NCBI RefSeq assembly: GCF_014197035.1
Contig: NZ_JACIEU010000001.1
Span: 310,001-374,000, forward strand
Direction: 5' to 3'
Length of the DNA stretch: 64,000 nt
DNA from: Sphingobium scionense
Lineage (GTDB): Bacteria > Pseudomonadota > Alphaproteobacteria > Sphingomonadales > Sphingomonadaceae
The notes beneath the pieces were generated by a model that was not told the origin of the DNA, searched no databases, and saw only the letters and a list, made by a program, of their open reading frames with translations. Shown piece after piece: positions 1 through 64,000 of this stretch. Both the position numbers and the translations under genes were made by a program. Each line of letters begins with the position of its first letter. The first letter of the stretch is position 1.

Positions 1-1565
1 TCTGGACCGGCGAAGGCATGCCGGTGCAGCGGTCTGCGATCGGCATTGCCGGCGGACGCATCGCCGCGATCGGCGCAGCGGCGGTCAAGGGGCAGTCGGG
101 CAAGACCACGCGCATCATCGATCTGGGCGGCGCCTTCGTCATGCCCGGCTTCACAGACGCGCACACCCATTTCCTCACCGGCTCCTATCTGCTGAGCCAG
201 CCCAATCTGCGCGAGGCGAAGAGTCCGCAGGAATTTGCCCGCGTCGTCGGCGAGGCCGCCAAGGCACTGAAGCCCGGCCAATGGCTGCAAGGCGGCAGCT
301 GGGACGCGGAACTATGGGGCGGCGAATTGCCCGATCGCAGCTGGATGGACCCGGTGACGCCCAACACCCCGGTCGCGGTGCAGCGGCTGGACCTGCACAT
401 GCTGGCGCTCAATTCGCTGGCGCTGAAACTGGCCGGGATCGACCGCAACACGCCCGATGTGCCCGGCGGCATGATCGTGCGCGACAAGGATGGCAACCCG
501 ACCGGCATCCTGAAGGATGCGGCGATGGACTTGGTCAAGCGCGCCATCCCCGCGCCGACCGACGCCGACAAGGAGGATGCCGCGCGCCGGGGCATCGCCC
601 ATGGCCTGTCCAGGGGCGTGGTCCAGGTCCACACCACCGAACTGGACTGGATCACCCATGACACGCTGCGACGCCTGCGTTCCAAAGGCGAGACCGACAT
701 GCGCTTCTATTCCTTCGTGCCGTTGCAGGACTGGGCGAAGCTCAAGGCGCTGATCGAGGCCGAAGGTCGCGGCGACGACTGGGTCCGCTGGGGCGGGCTG
801 AAGCTGCAATATGACGGATCGCTGGGGTCGCGCACGGCGATGTTCTATCGCCCCTATGACGACGCGCCCGATAATAGCGGCTTCCCGATCCACAAGCGTG
901 CCGATGTCCAGCAATGGACCAACGACGCGGATGCGGCGGGCCTGCAGATCACCATCCACGGCATCGGCGACAAGGCGAATGACGAGGCGCTGGACATCTT
1001 TGCGGCCACCGCCGCGAAGAATGGCAGGCGCGACCGCCGTTTCCGTATCGAACATGCCCAGCATCTGGCGCCGGCCGCGATCCCGCGCTTCGCCCGGCAG
1101 CAGGTCATCGCATCGGTCCAGCCCTATCATGCGATCGACGACGGACGCTGGGCGATCCAGCGGGTCGGCGCCGAGCGGCTGAAGGGCACCTATGCGTTCA
1201 AGTCGCTGCTCGACGCGGGGGCGAAGGTCGCCTTCGGGTCGGACTGGCCGGTGGCGCCGCTCGATCCGCTGACCGGGGTCGCCGCCGCCGTGCTGCGCCA
1301 GACGATCGACGGCGCCAACCCCGGCGGCTGGCTGCCCGAGCAGAAGATCAGCATGCTCCAGGCGCTGCACGCCTATACCGCGACCAACGCCTTTGCCGGT
1401 TTCAGCGACGACCGGATGGGCCTGCTGAAGCCCGGCATGCTGGCCGATTTCGCGGTGCTGGACGCCGATCTGTTCGCGATCGATCCGGCCAGGATCGGCG
1501 CGACCAAGGTGCTGCGCACGATCGTCGGCGGTCGCCAGCGCTTTGGCGAAGGGAGCGACATCTAA
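1..1565 (+). CDS. Amidohydrolase, YtcJ-like (5' end cut by window edge)
   Basis: This is a metal-dependent amidohydrolase of the amidohydrolase_3 (YtcJ-like) type, predicted to hydrolyse an amide or cyclic C-N bond; the substrate is unknown. The frame is open from the first bases and reads WTGEG before the first ATG at 18. That is the usual family N-terminus, so the true start lies upstream and the gene is partial. About 520 residues are visible. The metal-binding HxH lies in FTDAHTHF near residue 45, an IEHAQ motif is present, and the late aspartate motif is FGSDWPVAP near residue 410. A TonB-dependent receptor starts 64 bases downstream, which suggests co-transcription and a shared substrate. 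Family certain; function inferred. Confidence 0.9.
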   Translation, partial: WTGEGMPVQRSAIGIAGGRIAAIGAAAVKGQSGKTTRIIDLGGAFVMPGFTDAHTHFLTGSYLLSQPNLREAKSPQEFARVVGEAAKALKPGQWLQGGSWDAELWGGELPDRSWMDPVTPNTPVAVQRLDLHMLALNSLALKLAGIDRNTPDVPGGMIVRDKDGNPTGILKDAAMDLVKRAIPAPTDADKEDAARRGIAHGLSRGVVQVHTTELDWITHDTLRRLRSKGETDMRFYSFVPLQDWAKLKALIEAEGRGDDWVRWGGLKLQYDGSLGSRTAMFYRPYDDAPDNSGFPIHKRADVQQWTNDADAAGLQITIHGIGDKANDEALDIFAATAAKNGRRDRRFRIEHAQHLAPAAIPRFARQQVIASVQPYHAIDDGRWAIQRVGAERLKGTYAFKSLLDAGAKVAFGSDWPVAPLDPLTGVAAAVLRQTIDGANPGGWLPEQKISMLQALHAYTATNAFAGFSDDRMGLLKPGMLADFAVLDADLFAIDPARIGATKVLRTIVGGRQRFGEGSDI

Positions 1566-1629
1566 CAACAGAGCAAGGGAGAAAGCCGGCCGGAACAAGG
1601 TCGGTTCTCACATCATAAGGGGAATGACA

Positions 1630-3873
1630 ATGAACAGACTGACGCATCTCAAGACTGTGAGTTTCACCGCCATGGCGGCCGCGACCATCTTGTCCGGCAC
1701 CGCCCTTGCCCAGGCCCCGGCCGCCAGCGACAGCGAGACGATCATCGTCACCGCCGGCAAGCGCGACGAGGATATCCGCCAGGTCGCCCTGCCGATCAGC
1801 GCCGTCACCGGCGAGCAGCTCAAGAAGATGAACGCCAACAGCCTGTCGGACTATATCGTCCGCCTGCCCGGCGTCGTGTTCAACGATTACCAGCCCGGCA
1901 TTTCCGAAGTCGTGATCCGCGGCGTCGCCGCCACCACCTATCATGAGCAGGGCCAGACCACGGTCGGCTATTATCTCAACGAAGTGCCGGTGGTGGAGCC
2001 GGGCTTCCCGATCGGCATCCCCGACGTCGACACGTTCGACCTGCAGCGCGTCGAAGTGCTGCGCGGTCCGCAGGGCACGCTGTTCGGCTCCTCGACGCTG
2101 GGCGGCCTCGTCAACTATGTCGCCAATGTCGCCGATCCGTCCAAGGTCGACGCCGCCGCATCGGGCCTGGTTGGCACCACCAAGAATGCCTCGGGCGAAC
2201 TCAACTATGCCGCCAAGGCGATGATCAACATCCCGCTGGTCGCCGACCAGCTGGCGCTGCGCCTGGTCGCGCTGCAGCGGTCGGACGCGGGCTACCTCGA
2301 CAATCCCGGCATCGGCGTGAACGGCTCCAACGATTATCGCACCCGCGGCCTGCGCGGATCGATCGTCGCCAATCTGGGTGAGACGACCAAGGTCACCTAT
2401 CTGTCGAGCTGGCAGGACAGCAAGCTGGACGACCAGACCTATCTCGACCTGGGCAACCCCTATGTCCGCGACCTGCCGCGCGCCGAAACCCAGAAGACGA
2501 AATTCTGGATGAACAGCCTGCGGCTGGACCAGGAAGTCAGCGACATCGCCAACCTGACCGTGCTGGGGTCGATCACCAAGAAGACCAACACCACTATCTT
2601 TTCCTACCCCTATGCCTATGTGACCGGCGTCACCACCGGCGACGGCGCGGCCTATTCGCTGGGCGAGGCCGACGCGCTCATCAAGACGGTGGAGGCGCGC
2701 CTCGCCTCGGCCGGCGACGGTCCGTTCAAATGGCTGGTCGGCGTCAGCTATTTGCAGGCCAAGAAGAACAGCTATGACCAGATCTTCCAGGCCGGTGCCG
2801 CCGACTATATCGACGCCAATCCCGACCTGTTCGGTGGCTATTCCGGTGCGCAACTGACGCCGGGCGACCGCCTCTATGGCTATTTCACCAAGAGCACGAA
2901 CGAGGATTTTGGCGTGTTCGGCGAACTGTCCTACAAGCCGGTGGAGCAGATCGAGATCACGCTGGGCGGTCGCTATTATGACACCACCGCCAAGGCCGAC
3001 GTACTGAACCAGGCGGGTGCGCTGGGCGGTTATGAAGGCGGCTATACGCCGACCGACAGCAGCGGGAGCGTCAACCAGAAGGAAGACGGCTTCCTGCCCA
3101 AGGCGACGATCGCCTGGCGTCCGTCCAAGGACGTCATGGTCTATGCCACCTATTCGCAGGGTTATCGCGTCGGCGGCATCAACCCCAATGCCGGCCTGCT
3201 GCCCAGCATTCCGGAAGCCTATGAGAGCGACAAGGTCAAGAATTACGAAATCGGCGTGAAGGCGCAGACGCCCGACGGCCGCTTCGCCATCGACCTGACC
3301 GGCTTCCACCTCGACTGGAACAATATCCAGGCGCGTCTCTTCGGTCCGGGGCCGTCCTATTATTCCTATGTCGTCAATGCCGGCGGCGCGCGCGTCAATG
3401 GCGTGGAATTTTCCGGCACGGTGAACGTCAACAAGATCGTCCACTTCACCAGCAACGTCACCTGGCAGGATGCGGAGCTGACCGAATTCCTGCCCTATCC
3501 GTTCGACGTTGCGGGGCTGGGCGGCTATGCCAAGGGCACGACGCTGCCGGGTTCGTCCAAATGGTCGATCGCCAATAATCTGACGCTCAGCTTCGCCGAT
3601 GTGACCGGCGCGCCCAGCTTCGACATCGCCCATCGCTACCTCTCGTCGGCGCCGACCAGCTTCGACGATGTCTCGCGCCGTGGCGATTTCAACGTGTTCG
3701 ACCTGCGCGCCTCGGTCAGCCTGGGCGAGAAGGTCCGGCTGATGGCCTTCGCCAACAATGTGTTCGACAAATATGGCGTGCTGAACGCCCCGTTCGCGAA
3801 CGATGCGGCGACGCCGCAGGGCTCGATCATCCGGCCGCGCACCATCGGCCTGCGCGCCGACTGGAGCCTCTAA
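1630..3873 (+). CDS. TonB-dependent receptor
   Basis: This 747-residue outer-membrane receptor would import a scarce or large ligand using TonB energy. The N-terminus has a signal peptide ending ALAQA, then the TonB-box-like stretch SETIIVTAGKR, the plug domain (LRGPQGTLFGSSTLGG near residue 160) and a beta-barrel ending in Leu after LRADWSL. The ATG at 1630 is chosen because AAGGGG at 1617-1622 sits seven bases before it; an ATG two codons earlier is too close to that site. It lies between two amidohydrolase genes on the same strand, so the ligand is probably their substrate or a precursor. The barrel resembles the large catabolic receptors of sphingomonads rather than a clear siderophore receptor. 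Confidence 0.93.
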   Translation: MNRLTHLKTVSFTAMAAATILSGTALAQAPAASDSETIIVTAGKRDEDIRQVALPISAVTGEQLKKMNANSLSDYIVRLPGVVFNDYQPGISEVVIRGVAATTYHEQGQTTVGYYLNEVPVVEPGFPIGIPDVDTFDLQRVEVLRGPQGTLFGSSTLGGLVNYVANVADPSKVDAAASGLVGTTKNASGELNYAAKAMINIPLVADQLALRLVALQRSDAGYLDNPGIGVNGSNDYRTRGLRGSIVANLGETTKVTYLSSWQDSKLDDQTYLDLGNPYVRDLPRAETQKTKFWMNSLRLDQEVSDIANLTVLGSITKKTNTTIFSYPYAYVTGVTTGDGAAYSLGEADALIKTVEARLASAGDGPFKWLVGVSYLQAKKNSYDQIFQAGAADYIDANPDLFGGYSGAQLTPGDRLYGYFTKSTNEDFGVFGELSYKPVEQIEITLGGRYYDTTAKADVLNQAGALGGYEGGYTPTDSSGSVNQKEDGFLPKATIAWRPSKDVMVYATYSQGYRVGGINPNAGLLPSIPEAYESDKVKNYEIGVKAQTPDGRFAIDLTGFHLDWNNIQARLFGPGPSYYSYVVNAGGARVNGVEFSGTVNVNKIVHFTSNVTWQDAELTEFLPYPFDVAGLGGYAKGTTLPGSSKWSIANNLTLSFADVTGAPSFDIAHRYLSSAPTSFDDVSRRGDFNVFDLRASVSLGEKVRLMAFANNVFDKYGVLNAPFANDAATPQGSIIRPRTIGLRADWSL

Positions 3874-3955
3874 CGCCTTGAAGAACAGGGCCGCATCCGC
3901 AAGGTTGCGGCCCCGTTCCCTATCTGCCTTCCTAGCTTCTGACCGAAAGGCCGCA

Positions 3956-6900
3956 ATGCGTTCTCTTGCCTCCCTGATGCTGGGTGCGTCCCTGCTTTGT
4001 GCCCATCCCGCGCTGGCGCAGGACAAGAGCGGGCTGAGCCTGACGCCCACCCGGACGCTGCGCTATGACGCGCATGAGGCAACCTGGATGCAGCCGGACA
4101 TGTCGCCCGATGGCCGGACGATCCTGTTCGACCTGCTGGGCGACATTTATGCGCTCGACGCGGGCGGCGGCACGGCGCGGCCGCTGCTGACCGGCATGGC
4201 GTTCGAGCGCAATCCGGTCTTCTCCCCCGACGGCAAGCAGTTCGCCTTCCTCTCCGACCGGTCGGGCGTCACCAATCTCTGGATCGCCAATGTCGACGGC
4301 ACTGGCCTCAAGCAGCTGTCGCAGGACCAGTCGCTCGCCATCTATGCCTCGCCCGCCTGGTCGCCCGATGGCCGCCATGTCTATGTCTCGCGCACGGTCC
4401 ATTCGATCCTGGCGTTCGAGCTGTTCCTGTATGACCGTGACGGCGGCAGCGGCATCCAGATCACCAAGGCGGGATCGCCCGACAATTGGGACGCGAAGAT
4501 GAATGCCATGGGCGCGGTCGCGACGCCCGACGGCCGCACTCTCTATTATGCGACCAAGCGCGGCCATACCTGGACCGAGAATGACCTGCCCAACTGGTCG
4601 ATCGCGCGCCGCGACCTCAAGACCGGGCAGGACGAGACGATCATCCAGTCGGCCGGCGGAGCGATGCGCCCGGCGCTGTCCCACGACGGCAAGCTGCTCG
4701 CCTATGCCAGCCGAAGCACCGCGAATGGGGGTCAGAAGGACGGACTGCGCCTGCGCAATCTGGAGACCGGCGAGGACAAATGGATCGCCTTTCCGATCGA
4801 CCGGGACGGTCAGGATGGCGGCTATTATGCCGACCTGCTGCCGCGCTTCAGCTTCATGTCGGGCGACAAGGCGATGCTGATCAGCATCGGCGGCGGGATC
4901 AAGCGGCTCGACATCGCATCGGGCAGGATCAGCGACATCCCCTTCACCGCCCCGGTGCAACTGGGCCTCGGCCCGCTGACCCGCGTGCGGCAGACGGAAG
5001 AGACCGGGCCGGTGCGCGTCCGCGTGGTGCAGGCACCGCGCCAGTCGCCCGACGGCGGCAGCGTCGCCTTCACCGCTCTGGGCGGTCTGTATGTCCAGAA
5101 ATTGACAGCGAACATGACACCCAAAAGGCTGGTCGCGGCCGATGCCTTCCAGCCGAGCTGGTCGCCCGACGGCAAGAGCATCGCCTATGTCAGCTGGACC
5201 GCCAAGGATGGCGGCCATGTCTGGACGATCCCGGCTACGGGCGGCACGCCGCGCCGGCTGACCCAGTTCCCGGCCTATTACAGCCAGCCCGTCTTCACCC
5301 CCGACGGCAAGGGCGTGGTGGCGCTGCGCGCGAACCAATATGACCGGCTGCGCACCGCGTCGGAGATCGATCCCGCGCGCCCGACCGACATCATCCACAT
5401 GCCCGCCGGCGGTGGCACAGCACGGCTGATCACCCATGCCATGGGGGCGCGCCAGCCGCAGTTCGGCAGCGAAAGTGACACCCTCTATTTCTACGGCGCC
5501 GGCGGCCTGTCCTCGGTGCCATTGGCGGGCGGCGATCCACAGCCGCTGCTGCGCGTGCTCGCCCATGGCCTGGGCCAATATTTCCCCGGCCCGGCGCCGG
5601 TCGAGGATGTGCGGATCAGCCCGGACGGCAGCCGCGCGCTCATCAAGTCGTTCAGCCAGGCCTATCTGGTCGATATCCCGCCCGCCAATGGCGACGAACC
5701 GGCGACCGTCAATCTCGACACGCCGGCGGTGGCGCGGCGCAAGCTGACACGGGTCGGCGCCGATTTCATCGACTGGGCCGACAAGGGCGCGACCATCACC
5801 TGGTCGGTCGGATCGACCTTCCGCCGCTTGCCGACCGATCAGGCATTGAACGGAGCACCGGGCGCGGCCGAGACGGTGGCGCAGAGCTTCGCCCTGCCGG
5901 TCGAGCTGCCGCGCGATGTGCCGCAGGGCAGCGTCGTGCTGCGCGGCGCGACCGTCATGCCGATGGCGGGCGGGCAGGATGTGATCCGCAATGCCGACAT
6001 CGTCATCACCGACAATCGCATCGTCGCGGTCGGCGCCAGTGGGTCGGTCGCCGTGCCGCAGGGCGCGACGATCCGCGATGTCGGCGGCAAATATATCGTT
6101 CCCGGCTTCGTCGACACCCATGCCCATTGGTTCGAGATACGACGCGGAATCCAGGAACGCGGCCATTGGGACTTTGCCGCGAACTTCGCCTTCGGTGTCA
6201 CCTCCGCGCTCGACCCTCAGCCCTTCACCACCGACATCTTCGCCTATCAGGACATGATCGATGCCGGCATGATGCGGGGACCGCGCGCCTGGTCGACCGG
6301 GCCGGGTGTGTTCGTGAATGCGGAAATCCACAGCAAGCAGGATGCGGTGGACGTCCTCACCCGCTATCGCGACCATTATCGCACCCGGAACATCAAGAGC
6401 TACATGATCGGCGACCGCGCCCAGCGCCAGTTCATGGTCGAGGCGGCGGCGGAACTGGGCATGATGCCCACGACCGAGGGCGCGAGCGACATGGTGCTGA
6501 ACCTGACGCACGCGATCGACGGCTTTTCCGGCAATGAACACAGCATCCCGGTGTCGCCGCTGCGCGAGGATATCGTCCGCCTGTTCGCGCAGAGCCGCAC
6601 CAGCTACACGCCGACCATCCTGGTCGCCTATGGCACCACCCCGGCGCTGTTCGACTTCATCATCAACAAGCGGCCGCAGGATGATGCGAAATGGACCCAT
6701 TTCGTGCCGGCCGGGATCGTCAGCGACAAGCTGCGCAACCGCCACTGGATGCCGCCCGAGGCGCAGAGCTGGCAGCAGATCGCGGCCGATGCGGTGAAGA
6801 TCCAGCGCGCCGGCGGCCTCGTCGGCCTGGGCAGCCATGGCGAGATTCAGGGGCTGGGCTATCAGTGGGAGTTACAGGCCTTCGCTGCCGGTGGGGCGAC

Positions 6901-7171
6901 GCCGATGGAGGCGCTGAAGGCCGCGACGATCGGGTCGGCCGAGGTGATCGGCCATAGCGACGATGTCGGTAGCCTGGAGCCGGGCAAGTTTGCCGACCTG
7001 CTGATCCTGGACGCCGACCCGCTGGCCGACATCGCCAATGCGCAGAAGATCGGCGCGGTGATGAAGAATGGCCGGATTTACGATCCCGCGACGCTGGATG
7101 AAATCTGGCCGACGCCCGCCAGGCTGGCCGAACCCTGGTTCGCGCAGGATGGTGCCACCCCGACGCCCTGA
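3956..7171 (+). CDS. Exported TolB-like propeller / amidohydrolase fusion
   Basis: This 1071-residue protein fuses two modules. A signal peptide ends at HPALAQ, then roughly residues 30-620 carry repeated SPDG blades (WSPDG, FSPDG, FTPDG) of a TolB/PD40 beta-propeller. Residues about 665-1060 form an amidohydrolase domain with the metal-binding HxH in FVDTHAHW near residue 721 and a late SHGEIQGLG segment. Such fusions are periplasmic or outer-surface hydrolases that may act on peptide-like substrates. The start at 3956 is placed directly before the signal peptide; longer starts add an Arg-rich leader that reads through the preceding receptor gene. It is 82 bases downstream of that receptor and ends convergent with a LysR gene. 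Substrate unknown. Confidence 0.88.
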   Translation: MRSLASLMLGASLLCAHPALAQDKSGLSLTPTRTLRYDAHEATWMQPDMSPDGRTILFDLLGDIYALDAGGGTARPLLTGMAFERNPVFSPDGKQFAFLSDRSGVTNLWIANVDGTGLKQLSQDQSLAIYASPAWSPDGRHVYVSRTVHSILAFELFLYDRDGGSGIQITKAGSPDNWDAKMNAMGAVATPDGRTLYYATKRGHTWTENDLPNWSIARRDLKTGQDETIIQSAGGAMRPALSHDGKLLAYASRSTANGGQKDGLRLRNLETGEDKWIAFPIDRDGQDGGYYADLLPRFSFMSGDKAMLISIGGGIKRLDIASGRISDIPFTAPVQLGLGPLTRVRQTEETGPVRVRVVQAPRQSPDGGSVAFTALGGLYVQKLTANMTPKRLVAADAFQPSWSPDGKSIAYVSWTAKDGGHVWTIPATGGTPRRLTQFPAYYSQPVFTPDGKGVVALRANQYDRLRTASEIDPARPTDIIHMPAGGGTARLITHAMGARQPQFGSESDTLYFYGAGGLSSVPLAGGDPQPLLRVLAHGLGQYFPGPAPVEDVRISPDGSRALIKSFSQAYLVDIPPANGDEPATVNLDTPAVARRKLTRVGADFIDWADKGATITWSVGSTFRRLPTDQALNGAPGAAETVAQSFALPVELPRDVPQGSVVLRGATVMPMAGGQDVIRNADIVITDNRIVAVGASGSVAVPQGATIRDVGGKYIVPGFVDTHAHWFEIRRGIQERGHWDFAANFAFGVTSALDPQPFTTDIFAYQDMIDAGMMRGPRAWSTGPGVFVNAEIHSKQDAVDVLTRYRDHYRTRNIKSYMIGDRAQRQFMVEAAAELGMMPTTEGASDMVLNLTHAIDGFSGNEHSIPVSPLREDIVRLFAQSRTSYTPTILVAYGTTPALFDFIINKRPQDDAKWTHFVPAGIVSDKLRNRHWMPPEAQSWQQIAADAVKIQRAGGLVGLGSHGEIQGLGYQWELQAFAAGGATPMEALKAATIGSAEVIGHSDDVGSLEPGKFADLLILDADPLADIANAQKIGAVMKNGRIYDPATLDEIWPTPARLAEPWFAQDGATPTP

Positions 7172-7177
7172 GCCATG

Positions 7178-8074
7178 TCAGCGCGCCGGGCTATCCTCCA
7201 GCACGGTCGCGCGAAACGCCTCGGCCGGCGGCGACAGGGTGCGGTGATGGATCAACCATAGCGAACTGGTGACGGGCGAGGTGAAGCGGCGGTTGACGAC
7301 ATTGTCGACATGCAGCCGCGCCATCGACCGCGCGATCACGGTCGGGCCGAAACCGGCGGAGACAAGGCCCAGCAAGGTCGCCAGGCTGCGCGCCTCATGC
7401 GCGATCCGCGGCACGAAGCCCGCCGCCTCGCACTGGGCGAAGAAATGTTCGGTAAAGCCCGCGCCATTGGGCGCGCCATAAAGAACCAGCGGCTCGCCGG
7501 CGAGATCAGTGATGCTGGGATCGTCTTTGCGCAGCGCCAGCGGATGATCATCGCGCAGCGCCAGCAGCATGTCCTCGGTCAACAGGCAGTGCGACACCAT
7601 GTCCTCGGGCAGGACCGGCGGCAGGAAGTCGCGCACCAGGCCGATGTCGAGCTGATGGTTGCGGACATTCTCGATCTGCTCGTCGCGCCCCTGTTCGCGC
7701 AGGATGAGTTCGACCTGCGGATAGGTCTGGCGAAAGCGATAGAGGGCGCTGGCGATCTGCGGCACGAATGGGCCGGAGGCGGTGAAGCCCAGGCCCAGAT
7801 GGCCGATCTCGCCGCGCTGCGCCCGGCGTGCGGTCTGGCTGGCGCGATCCGCCTGCACCAATGTCGCCCGCGCCTCCGGCTCGAACAGCCGTCCCGCTTC
7901 GGTCAGCCGCACGCGGCGGCTGGTGCGGTCGAACAGGCGCACGCCCAGTTCCTCCTCCAGCGCCCTGATCTGCTGGCTGAGCGGCGGTTGCGATATGCCA
8001 AGCCGCAACGCGGCCCGGCCGAAATGCATTTCCTCGGCAACGGTCAGGAAATAGCGGAGATGGCGAAGATCCAT
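7178..8074 (-). CDS. LysR-family transcriptional regulator
   Basis: A 298-residue LysR regulator. The N-terminal winged helix-turn-helix is clear (MDLRHLRYFLTVAEEMHFGR, then GISQPPLSQQIRALE), and the remainder is a periplasmic-binding-protein-like effector domain. It resembles regulators of aromatic or catabolic genes (BenM/CatM-type N-terminus), but the effector cannot be read from sequence. It ends seven bases from the convergent amidohydrolase fusion gene and is divergent from the RND efflux operon across 329 bases. An 11-bp dyad lies just upstream of its start, typical of autoregulation. Targets could be the efflux operon, the amidohydrolase-receptor cluster or both. Confidence 0.93.
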   Translation of the reverse strand: MDLRHLRYFLTVAEEMHFGRAALRLGISQPPLSQQIRALEEELGVRLFDRTSRRVRLTEAGRLFEPEARATLVQADRASQTARRAQRGEIGHLGLGFTASGPFVPQIASALYRFRQTYPQVELILREQGRDEQIENVRNHQLDIGLVRDFLPPVLPEDMVSHCLLTEDMLLALRDDHPLALRKDDPSITDLAGEPLVLYGAPNGAGFTEHFFAQCEAAGFVPRIAHEARSLATLLGLVSAGFGPTVIARSMARLHVDNVVNRRFTSPVTSSLWLIHHRTLSPPAEAFRATVLEDSPAR

Positions 8075-8084
8075 TGATCCATTC

Positions 8085-8121
8085 GTCTAAAATATCAATC
8101 ATGCCATATTATATATTAGAC
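8085..8121. promoter_or_regulatory. AT-rich dyad, probable LysR operator
   Basis: The arms GTCTAAAATAT (8085-8095) and ATATATTAGAC (8111-8121) are inverted repeats matching at 10 of 11 positions, with a 15-base gap. The site starts 11 bases upstream of the LysR start codon in an AT-rich patch that contrasts with the GC-rich surroundings. LysR regulators commonly bind such interrupted dyads at their own promoters. Binding is inferred. Confidence 0.5.
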
Positions 8122-8403
8122 GCAGAATGTCCAAGGGCGCATGGCCCATCGCGGATGTGGCGGTGGTCCTCATCGTCCCATGGCATGGCGCGCGGATTCG
8201 CCCCCGATCCCGCTGCGCGTGCCGGATTGCGGCCGAAATGCGGATTGCCGTCACATTCATGAATGCGCTTCATAGGCTCATGCCGCCTGCCGCTCTGGCA
8301 ACATGGCTGCAGAACCCGTAAAACAGAGACATTCCTTCAGGAGAGGCGCAAATTTTCGCACCCCGGCATGTTTCCGCCGGGCGATGCGCCCCGGGAGTCG
8401 TGA
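8122..8403. other. Remainder of the gap between LysR and the RND operon
   Basis: Together with the dyad this gap is about 330 bases. No convincing gene was found: the open frames in it lack ribosome-binding sites and family resemblance. It ends with CGGGAG around 8391, a usable ribosome-binding site for the RND gene. A GC-rich palindromic stretch near 8364-8390 (CCGCCGGGCG and flanks) could form a leader hairpin. Promoters for the efflux operon presumably lie here but no clear -35/-10 pair stands out. Confidence 0.4.
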
Positions 8404-11400
8404 ATGATCGGTATCGTCAAGGTTGCCCTGCATCGCCCGCTGACCTTCATTGTCATGGCGATCCTGATCGCGATCGTGGGCATCCTGTCCGCCGCGCGCA
8501 CCCCGGTCGACATGTTCCCCAACATCCGCATCCCGGTGATCGCGGTCGCCTTCCAATATGCCGGCCTGTCGCCCGAAGACATGTCGGGCCGGATCGTCAG
8601 CCCCTATGAGCGCGTGCTGACCACGACGGTCAACGACATCGAACATATCGAGAGCCAGTCGCTGCAGGGCATTGGCGTCATCAAAATCTATTTCCAGCCC
8701 GGCGCCGACATCCGCACCGCGACCGCGCAGGTCACGTCGATCTCGCAGACCGTGCTGCGCCAGATGCCACCGGGCATCACACCGCCACTGATCCTGAACT
8801 ACAGCGCATCGACCGTGCCGATCCTGCAGCTCGCATTGTCGGGCAAGGGCCTGTCGGAACAGCAATTGTTCGACCTTGGCCAGAATCAGATCCGGCCGCA
8901 GCTGGTGACCATCCCGGGCCTTGCCATGCCCTTCCCTTCCGGCGGCAAGCAGCGCCAGGTGCAGATCGACCTCAACCCGCTGGCGCTCCAGTCCAAGGGG
9001 CTGTCGGCACAGGATGTCGGCAATGCCATCGCCGCGCAGAACCAGATCAACCCGGCCGGCTTCGTCAAGATCGGGGCGACTCAATATAGCGTCCGCCTGA
9101 ACAACGCGCCGGAATCGATCGAGGCGCTCAACGACCTGCCGGTCAAGGTGGTGAACGGCGCGACCATCTACATGCGCGACGTCGCCTATGTTCGCGACGG
9201 TGCAGGTCCGCAGCAGAATATCGTCCATGTCGAGGGCAGCCGCTCCGCCCTGCTGACCGTGCTCAAAAATGGCAGCACGTCCACCCTGGCGATCGTCGAC
9301 GGCGTGAAGCAGGCACTGCCGAAGATTTCGGCCACCCTGCCCGACACGCTCAAGATCCTGCCGATCGGCGACCAGTCGCTGTTCGTGAAGGCTGCGGTCG
9401 AGGGCGTCATCCATGAAGGCGCGATCGCCGCAGCGCTCACCTCGCTGATGATCCTGCTGTTCCTGGGTTCGTGGCGCTCGACCGTCATCATCGCCCTGTC
9501 GATCCCGCTCGCCATCCTGGCCGCGATCGCGGCGCTGGCGATGTTCGGCCAGACGCTGAACGTCATGACGCTGGGCGGCCTTGCTTTGGCGGTCGGCATC
9601 CTGGTGGACGACGCGACCGTGACGATCGAGAATATCAACTGGCATCTGGAACAGGGCAAGGGGGTGGTGGAATCCATCCTGGACGGCGCGGCGCAGATCG
9701 TGACTCCGGCGTTCGTCTCGCTGCTGTGTATCTGCATCGTGTTCGTGCCGATGTTCTTCCTGCCCGGGGTCGCCGGCTTCCTGTTCGTGCCGATGGCGCT
9801 GTCGGTGGTGTTCGCGATGATCGCGTCCTTCATCCTGTCGCGAACGCTGGTGCCGACCATGGCCATGTATCTGCTCAAGCCGCACAAGCTGGGTGACGAG
9901 GACGAGCATCTGGCCGGCACGGCGACATCGAAAAATCCCTTGGTCCGTTTCCAGCGCGGCTTCGAATATCGGTTCGAGAAGATCCGTACATCCTATGTCG
10001 GGATGCTTCATCGCGCGCTGGGCGCCCGCAAGCCCTTCCTGATCGGCTTCATGGCGATCGTTGTGCTCTCGTTCGGCCTGCTGCCGTTCCTGGGCAGCAA
10101 TTTCTTCCCCTCGGTCGATTCCGGCCAGATCGCCATGCATATCCGCGTGCCGGTCGGCGCCCGGATCGAGGATACCGCCGCTCGCTTCGACCAGATCGGG
10201 CGCGAAGTGCGCAAGATCATCCCGGCCGCCCAGCTTGGCTCGATCACCGACAATATCGGCCTGCCGGTCAGCTCCATCAACACTGTCTATAACAACAGCG
10301 GCACCATCGGCCCGCAGGACGGCGACATGCTGATCGCGCTCAACCATGGCCATCGGCCGACCGACGAGTTCGTGACCCAGCTGCGCCGCGAACTGCCGCG
10401 CCGTTTCCCCGGCACGACCTTCGCCTTCCTGCCCGCCGACATCACCAGCCAGATCCTGAACTTCGGCGCGCCCGCGCCGATCGACGTCCAGATCGCGGGC
10501 AAGGATGCCGAGGCGAACCGCGCCTATGCGCAGAAGCTGCTGGCGAAGATCGCCACCATCCCGGGCCTGGCCGACGCCCGCATCCAGCAGCCCGGCCGCG
10601 CGCCGCAGCTCGACGTCGATGTCGATCGCTCGCGCGTGGGCCAATATGGCCTGACCGAACGCGACGTGACCACCAGCCTTGCCAGCTCGCTGGCCGGCAC
10701 GTCGCAGACCGCCCCGGTCTTCTTCGTGAACCCGCAGAATGGCGTGCAATATCCGGTCGTCGCACAGGCGCCCGAATATCTGGTGGGGTCGATCAGCGAC
10801 CTGTCCAACCTGCCGGTCTCGGGCGCGAACGCCAGTGCCGCACAACAGCTGGGCGGCCTGGCCACCATCGTGCGGTCCAACACCGTGCCGGTCGTGTCGC
10901 ACTATAATATCGCGCCGGTGCTCGACATCTTCGCGACGACGCAGGGCCGTGACCTGGGCGCGGTGGCGGGCGACATCGACCGGGCGATCAAGTCGCTCAA
11001 GGCCGAGGAGCCCAAGGGCGCCACCATCACCATTCGCGGCCAATATGCGACGATGAACACTGCCTTCTCTGGCCTGGGCTTCGGCCTCGCCGGCGCGATC
11101 GTGCTCATCTACCTGCTGATCGTGGTCAACTTCCAGAGTTGGGTCGACCCGTTCGTCATCATCACCGCCCTGCCCGCGGCGCTTGCCGGCATCGTCTGGA
11201 TGCTGTTCATGACCGGCACCACTTTGTCGGTGCCGGCGCTGACCGGCGCGATCATGTGCATGGGCGTGGCGACGGCCAACTCGATCCTGGTCGTCAGCTT
11301 CGCCCGCGAACGGCTCGCCGAACTGGGCGACGCGACCAAGGCCGCACTGGAGGCGGGCATGGTCCGCTTCCGCCCGGTTCTGATGACCGCGCTCGCCATG

Positions 11401-11598
11401 ATCATCGGCATGGGGCCGATGGCGCTAGGCCTGGGCGAAGGCGGCGAGCAGAATGCCCCGCTGGGCCGCGCCGTCGTCGGCGGCCTGATCTGCGCCACCA
11501 TCGCCACCCTCTTCTTCGTTCCCACCATCTTCGCCTTCGTCCACGGCCGCAAGGCAGGGAAGGCCAACACCATGGAAATGCAGCCGAGCCATGTCTGA
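8404..11598 (+). CDS. RND efflux transporter permease
   Basis: A 1064-residue inner-membrane proton-driven efflux pump of the AcrB/HAE superfamily. It has the N-terminal transmembrane helix (about residues 10-28), two large periplasmic loops and two blocks of hydrophobic segments (about 335-500 and 865-1050). The proton-relay Asp pair of helix 4 is present in GILVDDATV. In helix 10 the segment GVATANSIL aligns with GLSAKNAIL of AcrB, so the essential Lys is replaced. It is the first gene of a three-gene operon and overlaps the adaptor gene by eight bases. Substrates are probably hydrophobic drugs, solvents or aromatic compounds; the sequence does not say which. Confidence 0.93.
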   Translation: MIGIVKVALHRPLTFIVMAILIAIVGILSAARTPVDMFPNIRIPVIAVAFQYAGLSPEDMSGRIVSPYERVLTTTVNDIEHIESQSLQGIGVIKIYFQPGADIRTATAQVTSISQTVLRQMPPGITPPLILNYSASTVPILQLALSGKGLSEQQLFDLGQNQIRPQLVTIPGLAMPFPSGGKQRQVQIDLNPLALQSKGLSAQDVGNAIAAQNQINPAGFVKIGATQYSVRLNNAPESIEALNDLPVKVVNGATIYMRDVAYVRDGAGPQQNIVHVEGSRSALLTVLKNGSTSTLAIVDGVKQALPKISATLPDTLKILPIGDQSLFVKAAVEGVIHEGAIAAALTSLMILLFLGSWRSTVIIALSIPLAILAAIAALAMFGQTLNVMTLGGLALAVGILVDDATVTIENINWHLEQGKGVVESILDGAAQIVTPAFVSLLCICIVFVPMFFLPGVAGFLFVPMALSVVFAMIASFILSRTLVPTMAMYLLKPHKLGDEDEHLAGTATSKNPLVRFQRGFEYRFEKIRTSYVGMLHRALGARKPFLIGFMAIVVLSFGLLPFLGSNFFPSVDSGQIAMHIRVPVGARIEDTAARFDQIGREVRKIIPAAQLGSITDNIGLPVSSINTVYNNSGTIGPQDGDMLIALNHGHRPTDEFVTQLRRELPRRFPGTTFAFLPADITSQILNFGAPAPIDVQIAGKDAEANRAYAQKLLAKIATIPGLADARIQQPGRAPQLDVDVDRSRVGQYGLTERDVTTSLASSLAGTSQTAPVFFVNPQNGVQYPVVAQAPEYLVGSISDLSNLPVSGANASAAQQLGGLATIVRSNTVPVVSHYNIAPVLDIFATTQGRDLGAVAGDIDRAIKSLKAEEPKGATITIRGQYATMNTAFSGLGFGLAGAIVLIYLLIVVNFQSWVDPFVIITALPAALAGIVWMLFMTGTTLSVPALTGAIMCMGVATANSILVVSFARERLAELGDATKAALEAGMVRFRPVLMTALAMIIGMGPMALGLGEGGEQNAPLGRAVVGGLICATIATLFFVPTIFAFVHGRKAGKANTMEMQPSHV

Positions 11599-12796
11599 CC
11601 ATAACAGCATCGAACATCCCGAGCAGGCCGGCCCCGACAGCGGCACGCTGAAGAAGATCGGCATCGGCGCGGCGGTGGTCGCGCTCGCCGTGGTCGGCGT
11701 GGGCGTCGCATCGCGCATCAGCGCCACCAACGAACTGCGCGAAACCGCCGCCGACGCGTCGGTGCCGACCGTCGCCGTGGTACAGCCGACCGTGAATGGC
11801 GAGGGCAATGACCTGGTCCTGCCCGGCAATGTGCAAGCCTATAACAGCGCCGCCATCTATGCCCGAACCAATGGCTATGTCCGCCGCTGGCTGGCCGATA
11901 TCGGCGACCGGGTGCGCGCGGGCCAGCCGCTCGCCATGCTCGACGCGCCCGACCTCGACCAGCAGGTCGCCGCAGCCCAGGCCGATTACCAGACCGCGCT
12001 CGCCAACCAGCGCCTCGCGGAAACCACCTCGAAGCGCTGGAACACGATGCTGGCGCAGGACGCCGTCTCGCGGCAGGAGGCGGACGAGAAGGCCGGCGAT
12101 CTCGCCGCTCGCACCGCCGTCTCCAACGCGGCGCTCGCCAACGTCAAGCGGCTGAAGGCGCAGCAGGGCTTCACCCGCCTCGCCGCGCCATTCGACGGCG
12201 TCGTCACCAGCCGATCGGCCCAGATCGGTGCGCTGGTGGTGTCCGGCAATGCCGCCGCCCAGCCGCTGTTCACCGTGTCCGACATCCATCGCATGCGCAT
12301 CTATGTCCGCGTGCCTCAGGGCTATTCGGCTTCGGTCCGGCCGGGCATGGGCGCGACCCTGACCCTGCCCGAATATCCCGGCCGCAGCTTTGCCGCGACG
12401 CTGACCAGCAGCTCGGGCGCTGTCGATGCGCAGTCGGGCGCCGTGCTGGTGCAGTTGCAGGCGGAAAATCCCGACGGGGCCTTGAAGCCCGGCGCCTTCG
12501 CGCAGGTCAGCTTCAAGGTCGGTGCCGGCCAGGGCAATGGCGTGACCCTGCCGGGCAGCGCGATTCTCTACAGCAATGACGGTCCGTCGGTCGCAGTGGT
12601 CGGCGCGGACAACCGCGTGACGCTCAAGACCGTCGCCATCGCCCGCGACGAAGGCGCGACAGTGCAGATCGCCAGCGGCCTCAGCCCCAATGACCGGATC
12701 GTCGACACCCCGCCCGATGCGATTCGCACCGGCGACACGGTGAAGGTGCAGGCGTCGGCGCCTGCCGCCGGAAAGGGCGCGACGCATGCGCGCTGA
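11591..12796 (+). CDS. RND efflux periplasmic adaptor (membrane fusion protein)
   Basis: A 401-residue membrane fusion protein linking the RND pump to its outer-membrane channel. One membrane anchor lies near residues 20-42, followed by a biotinyl-lipoyl-like half (NGYVRRWLADIGDRVRAGQ near residue 95), an alpha-hairpin with Gln/Ala-rich heptads (about 120-180), the second lipoyl half (GFTRLAAPFDGVVTSR) and beta-barrel and membrane-proximal domains. It starts inside the end of the permease gene and its own end overlaps the outer-membrane factor gene by 11 bases, so the three are translationally coupled. Confidence 0.93.
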   Translation: MSDHNSIEHPEQAGPDSGTLKKIGIGAAVVALAVVGVGVASRISATNELRETAADASVPTVAVVQPTVNGEGNDLVLPGNVQAYNSAAIYARTNGYVRRWLADIGDRVRAGQPLAMLDAPDLDQQVAAAQADYQTALANQRLAETTSKRWNTMLAQDAVSRQEADEKAGDLAARTAVSNAALANVKRLKAQQGFTRLAAPFDGVVTSRSAQIGALVVSGNAAAQPLFTVSDIHRMRIYVRVPQGYSASVRPGMGATLTLPEYPGRSFAATLTSSSGAVDAQSGAVLVQLQAENPDGALKPGAFAQVSFKVGAGQGNGVTLPGSAILYSNDGPSVAVVGADNRVTLKTVAIARDEGATVQIASGLSPNDRIVDTPPDAIRTGDTVKVQASAPAAGKGATHAR

Positions 12797-14192
12797 CCGC
12801 CGGATCGGCGGCGCGGGCGTGACATTGGCGGCGGCCCTGCTGGCCGGCTGCTCGATGGCGCCGGCCTATCAGCCGCCCCAGACCAGCGCCCCCGCCGCCT
12901 ATAAGGAAGTGGCGGGCTGGACCGCGGCCCAGCCGGCCGACGCGGCGCCGCGCGGCAATTGGTGGGAGGCGTTCAACGATCCCGTCCTCAATGACCTGGA
13001 AACCCGCGCCGAGCAGGCCAGCCCGACGCTCGCCGCCGCGCTCGCCCGCTATGATCAGGCGCGCGCCGCCGCGCGGGTGGAAAATGCGGACCTGTTCCCG
13101 CAGATCAGTGCCGGTGCCGATGCCGGCCGCCGCCGTGTGTCGGGCAACCGCTTCCAGGGCAATGGCAGCGCCGTCACCTATAATGACTATGTGGTGGGTG
13201 GCAGCCTCGACTATGAACTCGACCTGTGGGGCCGCATCCGCAACAGCGTGAAGGCGGCGCGCGCCGACGCCGACGCCAGCAATGCCGATCTCGCCTCCGC
13301 CCGGCTCAGCCTGCAGGCCGCCGTCGCCGACGCCTATGCGCGACTGCGCGGGCTGGATGCGCAGGCGGAGCTGCTGAACCAGACGGTCGAAGCCTTCGGC
13401 AAGGCCTACGACCTGACCGACCGGCGCCACAAGGGCGGCGTGTCGTCGGGCATCGACGTCAACCGCGCCAAGACGGTGCTGGACAATGCCAAGGCGGATA
13501 TCTCCGCGATCGCCAATGAACGCGCCGCGACCGAGCATGAGATCGCCGCGCTGGTCGGTGCGATCGCGTCGGACTTCAGCATCGCCGCCCGCACCCAGCC
13601 GCTCGCCGCCCCGGACGTGCCGACCGGCGCGCCCTCGCATCTGCTGGAGCGCCGGCCCGACATCGCGGCGGCCGAACGACGCATGTTCGCCGCCAATGCG
13701 CGGATCGGCGTCGCCAAGGCGGCCTTCTTCCCGACGCTGACGCTGGGCCTGACCGGCGGCTGGGAAACCACCCATGGCGACCTGTTCAGCGCGCCCAACA
13801 GCTTCTGGGGCCTCGGCCCGGCATCGGCGCTGCTCAACCTGTTCGACGGCGGCAAGCGCCGCGCACAGGTGAAGATGTCGCGCGCCGAGTATGAGGAACT
13901 GGCCGCCGGCTATCGCGACACGGTCCTCACCGCTTTCCGCCAGGTCGAGGATGCGGTCGCCGCCAATCATCACCTGTCCGACCAGATCGGCCACCAGCGC
14001 AGCGCCGCCGACGCCGCGCAGCGCACCAGCGATCTGGCGCTGACCCGCTATCGCGACGGCGCGTCGGACTATCTGGAGGTGGTGACGGCGCAGACCGATG
14101 CGCTCGACGCCCAGCGCGCAGTGCTGATCGCGCAGACCCAGCGAATGCGCGCCAGCGTCGCGCTGGTGAAGGCGCTGGGCGGAGCCGCCTGA
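12786..14192 (+). CDS. NodT-family outer-membrane efflux lipoprotein
   Basis: A 468-residue outer-membrane factor of the TolC/NodT type that forms the exit duct of the tripartite pump. The lipobox LLAGCS near residue 22 predicts lipidation at Cys. The typical segment NWWEAFNDPVLNDL follows at about residue 60, then two repeats of long coiled helices and the conserved LLERRPDIAAAERR near residue 290. It is the last gene of the efflux operon; a strong palindromic element follows 10 bases after the stop and may end transcription. Confidence 0.94.
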   Translation: MRADRRIGGAGVTLAAALLAGCSMAPAYQPPQTSAPAAYKEVAGWTAAQPADAAPRGNWWEAFNDPVLNDLETRAEQASPTLAAALARYDQARAAARVENADLFPQISAGADAGRRRVSGNRFQGNGSAVTYNDYVVGGSLDYELDLWGRIRNSVKAARADADASNADLASARLSLQAAVADAYARLRGLDAQAELLNQTVEAFGKAYDLTDRRHKGGVSSGIDVNRAKTVLDNAKADISAIANERAATEHEIAALVGAIASDFSIAARTQPLAAPDVPTGAPSHLLERRPDIAAAERRMFAANARIGVAKAAFFPTLTLGLTGGWETTHGDLFSAPNSFWGLGPASALLNLFDGGKRRAQVKMSRAEYEELAAGYRDTVLTAFRQVEDAVAANHHLSDQIGHQRSAADAAQRTSDLALTRYRDGASDYLEVVTAQTDALDAQRAVLIAQTQRMRASVALVKALGGAA

Positions 14193-14202
14193 TCTCGCTA
14201 AG

Positions 14203-14341
14203 AGACTGTTTAAGAAAGCTAGTTCCAGCCCGCTCCCCCGCCCAACCACCCGATCCAGTGTCATCCTGTCGGGTGGTTGGGCGGGGGAGCGGGCTGGAAC
14301 CGTAACGAAAAATCGCTCTTTCGCGATTTTTCAAACAAGCT
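14203..14341. mobile_element. MITE-like palindromic element with 5-bp direct repeats
   Basis: This 139-bp non-coding element is flanked by the direct repeat CTAAG (14198-14202 and 14342-14346), as expected for a target-site duplication. Its ends AGACTGTTT and AAACAAGCT are imperfect inverted repeats (7 of 9). Inside are a perfect 32-bp inverted repeat (14222-14253 with 14269-14300, 15-base loop) and a second 10-bp hairpin (14307-14316 with 14323-14332). There is no coding capacity, so any transposase would have to act in trans. It may also terminate the efflux operon. The structure is read directly; mobility is inferred. Confidence 0.6.
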
Positions 14342-14376
14342 CTAAGGCGGCCGCCAACAGCGGATAGGAGACCGAC

Positions 14377-15123
14377 ATGACCAAGACCGTCCTCATCACC
14401 GGCGCGACCGCCGGCATCGGCGAAGCCGCCGTCCGCGCCTTTGCCGCCGATGGCTGGCAGGTGATCGGCACCGGCCGCCGCGCCGATCGGCTGGAAAAGC
14501 TGGCCGCCGAAATCGGCGACGCCTTCTGCCCGCTGCTGTTCGACATGCGCGACGAAGCCGCGATCGATGCGGCGCTGGCCAGCCTGCCCGAAGCTTTCCG
14601 CGCGATCGACATGCTGGTCAACAATGCCGGCCTGGCGCTCGGCACCGCACCGGCCCAGTCGGCCGACCTCGCCCAGTGGCAGCAGATGATCGAGACCAAC
14701 ATCACCGGCCTCGTCACCGTCACCCACAAGCTGCTGCCCGGCCTGGTCGCGCGCAAAGGCGGGATCATCAATCTGAGTTCGGTCGCGGCGACCTATCCCT
14801 ATGCCGGCGGCAATGTCTATGGCGGCACCAAGGCGTTCGTGCATCAATTCTCGCTCGGCCTGCGGTCGGACCTGCACGGCACCGGCGTGCGCGTCACCTC
14901 GATCGAGCCGGGCATGGTCGAAACCGAATTCACCCTGGTCCGCACCGGCAGCCAGCAGGCGTCCGACACGCTTTACGGCAATGCCAATCCAATGACCGCG
15001 GAGGACATCGCCGCCACCCTGCTCTGGGTCGCGAACCAGCCCGCGCATCTCAACATCAACACGCTGGAACTGATGCCGGTCAGCCAGTCCTTCGCTGGCT
15101 TCCAGGTCGCACGCGAAGGCTGA
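14377..15123 (+). CDS. SDR oxidoreductase, YdfG-like
   Basis: A 248-residue classical short-chain dehydrogenase/reductase. The cofactor motif is TGATAGIGEA (residues 8-17), NNAG follows near residue 88, and the catalytic Ser-Tyr-Lys set is seen in NLSSVAATYPYAGGNVYGGTKAF. The overall sequence resembles YdfG, which oxidises 3-hydroxy acids or reduces malonic semialdehyde with NADP. The Arg residues after the glycine motif (GRRADR) fit NADP preference. GGAGA sits about seven bases before the ATG. It is separated from the efflux operon by the MITE-like element, so co-transcription is doubtful. Confidence 0.9.
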   Translation: MTKTVLITGATAGIGEAAVRAFAADGWQVIGTGRRADRLEKLAAEIGDAFCPLLFDMRDEAAIDAALASLPEAFRAIDMLVNNAGLALGTAPAQSADLAQWQQMIETNITGLVTVTHKLLPGLVARKGGIINLSSVAATYPYAGGNVYGGTKAFVHQFSLGLRSDLHGTGVRVTSIEPGMVETEFTLVRTGSQQASDTLYGNANPMTAEDIAATLLWVANQPAHLNINTLELMPVSQSFAGFQVAREG

Positions 15124-15129
15124 AGATTA

Positions 15130-15169
15130 CCGTTCGGGCTGAGCAAAAACCGAAGCTCCGCCCGAACGG
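15130..15169. terminator. Hairpin between convergent genes, probable bidirectional terminator
   Basis: The arms CCGTTCGGGCTGAGC (15130-15144) and GCTCCGCCCGAACGG (15155-15169) pair at 14 of 15 positions around a 10-base loop. It lies between the ends of the SDR gene and the NiCoT gene. The left arm and the bases before it are identical over 19 bases to the start of the inverted-repeat element in the his cluster at 49370, so it belongs to a dispersed repeat family reused as a terminator. Confidence 0.6.
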
Positions 15170-15175
15170 TTCAGG

Positions 15176-16228
15176 CTAAGCCCGCACCTCCCCGGCCGGG
15201 GCCAGTTCGATCGCGTCATAGCCCTTCCAGCGATAGAAGAGCGCACTGGCGATCCAGCAGGCGATGAACAGGCCGATGATCGCGAAGCCCAGATCGTTGA
15301 AATGCTCGCCCAGCGTGGCGGCGACATCCCAGATGCCGCCACTTAGCCCCAGCTTGTCGCCGAGCAGCGCCAGCGTCTCGATCGTACCGATGCCGATCGC
15401 CACCGCCGCCGACAGGGCGGTGATGACGATATTATAGTAGAGCTTGCGCAGCGGCTTCACGAACGCCCATTGATAGGCGCCCATCATCAGCATGCCGTCG
15501 ACCGTGTCGACCAGCGCCATGCCGGCGGCGAACAGCAAGGGCAGCACCAGCACCGGCCCCAGCGCAAAGCCGTCGCTCGCCTGCGCGGCGGAGAGGCCAA
15601 GGATCGCCACTTCGGTCGCGGTGTCGAAACCCAGGCCAAAGAGGAAGCCGAGCGGCGCCATCTGCCAGGGGCGCGAGATCAGGCGGAAGACCGGACGGAA
15701 CAGGCGCGACAGCGGCCCACGCCCGCCGGTCAGCATGTCGAGATCCGCCTCGACATAGCTGCCGCCCGCCTGCACCCGGCGGAAGGTCGCCCAGACCTGG
15801 CGCAGAATCACAAGGTTCATGATCGCGATGGCGAACAGGAAGGTGGCGGAAATCAGCGTCGCCACCACGCCCCCGGCGGCACGGAACCGCTCCAGCCCGG
15901 CGAGCGCGCTGACCGCATAGGCGAGGCCCAGCGCCGCGATCAGCACGATCGCGCTATGGCCGATCGCGAACCACAGGCCCACGGTCAGCGGCCGCTGCCC
16001 ATCCTGCATCAGCTTGCGCGTCACATTGTCGATCGCGGCAATATGATCAGCATCGACCGCGTGGCGCAGGCCAAGGCCCCAGGCGAGCAGGGCCGTGCCC
16101 ATCATCACCGGCCGGTCGCCGAACAGGGCGAAGGCCCAGCCCCAGACGGCCAGATTGGCAAGGACGAGCGCCGCGATCAGCGGCACGCTGCGTCGCCGAA
16201 GCGACGCCTGCAAAGGGGTGGCAGTCAT
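15176..16228 (-). CDS. NiCoT-family nickel/cobalt permease
   Basis: A 350-residue inner-membrane transporter of the HoxN/NixA/NhlF (NiCoT) family. The signature RHAVDADHIAAIDN is present near residue 60, along with a second family motif LGFDTATEVAIL near residue 205 and about eight hydrophobic segments. Selectivity for Ni or Co cannot be settled from these motifs, but the gene is the last of an operon led by a cobalamin riboswitch, which points to cobalt uptake for B12 synthesis. Its start overlaps the stop of the PepSY gene by four bases (ATGA), indicating translational coupling. Confidence 0.93.
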   Translation of the reverse strand: MTATPLQASLRRRSVPLIAALVLANLAVWGWAFALFGDRPVMMGTALLAWGLGLRHAVDADHIAAIDNVTRKLMQDGQRPLTVGLWFAIGHSAIVLIAALGLAYAVSALAGLERFRAAGGVVATLISATFLFAIAIMNLVILRQVWATFRRVQAGGSYVEADLDMLTGGRGPLSRLFRPVFRLISRPWQMAPLGFLFGLGFDTATEVAILGLSAAQASDGFALGPVLVLPLLFAAGMALVDTVDGMLMMGAYQWAFVKPLRKLYYNIVITALSAAVAIGIGTIETLALLGDKLGLSGGIWDVAATLGEHFNDLGFAIIGLFIACWIASALFYRWKGYDAIELAPAGEVRA

Positions 16229-17724
16229 GCGGTTTCTCCGATCAGGGGCCGTAGGGCGCGGGCGCGCCGACGGTGATTGCGGACGCGGCGCAGATCACGC
16301 CGCAGTTTGGAAAGGCCCATCCATGTCCCGGTCCCGCAAACGAGCGTGACCATGGCGAGCAGCGGCAGGACGATCAGATCCCACCAGGGACGGGTACGCA
16401 GCAGCGGGAAATCAAGCCGGTGCAGCCCGTCCTGCAGCCAGCGGAAGGCCCGGCCATTGCGGTCGAAGGCGCGGATCAGGCGCCCCGATGCCGGATCGAC
16501 ATAAAGACGCGTTGCCTGGTCATCGGCCAGGATGACGCGCCACACCGGCAGGGCGATGCTCGCCTTGTGGCCATAATAATAGGCGTCTTCTTGGCCCAGC
16601 AGCTCGATCGAACCGATCGCCGGACCATCATGCAGCGCCGCGCGCAGGCCCGCTTCGGACAAAGCGGCAGGCCGGCCAGCCGCGTCGAAGCGCTGCGCCT
16701 TGCCAGCCCGATCGATCGCCACCAGATGGACGGCACCGGCAAAGGGCACCACCTCCAGCCGGACGACGCCCGTCGGCAAGGCAGGCAGCGCCGCGATCCC
16801 CCGGCGCGCATCGGCCCAGGCGAAATCGCCGTTCAGCCGCTGGCGCTGCGTCATCATCGCCTCGCTATCCAGCAGCCCCCAGGGGTTCATCGACAACAGC
16901 CCGCTCGCCACCCAGGTCAGCGTCACTATGCCGAAGAAGAGCCCGGCCATATGATGCCACCACCACAGGCCGCGATAGGGCGATCCGATGCCGCCATCGC
17001 GGCGACGGCGCAGCCGGGCGATGCCGACCCACAGGCCGGTGATCGTCAGGAAGCAGCCGATCAGCGAGGTCCAGATGACGACCTGACTCCACAGCGCGCC
17101 ATCCTGCCGCAGGATCGTGGGATAGAGCCAGTGCGGCACCGCGCCGAGCCAGCCCCAGAAGCGCTGGAAGCGGGTGGTCAGTTGCACCACTTCCCCGCTC
17201 CTGCCCGAGACATAGGCCTGCGTCCCCGCTCCGTCGGCATAATCGACGCGGTAGAGTGGCGCGTTGCGGCGGAAGGTCTGGACCGTCCACTGGTCCATCT
17301 CCGTCTGCGCGATGCGCTCCGGCGGTCCGGCAATGGCGCTGTTGCGGCCAAACTCGGTCGCGATCCTGTGGATATTTTGCGGATCGAGCTGTTCGACCGG
17401 CTGGCCCGACGCCCAGTCATGGGTGCCGGCGGACACCCGCATCTGCGGGATGGTCCGCGTCGGATCGAACGCGGGTGTCACCCGCAGCACGGGCCGCCCC
17501 GCCATCATCTCGATCCGGGCGGCGGACAGCATCATGGCATCGGGCAATATCTCCGCCTGCCCCGGTGACAGGTTGAGGGGCGTGAGCCCCCCAAGCTGCG
17601 CGGCCGGTGTCAGGCGCGGATAGTCGACATAGAGCATCACGAAGCCGGACAGGCACCACAGCGTCATGACGGCGCCGATGATGATGCCCAGCCAGCGATG
17701 CAGCAGCAGGACCGGCCGCATCAT
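16225..17724 (-). CDS. PepSY-domain transmembrane protein
   Basis: A 499-residue membrane protein of the PepSY-associated TM family. The first helix is LLLHRWLGIIIGAVMTLWCL, the central GLWWWHHMAGLFFG helix carries paired His, and the last helix is near residues 455-475. Periplasmic PepSY-like regions lie between. Relatives next to siderophore receptors are thought to reduce or process the imported metal complex. The ATG at 17724 is chosen because it lies two bases after the receptor stop and leads directly into the first helix; longer starts run back through the receptor. It sits between a BtuB-like receptor and a NiCoT permease under a cobalamin riboswitch. The exact function is unknown. 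Confidence 0.85.
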   Translation of the reverse strand: MMRPVLLLHRWLGIIIGAVMTLWCLSGFVMLYVDYPRLTPAAQLGGLTPLNLSPGQAEILPDAMMLSAARIEMMAGRPVLRVTPAFDPTRTIPQMRVSAGTHDWASGQPVEQLDPQNIHRIATEFGRNSAIAGPPERIAQTEMDQWTVQTFRRNAPLYRVDYADGAGTQAYVSGRSGEVVQLTTRFQRFWGWLGAVPHWLYPTILRQDGALWSQVVIWTSLIGCFLTITGLWVGIARLRRRRDGGIGSPYRGLWWWHHMAGLFFGIVTLTWVASGLLSMNPWGLLDSEAMMTQRQRLNGDFAWADARRGIAALPALPTGVVRLEVVPFAGAVHLVAIDRAGKAQRFDAAGRPAALSEAGLRAALHDGPAIGSIELLGQEDAYYYGHKASIALPVWRVILADDQATRLYVDPASGRLIRAFDRNGRAFRWLQDGLHRLDFPLLRTRPWWDLIVLPLLAMVTLVCGTGTWMGLSKLRRDLRRVRNHRRRARALRPLIGETA

Positions 17725-17726
17725 GG

Positions 17727-19715
17727 TCAGAAACTCAGGCCATAGCTGACCCGCAGCGTGCGCGGCACGCCCCGGTAATAATAGAGGAAGCGGCTGTTGC
17801 TGCCATCCAATACGCCTGCATCGCTGACCGCCGAGCGATAGCCGGTGCTGGCATAATCCTTGTCGAACAGATTCTCGACATTGACGCCGAACCGGTTGCG
17901 CCGCGCCTGGTCCAGCCACAGATGGGCGCCAGCATCGACCACGGCATAATTGCCATAGTTCATCCGGCCAAAGCCCGATGCGGTCGACCAGACATCGCCC
18001 ACCCAATTGGCCGACAGATTGGCGCCGAAGCGGCCGGTCTGCGGCGCATAGACGATCGCGGCGCGGCCATATTGCTCCGGATTGCGATCCCGCTGGACCG
18101 AGCTGCCCTGATTGCGGACACGCGAATATGTGTAGCTGGCTGACAGGCCCCAGCCGCCGGTCAGGTCCGCATTCAGCTCCAGCTCGGCGCCCCTGGCCCG
18201 CACCTTGTCGCTGACGTTGATATAGGTGCCTTCCGGGAAGGCCGGATCGTCATAGGTCGTGTCGATCAGGTCGGTGATGCGCCGGTTGAACCAGGTCGCC
18301 TTCCAGCGGATCGCGCCGCCGGCCAGCGCGCCGCCCAGCGCGGCGTTGAGGTTCAGACTCTCCTCGGGCTTCAGGTTCGGGTTGCCGACCTCGCAACAGG
18401 GATCATTGCCGTAGAGCTGCGAGGCATCGGGCAGCACGAAGGAGGTGCCGCCATTGGCCTCCACGAACAAGGCGTCGCTGACATCATAGCGGCCCGAGAC
18501 GTTCCAGATCGTCTTTTCCGATCCCTTCGCCTTGTTGTAGCGCAGCCCCGCCGCGATCCGCCCCTTGCTCGACAGGTCGTCATTGGTGCGCAGTTGCAGG
18601 ACGCCGGCATGGACCTGTTCGTCGGTCGGCGCGATCAGCAGGACGTCGTCGCGGCCGTTGAAGCTCTGGAAATCATAGCCGATCAGCGTGTCGATGCCGC
18701 GCAGCATGTTGAGCTGCACCACCGCACTGCCGCCATAATCCTGATAGCCCCAGAAGGTACCGGCCGGGTAGATGACCTGCGGCGGCCCCGCTGGCACGGG
18801 GTTGCGGATCTGGACATAGGCGGTCTTCCAGTCGTGGAAATAGCCTTTGAGGAAGAATTGCACGCCATCCTTGCCGGTATAGTCGAGGCGCAGGCTGGCC
18901 ACTTCCTCGTTGCGGTCGTTGCGGCTCTCCTTGGTCCGCGTCGCACTGATATTGTCGAGATCGGCCCTGGTATGCTGGTAGAGCGCGTTGAGGCGCAGGT
19001 CCGGCGCGATGTCATATTGATATTTGATGCCCGCCGACCAGAGATCATAGCCGCGCGCCCGATCGGTGGCGCTGGGCTGCATCACGTCATAGGGGCGATA
19101 GCCGTCCGATTGGCTGCGATTGGCCCAGACCACGAAGCGATGCGGACCGATCGCGCCGCGCAGATAGCCGTCCAGGCTGGTGCCGGCGAAGCTGTCGAGG
19201 CTGGCATTGACCTGGCCGCCCAGATCATCGCTGAAATCGCGGGTGACGACATTGATGACGCCGGCCGCCGCCTGGGTGCCGTAGAACAGGCTTTCGCCCC
19301 CTTTCAGCACCTCAATCCGCTCGATCATGCTGGCGGCCATGGTGTCATTGGGCGACGTGCCGCCATAAAGGCGATTGTTGAGGCGGATGCCGTCCATCGT
19401 CCACAGCACATCCTTGGTGCGCGATCCCTGCAGCGCGATGTCGACATAGCTGAACGGCCCGGACTGCGACCGGATGAACAGGCCCGGCACGGCTTCGAGC
19501 GCGCGGGCGGTGTCGATCGCGGCGGCATCGCGGATCTGCGTGTCGGTGACGATCTCGATGGCATGGCCATAGCGGGAGAGTTGCTGCGGCAGCGTCTCTT
19601 CCAGGCTGGTGCCCGTGACGACGATGCTGTCGCCTTCCCCTTCGTCGGCCAATGCCGGCGATGCGATGGCAAGCGAAAGGGCCAGAGCGACCAGCGAAAC
19701 GATATTGGACTTCAT
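17727..19715 (-). CDS. TonB-dependent receptor, BtuB-like (riboswitch-controlled)
   Basis: A 662-residue outer-membrane receptor. The signal peptide ends at SPALADEG, followed by the TonB-box-like GDSIVVTGT, a compact plug (YVDIALQGSR, MIERIEVLKGGESLFYGTQAAAGVIN) and a barrel ending GLSF. The size and plug resemble BtuB, the cobalamin receptor. The ATG at 19715 is preceded by GGGGGA at good spacing. A cobalamin riboswitch lies about 200 bases upstream on the same strand, which strongly supports a corrinoid or cobalt-related ligand. The paired Cys of NDPCCEV in the barrel is unusual and may form an external disulfide. The gene leads an operon with PepSY and NiCoT genes. Confidence 0.9.
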   Translation of the reverse strand: MKSNIVSLVALALSLAIASPALADEGEGDSIVVTGTSLEETLPQQLSRYGHAIEIVTDTQIRDAAAIDTARALEAVPGLFIRSQSGPFSYVDIALQGSRTKDVLWTMDGIRLNNRLYGGTSPNDTMAASMIERIEVLKGGESLFYGTQAAAGVINVVTRDFSDDLGGQVNASLDSFAGTSLDGYLRGAIGPHRFVVWANRSQSDGYRPYDVMQPSATDRARGYDLWSAGIKYQYDIAPDLRLNALYQHTRADLDNISATRTKESRNDRNEEVASLRLDYTGKDGVQFFLKGYFHDWKTAYVQIRNPVPAGPPQVIYPAGTFWGYQDYGGSAVVQLNMLRGIDTLIGYDFQSFNGRDDVLLIAPTDEQVHAGVLQLRTNDDLSSKGRIAAGLRYNKAKGSEKTIWNVSGRYDVSDALFVEANGGTSFVLPDASQLYGNDPCCEVGNPNLKPEESLNLNAALGGALAGGAIRWKATWFNRRITDLIDTTYDDPAFPEGTYINVSDKVRARGAELELNADLTGGWGLSASYTYSRVRNQGSSVQRDRNPEQYGRAAIVYAPQTGRFGANLSANWVGDVWSTASGFGRMNYGNYAVVDAGAHLWLDQARRNRFGVNVENLFDKDYASTGYRSAVSDAGVLDGSNSRFLYYYRGVPRTLRVSYGLSF

Positions 19716-19915
19716 ATATTCCCCCATCCGGCGCCGCGTTCGACGGGCGGGGGCAACCTTCGCTTGCGGCACGCGCGCGAACGTCCGACACACGCGCCGG
19801 CCGGGCGCCCAAGGGCAACCGACGCGCGTCATCGCAGCGGCCCCAGCCGCTCGTTCGTCGCTCAGACGGAAGTTACCGTGCCGCGGCCATCCCCTGGACC
19901 AAGGCAAGAGCGACC
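19716..19915 (-). other. Leader between riboswitch and receptor start
   Basis: These 200 bases are the expression platform and leader of the receptor mRNA. A short hairpin AGCGGC-TGGG-GCCGCT can form around 19840. The ribosome-binding site GGGGGA lies just before the ATG. No poly-U terminator was seen, so control may act on translation or through Rho; this is inferred. No gene is apparent. Confidence 0.4.
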
Positions 19916-20150
19916 AGACGCCGGCAGGTCTCCTGGCTCACGGGTCATCGCTTGATGCACGGCCTTCCCAGGCCTCGCAGGATTTAGCGTCCGGCCCAGT
20001 GGCTGGCGGATCGGGCATTCTGCCGTCCGCACATGTACATCGCGCTCACCGCTTACAGTTGCAGGGACAGCTGCGGATTTGGACGACACCCTGAATGAGA
20101 GGGCCATCCGCACCGCATTCCCTATTAAGCCCCTTTCGGGACACCGGCGC
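19916..20150 (-). ncRNA. Cobalamin riboswitch
   Basis: Read on the minus strand, the region contains the conserved pieces of the adenosylcobalamin riboswitch in order: CTTAATAGGGAA near 20115-20130, the B12 box AGCTGTCCCTGCAACTGTAA near 20053-20072, CCACTGG near 19998, and GAGCCAGGAGACCTGCC near 19925-19941. The paired ends CGCCGG (5') and CCGGCG (3') can form stem P1. High cobalamin would be expected to repress the downstream receptor-PepSY-NiCoT operon. The boundaries are approximate to about ten bases. Confidence 0.95.
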
Positions 20151-20190
20151 GATCATGATCCCACGCCGTGTGGCGCGGGATCGGCGAGAT

Positions 20191-20218
20191 CGATAATCGA
20201 ATATCAGGCGGGCTGCAA
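20191..20218 (-). promoter_or_regulatory. Possible sigma-70 promoter of the riboswitch operon
   Basis: On the minus strand TTGCAG (20218-20213) and TTATCG (20196-20191) are separated by 16 bases, in the 75-base gap between the copB stop and the riboswitch. Transcription would begin about 35 bases before the aptamer. The -35 matches the consensus at four of six positions and the -10 is weak, so this is a tentative call. Confidence 0.35.
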
Positions 20219-20225
20219 GCGCCTC

Positions 20226-21086
20226 TCAGAACCAGGCGCGCAGGCCGATCACCAGGCTGGTGGCAGAGGCGCGTTCACCGGCGGCACGGGCATAGTCGGC
20301 GGTGTCGCCCAGCTTGCGCTCCCAACGCACGCCGACATAGGGGGCGAATTCGCGGGCGATCTCGTAGCGCAGCCGCAGCCCCAGCTCGATATCGGACGGG
20401 CCGGCGCCGATTCCCAGTTCGGGCACATGCTGCGCCGCCAGATTGAACTCGGCGGCGGGCTGCAGGATCAGCCGCTGGGTGATGCGCTGGTCATAGCTCG
20501 CCTCCAGCCGCAGATGGGCGTCGCCCTTGCTCGACAGGAAGGCTTCGGCCCCGACCTCAAACCAGTAGGGCGCCAGGCCATCGATGCCGATCACCGCATA
20601 GCTACGATCCGGCCCTTCGCCCAGATCCTGCCGCACGCCCGCCTGCAGGTTGAACCAAGGGTCGATCGCCCGGCTGTAGAGCGCCTGCACCTCGGCCCGT
20701 TCGAGCGATCCGCCGAATGTCCCTTCGCCCTCGCTCTTGACCGCGAAGCGGTTGATGTCGCCGCCGATCCAGCCCTCGCCCTCCCAGGCATAGCCGTCCG
20801 CGCCCTTGCCGGCGCGATATTCCAGCCGATCGAGCATCCATTGCGAATAGGTCATGCCGCCCCCTTCCGCGATCATCGCCGTGCGGGCGCGGGCCATGGC
20901 GGCCGGGTCATAGAGCGCGTCGGCGGCATGATCGGTCGGCACTGGCGGCGGCGTGCCCTGCGGGATCGCGGCGTCGATAGCCGGCATTGCATGCCCCATC
21001 GCGCCATGATCCATCTGACTATGGTCCATCGTCTGGGCCTGCACCGGCGCAGCGGCGGCGAGCAGAAGGAATGCGAGCGCCTTCAT
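20226..21086 (-). CDS. copB: Copper resistance protein B
   Basis: A 286-residue outer-membrane copper resistance protein of the CopB/PcoB family. The signal peptide ends at APVQAQ. A His/Met-rich stretch follows (TMDHSQMDHGAMGHAM), then a beta-barrel of about 220 residues beginning GGMTYSQWMLDRLEYR and ending in aromatic LRAWF. CopB is thought to bind or move Cu at the outer membrane together with CopA. Its start overlaps the copA stop by four bases. It is the last gene of the five-gene minus-strand unit that begins with the anti-sigma candidate. Confidence 0.95.
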   Translation of the reverse strand: MKALAFLLLAAAAPVQAQTMDHSQMDHGAMGHAMPAIDAAIPQGTPPPVPTDHAADALYDPAAMARARTAMIAEGGGMTYSQWMLDRLEYRAGKGADGYAWEGEGWIGGDINRFAVKSEGEGTFGGSLERAEVQALYSRAIDPWFNLQAGVRQDLGEGPDRSYAVIGIDGLAPYWFEVGAEAFLSSKGDAHLRLEASYDQRITQRLILQPAAEFNLAAQHVPELGIGAGPSDIELGLRLRYEIAREFAPYVGVRWERKLGDTADYARAAGERASATSLVIGLRAWF

Positions 21087-22822
21087 GCCGCATCCTCCCC
21101 ATGGCGAACCGTCACCACCCGCATCATCCCGGCATGCATGTGCATCAGCATATGGCAGTGGAACGCCCAGTCGCCCAGCGCATCGGCGGTAAGGTCGAAA
21201 CTCAGCTTGCCGCCGGGCAGCACATTCACCGTATGCTTGCGCGGATTATGCGCCGCCTCGCCCGTCACCAGTTCGAAGAAATGGCCGTGCAGATGGATGG
21301 GATGCGGCATCATCGTGTCGTTGATCAGGGTCACGCGCACCCGTTCCATATGCCGGAAGGCGATCGGCTCCGCCCCCTCCGACAGCTTCACCCCATCGAA
21401 CGACCACATATAGCGTTCCATGTTCGCGGTCAGATGGATGTCGAGCGACCGGGTCGGCGTGCGCAGGTCGCTGTTCGGCGTCAGCGACCGCAGATCGGCA
21501 TAGGTCAGCACGCGATGCTCGACATCCTCCAGCCCCGTCGGCCGGTCGGCGGTGCGATCGGCCGGCATCGGCGACAGGGTGGCGACGCCCGGCCCCATTT
21601 TCACGCCCGGCGCGACCGACTTGTCGCGCATCTTCATGGCGTGGCCGCTCATGGCGTCATTGGCCGGCTGGCTGAGGTCGATCACCCCGTCATGACCCAT
21701 GTCCATGCCGCCCATGTCCATGCCCATATCCTTCATGCCCAGCAGCGGCCGGGCGCGCCGGCCCGGCACGGGCGCGGCCATGCCGACCTGCGGCGCCAAG
21801 GTGGCGCGGACCAGGCCGGACCGGTCGATCGCCTCGGCAATCAGCGCATAGGGCTTGGCCTCGCCGGGCTGGACGATCACGTCATAGGTTTCGGCAATGC
21901 CGATCTGGAACTCGTCGGTCTCGACCGGCTGGACATCCTGCCCGTCGCACTGGACCATAGTCATCGGCAGGCCGGGCAGGCGAACATTGAAATTGGTCAT
22001 CGTCGACGCGTTGATGATGCGCAGCCGCACCCGCTCGCCCGGCGCAAACAGGCCGGTCCAGTTTTCGGCCGTGCCCATGCCGTTCACCAGATAGCTGTAG
22101 ACCGCGCCGGTGACGTCGGAAATATCGGTCGGGTCCATCCGCATCGCGCCCCAGTCGATCCGGTCCTTGAGGCCCTGATCCTTCCGCGCCAGCAACCCCG
22201 CCAGCGTCTGGCGCTGCATGTTGTAATAGCCGCCCATCTGCTTGAGCCGTTGCAGCAGCCTGTGCGGATGAACCGAACTCCAGTCGGCGAGCAGGATCAC
22301 ATGCTCCCGGTCATAGGCCACCGGATCGGGGCCGGCCGGATCGATGATGATCGGCCCATAAAGGCCCATCGCCTCCTGCATGCCCGAATGGCTGTGATAC
22401 CAGTAGGTGCCCGCCTGCCGCACCGGGAAGCGATAAATGAAGGTCTCGCCCGGCGCGATACCGGGGAAGCTGATGCCCGGCACGCCATCCATCTGGAAGG
22501 GCAGGATCAGCCCGTGCCAGTGGATCGAACTATCCTCCTTCAGCCGGTTGGTGACGGCGATGTTGACATCCTGCCCCTCGCGCAGGCGGATGAGCGGGGC
22601 GGGCGTGCCGCCATTGACGCTGATCGCATGGGCCGATCGGCCGCCGGTCGCAAAATGCCCATCGCCGATGCGGAGCGCGATCGTCTCGCCCGACAGCGCG
22701 CCCTGAGCGGCTCCATGCGTGCCTGTGTCGGCCCAACCGGGCAGTGCCTGCGCCAGTGCAAGCGCGGCGCCGCCCCGGATCAGGCTGCGGCGGTCGAGAG
22801 GAAGGGAAGGCAGATCGGTCAT
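21083..22822 (-). CDS. copA: Multicopper oxidase CopA
   Basis: A 579-residue periplasmic multicopper oxidase of the CopA/PcoA family, which oxidises Cu(I) and sequesters copper. The N-terminus has a Tat signal (DRRSLIRGG). The four copper-ligand clusters are visible: HWHG near residue 101, YWYHSHSGM near 142, HPIHLHGHF near 508 and the Cys-containing HCHMLMHMHAGM near 557. A Met-rich insert (GMKDMGMDMGGMDMGHDG, about residues 365-382) is typical of the family and binds copper. It starts six bases after the ECF sigma gene, so it is expressed with its own regulator. Confidence 0.96.
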   Translation of the reverse strand: MTDLPSLPLDRRSLIRGGAALALAQALPGWADTGTHGAAQGALSGETIALRIGDGHFATGGRSAHAISVNGGTPAPLIRLREGQDVNIAVTNRLKEDSSIHWHGLILPFQMDGVPGISFPGIAPGETFIYRFPVRQAGTYWYHSHSGMQEAMGLYGPIIIDPAGPDPVAYDREHVILLADWSSVHPHRLLQRLKQMGGYYNMQRQTLAGLLARKDQGLKDRIDWGAMRMDPTDISDVTGAVYSYLVNGMGTAENWTGLFAPGERVRLRIINASTMTNFNVRLPGLPMTMVQCDGQDVQPVETDEFQIGIAETYDVIVQPGEAKPYALIAEAIDRSGLVRATLAPQVGMAAPVPGRRARPLLGMKDMGMDMGGMDMGHDGVIDLSQPANDAMSGHAMKMRDKSVAPGVKMGPGVATLSPMPADRTADRPTGLEDVEHRVLTYADLRSLTPNSDLRTPTRSLDIHLTANMERYMWSFDGVKLSEGAEPIAFRHMERVRVTLINDTMMPHPIHLHGHFFELVTGEAAHNPRKHTVNVLPGGKLSFDLTADALGDWAFHCHMLMHMHAGMMRVVTVRHGEDAA

Positions 22823-22828
22823 GCTGCT

Positions 22829-23404
22829 CTATACGCGCGCCGCGTCGCTTTCCCTCAACATCTCCTGCAATTGCCGGCGGGCGCGGTAGAGGCGGGTTTC
22901 CACCGCCTTTTCGGTGACGCCCAATATCTGCGCGACCTCGGCCTGGGTCATGCCTTCGATCCCGCGCAACAGGATAACGTCGCGCAAGGAAACCGGCAGC
23001 GCCGCCACCGCCGCCTCGATCCGGGCGACGCCGGCACGGGACTGGGCCGCCACTTCCGGGTCGGGCGCCGCGTCGGCGACATAGGCCGCATCCTCGATCG
23101 GCCGGGCGAAACTGAAGAAGCGGCGGACGGCACGGCGGCGCGCCCAGTCATGGCATTTGTTGATCGTGATCCGCGCGATCCAGCCGCGAAAGGGCCGGCG
23201 TCCATCATAGCGGGCAAGCGAGGCAAAGGCGGCGACGAAGCTTTCCTGCACGATGTCCATTGCCGCATCGGCATCGCCGACATGGCCGCGCGCCAGCCGA
23301 TAGACGGCATCGCGGTGCCGCCGCATCAGCGCGCCATAGGCCGCCTGCCGCCCGGCCAGCGCCTGCGCCGCCAGACTGGCATCATCATGTTCGTCGGCTA
23401 TCAC
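22829..23404 (-). CDS. ECF sigma factor, CnrH-like
   Basis: A 191-residue extracytoplasmic-function sigma factor. Region 2 spans about residues 20-90 (MDIVQESFVAAF, then FRGWIARITINKCHDWARR) and region 4 about 125-185 (MTQAEVAQILGVTEKAVETRLYRARRQL). The start is GTG at 23404, overlapping the metal-sensor stop (GTGA). It lies directly downstream of a CnrX-type sensor and a small membrane protein, the same set as cnrYXH, and upstream of copA. It probably directs transcription of this operon and of copC from the paired promoters at 24133-24205. The promoter assignment is inferred from sequence. Confidence 0.93.
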   Translation of the reverse strand: MIADEHDDASLAAQALAGRQAAYGALMRRHRDAVYRLARGHVGDADAAMDIVQESFVAAFASLARYDGRRPFRGWIARITINKCHDWARRRAVRRFFSFARPIEDAAYVADAAPDPEVAAQSRAGVARIEAAVAALPVSLRDVILLRGIEGMTQAEVAQILGVTEKAVETRLYRARRQLQEMLRESDAARV

Positions 23405-23835
23405 CCGACAGGCTGGGTCAGCGCCTTGACCACCGCCGCGTCGAACAGCGCAGCCTGATCGGGGCGCAGCACACCGCGCATCGCGAAGATGTGCTTCAAT
23501 GTTTCCTTCTGCAATTCCCCCATCGCTTGGTGCGACCGGTCGACCGCCTGGGCGACGCGCGGGCCATAGCCATGTTCGGCGGCGATCGCCGCGGCCAGCC
23601 GCTGGTTGTCGGCGCGCATTTCTGCATCCAACGCCGCCTTGCGCTGGGCGAAGGCGGCTTCCAGATCGGCGATGCGCTGCTTCTGGCCGGCGTCCAGGGT
23701 CAGCCGATCATGGAGCAGGGCATGGACCTCATTCTCCACCGGCGGCGCGGGCGCCAGCCAGGTGCGCGCCACCAGCACGGCGGCCAGCGCCGCGGCAAAG
23801 GCGACCAGCGCCACCAGCCAATAGCGTTTGCCCAT
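23401..23835 (-). CDS. Periplasmic metal sensor, CnrX-like
   Basis: A 144-residue protein with one N-terminal membrane anchor (about residues 6-28) and a periplasmic helical domain. The five metal ligands known in CnrX (H42, H46, E63, H119, M123) all have counterparts at a constant offset of four: H38 and H42 (VHALLHD), E59 (LEAAFAQRK), H115 and M119 (LKHIFAMR). This supports a real metal-sensing site. In the Cnr system metal binding releases the sigma factor from the membrane anti-sigma factor. It overlaps the sigma gene by four bases and follows the 88-residue membrane protein by two bases. Whether it senses Cu, Ni or Co is not known. Confidence 0.9.
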   Translation of the reverse strand: MGKRYWLVALVAFAAALAAVLVARTWLAPAPPVENEVHALLHDRLTLDAGQKQRIADLEAAFAQRKAALDAEMRADNQRLAAAIAAEHGYGPRVAQAVDRSHQAMGELQKETLKHIFAMRGVLRPDQAALFDAAVVKALTQPVG

Positions 23836-23837
23836 GT

Positions 23838-24104
23838 CTATCGCTCCAGCAGGCGCGAGGGCGCATAATCGGACATGCCGATCAGCAGCGGGCCGGGCGC
23901 GGCCTGCGCCGGCTGCGCGGGCACGGTGCTGCCGATCCAGCCGATGCCGATCGCCATCACGCCGGCCAGCATCAGGCTGCGCCGCGCGACGCTGCGTTCG
24001 CGGCGGCGGTCCAGCCCCTGCATCACTGCCTCCTCCAGCCCGTCGAAGCGCGCCGTCGCCGGCGCGGCGCGCAGCCCGGCCAGCCTGTCGTCCAGATCGT
24101 CCAT
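23838..24104 (-). CDS. Small membrane protein, probable anti-sigma factor (CnrY-like)
   Basis: An 88-residue protein with a charged N-terminal half of about 42 residues, one transmembrane segment (about 43-61, SLMLAGVMAIGIGWIG) and a short periplasmic tail. Size, topology and position match CnrY, whose cytosolic N-terminus binds CnrH. Sequence similarity itself is too weak to see by eye. The ATG at 24104 has AGGAAGG upstream and lies about 20 bases from the ECF-type promoter. It is the first gene of the minus-strand metal operon. Anti-sigma function is inferred from context. Confidence 0.75.
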   Translation of the reverse strand: MDDLDDRLAGLRAAPATARFDGLEEAVMQGLDRRRERSVARRSLMLAGVMAIGIGWIGSTVPAQPAQAAPGPLLIGMSDYAPSRLLER

Positions 24105-24132
24105 CGTCCCGTCCTTCCTGTCCTGCCTGACG

Positions 24133-24158
24133 ATACGCATCCGGCCGGCCCATCCCTC
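24133..24158 (-). promoter_or_regulatory. ECF-type promoter of the anti-sigma/sensor/sigma/copAB operon
   Basis: On the minus strand GAGGGATG (24158-24151) and ATGCGTAT (24140-24133) are separated by exactly 10 bases. The same two blocks with the same spacing occur on the plus strand at 24180-24205 facing copC. Such a match in a divergent gap next to an ECF sigma gene is what an autoregulated ECF promoter pair looks like. The start codon lies about 28 bases beyond the -10 block. Confidence 0.72.
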
Positions 24159-24179
24159 GCACAAAATAGCGTGAGGGGT

Positions 24180-24205
24180 GAGGGATGCGACAGGACAATG
24201 CGTAT
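24180..24205 (+). promoter_or_regulatory. ECF-type promoter of copC
   Basis: GAGGGATG (24180-24187) and ATGCGTAT (24198-24205) are separated by 10 bases, identical in blocks and spacing to the minus-strand site at 24133-24158. The copC start codon is 35 bases downstream of the -10 block, with GGAGA as ribosome-binding site. Use by the neighbouring ECF sigma factor is inferred. Confidence 0.72.
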
Positions 24206-24240
24206 TCCCCTGCAAGACGCGCATTTTTTCGGAGACATCC

Positions 24241-24636
24241 ATGCCCCGCCCACCCCTGTTCAAACAATCCCTGATCGCCGCAGCCTTTGCCCTCATCGCT
24301 CTGCCCGGCGCCGCCTTCGCCAGGCCGCAGCTCGTTGCGGCCAGTCCCGCCGCCAATGCCAGCGTCGCCAAGCCGACCCGGCTGACCCTGGGCTTTTCCG
24401 AAGCGCTCCAGGCCGATCATAGCAGCATCACCCTCACCATGACCGGCATGCCGGGCATGGCCGATCATCCGCCGATGCCGATCAAGGGCTTCACCACCGC
24501 CGCGGCCGCCGACGGCAAGGGTCTGGTCATCACCCTGCCCCGCGCCCTGCCGACCGGCAGCTACGACCTCAACTGGACCGTGATGGGCAACGACCATCAG
24601 CCGGTCAGCGGCACATATGGTTTCAAGGTGCGCTGA
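24241..24636 (+). CDS. copC: Copper resistance protein CopC
   Basis: A 131-residue periplasmic copper-binding protein of the CopC/YobA family with a signal peptide ending AAFA and an immunoglobulin-like fold. The hallmarks are LVAASPAANASV after cleavage, LTLGFSEAL, and the C-terminal GNDHQPVSGTYGFKV with the conserved Asp-His. The N-terminal His that usually follows cleavage is replaced (ARPQLV), so the Cu(II) site is altered; a Met/His loop GMPGMADHPPM may compensate. The ATG at 24241 is preceded by GGAGA. It is transcribed divergently from the copAB operon and no copD follows. Confidence 0.92.
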   Translation: MPRPPLFKQSLIAAAFALIALPGAAFARPQLVAASPAANASVAKPTRLTLGFSEALQADHSSITLTMTGMPGMADHPPMPIKGFTTAAAADGKGLVITLPRALPTGSYDLNWTVMGNDHQPVSGTYGFKVR

Positions 24637-24790
24637 AGGGGCAAATGCGCGCCCACGAGCAGGTCAAATCTGACGCTGAGAGCGGCTTTGGCCTCAATCG
24701 AGGGCGGGCATTATGTCCAATGTTCGCCACCGCTCCAGCAACGTACAACAAATCAATAGCTTCAAGAATTACACCGGAATAATTTGGGTG

Positions 24791-25021
24791 ATGGATTCCT
24801 TTCCTGTCATATTCATAATATTCAAGATTGCGGTCCTCGGCACCGGCATGTTCTTTGCCGTAAAATGGCATCATGATCAGGACAGGAAGGCACGGAAAGG
24901 CGATATTCTGACCGCCATTGGCAAGATAAGCGCGATCCTGGCGCTATTGCTGATCGGCCTGCTATTCGCCACCTTCAAGCTTGCCAGCTTGCTTGGCCTG
25001 GACATGCAATTGTCCCAATAA
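24791..25021 (+). CDS. Small two-helix membrane protein, unknown
   Basis: A 76-residue protein with two hydrophobic helices (about residues 5-22 and 45-68) joined by a basic loop (KWHHDQDRKARKGD). No family was recognised. The start at 24791 leads straight into the first helix; an in-frame start at 24713 would add 26 polar residues. The ribosome-binding site is weak. Base composition is clearly lower in GC than the neighbours, which suggests recent acquisition. It lies downstream of copC on the same strand after 154 bases, but a role in metal resistance is only a guess. Confidence 0.55.
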   Translation: MDSFPVIFIIFKIAVLGTGMFFAVKWHHDQDRKARKGDILTAIGKISAILALLLIGLLFATFKLASLLGLDMQLSQ

Positions 25022-25481
25022 ATTTATGGCTTGCTTGCAAGCATGTCCCTCAGCCCGCGCCGACACCGATGATGGGCGGGACGCTTCCGGCCATCGGCTT
25101 TCCTACTCGGCCTTTCTCTGGTCTATCCTGTGGGATGGCCCCACTCCCTTTTTGCTCCCCGGTTCACGCATCAGCGGCGCAAATCTGTCGCTTCGCTGTC
25201 GCCTGGATGTCGCGTCGGCGACGCGTCGGGATGACCCGCATCGTGACCCAACCGACGCGTCGCTGTCGCGTGGCAGGCGCGTCATGGGGGCGTTTGCGGT
25301 GCATTTCGCCCGAATCCGCGCACGACACTGTGAACTTCGTAGGAGATTTGACTGTTGCGCCGCCGCCCGCCCCGCAGGGGCCGCAAAGCCGCTTGGCATC
25401 GGCCCGCCACTCCTGTAGCCATATACCCACATAGGGCGCCATAGCGCCACATAGTGGACATATTCTGGAGAGGGGGCCGAT
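25022..25481. other. 460-base region without a convincing gene
   Basis: Open frames here on both strands lack ribosome-binding sites and protein-like composition and were not called. The region contains many GTCGC/GCGAC units and two copies of the 10-bp palindrome CGACGCGTCG (25219-25228 and 25253-25262). Near the end GGCGCCATAGCGCC (25434-25447) forms a small dyad just before the GH2 gene. It probably holds the GH2 promoter, and GGAGAGGGGGC before 25482 is a ribosome-binding site. Confidence 0.45.
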
Positions 25482-27899
25482 ATGGCGACGGGACGGACCG
25501 CACGGATGCGCAGGATGATCGGGCGGAGTGCCGCCGGCCTGGCGCTGGCGCTATTGATCGCCCTGCCCACCCCAGTCTTCGCCCAGCCGACCGGCGCCGA
25601 GAATTTCGATGCCGGCTGGCGCTTCCATCAGGGCGATGTCGCGACCGCCGAACAGCCCGGCTTTGCGGATGCCGGTTGGCAGCAGGTCGACCTGCCGCAT
25701 GACTGGGCGATATCCGGGCCGTTCGAAGAACATGCGCCCGCGACCGGATCGGGCGGCTTTCTGCCGACCGGCGTCGCCTGGTATCGCAAGCATTTCACCC
25801 TACCGCCGGCCACCGCCGGCCAGCGCGTCTTTGTCGAATTCGACGGCGTGATGGAGCGGTCAGGCGTGTGGATCAACGGGCAGCATGTCGGCCATCGGCC
25901 GAGCGGCTATGCCAGCTTCCGCTACGAGATCACCCAGCATCTGAAATCCGCCGGGCAGGAGAATGTGCTGGCGGTGCGCGCCGACACCTCCGCGCAACCC
26001 GCCTCGCGCTGGTACGCGGGCGGCGGCATCTATCGCCATGTCCGCATCCTCACCTTGGGCGATGTCCATGCCGAAACATGGGGCAGTAGCGTGCGCGTGG
26101 CGAAGCTCGACGCAAAGAGCGCGGACCTGACCATCGGCAGCAGCGTGATGAACCAGGGCAGCGCCCCGGTCGAGGCGCGGCTGGAGGCGGTGATCGAGGG
26201 GCCGGATGGCCGCAGCATCGCGACCTTCACCGGCCAGAGCATCAGCCTGCCCGCCGGCCGCGTGACCCAGATGGATGTCACCGGCACCCTGGCCGATCCG
26301 CGCCGCTGGGACATTGGCGATCCGGCGATGCATCAGGCGCTGCTGCGCGTGCGCGCGACCGACGGACGGTTGCTCTATGAGGAGCGCGTCCCCTTCGGCA
26401 TTCGCGATGCCCGGTTCGAGGCGGCGAGCGGCTTCTGGCTGAATGGCCGCAACATCAAGTTGAAGGGCGTGGCGATCCATGCCGATGGCGGGCCGTTCGG
26501 CATGGCGGTGCCGCTGTCCGTCTATGAACGGCGGCTCAAGGGGCTGATGGCGCTGGGCGTCAATGCGGTGCGCACCGCCCATCACCCCTTCTCGCCCGAA
26601 TTTCTCGACCTGTGCGACCGGCTTGGCCTGATCGTCATGAACGAGGGCTTCGACATGTGGACGGTGGCGAAGAATCCGCAGGATTATCATCTCTATTTCA
26701 CCGACTGGTCGTCGATCGATGCGCGCGATTTCGTGCGGCGCGATCGCAATCATCCCAGCATCGTCATCTGGTCGATCGGCAACGAGATTCACGACACGCC
26801 CTATCCGCTGGTGGCGCAGTCGATCATCACCCGCTTGCAGGATATCTTCCATGCCGAAGATCCGACCCGGCCGGTGACGATGGCGCTGTTCCGCCCCAAC
26901 ACCACCCATGATTATGACAATGGCACCGCCGACCTGCTGGACGTGGTGGGCCAGAATTATCGCGAGAATGAACTGGCCAAGGCCCATGCCGACAAGCCCA
27001 GCCGCAAGATCATCGGCACCGAAAACAGCAAGAACCGGTCAAGCTGGCTCGTGGTGCGCGACGACCCGGCCTATGCTGGCATGTTCCTGTGGACCGGCGT
27101 CGATTATCTGGGTGAGGCGGACCGGGCCGGCTGGCCGGCGATCAGCAACCCGTCCGGTCTGGTCGACCGGGTCGACGGGGTGAAGCCGATCGGCTGGGAA
27201 CGGGCGAGCTGGTGGTCGGAAAAGCCGGTGGTGAAGCTGGCGCGGCGCGTGACCGAAGTGATCGACATCAGCGAAATGCCGACCATGGTCGGCATCGCCC
27301 TGCCCCAGCCCAAGGGGCCGGGCGCGCTGACCGACTGGTCGCCCGACAATCGCGCCGCGCACAAGGAAAAGGTCGAGGTCTACAGCAACAGCGACGAGGT
27401 CGAGCTGTTCCTCAACGGCCGGTCGCTGGGGCGCAAGCCGCGCAACGCGGACGACAGCGCAATCACATGGGACGTCGACTATGCGCCGGGCGAACTGCGC
27501 GCGGTCGGCTATCGGGCTGGTGCAAAAGTGGCGGAAGACATGCTGCGCAGCGCCGGCGCCCCCGCAGCGATCCGGCTGGTGCCCGAGGCGAAGGTCGTCG
27601 GCGGCGGCTTTGACGATGTCGTCGCGGTGCGGGCCGAAGTGGTGGATGCGAAGGGCGTGCTGGTGCCCGGCGCGACGCCGCTGCTGAGCGCAACGGTGTC
27701 GGGGCCGGGCCGCGTCGTCGCCTTCGACAATGGCAGCGTCACCGATCACACCGCCTTTGCCTCGCCACAGCGCGCGGCCGTGGCCGGCAAGGCGGTCGCC
27801 TTCCTGCGCGGCACCGGCAAAGCGGGCGCGATCACGCTACAGGTCAGCGCGCCGGGGCTGAAACCCGGCCGCATCAGCCTGCAGGGCGAAAAGGATTAG
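25482..27899 (+). CDS. Glycoside hydrolase family 2 (beta-galactosidase-like)
   Basis: An 805-residue exported glycosidase. The signal peptide ends at VFAQPT, followed by the GH2 sugar-binding domain (NFDAGWRFHQGD), an immunoglobulin-like domain, the TIM-barrel core and C-terminal domains of the DUF4982 type. The acid/base Glu is E435 in SIGNEIHD and the nucleophile candidate is E514 in IIGTENSK, 79 residues apart as in LacZ-type enzymes. It would remove terminal beta-galactosyl or related residues in the periplasm. No sugar transporter is adjacent, although a TonB-dependent receptor gene lies convergent just downstream. Confidence 0.92.
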   Translation: MATGRTARMRRMIGRSAAGLALALLIALPTPVFAQPTGAENFDAGWRFHQGDVATAEQPGFADAGWQQVDLPHDWAISGPFEEHAPATGSGGFLPTGVAWYRKHFTLPPATAGQRVFVEFDGVMERSGVWINGQHVGHRPSGYASFRYEITQHLKSAGQENVLAVRADTSAQPASRWYAGGGIYRHVRILTLGDVHAETWGSSVRVAKLDAKSADLTIGSSVMNQGSAPVEARLEAVIEGPDGRSIATFTGQSISLPAGRVTQMDVTGTLADPRRWDIGDPAMHQALLRVRATDGRLLYEERVPFGIRDARFEAASGFWLNGRNIKLKGVAIHADGGPFGMAVPLSVYERRLKGLMALGVNAVRTAHHPFSPEFLDLCDRLGLIVMNEGFDMWTVAKNPQDYHLYFTDWSSIDARDFVRRDRNHPSIVIWSIGNEIHDTPYPLVAQSIITRLQDIFHAEDPTRPVTMALFRPNTTHDYDNGTADLLDVVGQNYRENELAKAHADKPSRKIIGTENSKNRSSWLVVRDDPAYAGMFLWTGVDYLGEADRAGWPAISNPSGLVDRVDGVKPIGWERASWWSEKPVVKLARRVTEVIDISEMPTMVGIALPQPKGPGALTDWSPDNRAAHKEKVEVYSNSDEVELFLNGRSLGRKPRNADDSAITWDVDYAPGELRAVGYRAGAKVAEDMLRSAGAPAAIRLVPEAKVVGGGFDDVVAVRAEVVDAKGVLVPGATPLLSATVSGPGRVVAFDNGSVTDHTAFASPQRAAVAGKAVAFLRGTGKAGAITLQVSAPGLKPGRISLQGEKD

Positions 27900-28099
27900 G
27901 CCGATCGTCGCCCGGTCGCGTCGATGCAGGGGACCGCGCCGCTGGACAGCGACAGGGCGCGGACCTTGTAGCGCAGCGCCAGTTCATTGTGCGCAGCAAT
28001 CACGCATACCGCGTCGCCGCGCGCACGGGCTTCGTCGGCTTTGCGCGTCTCGTCGCGCGACCGGCGAAACAGATAGGCAGCATCCGTGATCACGTCCAT
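27896..28099 (-). CDS. Small hypothetical protein
   Basis: A 67-residue soluble, Arg/Ala-rich protein (DAAYLFRRSRDETRKADEARARG near the start, then LALRYKVRALSL). Similar small helical proteins with an xxYxxRSRxExxKADxA start are common in sphingomonads; their role is unknown. GGAG lies eight bases before the ATG, which supports expression. Its stop overlaps the convergent GH2 stop by four bases. No conserved catalytic residues are visible. Confidence 0.62.
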   Translation of the reverse strand: MDVITDAAYLFRRSRDETRKADEARARGDAVCVIAAHNELALRYKVRALSLSSGAVPCIDATGRRSA

Positions 28100-28189
28100 C
28101 GAACCGACTCCGCTTGATTGCCATGCAACCTAGCAGCCGCCGGAAGCGCCGTCCTAGACATGGATCAATTTCCGGTCGCCGGTGCCCGT

Positions 28190-30685
28190 TTATCCCCCGA
28201 AGCGGAAGCGCAGGCGCGCGCCATATATTTGCGGTTCGCCCAGCGTCGCGGTTTCGAAATTGACGCTGGGCGACCCCAGCCCGGCGATGAAGCTATAATA
28301 TTTTTCCCTGGTCACATTGGTCATGAACAGGCTGAGGTCGATGGGCGCGCCGGCGATATTGTTCCAGCTGGCATTGAGGTTGAGCAGATCGAGCGGTGCC
28401 AGCGTGCTGAGCGCAGCGATCGACGGATCGGGATTGGTGCGATCGGTATAGTTGACCAGCATCGAGGAACGATGGGTGAAGGTCGCGCCGAAGGAGATGC
28501 GGCCGATCTTCTCTTCATCCAGCGGCAGAGTGTAGGTGCCGCTGACCGTGAACTTGTGGCGCGGCGACAGCACTTCGGGATCGCCCGGCTGGAACGGCGC
28601 GGCCAGGATATAATTGGGATCGTTGAAGCTGGAGAAATCGGGCACCGATTTGATCTTGGTGCGCAGATAGGTGTAGCCGCCGGTCAGCACCAGCCCCTGG
28701 AACGGGGTCAGCGAGGCATCCGCCTCCAACCCCCATATCTCCGACTTGCCGGCATTGACCGGCGCCGCAGTGGACGCCTGCCCGGACAGCGGCCGTGCGT
28801 TGAAGCCGACCTGCAATTGCTGGTTGGAAAAATCATTATAGAAGCCGGCCAGGTTGAAGGTGCCGCGCAACGCTCCGCCAAAGCTGGTCTTGAGCCCCAG
28901 CTCATAGCTGTCCACCTTCTCCGGCTCGACGATGTTGAGCGGCGCGGTGATGTTGGGGACGATCGTGCCGGCGCGATAGCCGCGCGCATATTTGGCGTAG
29001 AGCAATATGTCCTGGGTCGGGTTGTAATCCAGGTCGACCAGCCAGGTCGGCTTTTCCGACGACTGATAATAATGCGACACGCAATTGGTCGCCGCCGCCT
29101 GCGGATTGGTGCAGCGATAGCGCGCGGCCGGATTGAAGGCGCCATATTGCGGCGGATAGGCGACGATATAGGTGCGCTGGTCGCTGACATTGCGCGAATG
29201 ATCCCAGGTGTAACGGAAACCGCCGGTCAATTTCAGCTGATCGGTCAGCGCATAGGTCGCCTGCGCATAGAGGCCGACATTGTGGAAATTGGTGCGCCCA
29301 GCCGTGTAATTGACGGTGCCGGCATGGATCGGCTTGGCGAACGTCGGGATGGTCGGATCGAGATTGGACAGGAAGCCCAGCGGATCGGTGCATTGCAGCG
29401 TGGCGGAATCGGTGCAGGACGCCAGGAAGGGCGACTGGCTGCCGCTCATGCCCAGCGGTTCGCTGACCTCCAGATAGCCGCCCACCTGCCAGTTGAGCCG
29501 GCCATCGCCCGAGCGGCCCTGCAATTGCAGTTCCTCGGTAAAGGTCGACTGGTTGGCGGTATAGCCGTCCGGAATCGACGTCACCGTGGTGAAGGGCAGA
29601 TGATAGCTGCCCAGCGCGGCGAGGAAGGGATTGATCGCGGCGAAATCGACGACGAAATCGGTGCCGAACAGCGGCGCATTCATGCGCTGCTTCAACTGGG
29701 CGTAGCTGACGATATTCTTGACCGTCAGCGTGTCGCTCGCCTGCCAGCTGGTCGTGTTGATCACCTGCCATTGCTCGGTCCTGGAATAGGGGTCTTCCAA
29801 GGCCTGCATGACGTCATAGAAACCGCTGCCCTGGCGCAGCAACTGGCCATAGGCGAGCTGACCCAGCCCCTCCGGCGCGGCCGCCACCAGCTTCTGGATC
29901 GGGCCATTATTGCTGGAGTCACTGTAGGACAGGATGGTGTAGTTTTCGAGATCGGGGGTCAGATCGACGACCAGGCTGGCCCGCAGCGCGATATAGTCGA
30001 CATCGCCGAACCGGTCGGGGCCGATGCCGCTGCCATTGCGCATATAGCCGTCGCGCTTCTGCCGGTCGACGCCGATGCGCATCCGCGCGCGATCCCCAAG
30101 CGGCGCGTTGACCACCGCCTGGCCGCGCCACATGTCATAATTGCCAACCGATCCTTCGACATAGCCGGAAAATTCGTCGGTCGGCTTCTGCGGCACCAGC
30201 AGGATCGCGCCGCCGGTGGTGTTGCGGCCGAACAGGGTGCCCTGTGGCCCCTTCAATATCTGGACATTCTGCAGGTCGAAAAAGGCGCCCGGCCCGGCGC
30301 CATCGCCCGAGGGCAGGCCGTTGGATGCCCCGCGCGGCGCGACCACATCGGCAAAATAGACGCCGACCGAGGGCGCGGTGCCGATGTCCTGGGCAAAGCC
30401 ACGAATGGCGAAACTGCTATTCTCGCTGCCGAAATTGCCGTTGGCGGACAACGAAGGGGTATAGGCGGCCAGATCCTGCGCATTGACGACATTGCGGTTG
30501 GCCAATTGTTCCTGGTTGAACACGGTGATCGAGATCGGCACGTCCTGCAGCCGTTCCTCGGTCCGGCGGGCGGTGACGATGATGTCCTGGGTCACGCTGG
30601 CCCTGTCCTGGGCCAGAGCCTGGCCCGGCAGGATGGGCAGAGTCGCGCAGGCGCAGAAAAGCAACGTCCGGAAACGGCGTGTCAT
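28190..30685 (-). CDS. TonB-dependent receptor
   Basis: An 831-residue outer-membrane receptor. The signal peptide ends QALAQD, then the TonB-box-like TQDIIVTARR, the plug (VQILKGPQGTLFGRNTTGGAI near residue 150) and a long barrel ending RLRFRFGG. It resembles the large catabolic receptors abundant in sphingomonads that import plant- or lignin-derived or other organic compounds. It is transcribed divergently from a LysR gene 272 bases away, so that regulator may control it. No enzyme gene is adjacent on the same strand, so the ligand stays open. Confidence 0.93.
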   Translation of the reverse strand: MTRRFRTLLFCACATLPILPGQALAQDRASVTQDIIVTARRTEERLQDVPISITVFNQEQLANRNVVNAQDLAAYTPSLSANGNFGSENSSFAIRGFAQDIGTAPSVGVYFADVVAPRGASNGLPSGDGAGPGAFFDLQNVQILKGPQGTLFGRNTTGGAILLVPQKPTDEFSGYVEGSVGNYDMWRGQAVVNAPLGDRARMRIGVDRQKRDGYMRNGSGIGPDRFGDVDYIALRASLVVDLTPDLENYTILSYSDSSNNGPIQKLVAAAPEGLGQLAYGQLLRQGSGFYDVMQALEDPYSRTEQWQVINTTSWQASDTLTVKNIVSYAQLKQRMNAPLFGTDFVVDFAAINPFLAALGSYHLPFTTVTSIPDGYTANQSTFTEELQLQGRSGDGRLNWQVGGYLEVSEPLGMSGSQSPFLASCTDSATLQCTDPLGFLSNLDPTIPTFAKPIHAGTVNYTAGRTNFHNVGLYAQATYALTDQLKLTGGFRYTWDHSRNVSDQRTYIVAYPPQYGAFNPAARYRCTNPQAAATNCVSHYYQSSEKPTWLVDLDYNPTQDILLYAKYARGYRAGTIVPNITAPLNIVEPEKVDSYELGLKTSFGGALRGTFNLAGFYNDFSNQQLQVGFNARPLSGQASTAAPVNAGKSEIWGLEADASLTPFQGLVLTGGYTYLRTKIKSVPDFSSFNDPNYILAAPFQPGDPEVLSPRHKFTVSGTYTLPLDEEKIGRISFGATFTHRSSMLVNYTDRTNPDPSIAALSTLAPLDLLNLNASWNNIAGAPIDLSLFMTNVTREKYYSFIAGLGSPSVNFETATLGEPQIYGARLRFRFGG

Positions 30686-30951
30686 GGCATCCTCCCATCC
30701 AGACCGCGCGGCCCTTATATGCTGGATCGACCGTCACGGCGTCGAGCGCCGCACAGACGACGCCCATCCCTTCACCATCGTCGCACCTGTTGCCCCGGAC
30801 ACAATGATTGCAGGCGCACAGCCTTTTGATCGACGAAGATATGATACAGAATATTTCATAAGTCCGAATGACACCGCCTGTCAATTGGGTCCGATCGCCC
30901 GGCGAAACAGTCCGGCAATGCAACGGGACTGGACCCTGACCAGTGCCACAG

Positions 30952-30977
30952 TTAAGAATGGTCCGCATTATCCTTAA
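30952..30977. promoter_or_regulatory. Dyad at the LysR start, possible operator
   Basis: TTAAGAAT (30952-30959) and ATCCTTAA (30970-30977) are inverted repeats matching at seven of eight positions with a 10-base centre. The dyad overlaps the first in-frame ATG of the LysR gene, which suggests either translational control or that the true start lies downstream and the dyad is the LysR operator for the divergent receptor. Confidence 0.35.
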
Positions 30978-31938
30978 GAAACAGGACCGACTTCTCTTGC
31001 TTGGCGGCGTGCATTTCGACCTCAACAGCCTGGTGATACTGGGCCTGTTGCTGCGCACGAAAAGCGTCACGCGCACGGCGCAGCAACTGGGCGTCAGCCA
31101 GCCGTCGGTCAGCCGGTCGCTGGCGCAGTTGCGCAGCCTGCTCGGCGACCCGCTGCTGGTGCGCACCGCCGGCGGCATGGAACTGACCCGGCGGGCCGAG
31201 GAACTGGCGCCCTCGCTCCAGGACTGGCTGGCGACGACCGCCGGCCTGCTGGAACCGCCGCGTTTCGATCCGGCGACGCTCGATCGCCGATTCCGCGTCG
31301 CATCGACCGATTTCGGCGTCGCCGCCGTGGTCGCGCCGACCCTGCCGCATATCGGCCGCGCGGCGCCGCTGGCGGCGATCGACATCGTGCCTTTGACCGG
31401 CGACATGGTGGCGCGGCTGACCGCGGGCGAGATCGACCTCATCATCAGCGGGCTCGATCCCGATCCGGCCCAGACCTATGAGCGTTTCCTGTTCACCGAG
31501 ACGTTCAGCTGCGTCGTCGATCGCCATCACAAGCTGGCGGCGCATCCGACCGACCGGGCCTTGTCGGTCGAGGATTTCCTGTCCTGCCCGCATATCAGCT
31601 TCGTCGTCAGCGACAGCGGCTTCGACCGGATCGAACTGCGCCTGGGCGCACTGGCGCCGCGCCGGCGGGTGATCGCCCGCCTGCCCTATTTCCAGGCGGC
31701 ACCGCACATGATCCGGGGATCGGACGCGCTGATGACGCTGCCGACCCGCGCGGCCGAGGCGATCGCCCGGACCCATGACCTGGCCTGCCTGCCCGCGCCG
31801 GACCTGGTCGGCACCTTCGGCTATCGGCTGCTGTGGAACGAGCGGTCGCATCGCGACCCGGCCATCGCCTGGCTGTGCGACATGTTCGCCGACCATTGCG
31901 GCAGCGACGCAGCCCTGCCCCATAGCAAGGCCGCATAA
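30958..31938 (+). CDS. LysR-family transcriptional regulator
   Basis: A LysR regulator of about 326 residues. The HTH reads VTRTAQQLGVSQPSVSRSLAQLR, typical of the NodD/SyrM-like branch, followed by an effector domain. Start choice is uncertain: ATG 30958 is the only ATG before the HTH but lacks a good ribosome-binding site. TTG 30997 has AGGA ten bases upstream, and GTG 31009 gives the usual compact family N-terminus (VHFDLNSL). The gene is divergent from the 831-residue receptor gene and likely regulates it. The effector is unknown. Confidence 0.9.
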   Translation: MVRIILKKQDRLLLLGGVHFDLNSLVILGLLLRTKSVTRTAQQLGVSQPSVSRSLAQLRSLLGDPLLVRTAGGMELTRRAEELAPSLQDWLATTAGLLEPPRFDPATLDRRFRVASTDFGVAAVVAPTLPHIGRAAPLAAIDIVPLTGDMVARLTAGEIDLIISGLDPDPAQTYERFLFTETFSCVVDRHHKLAAHPTDRALSVEDFLSCPHISFVVSDSGFDRIELRLGALAPRRRVIARLPYFQAAPHMIRGSDALMTLPTRAAEAIARTHDLACLPAPDLVGTFGYRLLWNERSHRDPAIAWLCDMFADHCGSDAALPHSKAA

Positions 31939-31991
31939 GCCTTATCCGATATCGATATTTGGCGCCGCCCCGCGCTTCTGGCAACGGCTAC

Positions 31992-32014
31992 TTGCAATTG
32001 ACAATCGATCGCAA
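31992..32014. promoter_or_regulatory. Fur-box-like dyad upstream of receptor gene
   Basis: The 23-base site begins TTGCAATTGA and ends TCGATCGCAA; the two sides are symmetric at TTGC, AT and GA. It is AT-rich compared with its surroundings and resembles alphaproteobacterial Fur boxes. It lies about 115 bases upstream of the FepA/CirA-like receptor start, a plausible promoter position. Regulation by iron is inferred. Confidence 0.45.
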
Positions 32015-32130
32015 ATGAATCCGCCATGATATTCGCTCCACCGATCGGGCCAAGCCCGCACCACTGATTTCCGGGACTCGTCCGGCCGGGTGGCTGGCGG
32101 GTGCCTATCTATCCAGAACAGGGGATTTCC

Positions 32131-34095
32131 ATGCCATCCATCCATCTGCTGCGGGCGACCGCGGCCCTTGTCGCGCTGAGCAGCGCACAGCAGGCGCTGG
32201 CGGCCGAGGCCGACCAGGATTCCAACCAGATCGTCGTCACCGCCGCCGGCCGCGAACAGGAGGTGCGCGACGCCCCCGCCTCGATCAGCGTCATCACGCG
32301 CGAGACGCTGGACGCCATGCCCTATCGCGAAGTGACCGATGCGCTGATGGAAATCCCCGGCGTCACCGTCACGCCGGGCGAAGGCAATAGCCGCGACATC
32401 TCGATCCGTGGCATGGCGCCGCAATATACGCTGATCCTGGTCGACGGTAAGCGGCTGTCGTCGCGCGAATCCCGCACCAATGGCGGCAATGTCAGCGAAG
32501 GCGGCATGCTGCCGCCACTCGAAGCGATCGAGCGGATCGAGGTGGTGCGCGGCCCGATGTCCTCGCTTTACGGATCGGACGCGATGGGCGGCGTCGTCAA
32601 CATCATCACCCGCCGGATCAGCGACCATTGGCGCGGCAGCGCGCGCGTCAACGGTACGATGCAACTGGCGGACAATTTCGGCAATTATGCCGACGGCAAT
32701 TTCTATCTGTCCGGGCCGGTGACCAAAGGCATCGGCCTGCAATTGCAGGGATCGATGAACCGCCGCGAGGGCGACACGGAAATCGGCGGCACGCCCGAGC
32801 GGCATGATGACAGCCTGGCCGGCAAGCTGGGCTTCAACCTCAGCGCCAACCACCAGATCCTGCTGGAGGGCGGCTATTATCGGCAGAAGGTGATCGAGGT
32901 CGCCGGCGAGACGACCGAGACGTCAGCGACCGCGCCGCTCGGCACCGAGAGCACCCAGACCCAGAAGCGCAAGGTCGCATCGATCAGCCATAGCGGCCAG
33001 TGGGGCTTCGCCAGTTCCGAATCCTATCTGCAATATGAGGATGCCGAACATGTCGAGGCACAGAAGCGGATCAAGAACACGGTCGGCCAGAGCCTATGGG
33101 TGATCCCGCTGCCGTCCAACACGCTGACCGTCGGCGGCTTCTATCGCTATGAGGATCTGTCCGACCTGACCGGCAACCTTTTGTCGGGGGCGACCACCAC
33201 CGGCACCACCCGGACCAGTTGGGCCTTGTTCGCCGAAAATGAGCTGAAGCTGCTCGACGGGTTGGCGCTGACCGGCGGCATCCGCATGGATCATGACGAA
33301 CAATATGGTGTCCACTGGACCCCGCGCGTCTATGCGGTGTGGAACATCACCCAGGCGCTGACCCTGAAGGGCGGCTATTCGCAGGGCTTCCGCGCGCCCA
33401 GTCTGCGCCAGACCATTCCCGACTGGGGCCAGAGCAGCCGGGGCGGCACCATCTATGGCAATCCCGATCTGGAGGCCGAAACCTCCCGCACGATCGAGGC
33501 GGCCCTGCTCTTCTCGCGGAGCGGCTTCAACGCCAGCGTAACCGCCTATGACACCCGCTTCGACGACAAGATCACCCGCGTGACCTGCGAAGTCGCTGCT
33601 GCGTGGTGCATCGACGAGCCTTTGAGTTCGATCGGCCGCCCGCCCACGACCTACGTCAATGTCGACAAGGCGCGGGTACGCGGCGTGGAAGTGTCGGTCG
33701 ATGTGCCGTTGACCCACACGCTGCGGCTCAACGCCACAGGCACGCTGACTGATTCGGAACAGCTGAGCGGCGCCAATATCGGCGCGGCGCTCAACGACAC
33801 GCCCAAGCAGCAGGCCAGCGCCTCGCTCAACTGGCGCCCGGACAAGCGCTTCTCCGCCTTCGTGCGCGCCGTCTATCGCGGCGAGGAAGCCGTGACCGAG
33901 GCGCAGATCAGCGGCAATAATATCGTGTCACCCGACTATACGGTTGTGGACATGGGCGCATCCTACAAGATCACGCCCGCCTTCACCGTCCATGCCGGTG
34001 TGCAGAACCTGCTCGACAAGCGGCTGAACTATGACACGTCGGGCTATCTGATCGATCCGGCCCGTGTCTGGATGGGCGTGGGCGTGCGCTTCTGA
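32131..34095 (+). CDS. TonB-dependent receptor, FepA/CirA-like
   Basis: A 654-residue receptor with a signal peptide ending QALAAE, the TonB box NQIVVTAAGRE, a plug typical of siderophore or colicin receptors (DISIRGMAPQYTLILVDGKR, then MSSLYGSDAMGGVVNIIT) and a barrel ending GVGVRF. Short length and plug motifs place it in the FepA/CirA group, so a catecholate-type iron siderophore is the likely ligand. The ATG at 32131 is preceded by AGGGGA. A Fur-like dyad lies upstream. Two Cys in the barrel (TCEVAAAWC) probably form an extracellular disulfide. Confidence 0.93.
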   Translation: MPSIHLLRATAALVALSSAQQALAAEADQDSNQIVVTAAGREQEVRDAPASISVITRETLDAMPYREVTDALMEIPGVTVTPGEGNSRDISIRGMAPQYTLILVDGKRLSSRESRTNGGNVSEGGMLPPLEAIERIEVVRGPMSSLYGSDAMGGVVNIITRRISDHWRGSARVNGTMQLADNFGNYADGNFYLSGPVTKGIGLQLQGSMNRREGDTEIGGTPERHDDSLAGKLGFNLSANHQILLEGGYYRQKVIEVAGETTETSATAPLGTESTQTQKRKVASISHSGQWGFASSESYLQYEDAEHVEAQKRIKNTVGQSLWVIPLPSNTLTVGGFYRYEDLSDLTGNLLSGATTTGTTRTSWALFAENELKLLDGLALTGGIRMDHDEQYGVHWTPRVYAVWNITQALTLKGGYSQGFRAPSLRQTIPDWGQSSRGGTIYGNPDLEAETSRTIEAALLFSRSGFNASVTAYDTRFDDKITRVTCEVAAAWCIDEPLSSIGRPPTTYVNVDKARVRGVEVSVDVPLTHTLRLNATGTLTDSEQLSGANIGAALNDTPKQQASASLNWRPDKRFSAFVRAVYRGEEAVTEAQISGNNIVSPDYTVVDMGASYKITPAFTVHAGVQNLLDKRLNYDTSGYLIDPARVWMGVGVRF

Positions 34096-34107
34096 TCGGA
34101 CTTGTGT

Positions 34108-34137
34108 TCGCCGGCCCGGCGGAGGCCGGGCCGGCGA
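34108..34137. terminator. GC-rich hairpin between convergent receptor and hemN genes
   Basis: TCGCCGGCCCGGC (34108-34120) and its perfect complement (34125-34137) enclose the loop GGAG. The hairpin fills the gap between the receptor stop and the hemN stop and can work in both directions. No T tract is present. Confidence 0.65.
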
Positions 34138-35445
34138 TCAGACCGCGACGCTGAAGCGCGTTTCGGCCGGGCGCAGATAGGCGTCGAAACAGGCGGCGAT
34201 GGACCGGGCATAGGGCGCCGCGCCGGGTTGCAGCATCAACTCGTTTCCCTCCCGCCGGAGCAGACCGATCCGCTCGAACCGATCGAGCAGCGCCGGCTCG
34301 GCAAGGTCGCCACAAGCCGCTCGGCCATCGCACAGCAGCCGTTCGATCAACGCGCCCCGCCGCTGGTCATCGGCACTGCGCCGCACCCCACGGGCCGCGG
34401 GCAGCCGATGATCCGACAATGCCTCCCGATAGGCGCCGGCATTCTTCTCATTCTGGACGATCAGGTCGGGGAACTGGCTGATTGCGCTCGCGCCCATGCC
34501 GATCAGCGCATCGCTGTCATCCTCGGTAAAGCCCTGGAAATTGCGGCGCAGCCTTCCTGATGCAGCAGCCACCGCCAGCGGATCATCGGGCAGCGCGAAA
34601 TGATCGAAGCCGATCGCCTGATAGCCGGCCGCCGTCAGCATCGCATGGCCAAGCTTCGCCATCGCAAAGCGCTGCTCGACGCCTGGCAATTCGGTCGTGT
34701 CGATCCGCCGCTGGCGCGGCAGCAGGCGCGGCATATGGGCATAGCCGAACAGCGCAATGCGTGAAGGGGACAGGCGAATGCTGTCCTCCAGGGTCTGCGC
34801 CAGATCCGCCTCGCTCTGCCCCGGCAGGCCATACATCAGGTCGAAGCCCACCTGGATGCGCGCGCGGGCCAGCGCGCCCACCGCCATCGCCACCGTTTCG
34901 GCCGGCTGCACCCGGCCGATCCGCTGCTGCACATGGGTGGCAAAGGTCTGCACCCCCAGATTGACGCGCGTTACCCCGACCTTGGCCATGGCGTCGATCC
35001 AGGCCCGGTCGATCCGGCGTGGGTCCAGTTCCACCGCCATCGCCGCCGCGCTGGCGTCGAAGCAGAGCAGCAACTGATGATTGAGCCGGACCCAGTCGAT
35101 CAGCGGCAGAGAATTGGGACTGCCACCGCCAAAGGCGACATGGGTGACGCGGCCCCGTCCGCCGAGCCGCGCCGAAACCAGCGCCATTTCCCGCTCCAGC
35201 GCATCGACATAGGCGGACAGACGCCGGGGCCGCGTCGCCGCGCCGGTGTTGCACCCACAATACCAGCAAATGTCATGACAATAGGGGATATGGACATAGA
35301 GGGACAGGCGCGCGTCCGCCGATATCGTATCGAGCCGCTGCGCCAAATCGGCCGCGCCGACATCCTCGCCGAACTGGGCGGCGGTCGGATAGCTGGTGTA
35401 GCGCGGCACCGGCGCGGCGAGCAGGTCTGGATGATAGCGGAACAT
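34138..35445 (-). CDS. hemN: Oxygen-independent coproporphyrinogen III oxidase
   Basis: A 435-residue radical-SAM enzyme that converts coproporphyrinogen III to protoporphyrinogen IX without oxygen. The Fe-S motif CxxxCxxC is seen in YCHDICWYCGCN near residue 50, followed by VTHVAFGGGSPN and the family C-terminal domain with RNFQGFTED. The ATG at 35445 gives the usual N-terminus MFRYHPDLLAAPVPRYTSYP; a start 36 bases earlier has no ribosome-binding site. An FNR-type box lies 58 bases upstream, as expected for an anaerobically induced heme enzyme, and an fnr gene is 4 kb away. Confidence 0.96.
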   Translation of the reverse strand: MFRYHPDLLAAPVPRYTSYPTAAQFGEDVGAADLAQRLDTISADARLSLYVHIPYCHDICWYCGCNTGAATRPRRLSAYVDALEREMALVSARLGGRGRVTHVAFGGGSPNSLPLIDWVRLNHQLLLCFDASAAAMAVELDPRRIDRAWIDAMAKVGVTRVNLGVQTFATHVQQRIGRVQPAETVAMAVGALARARIQVGFDLMYGLPGQSEADLAQTLEDSIRLSPSRIALFGYAHMPRLLPRQRRIDTTELPGVEQRFAMAKLGHAMLTAAGYQAIGFDHFALPDDPLAVAAASGRLRRNFQGFTEDDSDALIGMGASAISQFPDLIVQNEKNAGAYREALSDHRLPAARGVRRSADDQRRGALIERLLCDGRAACGDLAEPALLDRFERIGLLRREGNELMLQPGAAPYARSIAACFDAYLRPAETRFSVAV

Positions 35446-35502
35446 GGCGTCCCGCCTGCCATGGCGCCCGATGCCAAACATTGCGCAGAATCAAATCGTC
35501 GA

Positions 35503-35516
35503 TTGCGCCGCATCAA
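35503..35516. promoter_or_regulatory. FNR/FixK-type box between hemN and ompW
   Basis: TTGCGCCGCATCAA matches the FNR consensus TTGAT-N4-ATCAA at eight of ten defined positions. It is placed 58 bases before hemN and 66 bases before the OmpW-family gene, so one site could serve both divergent promoters. The Fnr regulator encoded at 39656 carries the E-xx-SR recognition motif for this sequence. The match is read directly; binding is inferred. Confidence 0.55.
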
Positions 35517-35581
35517 GGAAGACCACCCCGATCGGGGGCACAGCGCCGTCACTGACCCACGATCAGGGATGGAGAAAAGGC

Positions 35582-36253
35582 ATGCACTTGAAAAAGATGA
35601 TGATTGTCGCCGCAATGGGCGCCATGGGCACGGCGCTGGCAGCAACCCCGGCGCAGGCCAAGCAGGGCGACGTGCTGGTGCGCGTGCGCGGCATCATGGT
35701 CGCCCCCACCGAAAAGAGCGGCAGCATCCTGCCCGGCTTCCCCGGCGAGAAAGTGTCGGTGAACAACGGCATCGCGCCCGAAGTCGACGTCACCTATATG
35801 GCGACCGACCATATCGGCTTCGAACTGATCGCCGCGACCACCAAGCATAGCGCCAGCGGGCGCAGCGGCACCACCGGCGGGATCGGCAAGCTGGCCTCCA
35901 CCTGGGTGCTGCCGCCGACGCTGACGATGCAATATCACCCGATCGTCGAGGGCCATGTCCGCCCCTATATCGGCGCCGGCGTCAACTATACGCTGTTCTA
36001 CAACGAGGATGCGTCGAGCGGGCTGGAGGATGCGGTCGGCAAGACCAAGGTCCATATGTCCGACAGCTTCGGCTGGGCCGGCCAAGTCGGCGTCGACATC
36101 GACCTCAACGACAAGATCTTCCTCAACCTCGACGTCAAATATATCGACATCGACACCAAGGTGCGGCTGACCACCGCGGCGGCTGGCACCCAGAACGTCA
36201 AGGTATCGCTCGACCCCTTCGTGTTCGGCGTGGGTGTCGGCATGCGCTTCTGA
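35582..36253 (+). CDS. OmpW-family outer-membrane protein
   Basis: A 223-residue outer-membrane protein of the OmpW family, an eight-stranded barrel that passes small hydrophobic compounds. The signal peptide ends at PAQAKQ. Family hallmarks are VRVRGIMVAPTEKSG, the central LPPTLTMQYHP, RPYIGAGVNYTLFY and the terminal GVGMRF. GGAGAAAAGG precedes the ATG at 35582; longer starts run into the divergent hemN gene. OmpW is controlled by FNR in other bacteria, and a matching box lies 66 bases upstream. Confidence 0.93.
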   Translation: MHLKKMMIVAAMGAMGTALAATPAQAKQGDVLVRVRGIMVAPTEKSGSILPGFPGEKVSVNNGIAPEVDVTYMATDHIGFELIAATTKHSASGRSGTTGGIGKLASTWVLPPTLTMQYHPIVEGHVRPYIGAGVNYTLFYNEDASSGLEDAVGKTKVHMSDSFGWAGQVGVDIDLNDKIFLNLDVKYIDIDTKVRLTTAAAGTQNVKVSLDPFVFGVGVGMRF

Positions 36254-36274
36254 TCCTTCGGGGGGGGCCAGGAG

Positions 36275-36310
36275 GAAGGGGTCGGAGCGGATCGCCGCTC
36301 TGACCCCTTC
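36275..36310. terminator. Hairpin between convergent ompW and GNAT genes
   Basis: The arms GAAGGGGTCGGAGCGG (36275-36290) and CCGCTCTGACCCCTTC (36295-36310) pair along 16 positions with one G-T wobble around the loop ATCG. The position between two convergent genes indicates a shared terminator. Confidence 0.7.
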
Positions 36311-36331
36311 ATCATTTCACCAGCTATGCGA

Positions 36332-36835
36332 TCAGAAATGCTTTTCCAGGATCAGCAGCGACGGCTCGTCATCAATGCTGCGAGCGACAAAGCCCTGTTC
36401 GCGCTCCAGTTCGATCGCGGCATGATTGGCCCGGCTTTCGATCGCCTGCAACAGGCCTACGCCCATTTCCTGCGCCCGGTCGGTGGCATGACGCAGCATG
36501 CTCCAGCCCACACCCTTGCCGCGATGGTCGGCGCGCACCGAAATCGCGACTTCGGCGCGGGTCCGGTCGGGATCTGCGGCCAGCGTCGCGGCGGCCAGGA
36601 TAGCGCCCTTCTCGTCGGTCGCCAGGAAAGTCTCGCAATTGTCGGGATCGCCATGGATCAGATCGTGGATCTGCCCGGCGCTGACGCCCGGCGCGCTGCT
36701 GAGGAAACGGAAGCGGCGATCATCATCGGACACGGCCGAAAAGAAATGGGCCAACGCCTTGGCATCGCCGTCCTGCGCTGGACGCACCTGGACGCGAATA
36801 CCGGTGCGGGTTTCCAGAATATCCTTGTCGGTCAT
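36332..36835 (-). CDS. GNAT-family acetyltransferase
   Basis: A 167-residue GCN5-related N-acetyltransferase. The acetyl-CoA motif is VRADHRGKGVGWSML near residue 100, preceded by the strand AEVAISV. It resembles the GNAT domain found fused to acyl-CoA synthetases and as stand-alone protein acetylases. The ATG at 36835 has AAGGGA upstream; an upstream TTG would lengthen the protein without a ribosome-binding site. The substrate is unknown. Its neighbours are oxygen-response genes, so a link to that regulon is possible but unproven. Confidence 0.88.
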   Translation of the reverse strand: MTDKDILETRTGIRVQVRPAQDGDAKALAHFFSAVSDDDRRFRFLSSAPGVSAGQIHDLIHGDPDNCETFLATDEKGAILAAATLAADPDRTRAEVAISVRADHRGKGVGWSMLRHATDRAQEMGVGLLQAIESRANHAAIELEREQGFVARSIDDEPSLLILEKHF

Positions 36836-36897
36836 GAAGAAGGCATCCCTTGCTATGATCGTTGCCCCCCGAATGTGCCATCGGATCGACAATCGAA

Positions 36898-36919
36898 ATA
36901 GGGAAATTTGCGGATAGAG
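36898..36919 (+). promoter_or_regulatory. Motif shared with the fnr upstream region, possible FixJ site
   Basis: The core ATTTGCGGATAGAG (36906-36919) with ATAGGG just before it matches ATTTACGGATAGTG (39612-39625), also preceded by ATAGGG, upstream of fnr. The two sites agree at 12 of 14 core positions in otherwise unrelated DNA. This one ends 76 bases before the usp start. FixJ-type regulators activate such genes, so a FixJ operator is a reasonable guess. Confidence 0.45.
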
Positions 36920-36995
36920 ACGAGCCGGCCGGGCTTCTAGTCAGGATGACGATCATCCGGCGCTGCATCGGCGCCCTCTTGTCGGGACATGTTCG

Positions 36996-37811
36996 ATGAA
37001 GACCATTTTGCTGCACATACGCGCGGACAACGGCATGGAAAGCCGGCTGCAGGCCGCGTTCGACCTGTCGCGCGCGACCGGCGCCCATATCAGTTGCCTG
37101 CAAATCGCGCCGCTGCCCGAACTGGTAGCCGCCGATCTCTACGGCAGCGGCTATCTGGTGCCGGAAGCGATCGATGCGGTGCGCCGCCAGGACGAGGAAA
37201 TCAGGCTCGGATTGGAAGAGCGCCTGCGGCGAGAGGGCATGTCCTGGGACTGGCATTATCGTAATGGCGACCTGGTCCAGGGCCTGCTGGAAACCGGGCG
37301 ACTGGCCGACGCGATGCTCGTTTCCCTGCCGCCGCCGGGCCGCCGACAGGTCGATGATCCGGCGCCGATCGTCGCTGACCTGGCGGTCAACAGCCGCGCG
37401 CCGGTGCTGGCAATCCCGAGCATGGCCAAGGGGTTCCGCTGCACCGGCCGGGCGATGGTGGCCTGGGACGGGTCGCATGAGGCAGCATCAGCGCTGACGG
37501 CGGGCCGCCCCCTTCTGGAGGTCGCCAGCGAAGTCCATGTCGTCACCGTGGACGAACGGTCCAAGCGCGACTTCCCGCCGACCGATGCCGCCGAATATCT
37601 GTCGCGCTATGGCATCGCGGTCGAAATTCACGAATGGCCGCGCAAGGATCGCAGCGTCGAGGAAGCGCTGGCTCATGCCTGCCAGGAACTGTCGATCGAC
37701 TGGATGGTAATGGGCGCCTTCGGCCACAGCCGCTTGCGGGAAACCATTTTCGGTGGCGTAACCCGCTATATTCTGGCCGAAACAAGGGTTCCGCTCTTGC
37801 TGGCGCACTGA
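36996..37811 (+). CDS. Universal stress protein, tandem UspA domains
   Basis: A 271-residue protein with two UspA folds. The first (about residues 1-140) is degenerate; the second keeps the nucleotide-binding motif GAFGHSRLRETIFGGVTRYIL near residue 245 and begins RAMVAWDGSHEA. Such two-domain proteins are often induced by low oxygen or redox stress. It precedes the FixL gene by 20 bases on the same strand, so the stress protein and the oxygen sensor are likely co-transcribed. A motif shared with the fnr upstream region lies ahead of it. Confidence 0.92.
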   Translation: MKTILLHIRADNGMESRLQAAFDLSRATGAHISCLQIAPLPELVAADLYGSGYLVPEAIDAVRRQDEEIRLGLEERLRREGMSWDWHYRNGDLVQGLLETGRLADAMLVSLPPPGRRQVDDPAPIVADLAVNSRAPVLAIPSMAKGFRCTGRAMVAWDGSHEAASALTAGRPLLEVASEVHVVTVDERSKRDFPPTDAAEYLSRYGIAVEIHEWPRKDRSVEEALAHACQELSIDWMVMGAFGHSRLRETIFGGVTRYILAETRVPLLLAH

Positions 37812-37831
37812 TTTCCGGCCAGTGATCGGAC

Positions 37832-38977
37832 ATGGCGTTCAACGATGGCGATCCGCAGGACAATGCGACCAGCCGGGAACAGGCTCTGCTGGGATCGATC
37901 CTGGCAACGGTGCCCGATGCACTGATCGTGATCGATGCGACCGGGCATATCGTCTCGTTCAGCCCGGCCGCCCAGCGCATGTTCCAATATACCGAAGCCG
38001 ATGTGCTGGGCCGCAATGTCGCGATGCTGATGCCGTCGCCCGATCGCGATCGGCATGATTCCTACCTGCACCATTATCATGACACCGGCGAGAAGCGCAT
38101 CATCGGCATCGGCCGACTGACCACCGCACGCCGACGCGATGGCTCCACCTTCCCGATCGAGCTGGCGGTGGGCGAAGTGCAGGACCATGGCGAAAAGCTG
38201 TTCACCGGCTTCGTTCGCGACCTGACCGATCGGCAGAAGGCCGAACGCCGCCTGCAGGATCTGCAGGCCGAACTCAGCCATGCCGCGCGCGTCACGGCGA
38301 TGGGCACGCTGGCCGCGGCGCTGGCGCATGAACTCAACCAGCCGCTGACCGCGATCGCCAATTATATGGAGGCGGGCCGCGACCTGCTGCGCACCGATGC
38401 CCCGATCGACCGCGAATTGCTGGGCGAGGCAATGGACGAGGCCGCGCGACAGGCGATGCGCGCGGGCCAGATCATCCGCTCCCTGCGCGAGTTCATCCGC
38501 CGGGGCGAGGCCGACCGCCAGGCCGAACCGGCCGCCACGCTGCTGGCCGAGGGTGTCGCGCTCGCCTTCATCGGCATCGACAGCCGAGGCATCGACATGG
38601 ACATCGTCGTCGATCCGCGCGTCGGCCGGGTCATCGCCAATCGCGTGCAGGTGCAGCAGGTGATCATCAATCTGGTCCGCAACGCGGTCGAGGCGATGGA
38701 TGGCCGCAACCGCCGCATCCTGCGCCTGTCAGCGGTGCCGGCCGAGGACGGGCAGGTCGAACTCATCATCGCCGATAGTGGTCCGGGCCTCGATCCGGCG
38801 GTCGCGCGATCGCTCTTCACCCCGTTCAGCACGACCAAACCCGCCGGCATGGGCGTGGGCCTGTCGATCAGCCGCACCATCGTCGAGGGACATGGCGGGC
38901 GGATCTGGGCCGACGCCTCGCACTGGGGCGGCGTCGCCTTCCACTTCACTCTCGATTCTGCGGACCGCCTGCCATGA
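37832..38977 (+). CDS. fixL: Heme-PAS oxygen-sensor histidine kinase FixL
   Basis: A 381-residue soluble sensor kinase with one PAS domain (about residues 15-135) and HisKA/HATPase domains. The FixL heme ligand is conserved as H75 in DRHDSYL, and the distal Arg that responds to oxygen is R95 in IIGIGR, exactly 20 residues later as in Bradyrhizobium FixL. The phosphorylated His is H166 in AALAHELNQPL, and the ATP site shows NAVEAM, DSGPGL and GMGVGLSI. There is no membrane segment. It overlaps the fixJ start by four bases. Confidence 0.95.
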   Translation: MAFNDGDPQDNATSREQALLGSILATVPDALIVIDATGHIVSFSPAAQRMFQYTEADVLGRNVAMLMPSPDRDRHDSYLHHYHDTGEKRIIGIGRLTTARRRDGSTFPIELAVGEVQDHGEKLFTGFVRDLTDRQKAERRLQDLQAELSHAARVTAMGTLAAALAHELNQPLTAIANYMEAGRDLLRTDAPIDRELLGEAMDEAARQAMRAGQIIRSLREFIRRGEADRQAEPAATLLAEGVALAFIGIDSRGIDMDIVVDPRVGRVIANRVQVQQVIINLVRNAVEAMDGRNRRILRLSAVPAEDGQVELIIADSGPGLDPAVARSLFTPFSTTKPAGMGVGLSISRTIVEGHGGRIWADASHWGGVAFHFTLDSADRLP

Positions 38978-39591
38978 GCCTGCCCACCGACCAGCCTATC
39001 CATGTCGTCGATGATGATGAGGCGATCCGCCGTTCGCTCTCCTTCATGCTCAAGACCAGCGGCTTTGCAGTGCGGCTCTTTTCGGGTGGCACCGAATTTC
39101 TGAAGGAGGTCGGAACGCTGGAGGTTGGCTGCGTGCTGCTCGACGTGCGCATGCCCGACATTGACGGGCTGGACGTGCAGCGCGAACTGCGCGCGCGGGG
39201 CATCATGCTGCCGGTCATCATCATGACCGGCCATGGCGATGTCGGCATGGCGGTCGCCGCGATGAAGGCAGGTGCCACCGATTTCATCGAAAAGCCGTTC
39301 GAGAAGGCGGCATTGCTAGCCGCGATCGAGGCGGCCTGCGAGCAGGCAAGCGTCGACCAGGGCCGCAACAGCCAGCGCGAGACCGCCCGCGCCCGGCTCA
39401 ACATCCTGACCGATCGGGAACGCGAAGTGCTCAAGGGATTGGTCGACGGCCTGCCCAACAAGACGATCGCCTATGACCTGGGCATCAGCCCGCGCACGGT
39501 GGAGATTCATCGCGCCAACCTGATGCAGAAGCTGCAAGTCCACAGCCTGTCGGAGACGCTGCGCATCGCGTTCCAGGCGGGGCTCGAATAG
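38974..39591 (+). CDS. fixJ: Response regulator FixJ
   Basis: A 205-residue two-domain regulator. The receiver domain has the acidic pocket DDDE near residue 13 and the phosphorylation site D57 in LLDVRMP, with MTGHGD and EKPF motifs. The C-terminal LuxR-type HTH reads LTDREREVLKGLVDGLPNK, then SPRTVEIHRANLMQKL. It forms a phosphorelay with FixL and is expected to activate fixK/fnr-type genes; an fnr gene starts 65 bases downstream. Translationally coupled to fixL. Confidence 0.95.
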   Translation: MSLPTDQPIHVVDDDEAIRRSLSFMLKTSGFAVRLFSGGTEFLKEVGTLEVGCVLLDVRMPDIDGLDVQRELRARGIMLPVIIMTGHGDVGMAVAAMKAGATDFIEKPFEKAALLAAIEAACEQASVDQGRNSQRETARARLNILTDREREVLKGLVDGLPNKTIAYDLGISPRTVEIHRANLMQKLQVHSLSETLRIAFQAGLE

Positions 39592-39604
39592 GGCAGAAAG
39601 TCTC

Positions 39605-39625
39605 ATAGGGGATTTACGGATAGTG
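39605..39625 (+). promoter_or_regulatory. Motif upstream of fnr shared with usp, possible FixJ site
   Basis: The core ATTTACGGATAGTG (39612-39625), preceded by ATAGGG, matches the site at 36898-36919. It ends only 30 bases before the first ATG of fnr, which is close for an activator site and may mean that translation starts at a later Met or that the motif plays another role. Confidence 0.42.
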
Positions 39626-39655
39626 CCCGCCCCGCCGCCGCGCCAAGCAGCGGTC

Positions 39656-40414
39656 ATGAACATGCATTTTGATCTCGCGCAAACCCTGCCCGGCGGCATG
39701 CCCGTTCCTGCCCCCTGCTCCGACGCCAGCTTCTGCCAGCGCTGCGAAGTGCGCGACCGCGCCATCTGCGCCACGCTGGAAGAGGATGAGCGCGGCGCGC
39801 TCAACCGCCTCGGCCGGCGCGTCACGATCGCGGCGGGGCAGACGGTGATGTGGGAAGGCGACGACGCCACCATCGTCGCCAATGTGATCGACGGCACGCT
39901 CAAATTGTCGGCCTCGACCGGCGACGGGCGCGAACAGATTGTCGGTGTGGTCTATCCGTCCGACTTCATCGGCCGCCCCTTCGGCCGCAGCACGCCGCAC
40001 AGCGTCACCGCCCTGACCGACGCGCGCCTGTGCCTCTTCACCCGTGGCGCCTTTGACGGTTTTGCCCGGACCCATCCCGAGCTGGAGCATCGACTGCTGC
40101 AACGCACGCTCGACGATCTCGACCGGGCGCGTAACTGGATGCTGCTGCTCGGCCGCAAGAATGCGCGCGAGAAGATCGCGACCTTCCTGCTCGACATGTC
40201 GCGCCGGCTGGCCCGCGAAGGCCAGGCCCCGCTCGACCGGTTCGACCTGCCGCTGTCGCGCCAGCAGATCGCCGATGTGCTGGGCCTGACGATCGAGACG
40301 GTAAGCCGGCAACTGACCGACCTCAAGCGCATCGGCATCATCGCCCTGCCCGGCCGGCGCATGGTGGAAATCAGGGATCGCGCGGCGCTGCTGGACTGTA
40401 GCGAAGCGGCCTGA
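39656..40414 (+). CDS. Fnr-type Crp-family regulator with Fe-S cysteines
   Basis: A 252-residue Crp/Fnr regulator. The N-terminus holds the cysteines of an oxygen-labile Fe-S cluster in the FnrN/FnrL pattern (C27-X2-C30-X7-C38) and the distal C126 in ARLCLF. The cyclic-nucleotide-like fold is followed by an HTH with the FNR recognition residues E-xx-SR (LTIETVSRQL). It is therefore an oxygen sensor in its own right rather than a cluster-less FixK. ATG 39656 is chosen; a later Met (39698) would still keep all cysteines. Likely targets include hemN and ompW. Confidence 0.93.
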   Translation: MNMHFDLAQTLPGGMPVPAPCSDASFCQRCEVRDRAICATLEEDERGALNRLGRRVTIAAGQTVMWEGDDATIVANVIDGTLKLSASTGDGREQIVGVVYPSDFIGRPFGRSTPHSVTALTDARLCLFTRGAFDGFARTHPELEHRLLQRTLDDLDRARNWMLLLGRKNAREKIATFLLDMSRRLAREGQAPLDRFDLPLSRQQIADVLGLTIETVSRQLTDLKRIGIIALPGRRMVEIRDRAALLDCSEAA

Positions 40415-40423
40415 CGTCGCCGC

Positions 40424-40439
40424 GCCGGGCATGCCCGGC
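40424..40439. terminator. Palindromic hairpin after fnr
   Basis: GCCGGGCATGCCCGGC is a perfect 16-bp palindrome nine bases after the fnr stop codon, followed by CTATTT. It probably ends the usp-fixLJ-fnr transcripts before lgt. Confidence 0.55.
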
Positions 40440-40537
40440 CTATTTGACGCGATCGAGCTTCAATCGGGATCGCCCCTCTTCATCTTGCCGGCCGCTTGTT
40501 CTATGGCCGCAGGCCTGATTGCCGAGGGAATGCCATT

Positions 40538-41404
40538 TTGATCCTGGACCTTGTCGCCGCCGCTTCGAGCGCCATCCGCTTCGACCAGCTGGGGCTCAGC
40601 CCCGTCGCCCTGGACCTGGGCTTCTTCACGCTCAAATGGTATAGTCTGGCCTATCTGGCCGGCATCCTGATCGGCTACTGGTATCTCTTGAAGCTCATTG
40701 CCCAGCCCGGTTCGCCGATGGCGCGTCGCCACGCCGACGACATGATCTTCTATGCGACGCTGGGCATCATCATCGGCGGCCGGCTCGCCTATGTCTTCTT
40801 CTACCAGCCTGAAATCCTCCAGCATCCGCTGGACATCTTCAAGCTGTGGAATGGCGGCATGTCCTTCCATGGCGGCGCGGCGGGTGTGTCGCTCGGCATC
40901 CTCTACATGGCGCGCAAGGAGAAGCTGAGCTGGCTGCGCATCCATGACTATGTCGCCTGCGTCGTGCCATTCGGCCTGTTCTTCGGCCGCCTCGCCAATT
41001 TCGTGAATGGCGAACTGTGGGGCAAGGAAACCGACGTGCCCTGGGCGATGATCTTCCCGACCGGCGGTCCCTTCGCCCGCCATCCGAGCCAGCTTTACGA
41101 GGCGTTTTTCGAAGGCATCATCCTGTTCGGCATTCTTGCCTTCGCCTTCTGGAAGACCAAGGCGCGCTACAAGCCGGGCATGCTGGTCGGCCTGTTCGTC
41201 TTCTTCTATGGCGTGTTCCGCTTCGGCGTCGAATATTTCCGCGAGGCCGATGCCCAGCTGATGGAATTTGCCGCCCGCACCGGCCTGCACATGGGCCAGT
41301 GGCTGTGCGTGCCGATGATTCTGGGCGGCCTCTACCTGATCGTCACCGCCAAGGGCCGGCGCGTGCGCGTGGAACCGATCGCGGGCAGCGCCAGTGTCAG
41401 CTGA
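40538..41404 (+). CDS. lgt: Prolipoprotein diacylglyceryl transferase
   Basis: A 288-residue inner-membrane enzyme that transfers diacylglycerol from phosphatidylglycerol to the lipobox Cys of prolipoproteins. About seven membrane helices are visible, with the family motifs [11 protein letters not shown] near residue 108, [15 protein letters not shown] and [13 protein letters not shown]. No in-frame ATG is available; TTG at 40538 is chosen because GAGGGA lies about eight bases upstream. The end overlaps the methyltransferase gene by 11 bases. Confidence 0.95.
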
Positions 41405-42470
41405 CGCCCTGCCCGGCGCGATGGGCTTGCCCGAGCGTCTGGCTCGCCAGATTGATGCTGGCGGGCCGATCTCCGTCGCCCATTATATGGGCGAGGCAAA
41501 CCAGCATTATTATGGCACGCGCGATCCGCTGGGGCTGGACGGGGATTTCACCACCGCCCCGGAAATCAGCCAGATGTTTGGCGAACTGATCGGCCTGTGC
41601 CTGGCCGATGTCTGGCTGCGATCGGGGCGGCGCGCCGATCCGCTCTATGTCGAGCTGGGGCCGGGTCGCGGCACGCTGGCGGGCGATGCGCTGCGCGCGA
41701 TGGAGGGCGCCGACGTCACCTCTCGCATCCATTTCGTCGAGACCAGCCCGACCCTGCGCGAGCGGCAGCGCGCCCAGATTCCCCATGTCGTCCATCATGA
41801 CAGCGTCGAAAGCCTGCCCGACCAGTCGCCGCTGCTGGTGGTCGCGAATGAATTTTTCGATGCCCTGCCGGTGCGGCAGATGATCCGCGTCGGCGACGAA
41901 TGGCGCGAACGCGTGGTGATCCGGCGCGAGGAAGAGGGCCGCTTCATGGCGGTGCCGGGCTATCGCCGGATCGAATCGGGCCTGCCGCCGATCGCCGCGC
42001 AGGCGCCCGAGGGCGCGATCATCGAAGTGGCGCAGGCCGGCGCCACCGCGGGCTATGCCCTGGCCAGCCGGATCGCGCGCCAGGGCGGCGTCGCGATCAT
42101 CATCGACTATGGCTATGAAGGCCCGGCACTGGGCGACACGCTGCAGGCGGTGAAGAACCACCAGTTCACCGATCCGTTCACCGATCCGGGCGAGAGCGAC
42201 CTTACCACCCATGTCGATTTCACGATGCTGGCCAATGTCGCGCGCCAGGTCGGGCTGCGCGTCCATGGCGCAGTGACGCAGGGCCATTTCCTGCGCCATC
42301 TGGGCATCGACGTGCGCGCGTCCGTGCTGGCCAAGGGCAGCCCGCAGCGCGCCGCCGAACTGGAGGCGCAGCGCCACCGCCTCACCGACGAGGCGGAGAT
42401 GGGGACATTGTTCAAGGTGATGGCCTGGGTCCACCCCGACTGGGCCGACCCGGCAGGCTTCGAGAAATAG
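41394..42470 (+). CDS. MidA/NDUFAF7-family SAM-dependent methyltransferase
   Basis: A 358-residue protein of the DUF185/MidA family, whose mitochondrial member NDUFAF7 methylates an Arg of complex I subunit NDUFS2 during assembly. Motifs seen are [22 protein letters not shown], the SAM-binding [13 protein letters not shown] near residue 87 and [14 protein letters not shown] near residue 150. It starts at GTG within the end of lgt, a translationally coupled pair. A role in complex I assembly is inferred from the family. Confidence 0.93.
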
Positions 42471-42486
42471 CGGCCCTGTTGGCCGC
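42470..42486. terminator. Short hairpin between convergent genes
   Basis: GCGGCC and GGCCGC pair around the loop CTGTT. The hairpin begins at the last base of the methyltransferase stop codon and lies before the end of gmk; it may serve both. Confidence 0.45.
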
Positions 42487-42492
42487 CAGGAC

Positions 42493-43158
42493 TCAATCTT
42501 CCTGATGATAGCGGCTGAGGCGGCGGATGAAGCCGATCAGGCCGGTCTGGCGGCTGCGCTTCATCCGTTCGGCGTGCAGGATGGTGCGCACGCGCTCGAA
42601 ACATTCTTCGACGTCGACATTGCACAGCACATAGTCATAGCCGTCCCAGTGGGCGATCTCGCCGGCGGCACGCGCCATGCGGCCCTCGATAACTTCGTTG
42701 CTGTCGGTCGCGCGGCCACGCAGACGCTTTTCCAGTTCCTCCATCGAGGGCGGCAGGATGAAGATGCGGACCACGTCGCCGCCGGCAATCTGGTGCAACT
42801 GCTGCGCGCCCTGCCAGTCGATGTCGAACAGCACATCCTTGCCGCTCTTGAGCATCGCCTCGACCGGCGCGCGCGGCGTGCCATAGCGCTGGCCGAAGAC
42901 ATGCGCCCATTCCAGGAACTCATGGTCGTTCGCCATGCGGCGAAACTCTTCCAGGTCGACGAAATGATAATCCTTGCCATCGACTTCGCCCGGCCGGATC
43001 GTCCGCGTCGTCGCCGACACCGACATCGACAGGTCCGGTTCGCAGGCCAGCAATTTGCGTGCAATCGTCGACTTGCCGGCGCCCGAGGGCGAGGACAGGA
43101 CAAAGAGAACGCCGCGGCGCTTGAAATCGGGGGTGTCGGTGGGAATGTTGTCGGCCAT
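42493..43158 (-). CDS. gmk: Guanylate kinase
   Basis: A 221-residue guanylate kinase that phosphorylates GMP to GDP. The P-loop is VLSSPSGAGKST, followed by VSATTRTIRPGEVDGKDYHFV and the lid region. Start at ATG 43158 gives MADNIPTD before the core; an ATG at 43185 would add nine residues, and neither has a strong ribosome-binding site. The gene is convergent with the MidA-like gene and divergent from the DUF2585 gene. Confidence 0.96.
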   Translation of the reverse strand: MADNIPTDTPDFKRRGVLFVLSSPSGAGKSTIARKLLACEPDLSMSVSATTRTIRPGEVDGKDYHFVDLEEFRRMANDHEFLEWAHVFGQRYGTPRAPVEAMLKSGKDVLFDIDWQGAQQLHQIAGGDVVRIFILPPSMEELEKRLRGRATDSNEVIEGRMARAAGEIAHWDGYDYVLCNVDVEECFERVRTILHAERMKRSRQTGLIGFIRRLSRYHQED

Positions 43159-43212
43159 GGCCGCTAGTGGCGTCGTGGACGGCATTTTGCAAGTGGTTGG
43201 GGGAGAAGAGGC

Positions 43213-43785
43213 TTGGCGCGATCGCGTAAAGGAATGAAACAGCAGGGCTTTATCCTCGCCCTGCTGATCGCGCTGGGGGCAGCGGCGATCCTCTATCTGA
43301 TGGGGCGCCCGCCGATCTGCACCTGCGGCACGATCGCGCTATGGCATGGGCTGATCGACAGCGGCAACAGCCAGCATCTGTCCGACTGGTACAGCCTCAG
43401 CCACATCATCCACGGCTTCCTCTTCTATGGCGCGACCCATTTGCTGATGCGCCGCCGGCCGCTGGGCATCCGCCTGTCGGTGGCGGTGGCGATCGAGGCG
43501 GGGTGGGAGATCCTCGAAAATTCACCGATCATCATCGACCGCTATCGCACGGCGACGATCGCGCTCGGCTATTCGGGCGATTCCATCCTCAATTCGATGA
43601 GCGACATCGGCATGATGGCCCTGGGCTTCCTGTTCGCGTCGCGCGCACCGGTCTGGCTGACGGTCGTCGTCGCGATCGGCTTCGAGTTGCTGGCGCTCGC
43701 AGTGATCCGCGACAATCTGACGCTCAATGTCCTGATGCTCGCCTGGCCGATCGATGCGATCAAGGAGTGGCAGAGCGCGCTTTAG
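43213..43785 (+). CDS. DUF2585 / UPF0314 membrane protein
   Basis: A 190-residue inner-membrane protein of the DUF2585 family with about five hydrophobic segments. Conserved features include [14 protein letters not shown] near residue 33, [34 protein letters not shown] and [12 protein letters not shown]. The function is unknown; the paired Cys and His-rich helices look enzymatic or metal-binding. TTG at 43213 is used because GGGAGAAGAGG lies just upstream, whereas the later ATG at 43234 has its purine stretch too close. Confidence 0.9.
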
Positions 43786-44138
43786 CTCGCATTTTTACGT
43801 GCCGCCCGCGCTTCGTCGATCAGGATCGGCTTGGCGCTGGCATCGGTCAGCAGCCTGGTCGCCATCTTGCGGTCCGCCTCGCGCTTGGCCTCATAGAGTT
43901 TGCCTGCCAGATAGGCGCCGGTGAGAACCATGGCGCCGACCGGATAGCGCATGATGAGGCGCTTGGCCCCGGCCCCGGCGATCAGGCCGATCACGCCCTT
44001 CTTGCCCGTATCTGCCGCGACCCGCGCGGCCACCACCGTCGCGCCGAGCCGTGCCGCCTTGCGAAACAGGCTCGACTTGCGGACGCGCGTCGCGGTGGAC
44101 GGAAGCTTTGCGGCGGTCGGGGCGGGCGTTTTCTTCAT
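43782..44138 (-). CDS. Hypothetical basic membrane-associated protein
   Basis: A 118-residue basic protein with one or two weak hydrophobic stretches ([16 protein letters not shown] and [20 protein letters not shown]). No family was recognised. It is convergent with the DUF2585 gene, overlapping its stop by four bases, and lies downstream of fumC on the same strand. Composition and codon use match its neighbours, so it is likely real. Confidence 0.7.
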
Positions 44139-44186
44139 AGGGGATTAATGTATCGCACCCGCCCCGGTTCCGCCAGTTGATCTGGA

Positions 44187-45572
<1,386 letters not shown>

Positions 45573-45796
45573 TCAGAACTCCCAGTTAAGAATCAATCGC
45601 AAAACTGGTCCCGATGTAGGGCCGAGGCGGGAAATTCCAAGGCGAAACTTGCGAATATCGCATATCCCCGCGCCCGATCCGCCCAGCCGCCTGGAAGCGA
45701 TACAAAGCGGCAGGATCTACGCCTTTACCGGGGTTTACCGCAATTGATCGACCCGCCCGGCCCGATATCCTGCCCGGCACCCAGGAGGAAAACCGC

Positions 45797-46483
45797 ATGT
45801 CTGATCGTCCCGTCCTTGCCCTCCTCCTCTGCCTTGCCGCCACGACCGCGCCGGCCCGCGCAGAAGAGGAAAAATCATCCGACGATCCCACCAAGATCGC
45901 GACCAAGGTCGGCATCACCCGCGCCTCGGACGAATTTTCGCTGTCCGGATCGGTCGCGGTCGGCCCCAAGCTGAAATTCAATGCCCGCGTGTCGGAATCG
46001 GGCCTCTGGTCGGTCGGCGCATCCTATCTGTTTCCGGTCGCGATCCTGACCTTCTCGGCCGGCAAGAGCCATTTCGATTCGGGCGTGGAACAGACGCGCT
46101 ATTCGCTGGGCGGCTTCGTGCCGCTGTCGCAAATCGGCCTCAAGACCGGGAAATTGCAGATGTTCGTGCCCTTCGGCTATAGCTACACCAAGGGGCATGG
46201 CCCGGTCAGCGACATCGACCAGAGCGATGGCCTGCCAATCGCGCTCAGCAGCAACAGCGGCTATGCCGGGCTGTTTCTGCTACGGCCGCTGAGGCCGAAG
46301 CTGACCGCGATGGCGGGCGGCAATGTGACCAAGGGCACCCATGATTTTTCGGGCGTGGCGCTGGGCGGTGGCCTGTCCTACCACATAAGCCACCGCGACA
46401 CGGTCGGCGCGAATATCAGCTATGTCGACAATAGTTTCGGAACGAGCCAGAAGCTGCGCTTCTCTTATCGCCACGAATTCTGA
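45797..46483 (+). CDS. Outer-membrane beta-barrel protein, unknown family
   Basis: A 228-residue exported protein with a signal peptide ending ARAEEE and alternating amphipathic strands ending in HEF, consistent with an outer-membrane barrel of eight to ten strands. No specific family was recognised. GGAGGAAAAC precedes the ATG at good spacing. It is convergent with sspB and divergent from fumC, so it is probably a single-gene transcript. Confidence 0.8.
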   Translation: MSDRPVLALLLCLAATTAPARAEEEKSSDDPTKIATKVGITRASDEFSLSGSVAVGPKLKFNARVSESGLWSVGASYLFPVAILTFSAGKSHFDSGVEQTRYSLGGFVPLSQIGLKTGKLQMFVPFGYSYTKGHGPVSDIDQSDGLPIALSSNSGYAGLFLLRPLRPKLTAMAGGNVTKGTHDFSGVALGGGLSYHISHRDTVGANISYVDNSFGTSQKLRFSYRHEF

Positions 46484-46486
46484 GCA

Positions 46487-46506
46487 TGCGGCCGATATCG
46501 GCCGCA
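46487..46506. terminator. 20-bp palindrome between convergent genes
   Basis: TGCGGCCGATATCGGCCGCA is a perfect palindrome four bases after the beta-barrel stop and just before the sspB stop. A bidirectional terminator is the simplest reading. Confidence 0.6.
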
Positions 46507-46510
46507 GGAC

Positions 46511-46987
46511 TCACTTCTTCTTGCCGAAATCCACGGTGACGACGTTCGAGCCATCCTCGGTCATGACCGGTGGCGCGTCATTTTCCGCCGCATCATGGGG
46601 TTCGGGCTCTTCATCGGCCTGCACCTGGAACTGCAGAGCGAAATTGACCGCCGGATCGACGAAGGCGGTGATCGCACTGAAGGGAATGACCAGATGCGCC
46701 GCAACCTGGTTGAAGGTCAGGCTGACCTCGAAATGGCGGTCGCTGACCTTCAGATCCCAGAATTTATTCTGGAGGACGATGGTCATTTCGTCCGGGAAAC
46801 GTTCCGACAGATGCTTGGGGATATCCACCCCGGCGGCATGCGTCTTGAACGTGATGTAGAAATGATGGACGCCCGGCAGGCCGCCGGTCTGCTGGACTTC
46901 GCCCAGCACGCGGCCGACGACCGCGCGCAGCGCCTCCTGCACGATTTCGTCATAGGGAATCAGGCTATCGGGCAGGTCTTCACTCAT
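46511..46987 (-). CDS. sspB: SspB-family ClpXP adaptor (alphaproteobacterial type)
   Basis: A 158-residue protein of the SspB-alpha family, which delivers ssrA-tagged and other substrates to ClpXP. It has an N-terminal dimer region ([17 protein letters not shown]), the substrate-binding core ([28 protein letters not shown]) and a flexible acidic linker before the basic C-terminal TVDFGKKK that docks on ClpX. ATG 46987 is preferred because TAGGA is correctly spaced; the ATG nine bases earlier is too close. Divergent from hisB. Confidence 0.9.
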
Positions 46988-47085
46988 GGGGCACATGTCC
47001 TAACGACGCGAAAGCGCCGGTCAACCCCTGCCCGAGAGGTACATCATCAGATTGCATGGCGCGCGCGACGCGCTATAGGGCGCGC

Positions 47086-47673
47086 ATGCGCACGGCCGAG
47101 ATTCACCGCAACACTGCGGAAACGCAGATCGACGTGACCGTCAACCTCGACGGCACCGGTCTTTACACCGTCTCCACCGGGATCGGTTTCCTCGACCATA
47201 TGATCGAGCAACTGTCGCGTCACTCGCTGATCGACATGACCGTCAAGACCGTCGGCGACCTGCATGTCGACCAGCATCACACCACCGAGGATACGGCGAT
47301 CGCGATCGGCGAGGCGCTGGCCAAGGCCTTGGGCGACAAGCGCGGCATCAGCCGCTACGGCAGCGTCTATTCGCCGATGGACGAGACGCTGAGCCGCGTC
47401 GCGCTCGACATTTCCGGCCGCCCCTGGCTGGTGTGCAAGCTGCCCTTCACCGTCACCAAGGTCGGCGAATGGGACACGGAGATGGTGGAGCATTTCTTCC
47501 ACAGCCTGGCCCAGGCCGCCGGCATCACGCTCCACATCGAACTGCTCTATGGCAGCAACAATCATCATATCGTCGAAAGCGCGTTCAAGGGCCTGGCCCG
47601 CGCGCTGCGCCAGGCGGTGGAGATCGACCCGCGCAAGGCCGACGCCATCCCCTCGACCAAGGGCATGCTCTAA
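47086..47673 (+). CDS. hisB: Imidazoleglycerol-phosphate dehydratase
   Basis: A 195-residue enzyme of histidine synthesis (sixth pathway step), dehydration of imidazole glycerol phosphate. The metal-binding motifs [17 protein letters not shown] near residue 66 and [19 protein letters not shown] near residue 160 are intact. It is the monofunctional form without the phosphatase domain. Start ATG 47086 gives the usual [10 protein letters not shown]. First gene of the his cluster; the yciI-like gene follows after 28 bases. Confidence 0.97.
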
Positions 47674-47701
47674 GCATCACTTCCATAGAAAGGCCGACCC
47701 C

Positions 47702-47989
47702 ATGTTCATCATTTCGCTGACCTATACGGCGCCGATCGATGTGCTGGACGGCCATCTGGCCGATCATCGCGCCTGGCTGGACCAGGGCATAACCGATGGC
47801 TGGCTGCTGCTCGCTGGCCGGCGCGAACCGCGCACCGGCGGCATCCTGCTGGCGCGCGGCGAACGTGACGATATCGCGGCCAAGGCGGCGACCGATCCCT
47901 TCGTCGTCAACGGCGCGGCGTCGTTCGAACTGATCGAGTTCCTCCCCGCGCGCGCCGCCAGCGTCAATCTGGACACGCTGCTGCCATGA
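47702..47989 (+). CDS. YciI-family protein
   Basis: A 95-residue ferredoxin-like-fold protein of the YciI family. The conserved His-Asp pair lies in LADHRAWLDQGITDGWLLLAG and the segment AAKAATDPFVVNG precedes the last strand. YciI proteins are small putative enzymes of unclear role. It sits between hisB and hisH and overlaps the hisH start by four bases, so it is translated with the his genes. Confidence 0.88.
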   Translation: MFIISLTYTAPIDVLDGHLADHRAWLDQGITDGWLLLAGRREPRTGGILLARGERDDIAAKAATDPFVVNGAASFELIEFLPARAASVNLDTLLP

Positions 47990-48600
47990 CCATCGCCCTG
48001 ATCGACTATGGCGCGGGCAATCTCCACTCGGTCCACAATGCTCTGCGCAAGGCGGGTGCCGATGATGTGACCATTACCGCTGATGCCGATATCGTGGCGA
48101 AGGCCGACCGCATCGTGTTGCCAGGCGTCGGCGCCTTTCGCGCCTGCCGCGACGCCTTGGTGGCGATCCCCGGCATGGTCGACGCCATGAACGAGGCCGT
48201 GAACCAGCGCGGCATCCCCTTCCTGGGCGTATGCGTCGGCATGCAGTTGCTCGCCGACGCTGGTGAAGAGTTCGGCCGGCATGAGGGGCTGGGCTGGATC
48301 CCCGGAACGGTGCGCCTGATCGAACCCGGCGATGCGACGATCAAGGTGCCGCATATGGGCTGGAACGATGTGGTGCTGAACTGCACCCCGCCGCTGATCG
48401 AGGCCGGCGAGGCCTATTTCCTGCACAGCTATCATTATGAAGCCGCCGATCCGGCCCATGTCGCCGCCGTCACCGACCATGGCGGGCCGCTGGTCGCCGC
48501 CGTCGCGCGCGACACCATCATCGGTTGCCAGTTCCACCCGGAAAAGAGCCAGCGCTACGGCCTGTCCTTCCTGTCCCGTTTTCTCGACTGGCGGCCTTGA
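47986..48600 (+). CDS. hisH: Imidazole glycerol phosphate synthase, glutaminase subunit
   Basis: A 204-residue class I glutamine amidotransferase that feeds ammonia to HisF. The nucleophile is C83 in GVCVGMQLL, the oxyanion region is LPGVGAF and the catalytic His-Glu is in CQFHPEKSQ near residue 183. It overlaps the upstream yciI-like gene by four bases and hisA follows after 27 bases. Confidence 0.97.
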   Translation: MTIALIDYGAGNLHSVHNALRKAGADDVTITADADIVAKADRIVLPGVGAFRACRDALVAIPGMVDAMNEAVNQRGIPFLGVCVGMQLLADAGEEFGRHEGLGWIPGTVRLIEPGDATIKVPHMGWNDVVLNCTPPLIEAGEAYFLHSYHYEAADPAHVAAVTDHGGPLVAAVARDTIIGCQFHPEKSQRYGLSFLSRFLDWRP

Positions 48601-48627
48601 GGCCCCGTTCGCGCAAAGGTTGATCCC

Positions 48628-49365
48628 ATGTCCCTGATCGTCTTCCCCGCCATCGACCTCAAAGGCGGCCAGGTCGTCCGCCTGGCCGAGGGCGACATGG
48701 ACCGCGCCACCGTCTATGGCGACGATCCCGCCGCGCAGGCGCTGATCTTCGCCGCGGCCGGCGCCCAGCATATCCATGTCGTCGATCTCGACGGCAGCTT
48801 TGCCGGCCATGCGGTCAATGCCGAAGCGGTCGAACGCATCGTCGAGGCCTTTCCCGGCCATGTCCAGCTCGGCGGTGGCATCCGCAACCGGGAGTCGGTC
48901 GAGCGCTGGTTTGACCTCGGCGTATCGCGCATCGTGATCGGCACCGCCGCGCTCAAGGATCCCGCCTTCGTCAAGGCGGCGGCGCGTGACTTCCCCGGCG
49001 GCATCGTCGTCGCGGTCGATGCGCGCGACGGCTTCGTCGCGACCGATGGCTGGGCGGAAAAGAGCGACATGCCGGTGATCGACCTCGCCCGCCGGTTCGA
49101 GGATGCGGGCGTCGCCAGCCTGCTCTTCACCGATGTCGGCCGCGACGGCCTGCTCAAGGGCGTAAATATCGATGCGACCGTCGACCTTGCCCGCGCCACC
49201 GACATGCCGGTGATCGCCAGCGGCGGCGTGGCGGGGATCGCGGATATCCGCATCCTCAGCCTCCATGCCGATGACGGGATCGAAGGCGTCATCACCGGCC
49301 GCGCCATCTATGACGGCCGCCTCGACCTCAAGACCGCGCTCGCGGTCGCGCAGGCGGCGGCGTAA
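48628..49365 (+). CDS. hisA: ProFAR isomerase
   Basis: A 245-residue TIM-barrel enzyme that isomerises the aminoaldose ProFAR to the aminoketose PRFAR. The half-barrel phosphate motifs are visible: FPAIDLKGGQVVRL at the N-terminus with the catalytic Asp, LGGGIRN, VAVDARDG with the second Asp and ASGGVAG. An inverted-repeat element separates it from hisF. Confidence 0.97.
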   Translation: MSLIVFPAIDLKGGQVVRLAEGDMDRATVYGDDPAAQALIFAAAGAQHIHVVDLDGSFAGHAVNAEAVERIVEAFPGHVQLGGGIRNRESVERWFDLGVSRIVIGTAALKDPAFVKAAARDFPGGIVVAVDARDGFVATDGWAEKSDMPVIDLARRFEDAGVASLLFTDVGRDGLLKGVNIDATVDLARATDMPVIASGGVAGIADIRILSLHADDGIEGVITGRAIYDGRLDLKTALAVAQAAA

Positions 49366-49373
49366 ACATATTA

Positions 49374-49469
49374 CCGTTCGGGCTGAGCGAAGTCGAAGTT
49401 CAGGCCTGAGCGGCGCGAAGGCCCTCACTGTGTTCGGGCGAGCCCTTCGACTTCGCCCAGGGCGAACGG
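49374..49469. repeat. Dispersed inverted-repeat element between hisA and hisF
   Basis: The arms at 49374-49398 (CCGTTCGGGCTGAGCGAAGT...) and 49445-49469 are complementary at 22 of 25 positions around a 46-base centre that contains further partial complementarity. The element begins nine bases after the hisA stop and ends 16 bases before hisF. Its first 19 bases, from 49370, are identical to 15126-15144, the terminator after the SDR gene. Sequences of the form GAGCGAAGTCGAAG are a familiar dispersed repeat in sphingomonad intergenic regions. Confidence 0.7.
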
Positions 49470-49485
49470 AAAAAGGAAAATTGTC

Positions 49486-50250
49486 ATGACCGTCCGCACC
49501 CGCGTCATTCCCTGCCTCGACGTTGCCAATGGCCGCGTGGTGAAGGGCGTCAATTTCGTCGACCTCAAGGATGCCGGCGATCCGGTCGAGCAGGCCAAGC
49601 TCTATGACGCGGCCGGCGCCGACGAACTCTGCTTCCTCGACATCACCGCGACCCATGAGGCGCGCGGCACCATATTGGACGTGGTGCGCCGCACCGCCGA
49701 AGTCTGCTTCATGCCCGTCACCGTCGGCGGCGGCGTGCGCAGCGCGGAGGACGCCCGCGCGCTGCTGCTCGCCGGCGCGGACAAGGTCGCGGTCAACAGC
49801 GCCGCGGTCGCGCGGCCCGAACTGGTGGCCGACATCGCCGACCGCTTCGGCGCGCAGTGCATCGTCGGGTCGGTCGATGCCCGCAAGGTGGGCGAGGATC
49901 GCTGGGAAATCTTCACCCATGGCGGCCGCAAGCCGACCGGCATCGACGCGCTGGAGCATGCCCTGCGCCTCGCCGAACTCGGCGCAGGCGAACTGCTCGT
50001 CACCTCGATGGACGGCGACGGCACCAAGCGGGGTTATGACCTGGCGCTCACCCGCACGATCGCCGATGCCGTGTCGATCCCGGTGATCGCCAGCGGCGGC
50101 GTCGGCACGCTGGATCATCTGGTTGAAGGCGTGGTCGAGGGGCATGCCAGCGCGGTCCTGGCGGCGTCCATATTTCACTTCGGTCAACATAGTATTGCTG
50201 AAGCGCATCAGGCCCTGGCCCGCGCCGGCATCCCTGTTCGCGGCCATTAA
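49486..50250 (+). CDS. hisF: Imidazole glycerol phosphate synthase, cyclase subunit
   Basis: A 254-residue TIM-barrel cyclase that joins PRFAR and HisH-derived ammonia to give IGP and AICAR. The catalytic Asp residues are in [17 protein letters not shown] and SVDARK; phosphate loops are VGGGVRS and ASGGVGT. The inverted-repeat element upstream separates it from hisA but leaves a ribosome-binding site (AAAAAGGAAAA) intact. Confidence 0.97.
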
Positions 50251-50257
50251 AGCGCGG

Positions 50258-50325
50258 AAAAGCGCCGAAATGTCGGGTTAATTGACATTAACCATATAGC
50301 GCTTTTGGCGGCCATTGGTCGCCAA
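50258..50325. promoter_or_regulatory. Nested dyads upstream of the PEP-CTERM gene, possible enhancer sites
   Basis: Three inverted repeats lie here: AAAAGCGC/GCGCTTTT (50258-50265, 50299-50306), inside it GGTTAAT/ATTAACC (50276-50282, 50287-50293), and TTGGCG/CGCCAA (50305-50310, 50320-50325). They are centred about 65-105 bases before the predicted sigma-54 start, the usual place for activator binding. GCGGAAAAGCGCC also recurs as GCAGAAAAGCGTC at 50328-50340. The outer stem could alternatively terminate hisF transcripts. Confidence 0.45.
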
Positions 50326-50351
50326 CCGCAGAAAAGCGTCACTTGGCAAAA

Positions 50352-50368
50352 TTGGCATGGGAACTGCG
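50352..50368 (+). promoter_or_regulatory. Sigma-54-type (-24/-12) promoter
   Basis: TTGGCATGGGAACTGCG carries GG at 50354-50355 and GC at 50366-50367 with exactly ten bases between, as sigma-54 requires. It matches the consensus TTGGCACGN4TTGC closely around -24 and less well at -12 (CTGC). The predicted start would be near 50379, giving a leader of about 49 bases to the PEP-CTERM gene. Confidence 0.55.
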
Positions 50369-50427
50369 TAGACAGGGCGCAGGGTCGTTTCGAAGCGATT
50401 TGTCCATTTTGAAACAGGGTGACTTTT

Positions 50428-50676
50428 ATGCAGATCAGCAAACTTCTTCTCGTAGCGGGTTCGGCCAGCCTGATGGGCCTCGCCATCCCCGCCCCCGCCA
50501 ACGCCACCTTCTGCTGGTTCAAGTGCGGCGGCTCCAGCGGCGGCGGCACCTCGTCGGGTGGCAGCAGCGGTGGCACGCCGACCCCGGTGCCTGAACCCGA
50601 ACAGATGGCGCTGTTCGGCATGGGTGCCGCCGTGCTGGCCGGCCGCGTCTTCTTCGCGCGCCGCAAGCAGAAGTAA
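50428..50676 (+). CDS. Small PEP-CTERM sorting-signal protein
   Basis: An 82-residue exported protein. The signal peptide ends PANATF, a short CWFKCGG segment with two Cys follows, then a Gly/Ser/Thr linker and the C-terminal sorting signal: VPEPEQ, a hydrophobic stretch MALFGMGAAVLAGRVFF and ARRKQK. Such proteins are processed by exosortase and displayed or secreted in connection with exopolysaccharide. ATG 50428 has CAGGGTG upstream. It lies between hisF and hisE behind a sigma-54-type promoter, an odd position for a surface protein. No exosortase is in the window. Confidence 0.85.
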   Translation: MQISKLLLVAGSASLMGLAIPAPANATFCWFKCGGSSGGGTSSGGSSGGTPTPVPEPEQMALFGMGAAVLAGRVFFARRKQK

Positions 50677-50709
50677 AATTCATTTGACGGGTCGCGCGCG
50701 GGACGCTTG

Positions 50710-51039
50710 ATGCAGCCCATGCGCGCGACCCTTCAAACCCTCGAACAGACCATCGCCGAGCGACGGAAGGCCGATCCATCGGCATCCTATGTGGCGAAGC
50801 TGACCGCCCGCGGCCGGGGCAAGATCGCCCAGAAGGTCGGCGAGGAAGCGGTCGAGGCGGTGATCGCCGCCATGGCCGACAATCGGGCCGAACTGGTCGG
50901 CGAAAGCGCGGACCTCCTCTTCCACCTGCTGGTGCTGCTCGCCGATTGCGGCATTCCCTTCGACGATGTGCTGGACGAACTGGACCGGCGCGAGGGGCTT
51001 TCGGGCATCGCCGAAAAGGCGGCCCGTCCAAAGGATTGA
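50710..51039 (+). CDS. hisE: Phosphoribosyl-ATP pyrophosphatase
   Basis: A 109-residue MazG-like all-alpha enzyme that hydrolyses phosphoribosyl-ATP to phosphoribosyl-AMP, the second step of histidine synthesis. The metal-binding helix motif KVGEEAVEAVIAA and the later ESADLLFHLLVLL are typical. The start is ATG 50710 or 50719. It is 33 bases downstream of the PEP-CTERM gene, so both may share transcripts. Confidence 0.95.
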   Translation: MQPMRATLQTLEQTIAERRKADPSASYVAKLTARGRGKIAQKVGEEAVEAVIAAMADNRAELVGESADLLFHLLVLLADCGIPFDDVLDELDRREGLSGIAEKAARPKD

Positions 51040-51123
51040 TTCCGTCCACGGAAAGACATTGCCTTCCCTGCGTTTGTAGATCAGCCTCCGCGTCCGGAGC
51101 GCGTTGGAACGGGGAGTGAGGCC

Positions 51124-51702
51124 ATGATGCTGCGGACCATCCTGGGCGGACTGCTGGGCGGTTTCGCCATGTTCATCATCGGCTTCCTCTTCTGGGGCAC
51201 GCCCTTGAGCGCGCTGGCGCTCAGTCGTGCCGATCCGCAGGCGAGCGCCAATCTGCAGGCCGCAATGGCGCAGGCGCTGGCCCGCAATGGCACCGGCGTC
51301 TATGTCATCCCCGATCCCGCCACGGCGCAGGGCACCATCCTCTATGGCAAGGGGCCGGTGGCGATGCTCTTCTACAATAATGCTGGCTTCCCGGTGATGG
51401 ACGGCTCCAGCCTGATCGGCGGACTGCTGCTGGCGCTGGCGACCGGCGTGCTGATCGCGCTCGCGCTGCGCTTCGTCACCGGCGACTTCAACAGCCGGGC
51501 GCGGGTGTCGATCCTGTTCGCGCTCGCCACGGTGCTGTGGCTGCATATCGGCCAGGCCGTGTTCAACCATGCACCCTGGGGCTACAGCCTCTATCTGGCG
51601 CTGAGCGATCTGGTCGCGCTGAGCGTGGCCGGGCTGATCGCCGCGAAGCTGATGGAAGGGCGCGCCGCGAAGCCGAACGCGTCAGACAGCACGCTCCACT
51701 GA
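51124..51702 (+). CDS. Hypothetical membrane protein
   Basis: A 192-residue inner-membrane protein with about four hydrophobic segments (residues 5-30, 95-115, 125-145, 150-175) and a periplasmic loop of about 60 residues. No family was firmly recognised, though the layout resembles small uncharacterised sphingomonad membrane proteins. GGAG lies eight bases before the ATG. Its 3' end overlaps the convergent HDAC-like gene by 21 bases. Confidence 0.8.
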
Positions 51703-52584
51703 CGCCATACGCAGCATGCAGGCGGCATGGCGGCGCGCGACCGCCATCCGGTCCGGGCCATAGCCGCCACCCATGCAACTGGCGACCGGGATGGCGCGCG
51801 CCAGCGCCTGGCGCATCACCAGCCCGTCGCGCGCGGCCAGCCCCTCGTCGCTGAGCGCCAGCCGGCCCAGCCGATCATCCATATGACCGTCCACCCCGGC
51901 CTGATACAGGATCAGGTCCGGCGCAAAATCATCCAGCGCGCGCGGGAGCAACTCGCCCAGTGCCGCCAGATACTCCGCGTCGCCAGTATCGTCGGCCAGG
52001 CCCAGATCCAGTGTCGACCGCGCCTTGCGCACCGGGAAATTCTTCTCCGCATGGATCGACACTGTGAAGACATCGCCCCGCCCCGCCATCAGCGACGCCG
52101 TGCCATCGCCCTGATGCACGTCGAGGTCCAGGATCAGGATGCGGTTCGCATCCCCCTCCGCGATCAGCCGGTTGGCCGCGATCGCCAAATCGTTGAACAC
52201 GCAATAGCCCGCGCCGCTGTCGGCCAGCGCATGATGACTGCCCCCGGCCGCATTGGCGGCATAGCCGTGAAGCAGCGCCAGCTTCGCCGCCAGCCAGGTG
52301 CCGCCCGGTGACAGCAGCGCCCGGCGCATCACCCGCTCGGTTACCGGAAAGCCGATACGCCGTTCCTTTTCGGGCGGCACCGCCAGCGCCAGCACCTGCT
52401 CGACATAGGCGGGATCATGCACCGCCGCGATCCAGGACGCGGGCATCGGAGCGGGCGTGTGAACGGTCATCGGCGCGCCGCTGTCGGCCAGCACCTCCAT
52501 CACCAGTCCATATTTGTCGAAGCGCGCCTGCTGCCCGTCTGTGGCCGGGGAGACATAGGCGGGATGGTGAACGACGTGCAGCAT
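51682..52584 (-). CDS. Histone-deacetylase-family amidohydrolase
   Basis: A 300-residue zinc amidohydrolase of the HDAC/acetoin-utilisation/acetylpolyamine family. The core motifs are [19 protein letters not shown], the metal-binding [10 protein letters not shown] near residue 153, and [15 protein letters not shown] near residue 230. Bacterial members remove acetyl groups from polyamines or other small amides, sometimes proteins. The gene is divergent from the L,D-transpeptidase gene, with starts 57 bases apart. Confidence 0.92.
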
Positions 52585-52641
52585 GATCTTTTCCCGCTAT
52601 CGCGATTTGATAGATGGCCGCTTTGCGCTATCTGGTCCAGC

Positions 52642-54102
52642 ATGAACCGTCCCGATTTGATCCGTTTTCTCGCCCTCCCCCTGCTGGCCGCCGCCGCCAT
52701 CCCGGCCGTCGCGCAGCCGCCGGCCGTGACACCGTCCCAGAGCGCGCCGCCGGCCGGCCAAGTCGTGCTGCCCCCGCCCATGGCGGTGATGCCCCCGCCC
52801 GTGCCGCTGCCGGCCCTGTCGCAGGCGCAGGATGACTGGGCGAATGAATGGCTGAAGAGCGGCATGGCCGAAGGGCTGATGGCGCGCAGCAAGCCGACCG
52901 CGCCGATGCACGGGCAGCAATTGCTGAACGCATTGCTGGATCGCGGCCGCGCGCTCAGCACCGGCCGGGTCGATACCGCCGATTTCCTGGAGGTCTGGGC
53001 GCTGCGCCCGGCCGCCTTCGATCCGCGCCCCTCGCTCGCCAAGGCGATTGCCGAGGATCGGCTGCCGCAATGGGCCGCCAGCCTGACCCCGCCCTATTCG
53101 GGCTATGACGGGCTGCGCAAGGGCCTCGCCACCTATGAGAAGATCCGGGATACTGGCGGCTGGCCCAGCCTGTCGGCAGGCGCCTCGGCCGATGTCGTGC
53201 GCGCCCGCCTGGCGCTGGAGGATCGCACCGTCACCGGCACCGAGCCGCAGACCGCCGCGCTGCAACGCGCCCAGCGCCGCTATGGCCTCAATCCCACCGG
53301 TCTGCTCGACGCGCGCACCCTGACCGCACTCAACGTGTCGGTGGATGATCGCATCGCCGCGATCATGGCCAATATGGAACGCTGGCGCTGGATGCCGCGC
53401 GAATTGCCGGTCAACCGCGTCCAGGTGAACATCGCCGCCGCCGTGCTGACCGTGTTCCAGGGCGACCAACCCGTCACCTCGATGCGCGCCGTCACAGGCA
53501 GCCCGACCAACCAGACGCCGATGCTGTCGTCGAACATCCATTCCATCGTGGTCAATCCGCCCTGGAACGTGCCGATGTCGATCGCCAGGAAGGAACTGTT
53601 TCCCAAGGGTCGCGCGACCCTGGCCAAGCAGGGCTACAAGATCGTGAAGACGCCCGAGGGCGGCGAGCGCATCGTCCAGCCCGCCGGCCCCAACAGCGCG
53701 CTCGGCCGGCTGAAGTTCGATTTCAACAATCCCTTCGCCGTCTATCTGCACGACACGCCTTCGCGCGGGAAGTTCTCCAGCTATGACCGGCTTGCCAGCC
53801 ATGGCTGCATCCGCCTGGAAAAACCGGTGTCGCTGGCCGAACTAATGGTGGCGAGCGATCCCAGCCTGTCGGGCCAGATCCAGAGCCTAATCGACACCAA
53901 CAAGACCCAGCGCGTGTCGCTGCCCTCGCAGGTCGCGGTCTATCTGCTTTACTGGACCGCCTTTGCCAGCAGCAACGGCACCATGAACTTCCGCGCCGAC
54001 CCCTATGACTGGGACAAGCTGCTGGCCCAGAAGATCGAGGCCTCCAGCCGCCGCGTCGACCCCACTGCGGTCAATTCGACCGCCCCCGCAGCCAAGGACT
54101 GA
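52642..54102 (+). CDS. L,D-transpeptidase, YcbB-like
   Basis: A 486-residue exported L,D-transpeptidase that forms 3-3 cross-links in peptidoglycan. The signal peptide ends PAVAQP and a Pro-rich linker follows. A peptidoglycan-binding-like segment lies around residues 190-220 (LQRAQRRYGLNPTGLLDARTL) and the YkuD catalytic domain covers about 255-430, with catalytic Cys in LASHGCIRLEKP. ATG 52642 is chosen directly before the signal peptide; longer starts run into the divergent HDAC gene. A lipoprotein and a second L,D-transpeptidase gene follow. Confidence 0.92.
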   Translation: MNRPDLIRFLALPLLAAAAIPAVAQPPAVTPSQSAPPAGQVVLPPPMAVMPPPVPLPALSQAQDDWANEWLKSGMAEGLMARSKPTAPMHGQQLLNALLDRGRALSTGRVDTADFLEVWALRPAAFDPRPSLAKAIAEDRLPQWAASLTPPYSGYDGLRKGLATYEKIRDTGGWPSLSAGASADVVRARLALEDRTVTGTEPQTAALQRAQRRYGLNPTGLLDARTLTALNVSVDDRIAAIMANMERWRWMPRELPVNRVQVNIAAAVLTVFQGDQPVTSMRAVTGSPTNQTPMLSSNIHSIVVNPPWNVPMSIARKELFPKGRATLAKQGYKIVKTPEGGERIVQPAGPNSALGRLKFDFNNPFAVYLHDTPSRGKFSSYDRLASHGCIRLEKPVSLAELMVASDPSLSGQIQSLIDTNKTQRVSLPSQVAVYLLYWTAFASSNGTMNFRADPYDWDKLLAQKIEASSRRVDPTAVNSTAPAAKD

Positions 54103-54107
54103 TCCCC

Positions 54108-54428
54108 ATGCGCCATTTTGCCCGCCCCCTGACCTTCGCCGCCCTGTCGGGCGCGCTGCTGCTTGCCGCCTGCGGCAAGAAGGAAGAGGAAGCACCGGTG
54201 ACCAACAATCTGGTCGAACCCCCGGTCGAGAATGTCATCGTGAACGAACCGGAAGCGCTGCCGCCCGAGCCGGAAAATGTCGTCACCCCGACTCCGGCAC
54301 CGCCGCCGTCCGTGTCGGAACAGCAGCAGATTCTGGATGATGCCGAAGCCAGCGGCATGACCTCTCGCCTGCGCGAAAACGGCGAGGGGAGCCAGGGAGC
54401 GGACGAAGCGGGCAATAGCAGCCTGTGA
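54108..54428 (+). CDS. Small lipoprotein with Pro/Glu-rich tail
   Basis: A 106-residue lipoprotein with the lipobox LLAACGKKEEE near residue 21. The rest is acidic and Pro-rich (NNLVEPPVENVIVNEPEALPPEPENV) and probably extended, ending in a helix (VSEQQQILDDAEASGM). No enzymatic motif. It starts five bases after the YcbB-like gene, so the two are one operon, and it may act as a periplasmic tether or accessory factor for it. Confidence 0.85.
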   Translation: MRHFARPLTFAALSGALLLAACGKKEEEAPVTNNLVEPPVENVIVNEPEALPPEPENVVTPTPAPPPSVSEQQQILDDAEASGMTSRLRENGEGSQGADEAGNSSL

Positions 54429-54435
54429 CGAAGGT

Positions 54436-54469
54436 CGCCCCCGTCTTGGAGCGGGGGCGTTGATTTGTT
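54436..54469 (+). terminator. Intrinsic terminator after the lipoprotein gene
   Basis: CGCCCCCG (54436-54443) and CGGGGGCG (54452-54459) form a strong stem with an eight-base loop, followed by TTGATTTGTT. It lies between the lipoprotein stop and the second L,D-transpeptidase gene, 12 bases before that start. Confidence 0.8.
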
Positions 54470-54480
54470 ATAGACGGCAT

Positions 54481-55164
54481 ATGGATCGCCGCAAATTCAC
54501 GAAGTTCGCTTTAAGCGGACTCGCCCTTTCGTTTTTGACCGATAGTGTTGGCAAGGCCGCGCTTCCGGTAGCGCCTGAACCCGCGAACCGTCCTCCGGTT
54601 CCCGCGACTCCATCGGCCGCACCGATTTTTTCGCGCAAGCCCTATGCGCTGCTGCTGGAAGAGGCGAAGGCCGCACTCGACCAGCATGCGCGCGACTTCA
54701 CCCTGCGCGACCGCATCGCCATCGCCGACTTCAACGCGCCGTCGAAGGAATTCAGATTCCATATCGTCGACCTGATCGGCGGCCAGGCGAACAGCTATCT
54801 GGTGTCGCACGGGCGTGGGTCAGATCCGGGCCATTCGGGCTGGCTGCAAAGCTTTTCCAACGAGCCCAATTCGCTCGCCAGTTCGTCCGGCGCCTACAAG
54901 ACGCTGACCATGTATGAAGGCCAGCATGGCCGGTCGATGCGCCTTGCCGGCCTCGATCCGCAGAACAACAATGCGGAAATGCGCGCGATCGTGATCCATG
55001 GCGCCGACTATGTCAGCGAAGATCATGTCGCATCCTGGGGCAAGTGCGGCCGCAGCGAAGGCTGTTTCGCGGTCGCCCGCCACATGGTGCCGCAGGTTCT
55101 GGGCATGCTGGGGCCGGGCCGCATGGTCTATGCCAACAAGATTACCGGCATGGTCGAAGCCTGA
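54481..55164 (+). CDS. Murein L,D-transpeptidase catalytic domain protein (YkuD_2 type)
   Basis: A 227-residue exported protein of the YkuD_2 type. The N-terminus has an Arg-rich signal (MDRRKFTKFALSGLALSFLT) and the catalytic region shows VIHGADYVSEDHVASWGKCGRSEGCFAV, with catalytic His and Cys spaced as in the family. It probably modifies peptidoglycan like its upstream neighbour. An intrinsic terminator separates it from the lipoprotein gene and its ribosome-binding site is weak, so its expression may be limited or separately driven. Confidence 0.9.
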   Translation: MDRRKFTKFALSGLALSFLTDSVGKAALPVAPEPANRPPVPATPSAAPIFSRKPYALLLEEAKAALDQHARDFTLRDRIAIADFNAPSKEFRFHIVDLIGGQANSYLVSHGRGSDPGHSGWLQSFSNEPNSLASSSGAYKTLTMYEGQHGRSMRLAGLDPQNNNAEMRAIVIHGADYVSEDHVASWGKCGRSEGCFAVARHMVPQVLGMLGPGRMVYANKITGMVEA

Positions 55165-55177
55165 CCGGCAAAGGCCC

Positions 55178-55195
55178 CGCCCGGATCGCCGGGCG
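55178..55195. terminator. Hairpin between convergent genes
   Basis: CGCCCGG and CCGGGCG pair around ATCG, followed on the plus strand by AAGCCTTCTCTTC. It lies between the YkuD_2 gene and the convergent TPR-like gene. Confidence 0.6.
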
Positions 55196-55212
55196 AAGCC
55201 TTCTCTTCATCG

Positions 55213-55938
55213 TCAGCCGGCCTTGACGCCGCTCAGTGCCTGAGCGGCCGGCTTGTTCGACGCATCGACCGAACCGTCCGCCAGCATCGCCTTGCTCATC
55301 GTCGCCGCTTCGGTCTGAAGCGTGGCATCGCCGGTCGCCTGGCTGGCGCCGATCAGCGCCGACAACAGGATATTCTTCGTCACTGGATCGGCCGCATTGG
55401 CCGCCGCCGACTTGCGGGCCAGGCCCAGCGCTTCCTGATAGAGCGGCGCGGAGCCGGCCTTGTCCTGCGCGCCCAGCTTCTGGTTGCCCAACTGGATCAG
55501 GATACCGGCCAGGATGTTGCGGCTGGTGGCATCGGCGGGCTTGGCCTCCACCAGCTTGCGCCAGTGCGGCAGGGATTCGCTATAGAGCGCGATCACCTTG
55601 TCCATCTTGCCGAGCGCGCCCTGGGCAGCGGCATCGGCGTAAAGCGCGTTGGCGAGGAAATTGACATTGTCGATCTTGGCGGGGTCGACCTCCACCGCGG
55701 TGCGGATGGCGGGCATCGCCGCCTCATATTTGGTCGCGGCGGTGGCGTTGTCGCCCGCTTGCAACGCGGTCTGGCCGGCGGTGAAATCGGTCACCGCCTG
55801 ATTGAAGGCATTGATCTGTTCGGGGGTCATCTGGCCGGCGGCGGGGGCAGCGCTGGCTGCGGGGGCATCCTGTGCCAGGGCCGGTGCGGCAAGGGTGGAA
55901 AGGGCGAGAAAGGCAGAAACAAAAATGCGGGACTGCAA
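55213..55938 (-). CDS. Exported helical-repeat (TPR-like) protein
   Basis: A 241-residue periplasmic protein. The signal peptide ends APALAQ, a Pro/Ala linker follows, and the rest is helical with TPR-like spacing (ALQAGDNATAATKYEAAMPAI, then VIALYSESLPHWRKLVEAKPAD). The exact function is unknown; it is probably a scaffold. TTG at 55938 is chosen because AGGGAGA is eight bases upstream and the signal peptide begins there; a longer GTG start adds residues without a ribosome-binding site. Confidence 0.8.
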   Translation of the reverse strand: MQSRIFVSAFLALSTLAAPALAQDAPAASAAPAAGQMTPEQINAFNQAVTDFTAGQTALQAGDNATAATKYEAAMPAIRTAVEVDPAKIDNVNFLANALYADAAAQGALGKMDKVIALYSESLPHWRKLVEAKPADATSRNILAGILIQLGNQKLGAQDKAGSAPLYQEALGLARKSAAANAADPVTKNILLSALIGASQATGDATLQTEAATMSKAMLADGSVDASNKPAAQALSGVKAG

Positions 55939-56037
55939 GGTCAGGGTCTCCCTGGTCGTTGATCCGATGTTGGCGGATGCAATCAGGGCATCCGCCAACA
56001 CAAGAATGAACGAACGAGCGGTCCCGTTCCCAGTCCC

Positions 56038-56733
56038 TCAGGCTCGCGCCATCCCGCAAAAGGCTCGACCCACGGCAAACTCGCCCGCGCGGCGCGCCGA
56101 ACGGGCCAGCGCTTCGGCATCCTCGCCCCATTGTTCGGCCTGCCAGCGCTCGTCGATCTCGGCCGCTTCCCATACGGTATCCGCGTCGAACGCCTCTTCC
56201 AGCACCGCCAGGCCGCAGACCAGCGAGCCGCTCAACGTCACCAGCCGCGACAGGCCGGCCAGGGTGAAGGGGGCAAGTCCGTCCACCGCCGCCGCCAGCC
56301 GTTCCAGCGTCGCGTCGGGCTGGGCGACATGGATGATGCCCTGGGTGGTGACGAAGGCGACGCCATAGCGGGTGCGCGCCCAGTCGAGCAGCGGATCCCA
56401 GGCTGCAGCCTGACGCGCGACGAACGCCTCCGGCCCCTCGGCCCGGTAGCAGAGCATGTCGGTGCCGCCATATTCGGCGATGTCGGCCGCGAACTTGGCG
56501 CGATTGCCGGCAACATGGTCGATCGCCGCATTGGCGAGGCCGGTGAAGGCCATGGTCGCGGGATCGACCGTCTCGCCCTGGTCGCACCATTCCTGCGCCA
56601 CTGCCTCGGCCAGCACGGCGTTGGGCAGCGCCAGTTCGGCGCGGGCGGGCGTGCGCACCGGGCGCCCGTCCAGCCGGATCGCGAAACCAGCTTCGACCGG
56701 CTCGACCGTCACTTGCTTGTAGAATCGCTTCAC
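56038..56733 (-). CDS. ATP12-family chaperone
   Basis: A 231-residue protein of the ATP12 family, which in mitochondria chaperones the alpha subunit during F1-ATPase assembly. Motifs include FYKQVTVEPVEAGFAIRLDGRPVRTP at the start, then AQEWCDQGETVDPATMAFTGLANAAID and GLSRLVTLSGSLVCGLAV. The GTG start at 56733 overlaps the preceding 84-residue gene (GTGA) and has GCGGAG upstream. It is the last gene of a tightly packed minus-strand chain. Confidence 0.93.
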   Translation of the reverse strand: MKRFYKQVTVEPVEAGFAIRLDGRPVRTPARAELALPNAVLAEAVAQEWCDQGETVDPATMAFTGLANAAIDHVAGNRAKFAADIAEYGGTDMLCYRAEGPEAFVARQAAAWDPLLDWARTRYGVAFVTTQGIIHVAQPDATLERLAAAVDGLAPFTLAGLSRLVTLSGSLVCGLAVLEEAFDADTVWEAAEIDERWQAEQWGEDAEALARSARRAGEFAVGRAFCGMARA

Positions 56734-56984
56734 GGGCGGCTCCGCTTGAACAGGGCCAGCATCAGGCGCGGTACGACCACGAACTGGAACAGGCCGACGA
56801 TCACCATGATGATGCCGAATGCCTTGGCCTTGTCGCCCTGCACCCAGGAAAAGCGCTGCATGATGGCCAGGAAGCCGAACATGACGAGGAAAGCGCCCGA
56901 CAGGCGGAACAGGCCGATCGCGAAATGACGCTGGCGCGCGATCTTTTCCGGGTCGACCGGCGGGATGGGAGGCATGTCGTTCAT
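56730..56984 (-). CDS. Small two-helix membrane protein
   Basis: An 84-residue protein with two transmembrane helices (about residues 24-44, LFRLSGAFLVMFGFLAIM, and 54-76, AFGIIMVIVGLFQFVVVP). It matches a type common beside ATP12 in sphingomonads, of unknown role. It overlaps both neighbours by four bases, with HAD upstream and ATP12 downstream. A part in membrane or ATP synthase assembly is possible from position only. Confidence 0.82.
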   Translation of the reverse strand: MNDMPPIPPVDPEKIARQRHFAIGLFRLSGAFLVMFGFLAIMQRFSWVQGDKAKAFGIIMVIVGLFQFVVVPRLMLALFKRSRP

Positions 56985-57640
56985 GGCGCGTCGATATGGC
57001 GGCGCAACGCGTCGCTGTCCATCGCGACTGCATGGGCGCCCGCCTGCGTCAGCTCCGCCGGCGCATGATAGCCCCAGCCGACACCGATCGCACGGGTGCC
57101 GGCGGCCAGTCCCATGTCGATGTCGAAATGGGTATCGCCGATCATCACCGTGGTTTCGGGCACCGCGCCCGCCTCCGCCATCGCCTGCAACAGCATCGAT
57201 GGGTGGGGCTTGGACGGGTGGCGATCGGCGGTCTGCAGAGTCACGAAATGATGCGCCAGATCATGATGGGCAAGACACAGGTTGAGGCCGCGATCGGACT
57301 TGCCGGTGGCGACGCCCAGCAGCCAGCCATCGCCGTCCAGTTCCCGCACCAGGTCGGCCATGCCGGGATAGAGCGGTTCGGACACGGCATTGGCGCTGCG
57401 CAGAGCGTGGAAGGCCGCCTTGTAGCGATCGGTCAGCAGTAGATGATAATCCGCCTCGGCCTCGGGCAGCAGCCGGGCCATCGCATGGGGCAGCGACAGG
57501 CCGACGATCGACAGGATCGCCAGCCGGTCGGGCGGCACCAGCTTCTCGCTCTCGAAGGCCCGGGCCATGGCGGTGCAGATGCTGTGCTGACTATCGACCA
57601 GCGTGCCATCGCAATCGAACACGACCAGGCGGTTGCTCAT
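56981..57640 (-). CDS. HAD-superfamily phosphatase (Gph-like)
   Basis: A 219-residue HAD-IA hydrolase. The nucleophile Asp is in VVFDCDGTLVDSQ, motif II is VATGKSDRG, motif III includes KPHPSMLLQAM, and motif IV is MIGDTHFDIDMG. It resembles phosphoglycolate phosphatase and related small-metabolite phosphatases. It overlaps the PaiB-like gene start region upstream and the 84-residue gene downstream by four bases each. Confidence 0.92.
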   Translation of the reverse strand: MSNRLVVFDCDGTLVDSQHSICTAMARAFESEKLVPPDRLAILSIVGLSLPHAMARLLPEAEADYHLLLTDRYKAAFHALRSANAVSEPLYPGMADLVRELDGDGWLLGVATGKSDRGLNLCLAHHDLAHHFVTLQTADRHPSKPHPSMLLQAMAEAGAVPETTVMIGDTHFDIDMGLAAGTRAIGVGWGYHAPAELTQAGAHAVAMDSDALRRHIDAP

Positions 57641-58239
57641 GCCAGCGTTTCCCGCATCAACGCAGCGATGCCGCTGTCGCCCGCCTCCTCCAGCCGCTGC
57701 GCGGCGCCGAGGCGCGCGGACGCCACCTTGTTCTGGCCCAGCTTGCGGGTGCCGCGCCAGTCGGCGACGGTCAGTTCATAACCGGTGATCGCGCCCAGCA
57801 TCCGGTCGAACAGCCCATCCGCCATCTTGTCGCGGGTCCAGACGGGCTTGGGCGCCAGCCGAACCTCATTGTCATGGGACAAGGCATCGATCAGCGCAGG
57901 GAGGCGATCGGGCGCCATCATCCGGACATCCCCCTCCAGTTCGACCGCAACATAATTCCAGGTCGGCACCTGATCCTCCAGGCCATACCAGTCTGGACTG
58001 ACATAGCCATGCGGCCCGTTCGCCACGAATAGCGCCCGCGCGCCATCGAGATGTGCCGCCATGCGATTGCCGCGCGACAAGTGAAAGCCGATGCGCCCCT
58101 CATCCAGCCAGACCACCGGAACATGCGCAACGCAAGGGCCGGCCGGTGTATCGGCAAACAACATACCGAACGGCGCTTTCGCCACGAAGGCGCGCATAGC
58201 GTCCCGATCGGCCCAGCGGAATTTGGGATCAGGATGCAC
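57637..58239 (-). CDS. FMN-binding split-barrel protein, PaiB-like
   Basis: A 200-residue protein of the PaiB/FMN-binding negative regulator family. Motifs are PFGMLFADTPAG, HVPVVW, GFHLSRGNRMA, VSPDWYG and PTWNYVAVELEG, which form the flavin-binding barrel. PaiB represses sporulation and protease genes in Bacillus, but most proteobacterial members are uncharacterised and may be flavin enzymes. Coupled to the HAD gene by a four-base overlap and nine bases after the RluA-family gene. Confidence 0.9.
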   Translation of the reverse strand: MHPDPKFRWADRDAMRAFVAKAPFGMLFADTPAGPCVAHVPVVWLDEGRIGFHLSRGNRMAAHLDGARALFVANGPHGYVSPDWYGLEDQVPTWNYVAVELEGDVRMMAPDRLPALIDALSHDNEVRLAPKPVWTRDKMADGLFDRMLGAITGYELTVADWRGTRKLGQNKVASARLGAAQRLEEAGDSGIAALMRETLA

Positions 58240-58248
58240 GCCCGCCCC

Positions 58249-59604
58249 TTAATTCCCGCCGCGGCCACGCCGTTCGCCACGTCGTTCCTTGCGGACCAAC
58301 TTGGCATGCGCCCTGGCGAACTTCTTCTCATCCTCGCGCGTGGGGGTGCGATCGATTTCGTCGTCCAGCGGCATGTCGCCCAGCGACAGGTCAAAACCCA
58401 GCGAAACGAGGCTGGCAAGGAAATGCTCGGGCAATTCCGCCTTCATGTCGATGCGGCCGCCATCGGGATGGTCGACGCGGATGCGACGGGCGTGGAGGTG
58501 CATCTTGCGGCTGATCGAGCCTGAGAGGAAACTCTCCTTCCCGCCATATTTTCCGTCGCCGACCAGCGGGTGGCCAATCGCCGCCATATGGACGCGCAAC
58601 TGGTGGGTGCGGCCGGTATAGGGCTGCAACTCGACCCAGGCGGCGCGGTTGCCGGCGCGCTCGATCACGCGATAGCGGGTGCGGGCGGGCAGGCCCTCCT
58701 CCTGATCGACGTGCATCTTCTCGCCACCGGTGCCCGGCTGCTTGGCGATCGGCAGTTCGATCATGCCATCGTCGATGCTGGGCACGCCGATGACGATCGC
58801 CCAATAGACTTTCCGCGCGGTGCGGCTGGAAAAGGCCTTGGCAAAATGCGCGGCCGCACGGCTGGAGCGGGCGAGCAGCAGCGCGCCCGAGGTGTCCTTA
58901 TCCAACCGGTGGACCAGCTTGGGCCGGGATTCGCCGTCGAAGATCAGTCCGTCGAGCAGACGGTCGACATGCTCGTCGGTCTTCGTCCCGCCCTGGGTGG
59001 CGAGACCCGGCGGCTTGTTGATGACGATCGCTTGGCGGTCGCGGTGGATCACCATGTCCTGGACATAGGCGATCTCGTCCTCGGTCAGGTCGATCACCCG
59101 GACGCGCTTGGGCTTGTCCGCCGGCGCCGCCTTGGGCTCGGCCGGTGGCACGCGGATCATCTGGCCTTCGGCGATGCGGTCGCCTGGCGCAGCGCGCGCG
59201 CCATCGACGCGCAACTGGCCTGTGCGCGACCAGCGCGACACGATGTTGAAGCCGACATCGGGCAGATGCCGCTGGAACCAGCGGTCGAGGCGGATGCCGT
59301 CATCATCGGCCTGCACCCGATATTGCCGCACGTCGAGGCTGACGCCCTTGGCGGGATTGGGCTTGGCTACAACCGCCGGGGCCGGAGCCGCCGCCTTGGC
59401 GACCGGCGCCTTGGTGCGGGGCTTGGCCGCAGGCCTGGTCGCTGGTTTGAACGGCTTGTCGCCATCCTTCTTGCGCGCGCTCGCTGCCTTGGCCCCGCCA
59501 CGAGCGCGACCGGGCGCGCCGCTGCGGCCGCCGGGTTTCGTGGTGCCGCCGGGCTTGCCGCCGCGTGCCGGACCACCAGATTTGCCGGGAGGACGCCCCT
59601 TCAT
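58249..59604 (-). CDS. RluA-family 23S rRNA pseudouridine synthase
   Basis: A 451-residue pseudouridine synthase. A long Lys/Arg/Gly/Pro-rich N-terminal extension (about residues 1-85) precedes the S4-like domain (RLDRWFQRHLPDVGFN) and the catalytic domain with LVHRLDKDTSGALLLA near residue 232, where Asp is the catalytic residue. The C-terminus is also basic (RKERRGERRGRGG). It resembles RluC. The extensions are longer than usual for RluC and probably bind RNA non-specifically. Its start overlaps the crcB stop by four bases. Confidence 0.93.
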   Translation of the reverse strand: MKGRPPGKSGGPARGGKPGGTTKPGGRSGAPGRARGGAKAASARKKDGDKPFKPATRPAAKPRTKAPVAKAAAPAPAVVAKPNPAKGVSLDVRQYRVQADDDGIRLDRWFQRHLPDVGFNIVSRWSRTGQLRVDGARAAPGDRIAEGQMIRVPPAEPKAAPADKPKRVRVIDLTEDEIAYVQDMVIHRDRQAIVINKPPGLATQGGTKTDEHVDRLLDGLIFDGESRPKLVHRLDKDTSGALLLARSSRAAAHFAKAFSSRTARKVYWAIVIGVPSIDDGMIELPIAKQPGTGGEKMHVDQEEGLPARTRYRVIERAGNRAAWVELQPYTGRTHQLRVHMAAIGHPLVGDGKYGGKESFLSGSISRKMHLHARRIRVDHPDGGRIDMKAELPEHFLASLVSLGFDLSLGDMPLDDEIDRTPTREDEKKFARAHAKLVRKERRGERRGRGGN

Positions 59605-59987
59605 GCCGCAACACTCCGCATAACCGTAAGACCCAGCGCCAGCGCGGCGACCGCGCCGACCAGCGAGAAGAGGGCATAGGCGAGCGCCAGGCCGATCTGG
59701 CCGCGCTCGATCATCAGCATCGTCTCCAGGCTGAAGGAGGAAAAGGTGGTAAAGCCACCCATCAGGCCGACGCCCAGCAGCAGGCGCATCGGCTCGCCCG
59801 AGACGGCGCTGCCGCGCGCCAGCCAGCCGGCGAGCAGGCCCATGGCGAAACCGCCGATCAGATTGGCGGCAAAAGTGCCCCAGGGCCAGGCCGCGCCGGG
59901 CGCCATCAGCCCGGCGAAACGGCCAAGCTGGTAGCGCAGCAGGCTGCCTACTGCGCCGCCGCCCATAACAAGAAAGATATTGGTCAT
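59601..59987 (-). CDS. crcB: Fluoride exporter CrcB
   Basis: A 128-residue inner-membrane fluoride channel of the CrcB/Fluc family with four helices. Hallmarks are GGGAVGSLLRYQLGR, WPWGTFAANLIGGFAMG and MGGFTTFSSFSLE, including the Phe and Na-site residues. ATG 59987 is chosen; a longer start adds a charged leader. Only about 44 bases separate it from the upstream gene, so no fluoride riboswitch fits there. It leads the coupled chain down to ATP12. Confidence 0.95.
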   Translation of the reverse strand: MTNIFLVMGGGAVGSLLRYQLGRFAGLMAPGAAWPWGTFAANLIGGFAMGLLAGWLARGSAVSGEPMRLLLGVGLMGGFTTFSSFSLETMLMIERGQIGLALAYALFSLVGAVAALALGLTVMRSVAA

Positions 59988-60031
59988 GCTTTTCGCCCTA
60001 TCGCGATTCCGCAAAAGGGGAAAGGACGCAT

Positions 60032-60994
60032 TCAGGCGGCGATGCTACCCTCTGCCGGGACGGGACGGCGATGGGCGGCAATACAGCTCAAGACCGAGAG
60101 GATCACCAGGACGAATGCCGTGCCCTCCAGCAGCGTCGGCAGCCGCGCTTCCCAGATGAAAGCGTAGAGCAAGGCAAAGCCGGTTTCGAACAGGATCATC
60201 TGCCCCACCATGGTCAGCGGCAGCAGCCGGGTCATGCGATTCCATAGCGCATTGCCGACGATCGAGGCGAACAGGGCGACAGCGATGACGACAATGGCAA
60301 AGCGGGTCCAGTCGGCCGCATCATGCCTGCCGCTACCCAGCCAGGGGACGAGCGGCAGAAACAGCAGCGCCTGCACCCCGGTGGCAAGGCCGATCAGGAA
60401 ATTCCAGTCCTGCGAGCCGATACCCTCCATCCGCCGCAGCCAGTGATTATTGCCGATGGCAAAAGCGGTCCAGGAGATGAGCGCGCCGACCGCGCAGGCA
60501 AAGCCGATGATCCGCGTCGCCACGGCGCCGCCACCGGGCAAGACGATCGCCTGCCAGCCAATGCACAAGGCCCCGGCGACGCAGAGCAGGAGCGATGGCG
60601 CCAGTTGCCGCAGCGGCACCGCGCCCGCCTGACGGCTGCCGACGATCGTTACCGCCACCGGCAGGAAGCCGACCACCAGCGAGGTCATGGCGATACCGCC
60701 CATCTGCACCGCGCTCACCAGCAACACATAGTAGAAGAGGTTGCCGGCCAGCGCGAGCCAGGCCAGCGTCCACATTATGCGCGGCGTCAGTAGCGGCCGG
60801 ATCGTCCGCCAGCGCGGCGCGACAAGCAACGCTGACATCAGGCCGTAGGCCAGATAACGGCCGATCGCCTGTTCGAGCGGGCTAAAGCCGGGCACAAGTT
60901 CAGGAGCAAGAAAGACCAAGCCCCATAACGCACCAGCGCCTGCTCCGCTCAATATGCCGGCCAGGATCGCGCCCGGCTGTCGTAACTGGTTCAT
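60032..60994 (-). CDS. EamA/DMT-family transporter
   Basis: A 320-residue inner-membrane drug/metabolite transporter with ten predicted helices in two EamA repeats (about residues 10-145 and 160-305). It probably exports an amino acid or related metabolite. It is divergent from an Lrp/AsnC regulator gene across 100 bases, a common arrangement in which the regulator controls the exporter in response to its substrate. Confidence 0.9.
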   Translation of the reverse strand: MNQLRQPGAILAGILSGAGAGALWGLVFLAPELVPGFSPLEQAIGRYLAYGLMSALLVAPRWRTIRPLLTPRIMWTLAWLALAGNLFYYVLLVSAVQMGGIAMTSLVVGFLPVAVTIVGSRQAGAVPLRQLAPSLLLCVAGALCIGWQAIVLPGGGAVATRIIGFACAVGALISWTAFAIGNNHWLRRMEGIGSQDWNFLIGLATGVQALLFLPLVPWLGSGRHDAADWTRFAIVVIAVALFASIVGNALWNRMTRLLPLTMVGQMILFETGFALLYAFIWEARLPTLLEGTAFVLVILSVLSCIAAHRRPVPAEGSIAA

Positions 60995-61094
60995 GCCCGC
61001 CTATCGCCCGTCAAATTCCGATATGGGAAATATCATCATCGCACCGAGAAAAGTGCTCTTGATTGGCCCATCAAATGCAACAATTACTCACTTT

Positions 61095-61568
61095 ATGAGC
61101 CAGACCAGCAAAATCGACAGCTTCGACCGGGCCATCCTGCGCCTGATCCAGCGCGACACCCGCATGCCGCAGCGCGCGATTGCCGAGGCGGTCAATCTGT
61201 CGACCGCCGCCGTGCAGCGCCGTATCGCCGCGATGGAGCGCAGCGGCGTGATCGTGCGCAATGTCGCGATCGTCGATCCCGATCAGGTGGGCCTCGGCGT
61301 CACATCCATCGTCGAGGTCAATCTGGTCGATGAAAAGGCGGCGCGCGTCGACAAGGCCAAGCAATTGTTCCGCGACGCGCCCGAAGTGCAGCAATGCTAT
61401 TATGTCACCGGCGGCCGCAGCTTCATCATGTTGATCGTCGCGCCCGACATGCGCAGCTATGAAGCGATCACCCGCCGCCTGTTCGCCGAAAATGAATCAG
61501 TCGCCAGCTATCACAGCTATCTGGCGCTCAACCGGGTGAAGGCGGGCATGGAACTGGTCATCCCCTGA
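61095..61568 (+). CDS. Lrp/AsnC-family transcriptional regulator
   Basis: A 157-residue Lrp/AsnC regulator. The HTH covers about residues 10-55 (MPQRAIAEAVNLSTAAVQRRIAAMERSGVI) and the RAM effector domain follows (VQQCYYVTGGRSFIMLIVAP). ATG 61095 gives the standard MSQTSKIDSFDRAIL. The gap to the divergent EamA gene is AT-rich (CAAATTCCGATATGGGAAAT and following), fitting an operator region. The likely effector is an amino acid. Confidence 0.94.
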   Translation: MSQTSKIDSFDRAILRLIQRDTRMPQRAIAEAVNLSTAAVQRRIAAMERSGVIVRNVAIVDPDQVGLGVTSIVEVNLVDEKAARVDKAKQLFRDAPEVQQCYYVTGGRSFIMLIVAPDMRSYEAITRRLFAENESVASYHSYLALNRVKAGMELVIP

Positions 61569-61584
61569 TCCGCCGCCTTTCGGG

Positions 61585-62604
61585 CTAGGAATTTGCCTCG
61601 ACCGGCACGGCCCGCCGGTTTGAATCGCCAGCGCCCGGGGGCGGCATCAATTCCCGAATCATGGCCCAATAGCCCCGCGTGACATGGGCATCCTGCGCAT
61701 AGAGCGGATCGGACGCCATCAGATGCCGGTGCAAGCGGCGCAGATTATGCCAAGGCACCGACGGGAACAGATGATGTTCCAGATGATAGCTGACATTGAG
61801 CGGCCCGATCAGGATCCGGTCGATCAGGGTCGGGATGACGGTGCGGGTGCCGCGTATTTCCGATTCGTCGGTGACGCCATTATGCTCCGCCATCGCCCGG
61901 ATGCGGTTGAAGACGTTCATCCACAGAAATTGCGGGATCAGGAACAAACCCAATATCTGCCAGCGCCAGGGCGACCACAGGATCAGGCCGTAGACCAGCA
62001 CCGCCCAGACGACATAGCGGATACGCAGCGCCAGCCGGAAATCGAAGCCGAAGCGCATCGGATTGTGGAAATTGGCCAGCGGCGACCAGACCCGCGCCGG
62101 GCGGGCCACGCGATAATAGTTGACGCCGGTCAGGCTGCGCAACAGCAACACAGCCATGGCGCGCCCGTCCTTCGGAAAATCCTGGTCGCTATCCTTACGC
62201 GCAGCGCGATAATCATAATCGCGCATCGTATTGGTATGGCGGTGATGCACCATATGGGCAGCGCGATAGAGATCGACACTGAGGGCAAAGGGATAGGCCA
62301 CGAACAGGTCGCCGATCAGGTCATTGACGCGGCGATTGCTGAACAGCATCCCGTGGCAGGCCTCATGCATCATCACCGCAAGAACCTGGATTCGCGTGCC
62401 GATAACGATGCCCGCGATCAGATAGGCGGGCCAGCGATCGACCCGGATGGCGATCACGCAGGCGGCGACGATGACGGCCCATTGCAGGATCAGCAAAAAG
62501 CCATTGCGCCAGTTGGGGACGACCGACAATTGCCGGATCAGGGACAGGGTAGCGCGCCGCGAATAGCGGTATCCCGGCGCGCGGTCCTGAGCGGCATCTT
62601 CCAT
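61585..62604 (-). CDS. Fatty-acid desaturase family protein
   Basis: A 339-residue membrane di-iron enzyme. The three His boxes are complete: HEACHG near residue 92, HMVHHRHTNT near 127 and YHLEHHLFPSVPWHNL near 270. Hydrophobic segments flank them. It could desaturate a fatty acyl chain or hydroxylate a lipid or carotenoid; the boxes do not decide. It ends 17 bases from the convergent Lrp gene. Confidence 0.92.
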   Translation of the reverse strand: MEDAAQDRAPGYRYSRRATLSLIRQLSVVPNWRNGFLLILQWAVIVAACVIAIRVDRWPAYLIAGIVIGTRIQVLAVMMHEACHGMLFSNRRVNDLIGDLFVAYPFALSVDLYRAAHMVHHRHTNTMRDYDYRAARKDSDQDFPKDGRAMAVLLLRSLTGVNYYRVARPARVWSPLANFHNPMRFGFDFRLALRIRYVVWAVLVYGLILWSPWRWQILGLFLIPQFLWMNVFNRIRAMAEHNGVTDESEIRGTRTVIPTLIDRILIGPLNVSYHLEHHLFPSVPWHNLRRLHRHLMASDPLYAQDAHVTRGYWAMIRELMPPPGAGDSNRRAVPVEANS

Positions 62605-62771
62605 GGAACCCTGCCTCCGAACGTCCCACCAATATTGGGCCGATGCTATGATCGGGACAAACCAGCGTCAAGCGCGAGGCCCGACACAGGCAGCCGCCGT
62701 TCCGATCAGCATTAACGGCTTGTTAGGCGCCCTGCCGCACAAGGATCGCTTCCAATCGGTGGGGATCGATT

Positions 62772-62870
62772 ATGGTTGATATTGTTTTCGAATTTTCGGC
62801 GCACATGCTGGCGCTCGGGCTGATCGTCGGCGGCGTGTACAGCCTGACCAAGGAAGCCGGCTTGCGCTGA
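62772..62870 (+). CDS. Possible 32-residue single-helix membrane peptide
   Basis: This short frame encodes 32 residues, beginning MVDIVFEFSAHM, with one hydrophobic helix (MLALGLIVGGVYSL) and a basic-ended tail KEAGLR. GGTGGGGA lies about five bases before the ATG, a good ribosome-binding site, and the region otherwise has no gene. No homologue was recognised. It may be a real small membrane protein; confidence is limited by its length. Confidence 0.42.
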   Translation: MVDIVFEFSAHMLALGLIVGGVYSLTKEAGLR

Positions 62871-62877
62871 CGGCCGT

Positions 62878-63786
62878 TCAGGCCAGCGGGCCGTCCGTCA
62901 GCGACGGAAAGCTTTCCGCGACATAGTCGATGAACGCGCGCAGGGTCGGCGACATGCCGGTGCGCGCGGTGAAGAGGACGTGGACGATGCCCTCGCTGGT
63001 CCGCCAGTCGGGCAGGACATGCACCAGCCGCCCCTGTTGCAGCTCGACCGAACAGGCTGCTGACGACAGCAGCGCCACGCCCAGCCCGGCCACCGCCGCA
63101 TCGCGCACCCTCGCTGAATCATTGCTGCAGAAACGGGGATGATGGGCGACGACATGCTGTCGTCCCTGCCCGTTCATCAACAGCCACTCATCATGTTCGA
63201 CATGCTCGCCCACGCTCAGCGTCGGCAGTTCGGCAAGGCTGGCGATGGTCGTCGCCGCGACCTGCGCCGCCACCGCCGGCGCAGCCACCAGGATACGCTC
63301 CAGCAGCCCCAGCGGATGCATCGTCAGCGCCTGATCATGCACGGTGTCGATATCGACGCGAAAGGCGGCATCGAACCGCTCCTGAATCAGGTCGATCCGC
63401 CGGCTGCTGATATGCATTTCCAGATGGACGTCGGGATAGAGCATCAGGAACCGGGCGAAGACATCAGTGCGCAGATAGCGGGCCAGCCCCGGCGGGCAGG
63501 CGATGCGCAGATTGCCGCTGATCTGCGACCGGGCGCGCGCGGCAATCGCCTGGGTGGCGTCGATCCCTTCGGCGATCGCCTCGCACTGGCGATAGATTTC
63601 GCGGCCGACATCGGTCACGCGCAGATTGCGGGTCGATCGCTCGATCAGGCGGACGCCCAGCACCTGTTCCAGCCGCGCGACCCGGCGACTGAGCTTCGCC
63701 TTGCGTTCGCCGCTGGCGCGCTCCGCCGCGCTGAAGCCGCCATGGCGCACGACTTGGGCAAAGCTGCGCAAATCATCCAGATCCAT
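62878..63786 (-). CDS. LysR-family transcriptional regulator
   Basis: A 302-residue LysR regulator of the DsdA/CrgA-like branch. The HTH reads MDLDDLRSFAQVVRHGGFSA, then SRRVARLEQVLGVRLIERSTR, followed by the effector domain (GNLRIACPPGLARYL). ATG 63786 gives the typical compact start; a longer frame would add 30 residues that overlap a palindrome. It follows a truncated membrane-protein gene on the same strand by 86 bases. Confidence 0.93.
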   Translation of the reverse strand: MDLDDLRSFAQVVRHGGFSAAERASGERKAKLSRRVARLEQVLGVRLIERSTRNLRVTDVGREIYRQCEAIAEGIDATQAIAARARSQISGNLRIACPPGLARYLRTDVFARFLMLYPDVHLEMHISSRRIDLIQERFDAAFRVDIDTVHDQALTMHPLGLLERILVAAPAVAAQVAATTIASLAELPTLSVGEHVEHDEWLLMNGQGRQHVVAHHPRFCSNDSARVRDAAVAGLGVALLSSAACSVELQQGRLVHVLPDWRTSEGIVHVLFTARTGMSPTLRAFIDYVAESFPSLTDGPLA

Positions 63787-63837
63787 GGCGTCGTCCGGTC
63801 TGCTCTCCTGCCGCGTCGAACCGGTGCTACACGCTCC

Positions 63838-63859
63838 GCCCGGCTGGCGCCAGCCGGGC
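63838..63859. terminator. 22-bp perfect palindrome
   Basis: The sequence from GCCCGGCTGG to CCAGCCGGGC is a perfect 22-bp palindrome 13 bases beyond the stop of the truncated gene and upstream of the LysR gene. It can form a strong hairpin and probably terminates that gene; no T tract follows. Confidence 0.5.
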
Positions 63860-63872
63860 GCGGCATCCGCGA

Positions 63873-64000
63873 TCACCGCGCCTGGCCGCTGACCATCATC
63901 GGCAGGAACAGCAGCGACGCCGCCACCGTCGCCACGAAGGATACCAGCAGGTCATCGACCATGCCGTTGATGCCGCTGAACAGGGCGATTTCCACGAACA
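63873..64000 (-). CDS. C-terminus of a membrane protein (cut by window edge)
   Basis: Only the last 41 residues are visible, ending with MMVSGQAR and a TGA at 63873. The segment contains a hydrophobic helix (LLVSFVATVAASLLFLPMMV) preceded by FSGINGMVDD. The open frame runs to the window end with composition like its neighbours, so a real gene is likely. The family cannot be identified from this fragment. Confidence 0.6.
   Translation of the reverse strand, partial: FVEIALFSGINGMVDDLLVSFVATVAASLLFLPMMVSGQAR

Follow-up and report, generated by a model that had tools for sequence, protein, structure and literature searches.

The window, by which we mean the whole 64-kb stretch of DNA that was analysed, carries on its minus strand a promoter-like site followed by genes for an 88-residue membrane protein, a sensor, an ECF sigma factor, CopA and CopB (Table 1). 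The first three genes are tightly spaced, with a short gap between the anti-sigma candidate and sensor genes and with the GTG start of the sigma gene overlapping the sensor stop, and their order, anti-sigma, sensor and sigma, is the CnrYXH-type arrangement. The initial annotation had read the order and topology of cnrY-cnrX-cnrH at 22829-24104, and this was borne out: genes for a CnrY-like anti-sigma candidate, a CnrX-type sensor and a CnrH-like sigma factor lie at that place on the minus strand. The E-values, the predicted fold and the synteny argue against a chance resemblance to CnrYXH. No cnrCBA or nccCBA efflux genes follow the module in the window, where copA and copB stand instead, and no cnrB or cnrC match was obtained there. 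For CopC, the score against NF033814 was 92.7 bits, slightly below the cut-off of 95.

Table 1 Features of the copper-linked CnrYXH-type locus (positions in the window)
Feature	Position	Strand	Evidence or remarks
copB, copper resistance protein B	20226..21086	-	PF05275, E 6.6e-92
copA, copper resistance multicopper oxidase	21083..22822	-	TIGR01480, 781 bits (cut-off 479)
ECF sigma factor, CnrH-like, 191 aa	22829..23404	-	PDB 4cxf, E 2e-32; Sigma70_r2 and r4_2
Promoter-like site GAGGG-N15-GCGTA, 3' end of sigma gene, ends 10 bases before copA start codon	22832..22856	-	Motif searches
Periplasmic metal sensor, CnrX fold, 144 aa	23401..23835	-	CnrX ligands H38, H42, E59, H115, M119; also H102, M105
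CnrY-like anti-sigma candidate, 88 aa	23838..24104	-	CnrY profile comparison, conserved columns; hydrophobic segment ~43-61, C-terminal APSRLL
Promoter-like site GAGGG-N15-GCGTA before anti-sigma gene	24134..24158	-	Motif searches
Promoter-like site GAGGG-N15-GCGTA before copC, back to back with the anti-sigma site	24180..24204	+	Motif searches
copC, periplasmic copper-binding protein, divergent	24241..24636	+	PF04234, E 1e-15

Some further genes flank this core. After copC lies a gene for a 102-aa membrane-type protein (24713-25021, plus strand) without a family match above cut-off; copD, which adjoins copC in most of the 80 seed-scan loci described below, was not seen in the window locus. 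On the other side, a cobalamin riboswitch (19906-20163, minus strand, 102 bits) heads genes for a TonB-type receptor, a PepSY_TM protein and a NicO-family protein (15176-20163). The receptor gene lies directly behind copB, and its best NCBIfam match is BtuB-like, below cut-off. It is likely that these genes form a cobalamin/cobalt uptake group.

All seven PDB sequence matches of the sensor were CnrX (entry name CnrR; best 3zg1, 1.5e-18) or NccX (4clv, 7.1e-17), and the protein also matched Pfam Metal_resist (2.8e-18). CnrX shares 36.5% identity with the window sensor across 72% of its length; in the PDB searches, CnrX and one NccX entry were the only solved structures in this sensor group. The sensor has a predicted N-terminal membrane helix. 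Its AlphaFold model (built from a four-sequence alignment; pLDDT 81) was used for a Foldseek search, in which CnrX and NccX took ranks 1-15 of 429 matches, and residues 33-141 of the model superposed on residues 37-145 of CnrX with a Z score of 12.7 and 1.8 Å over 108 residues. The structure prediction against CnrX proposed in the initial annotation thus agreed with it. The assignment is nevertheless carried by the sequence match, because that structural comparison also gives Z scores of up to about 10 to unrelated helical proteins. The alignment also upheld the earlier claim that the five CnrX ligands recur in the sensor at a constant offset, pairing H38 with H42, H42 with H46, E59 with E63, H115 with H119 and M119 with M123 of CnrX.

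The best of the 29 PDB sequence matches to the sigma factor was CnrH. Its region 4 match stops at 179-183 of 191 residues, and it contains one Cys. For the 88-aa protein, NCBIfam returned nothing and Pfam nothing above cut-off. However, when a profile of its relatives was compared with a CnrY profile (hhalign, these two profiles alone), the two aligned end to end with an E-value of 2.8e-6 and a probability of 88. The relatives of the 88-aa protein share with CnrY an acidic/leucine pattern at the N-terminus and [AS]PxxLL at the C-terminus (P82 in 113/115 relatives, L86 in 112/115); their genes were chosen by script in 141 of 150 modules. These likenesses make the 88-aa protein a candidate anti-sigma factor of the CnrY type.

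The CnrYXH-like module in the window is a member of a widespread copper-linked branch and not a one-off. Four such sensors were found in its own genome (5.96 Mb, 102 contigs), the other three being 61-63% identical to the window sensor. All four modules sit with copper genes, for example copA, copB, copC and copD; the module on contig C42 also adjoins a P-type ATPase gene and that on C51 a DUF305 gene, both checked against Pfam/NCBIfam. Gene pictures of the contigs were drawn with a simple GC-frame script, a subset of the proteins being checked by Pfam/NCBIfam and the others named by reading and tblastn. Among 62 sensors found by profile searches, 50 had a cop gene within 6 kb, seven had cnrCBA downstream, three had another copper marker and two had no recognised metal gene. 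These 62 represent part of the places listed by the searches (of 75 places, 20 newly fetched, five others and four of the genome itself; of 108, 17 new and 11 earlier; of six, three new and one earlier). Under a looser rule, 136 of 150 sensors were linked to cop genes. A scan of genome contigs with a seed pattern gave a similar picture for 80 of its 210 confirmed loci: a cop gene lay within 6 kb in 79/80, copA within 3 kb downstream in 71/80 and a divergent copC in 74/80. The titles of these 80 name Sphingomonadales or broader groups only. All 22 sensors from other genomes in an even phylum sample divided into 18 with a cop gene, one with another copper marker, one with none and two with cnrCBA.

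The profile search found a relative in 17 of 398 phylum-sample genomes and in 60 of 149 genomes of the same family (the genome of the window counted in both), and a search with a CnrX profile in 92 of 199 genomes of another family, whose sensors mark it as Caulobacter-like. In the family of a Cupriavidus-like genome (G255), a relative occurred in 6/200 genomes, and the only one among 300 genomes of the order sample was G255 itself. One genome (G351) holds both cop-type and cnr-type sensors. At the start of another contig, L165 (235-1758), two identical CnrX-like sensors stand back to back about 0.65 kb apart and lack cop genes in the surrounding 6 kb; the pair may stem from duplication or from the assembly. 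A 'periplasmic heavy metal sensor' is mentioned among Sphingobium metal genes (PMC7355620), and a passage on C. crescentus describes two RND operons as being without nearby regulatory genes (PMC3637150). No account of a CnrX-like copper relay was recognised in a full-text literature search, which did not cover the large ECF classification. A large reclassification of ECF sigma factors reportedly appeared in Nucleic Acids Research in 2021, and the copper-linked CnrYXH group may be listed in the main ECF classification.

Two residues besides the five ligands separate the cop-linked from the cnr-linked sensors. Of the profile-found sensors, 50 distinct ones have a cop gene within 6 kb; H102, M105, E59 and H115 were each present in all 50 of these, H42 and M119 in 49, H38 in 48 and H88 in 40. 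The five distinct profile-found sensors associated with cnrCBA all kept the five ligands, and all five had E at 102, A at 105 and P at 88. Over all loci, H102 and M105 occurred together in 121/121 distinct cop sensors and in 0/6 cnr sensors, a count in which 65 of the 121 came from the seed scan and already contained the pair. Since the seed pattern, VD[RQ]SH[QG]AM, spans H102 and M105, the 80 seed-scan loci are biased for them, and the claim on these residues therefore rests on the profile-found loci. H102 and M105 are conserved in the copper branch no less strictly than the CnrX ligands, and they remain in three sensors without H38, H42 or M119. In the sensor model, residues 102, 105, 115 and 119 share one helix (92-122). 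E72 was considered as a third ligand opposite H102 and rejected; E occupies this position in 103/121 distinct cop sensors overall but only in 32/50 profile-found ones.

We further placed the sigma factors in a tree (134 distinct sequences thinned to 93, with two outgroup rows; a further outgroup sequence, a fragment of 110 aa, grouped within the family and was excluded from the final tree). The cnr sigmas, those of the Caulobacter-like genomes included, formed one clade with support of 100/99, so the cop/cnr residue pattern represents one split and not many independent ones. The cnr comparison set comprises six distinct sensors from two lineages; given so few sensors and a single cnr clade, the difference between E/A and H102/M105 could reflect descent and not metal choice. 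We did not retain a nesting of the Ni/Co branch within the copper branch: the tree places it there, but monophyly of the copper sigmas was not rejected (p-AU 0.37) with an outgroup of two rows.

The motif GAGGG-N15-GCGTA occurs exactly three times in the window, all at this locus. Its two sites in the divergent gap belong to two exact back-to-back copies of GAGGGATG-N10-ATGCGTAT; no further copy of the latter was found in the window at up to three mismatches, yet 20 of 100 shuffles reached two such loose matches. When 113 distinct regions upstream of cop loci were searched for spaced word pairs without a preset pattern, GAGGG-N15-GCGTA came first (87/113) and its mirror second (75/113), and the top count of any pair after one letter-shuffle was four. 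The motif was also present in 87 of 103 distinct gaps between the sigma gene and copA (reversed control, 0). The exact form was missing from 26/113 regions before the anti-sigma gene and from 16/103 sigma-copA gaps. In 60 regions with both divergent copies, the distance between them varied from 2 to 60 bases. It is likely, judging from this conservation, that GAGGG-N15-GCGTA is the promoter used by the sigma factor. Non-RpoD promoters, cnrYp and cnrCp, have been reported before cnrY and cnrC (PMC9045368).

The initial annotation had taken the module to be co-transcribed with copA and copB and divergent from copC. The divergence of copC stands, and copAB indeed come next on the same strand; co-transcription, however, tells only part of the story, since copA is directly preceded by a further promoter-like site of this type, at the 3' end of the sigma gene. 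The close spacing of its -10-like box to the copA start recurs in many of the relatives inspected. With the box so near the start codon, copA may be transcribed with little or no leader.

The whole genome contains 24 exact GAGGG-N15-GCGTA sites, compared with eight for the reversed pattern. Nineteen of them belong to the window locus or are found near copper-type genes on contigs C42, C48, C51, C68 and C33, and for the other five, on C6, C13 (two), C36 and C71, no copper gene was recognised nearby. On C42, C48 and C51, the motif stands between the sigma gene and copA and also on the copC side. Before the anti-sigma gene it is exact on C48 only, C42 having a near match and C51 none. On C51, further sites mark the start of the DUF305 gene and precede a cytochrome-c-like gene that lies upstream of the module; on C48 they precede genes for a 251-aa membrane protein and an FAD-oxidoreductase-like protein. 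On C68 (L017 469-984, 3315-6167, 6474-6978), the motif precedes two DUF411-type genes that closely resemble each other and, in the divergent direction, a TonB receptor gene accompanied by two PepSY-like proteins; it is possible that the DUF411-type and TonB receptor genes are further members of the copper regulon. C33 (L297 2106-5973) has a divergent motif pair. One side encodes an FAD oxidoreductase, a P-type ATPase in which YHS and heavy-metal domains occur, and a regulator of the MerR type; the other encodes a 127-aa protein.

The spacing of the two boxes differs between cop loci and part of the cnr loci. At cop loci, GAGGG-N16-CGTA was found in 96/119 regions after the sigma gene and in 89/114 before the anti-sigma gene, as opposed to 1 and 3 for the N17 form. 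GAGGG-N17-CGTA followed the sigma gene in all six Cupriavidus-type cnr modules (four distinct regions) and preceded the anti-sigma gene in one. Three Caulobacter-like cnr modules lacked it both after the sigma and before the anti-sigma gene, and N17 spacing was accordingly rejected as a mark of every Ni/Co locus. Nor did we retain the notion that the spacing separates the two sigmas within one cell, because the Caulobacter-like modules without N17 include the genome with both sensor types.

Taken together, these comparisons allow a tentative proposal, which we put forward as possible though rather doubtful: the textbook Ni/Co CnrYXH system might be a minor branch of a copper-sensing family that is mainly alphaproteobacterial, in which metal choice would be set by H102-x-x-M105 (E and A in the Ni/Co branch) beside an unchanged five-ligand site and, at Cupriavidus-type loci at least, a distance of 17 instead of 16 bases from GAGGG to CGTA would separate the Ni/Co sigma.

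For the window locus itself, we are fairly confident that the best reading is a copper-dedicated transmembrane switch of the CnrYXH type. Such a relay accounts best for the locus, since the parts of CnrYXH have their counterparts here, and copper is proposed as the signal since most relatives have copper genes beside them. CnrY is described as embracing sigma domains 2 and 4, and cobalt or nickel on CnrX is thought to switch CnrY and so free CnrH (PMC4598750). By analogy, the 88-aa membrane protein would keep the sigma factor at the inner membrane face when copper is not in excess. Periplasmic copper would bind the helical-hairpin sensor through the five CnrX-type ligands, possibly with H102 and M105 as well, and the sensor would act on the anti-sigma candidate, perhaps through the conserved C-terminal [AS]PxxLL, to release the sigma factor. 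Free sigma may then start transcription at GAGGG-N15-GCGTA before copC, its own genes and copA(B), and the motif layout would give three linked outputs, namely copC, copAB and an increase of the relay itself. The sigma factor would probably also serve similar sites that lie by other copper genes of this genome. The reading draws on homology, predicted fold, ligand conservation, linkage and motif conservation, and from these we infer the identity of the metal, the mode of release, the use of the promoter and the role of H102/M105.

The ligands by themselves do not fix the metal, because CnrX, although described as a Co/Ni sensor (PMC4598750), has a copper-bound crystal form (title of 3epv). For the same reason, metal binding alone would be a weak test of the signal. 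A version of the sensor tuned to copper was one of two possibilities raised in the initial annotation, and it gains support from the linkage to cop genes (136/150 and 50/62), from the residues that separate cop from cnr sensors and from the motif at copper genes.

A broad periplasmic sensor for Cu, Ag, Zn, Cd and other metals, with the copper genes as chance outputs, is unlikely. Pumps of the CusA-like type handle Cu and Ag, and two relatives (L103 and L266) adjoin such pumps, which would suit a broad signal; so would the CnrX fold, which is promiscuous in vitro, the entry titles naming structures with Ni, Co, Zn and Cu. However, the neighbours are mostly of the cop type, and the H102/M105 pair is confined to the copper branch.

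The second possibility in the initial annotation, a sensor that is still Ni/Co-specific and couples Ni/Co exposure to copper defence, appears very improbable and was not sustained. Although all five CnrX ligands are retained, positions 88, 102 and 105 carry other residues in the Ni/Co-associated sensors, whereas the four sensors of this genome all have H102/M105 and sit with copper genes; no Cnr-type sensor was found in the genome, and tblastn of the stretches searched around the four modules gave no match to cnrB or cnrC. The genome does encode four CnrA-like pumps (53-59% identity), but the 24 exact N15 sites all lie away from these four closest pumps, and the exact N17 pattern, with the spacing of CnrH, is absent from the genome (0, against four for the reversed control). 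A link through the NicO-family nickel-transport gene (15176-16228), on the same strand about 4 kb past copB, was likewise rejected: this gene belongs to the group headed by the cobalamin riboswitch, and in a search of 147 other stretches, short ones among them, NicO and the TonB gene did not come up again. Least probable of all is that the back-to-back motif is the operator of another copper regulator (for example of the CopR or MerR type) and not a sigma promoter, since the inverted repeat made by the two GAGGG boxes, and the MerR-type genes adjoining some loci, have to be set against a single copy between the sigma gene and copA, a two-box spacing that is fixed while the distance between divergent copies is not, and the same boxes at Cupriavidus-type cnr loci.

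A copper-dedicated switch of this kind would name a copper regulator for the cop operons of many sphingomonads and Caulobacter-like bacteria. The family offers a set of sensors that keep five ligands and differ at H102/M105 and in their neighbours, so that metal selectivity could be tested by a two-residue swap, and its related sigmas with nearly identical promoters are material for the study of promoter choice.

Several known systems bear comparison with the window locus. CopRS places copper-resistance genes under the control of periplasmic copper, and CusRS is described in the same way, as we propose for the window. CopRS and CusRS are two-component systems, whereas the relay in the window would consist of sensor, anti-sigma and sigma; by reading, no histidine kinase or response regulator was seen in 17727-24636. 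CorE of Myxococcus xanthus is likewise a copper-linked ECF sigma with a multicopper oxidase among its described targets (PMC10141476). However, CorE is reported to bind copper itself through a Cys-rich C-terminal extension (PMC10141476), which the window sigma, ending after region 4 and with one Cys, does not have. SigF-NrsF of Caulobacter crescentus is also a copper-induced pair of ECF sigma and anti-sigma (PMC8224329). It is set apart by the description of its regulon, which names DUF692, DoxX and methionine-sulfoxide-repair-type genes and not pcoAB (PMC8224329). The closest system is CnrYXH of Cupriavidus metallidurans pMOL28 (Ni/Co), together with NccYXH, with which the window module shares gene order, sensor fold, the five ligands, a CnrH-like sigma and a CnrY-like anti-sigma candidate, as well as the same two boxes after the sigma gene. 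It differs from CnrYXH in a spacing that is one base shorter, in having copCAB in place of cnrCBA as neighbours, in H102/M105 in place of E/A and mostly H88 in place of P, and in an additional divergent site toward copC.
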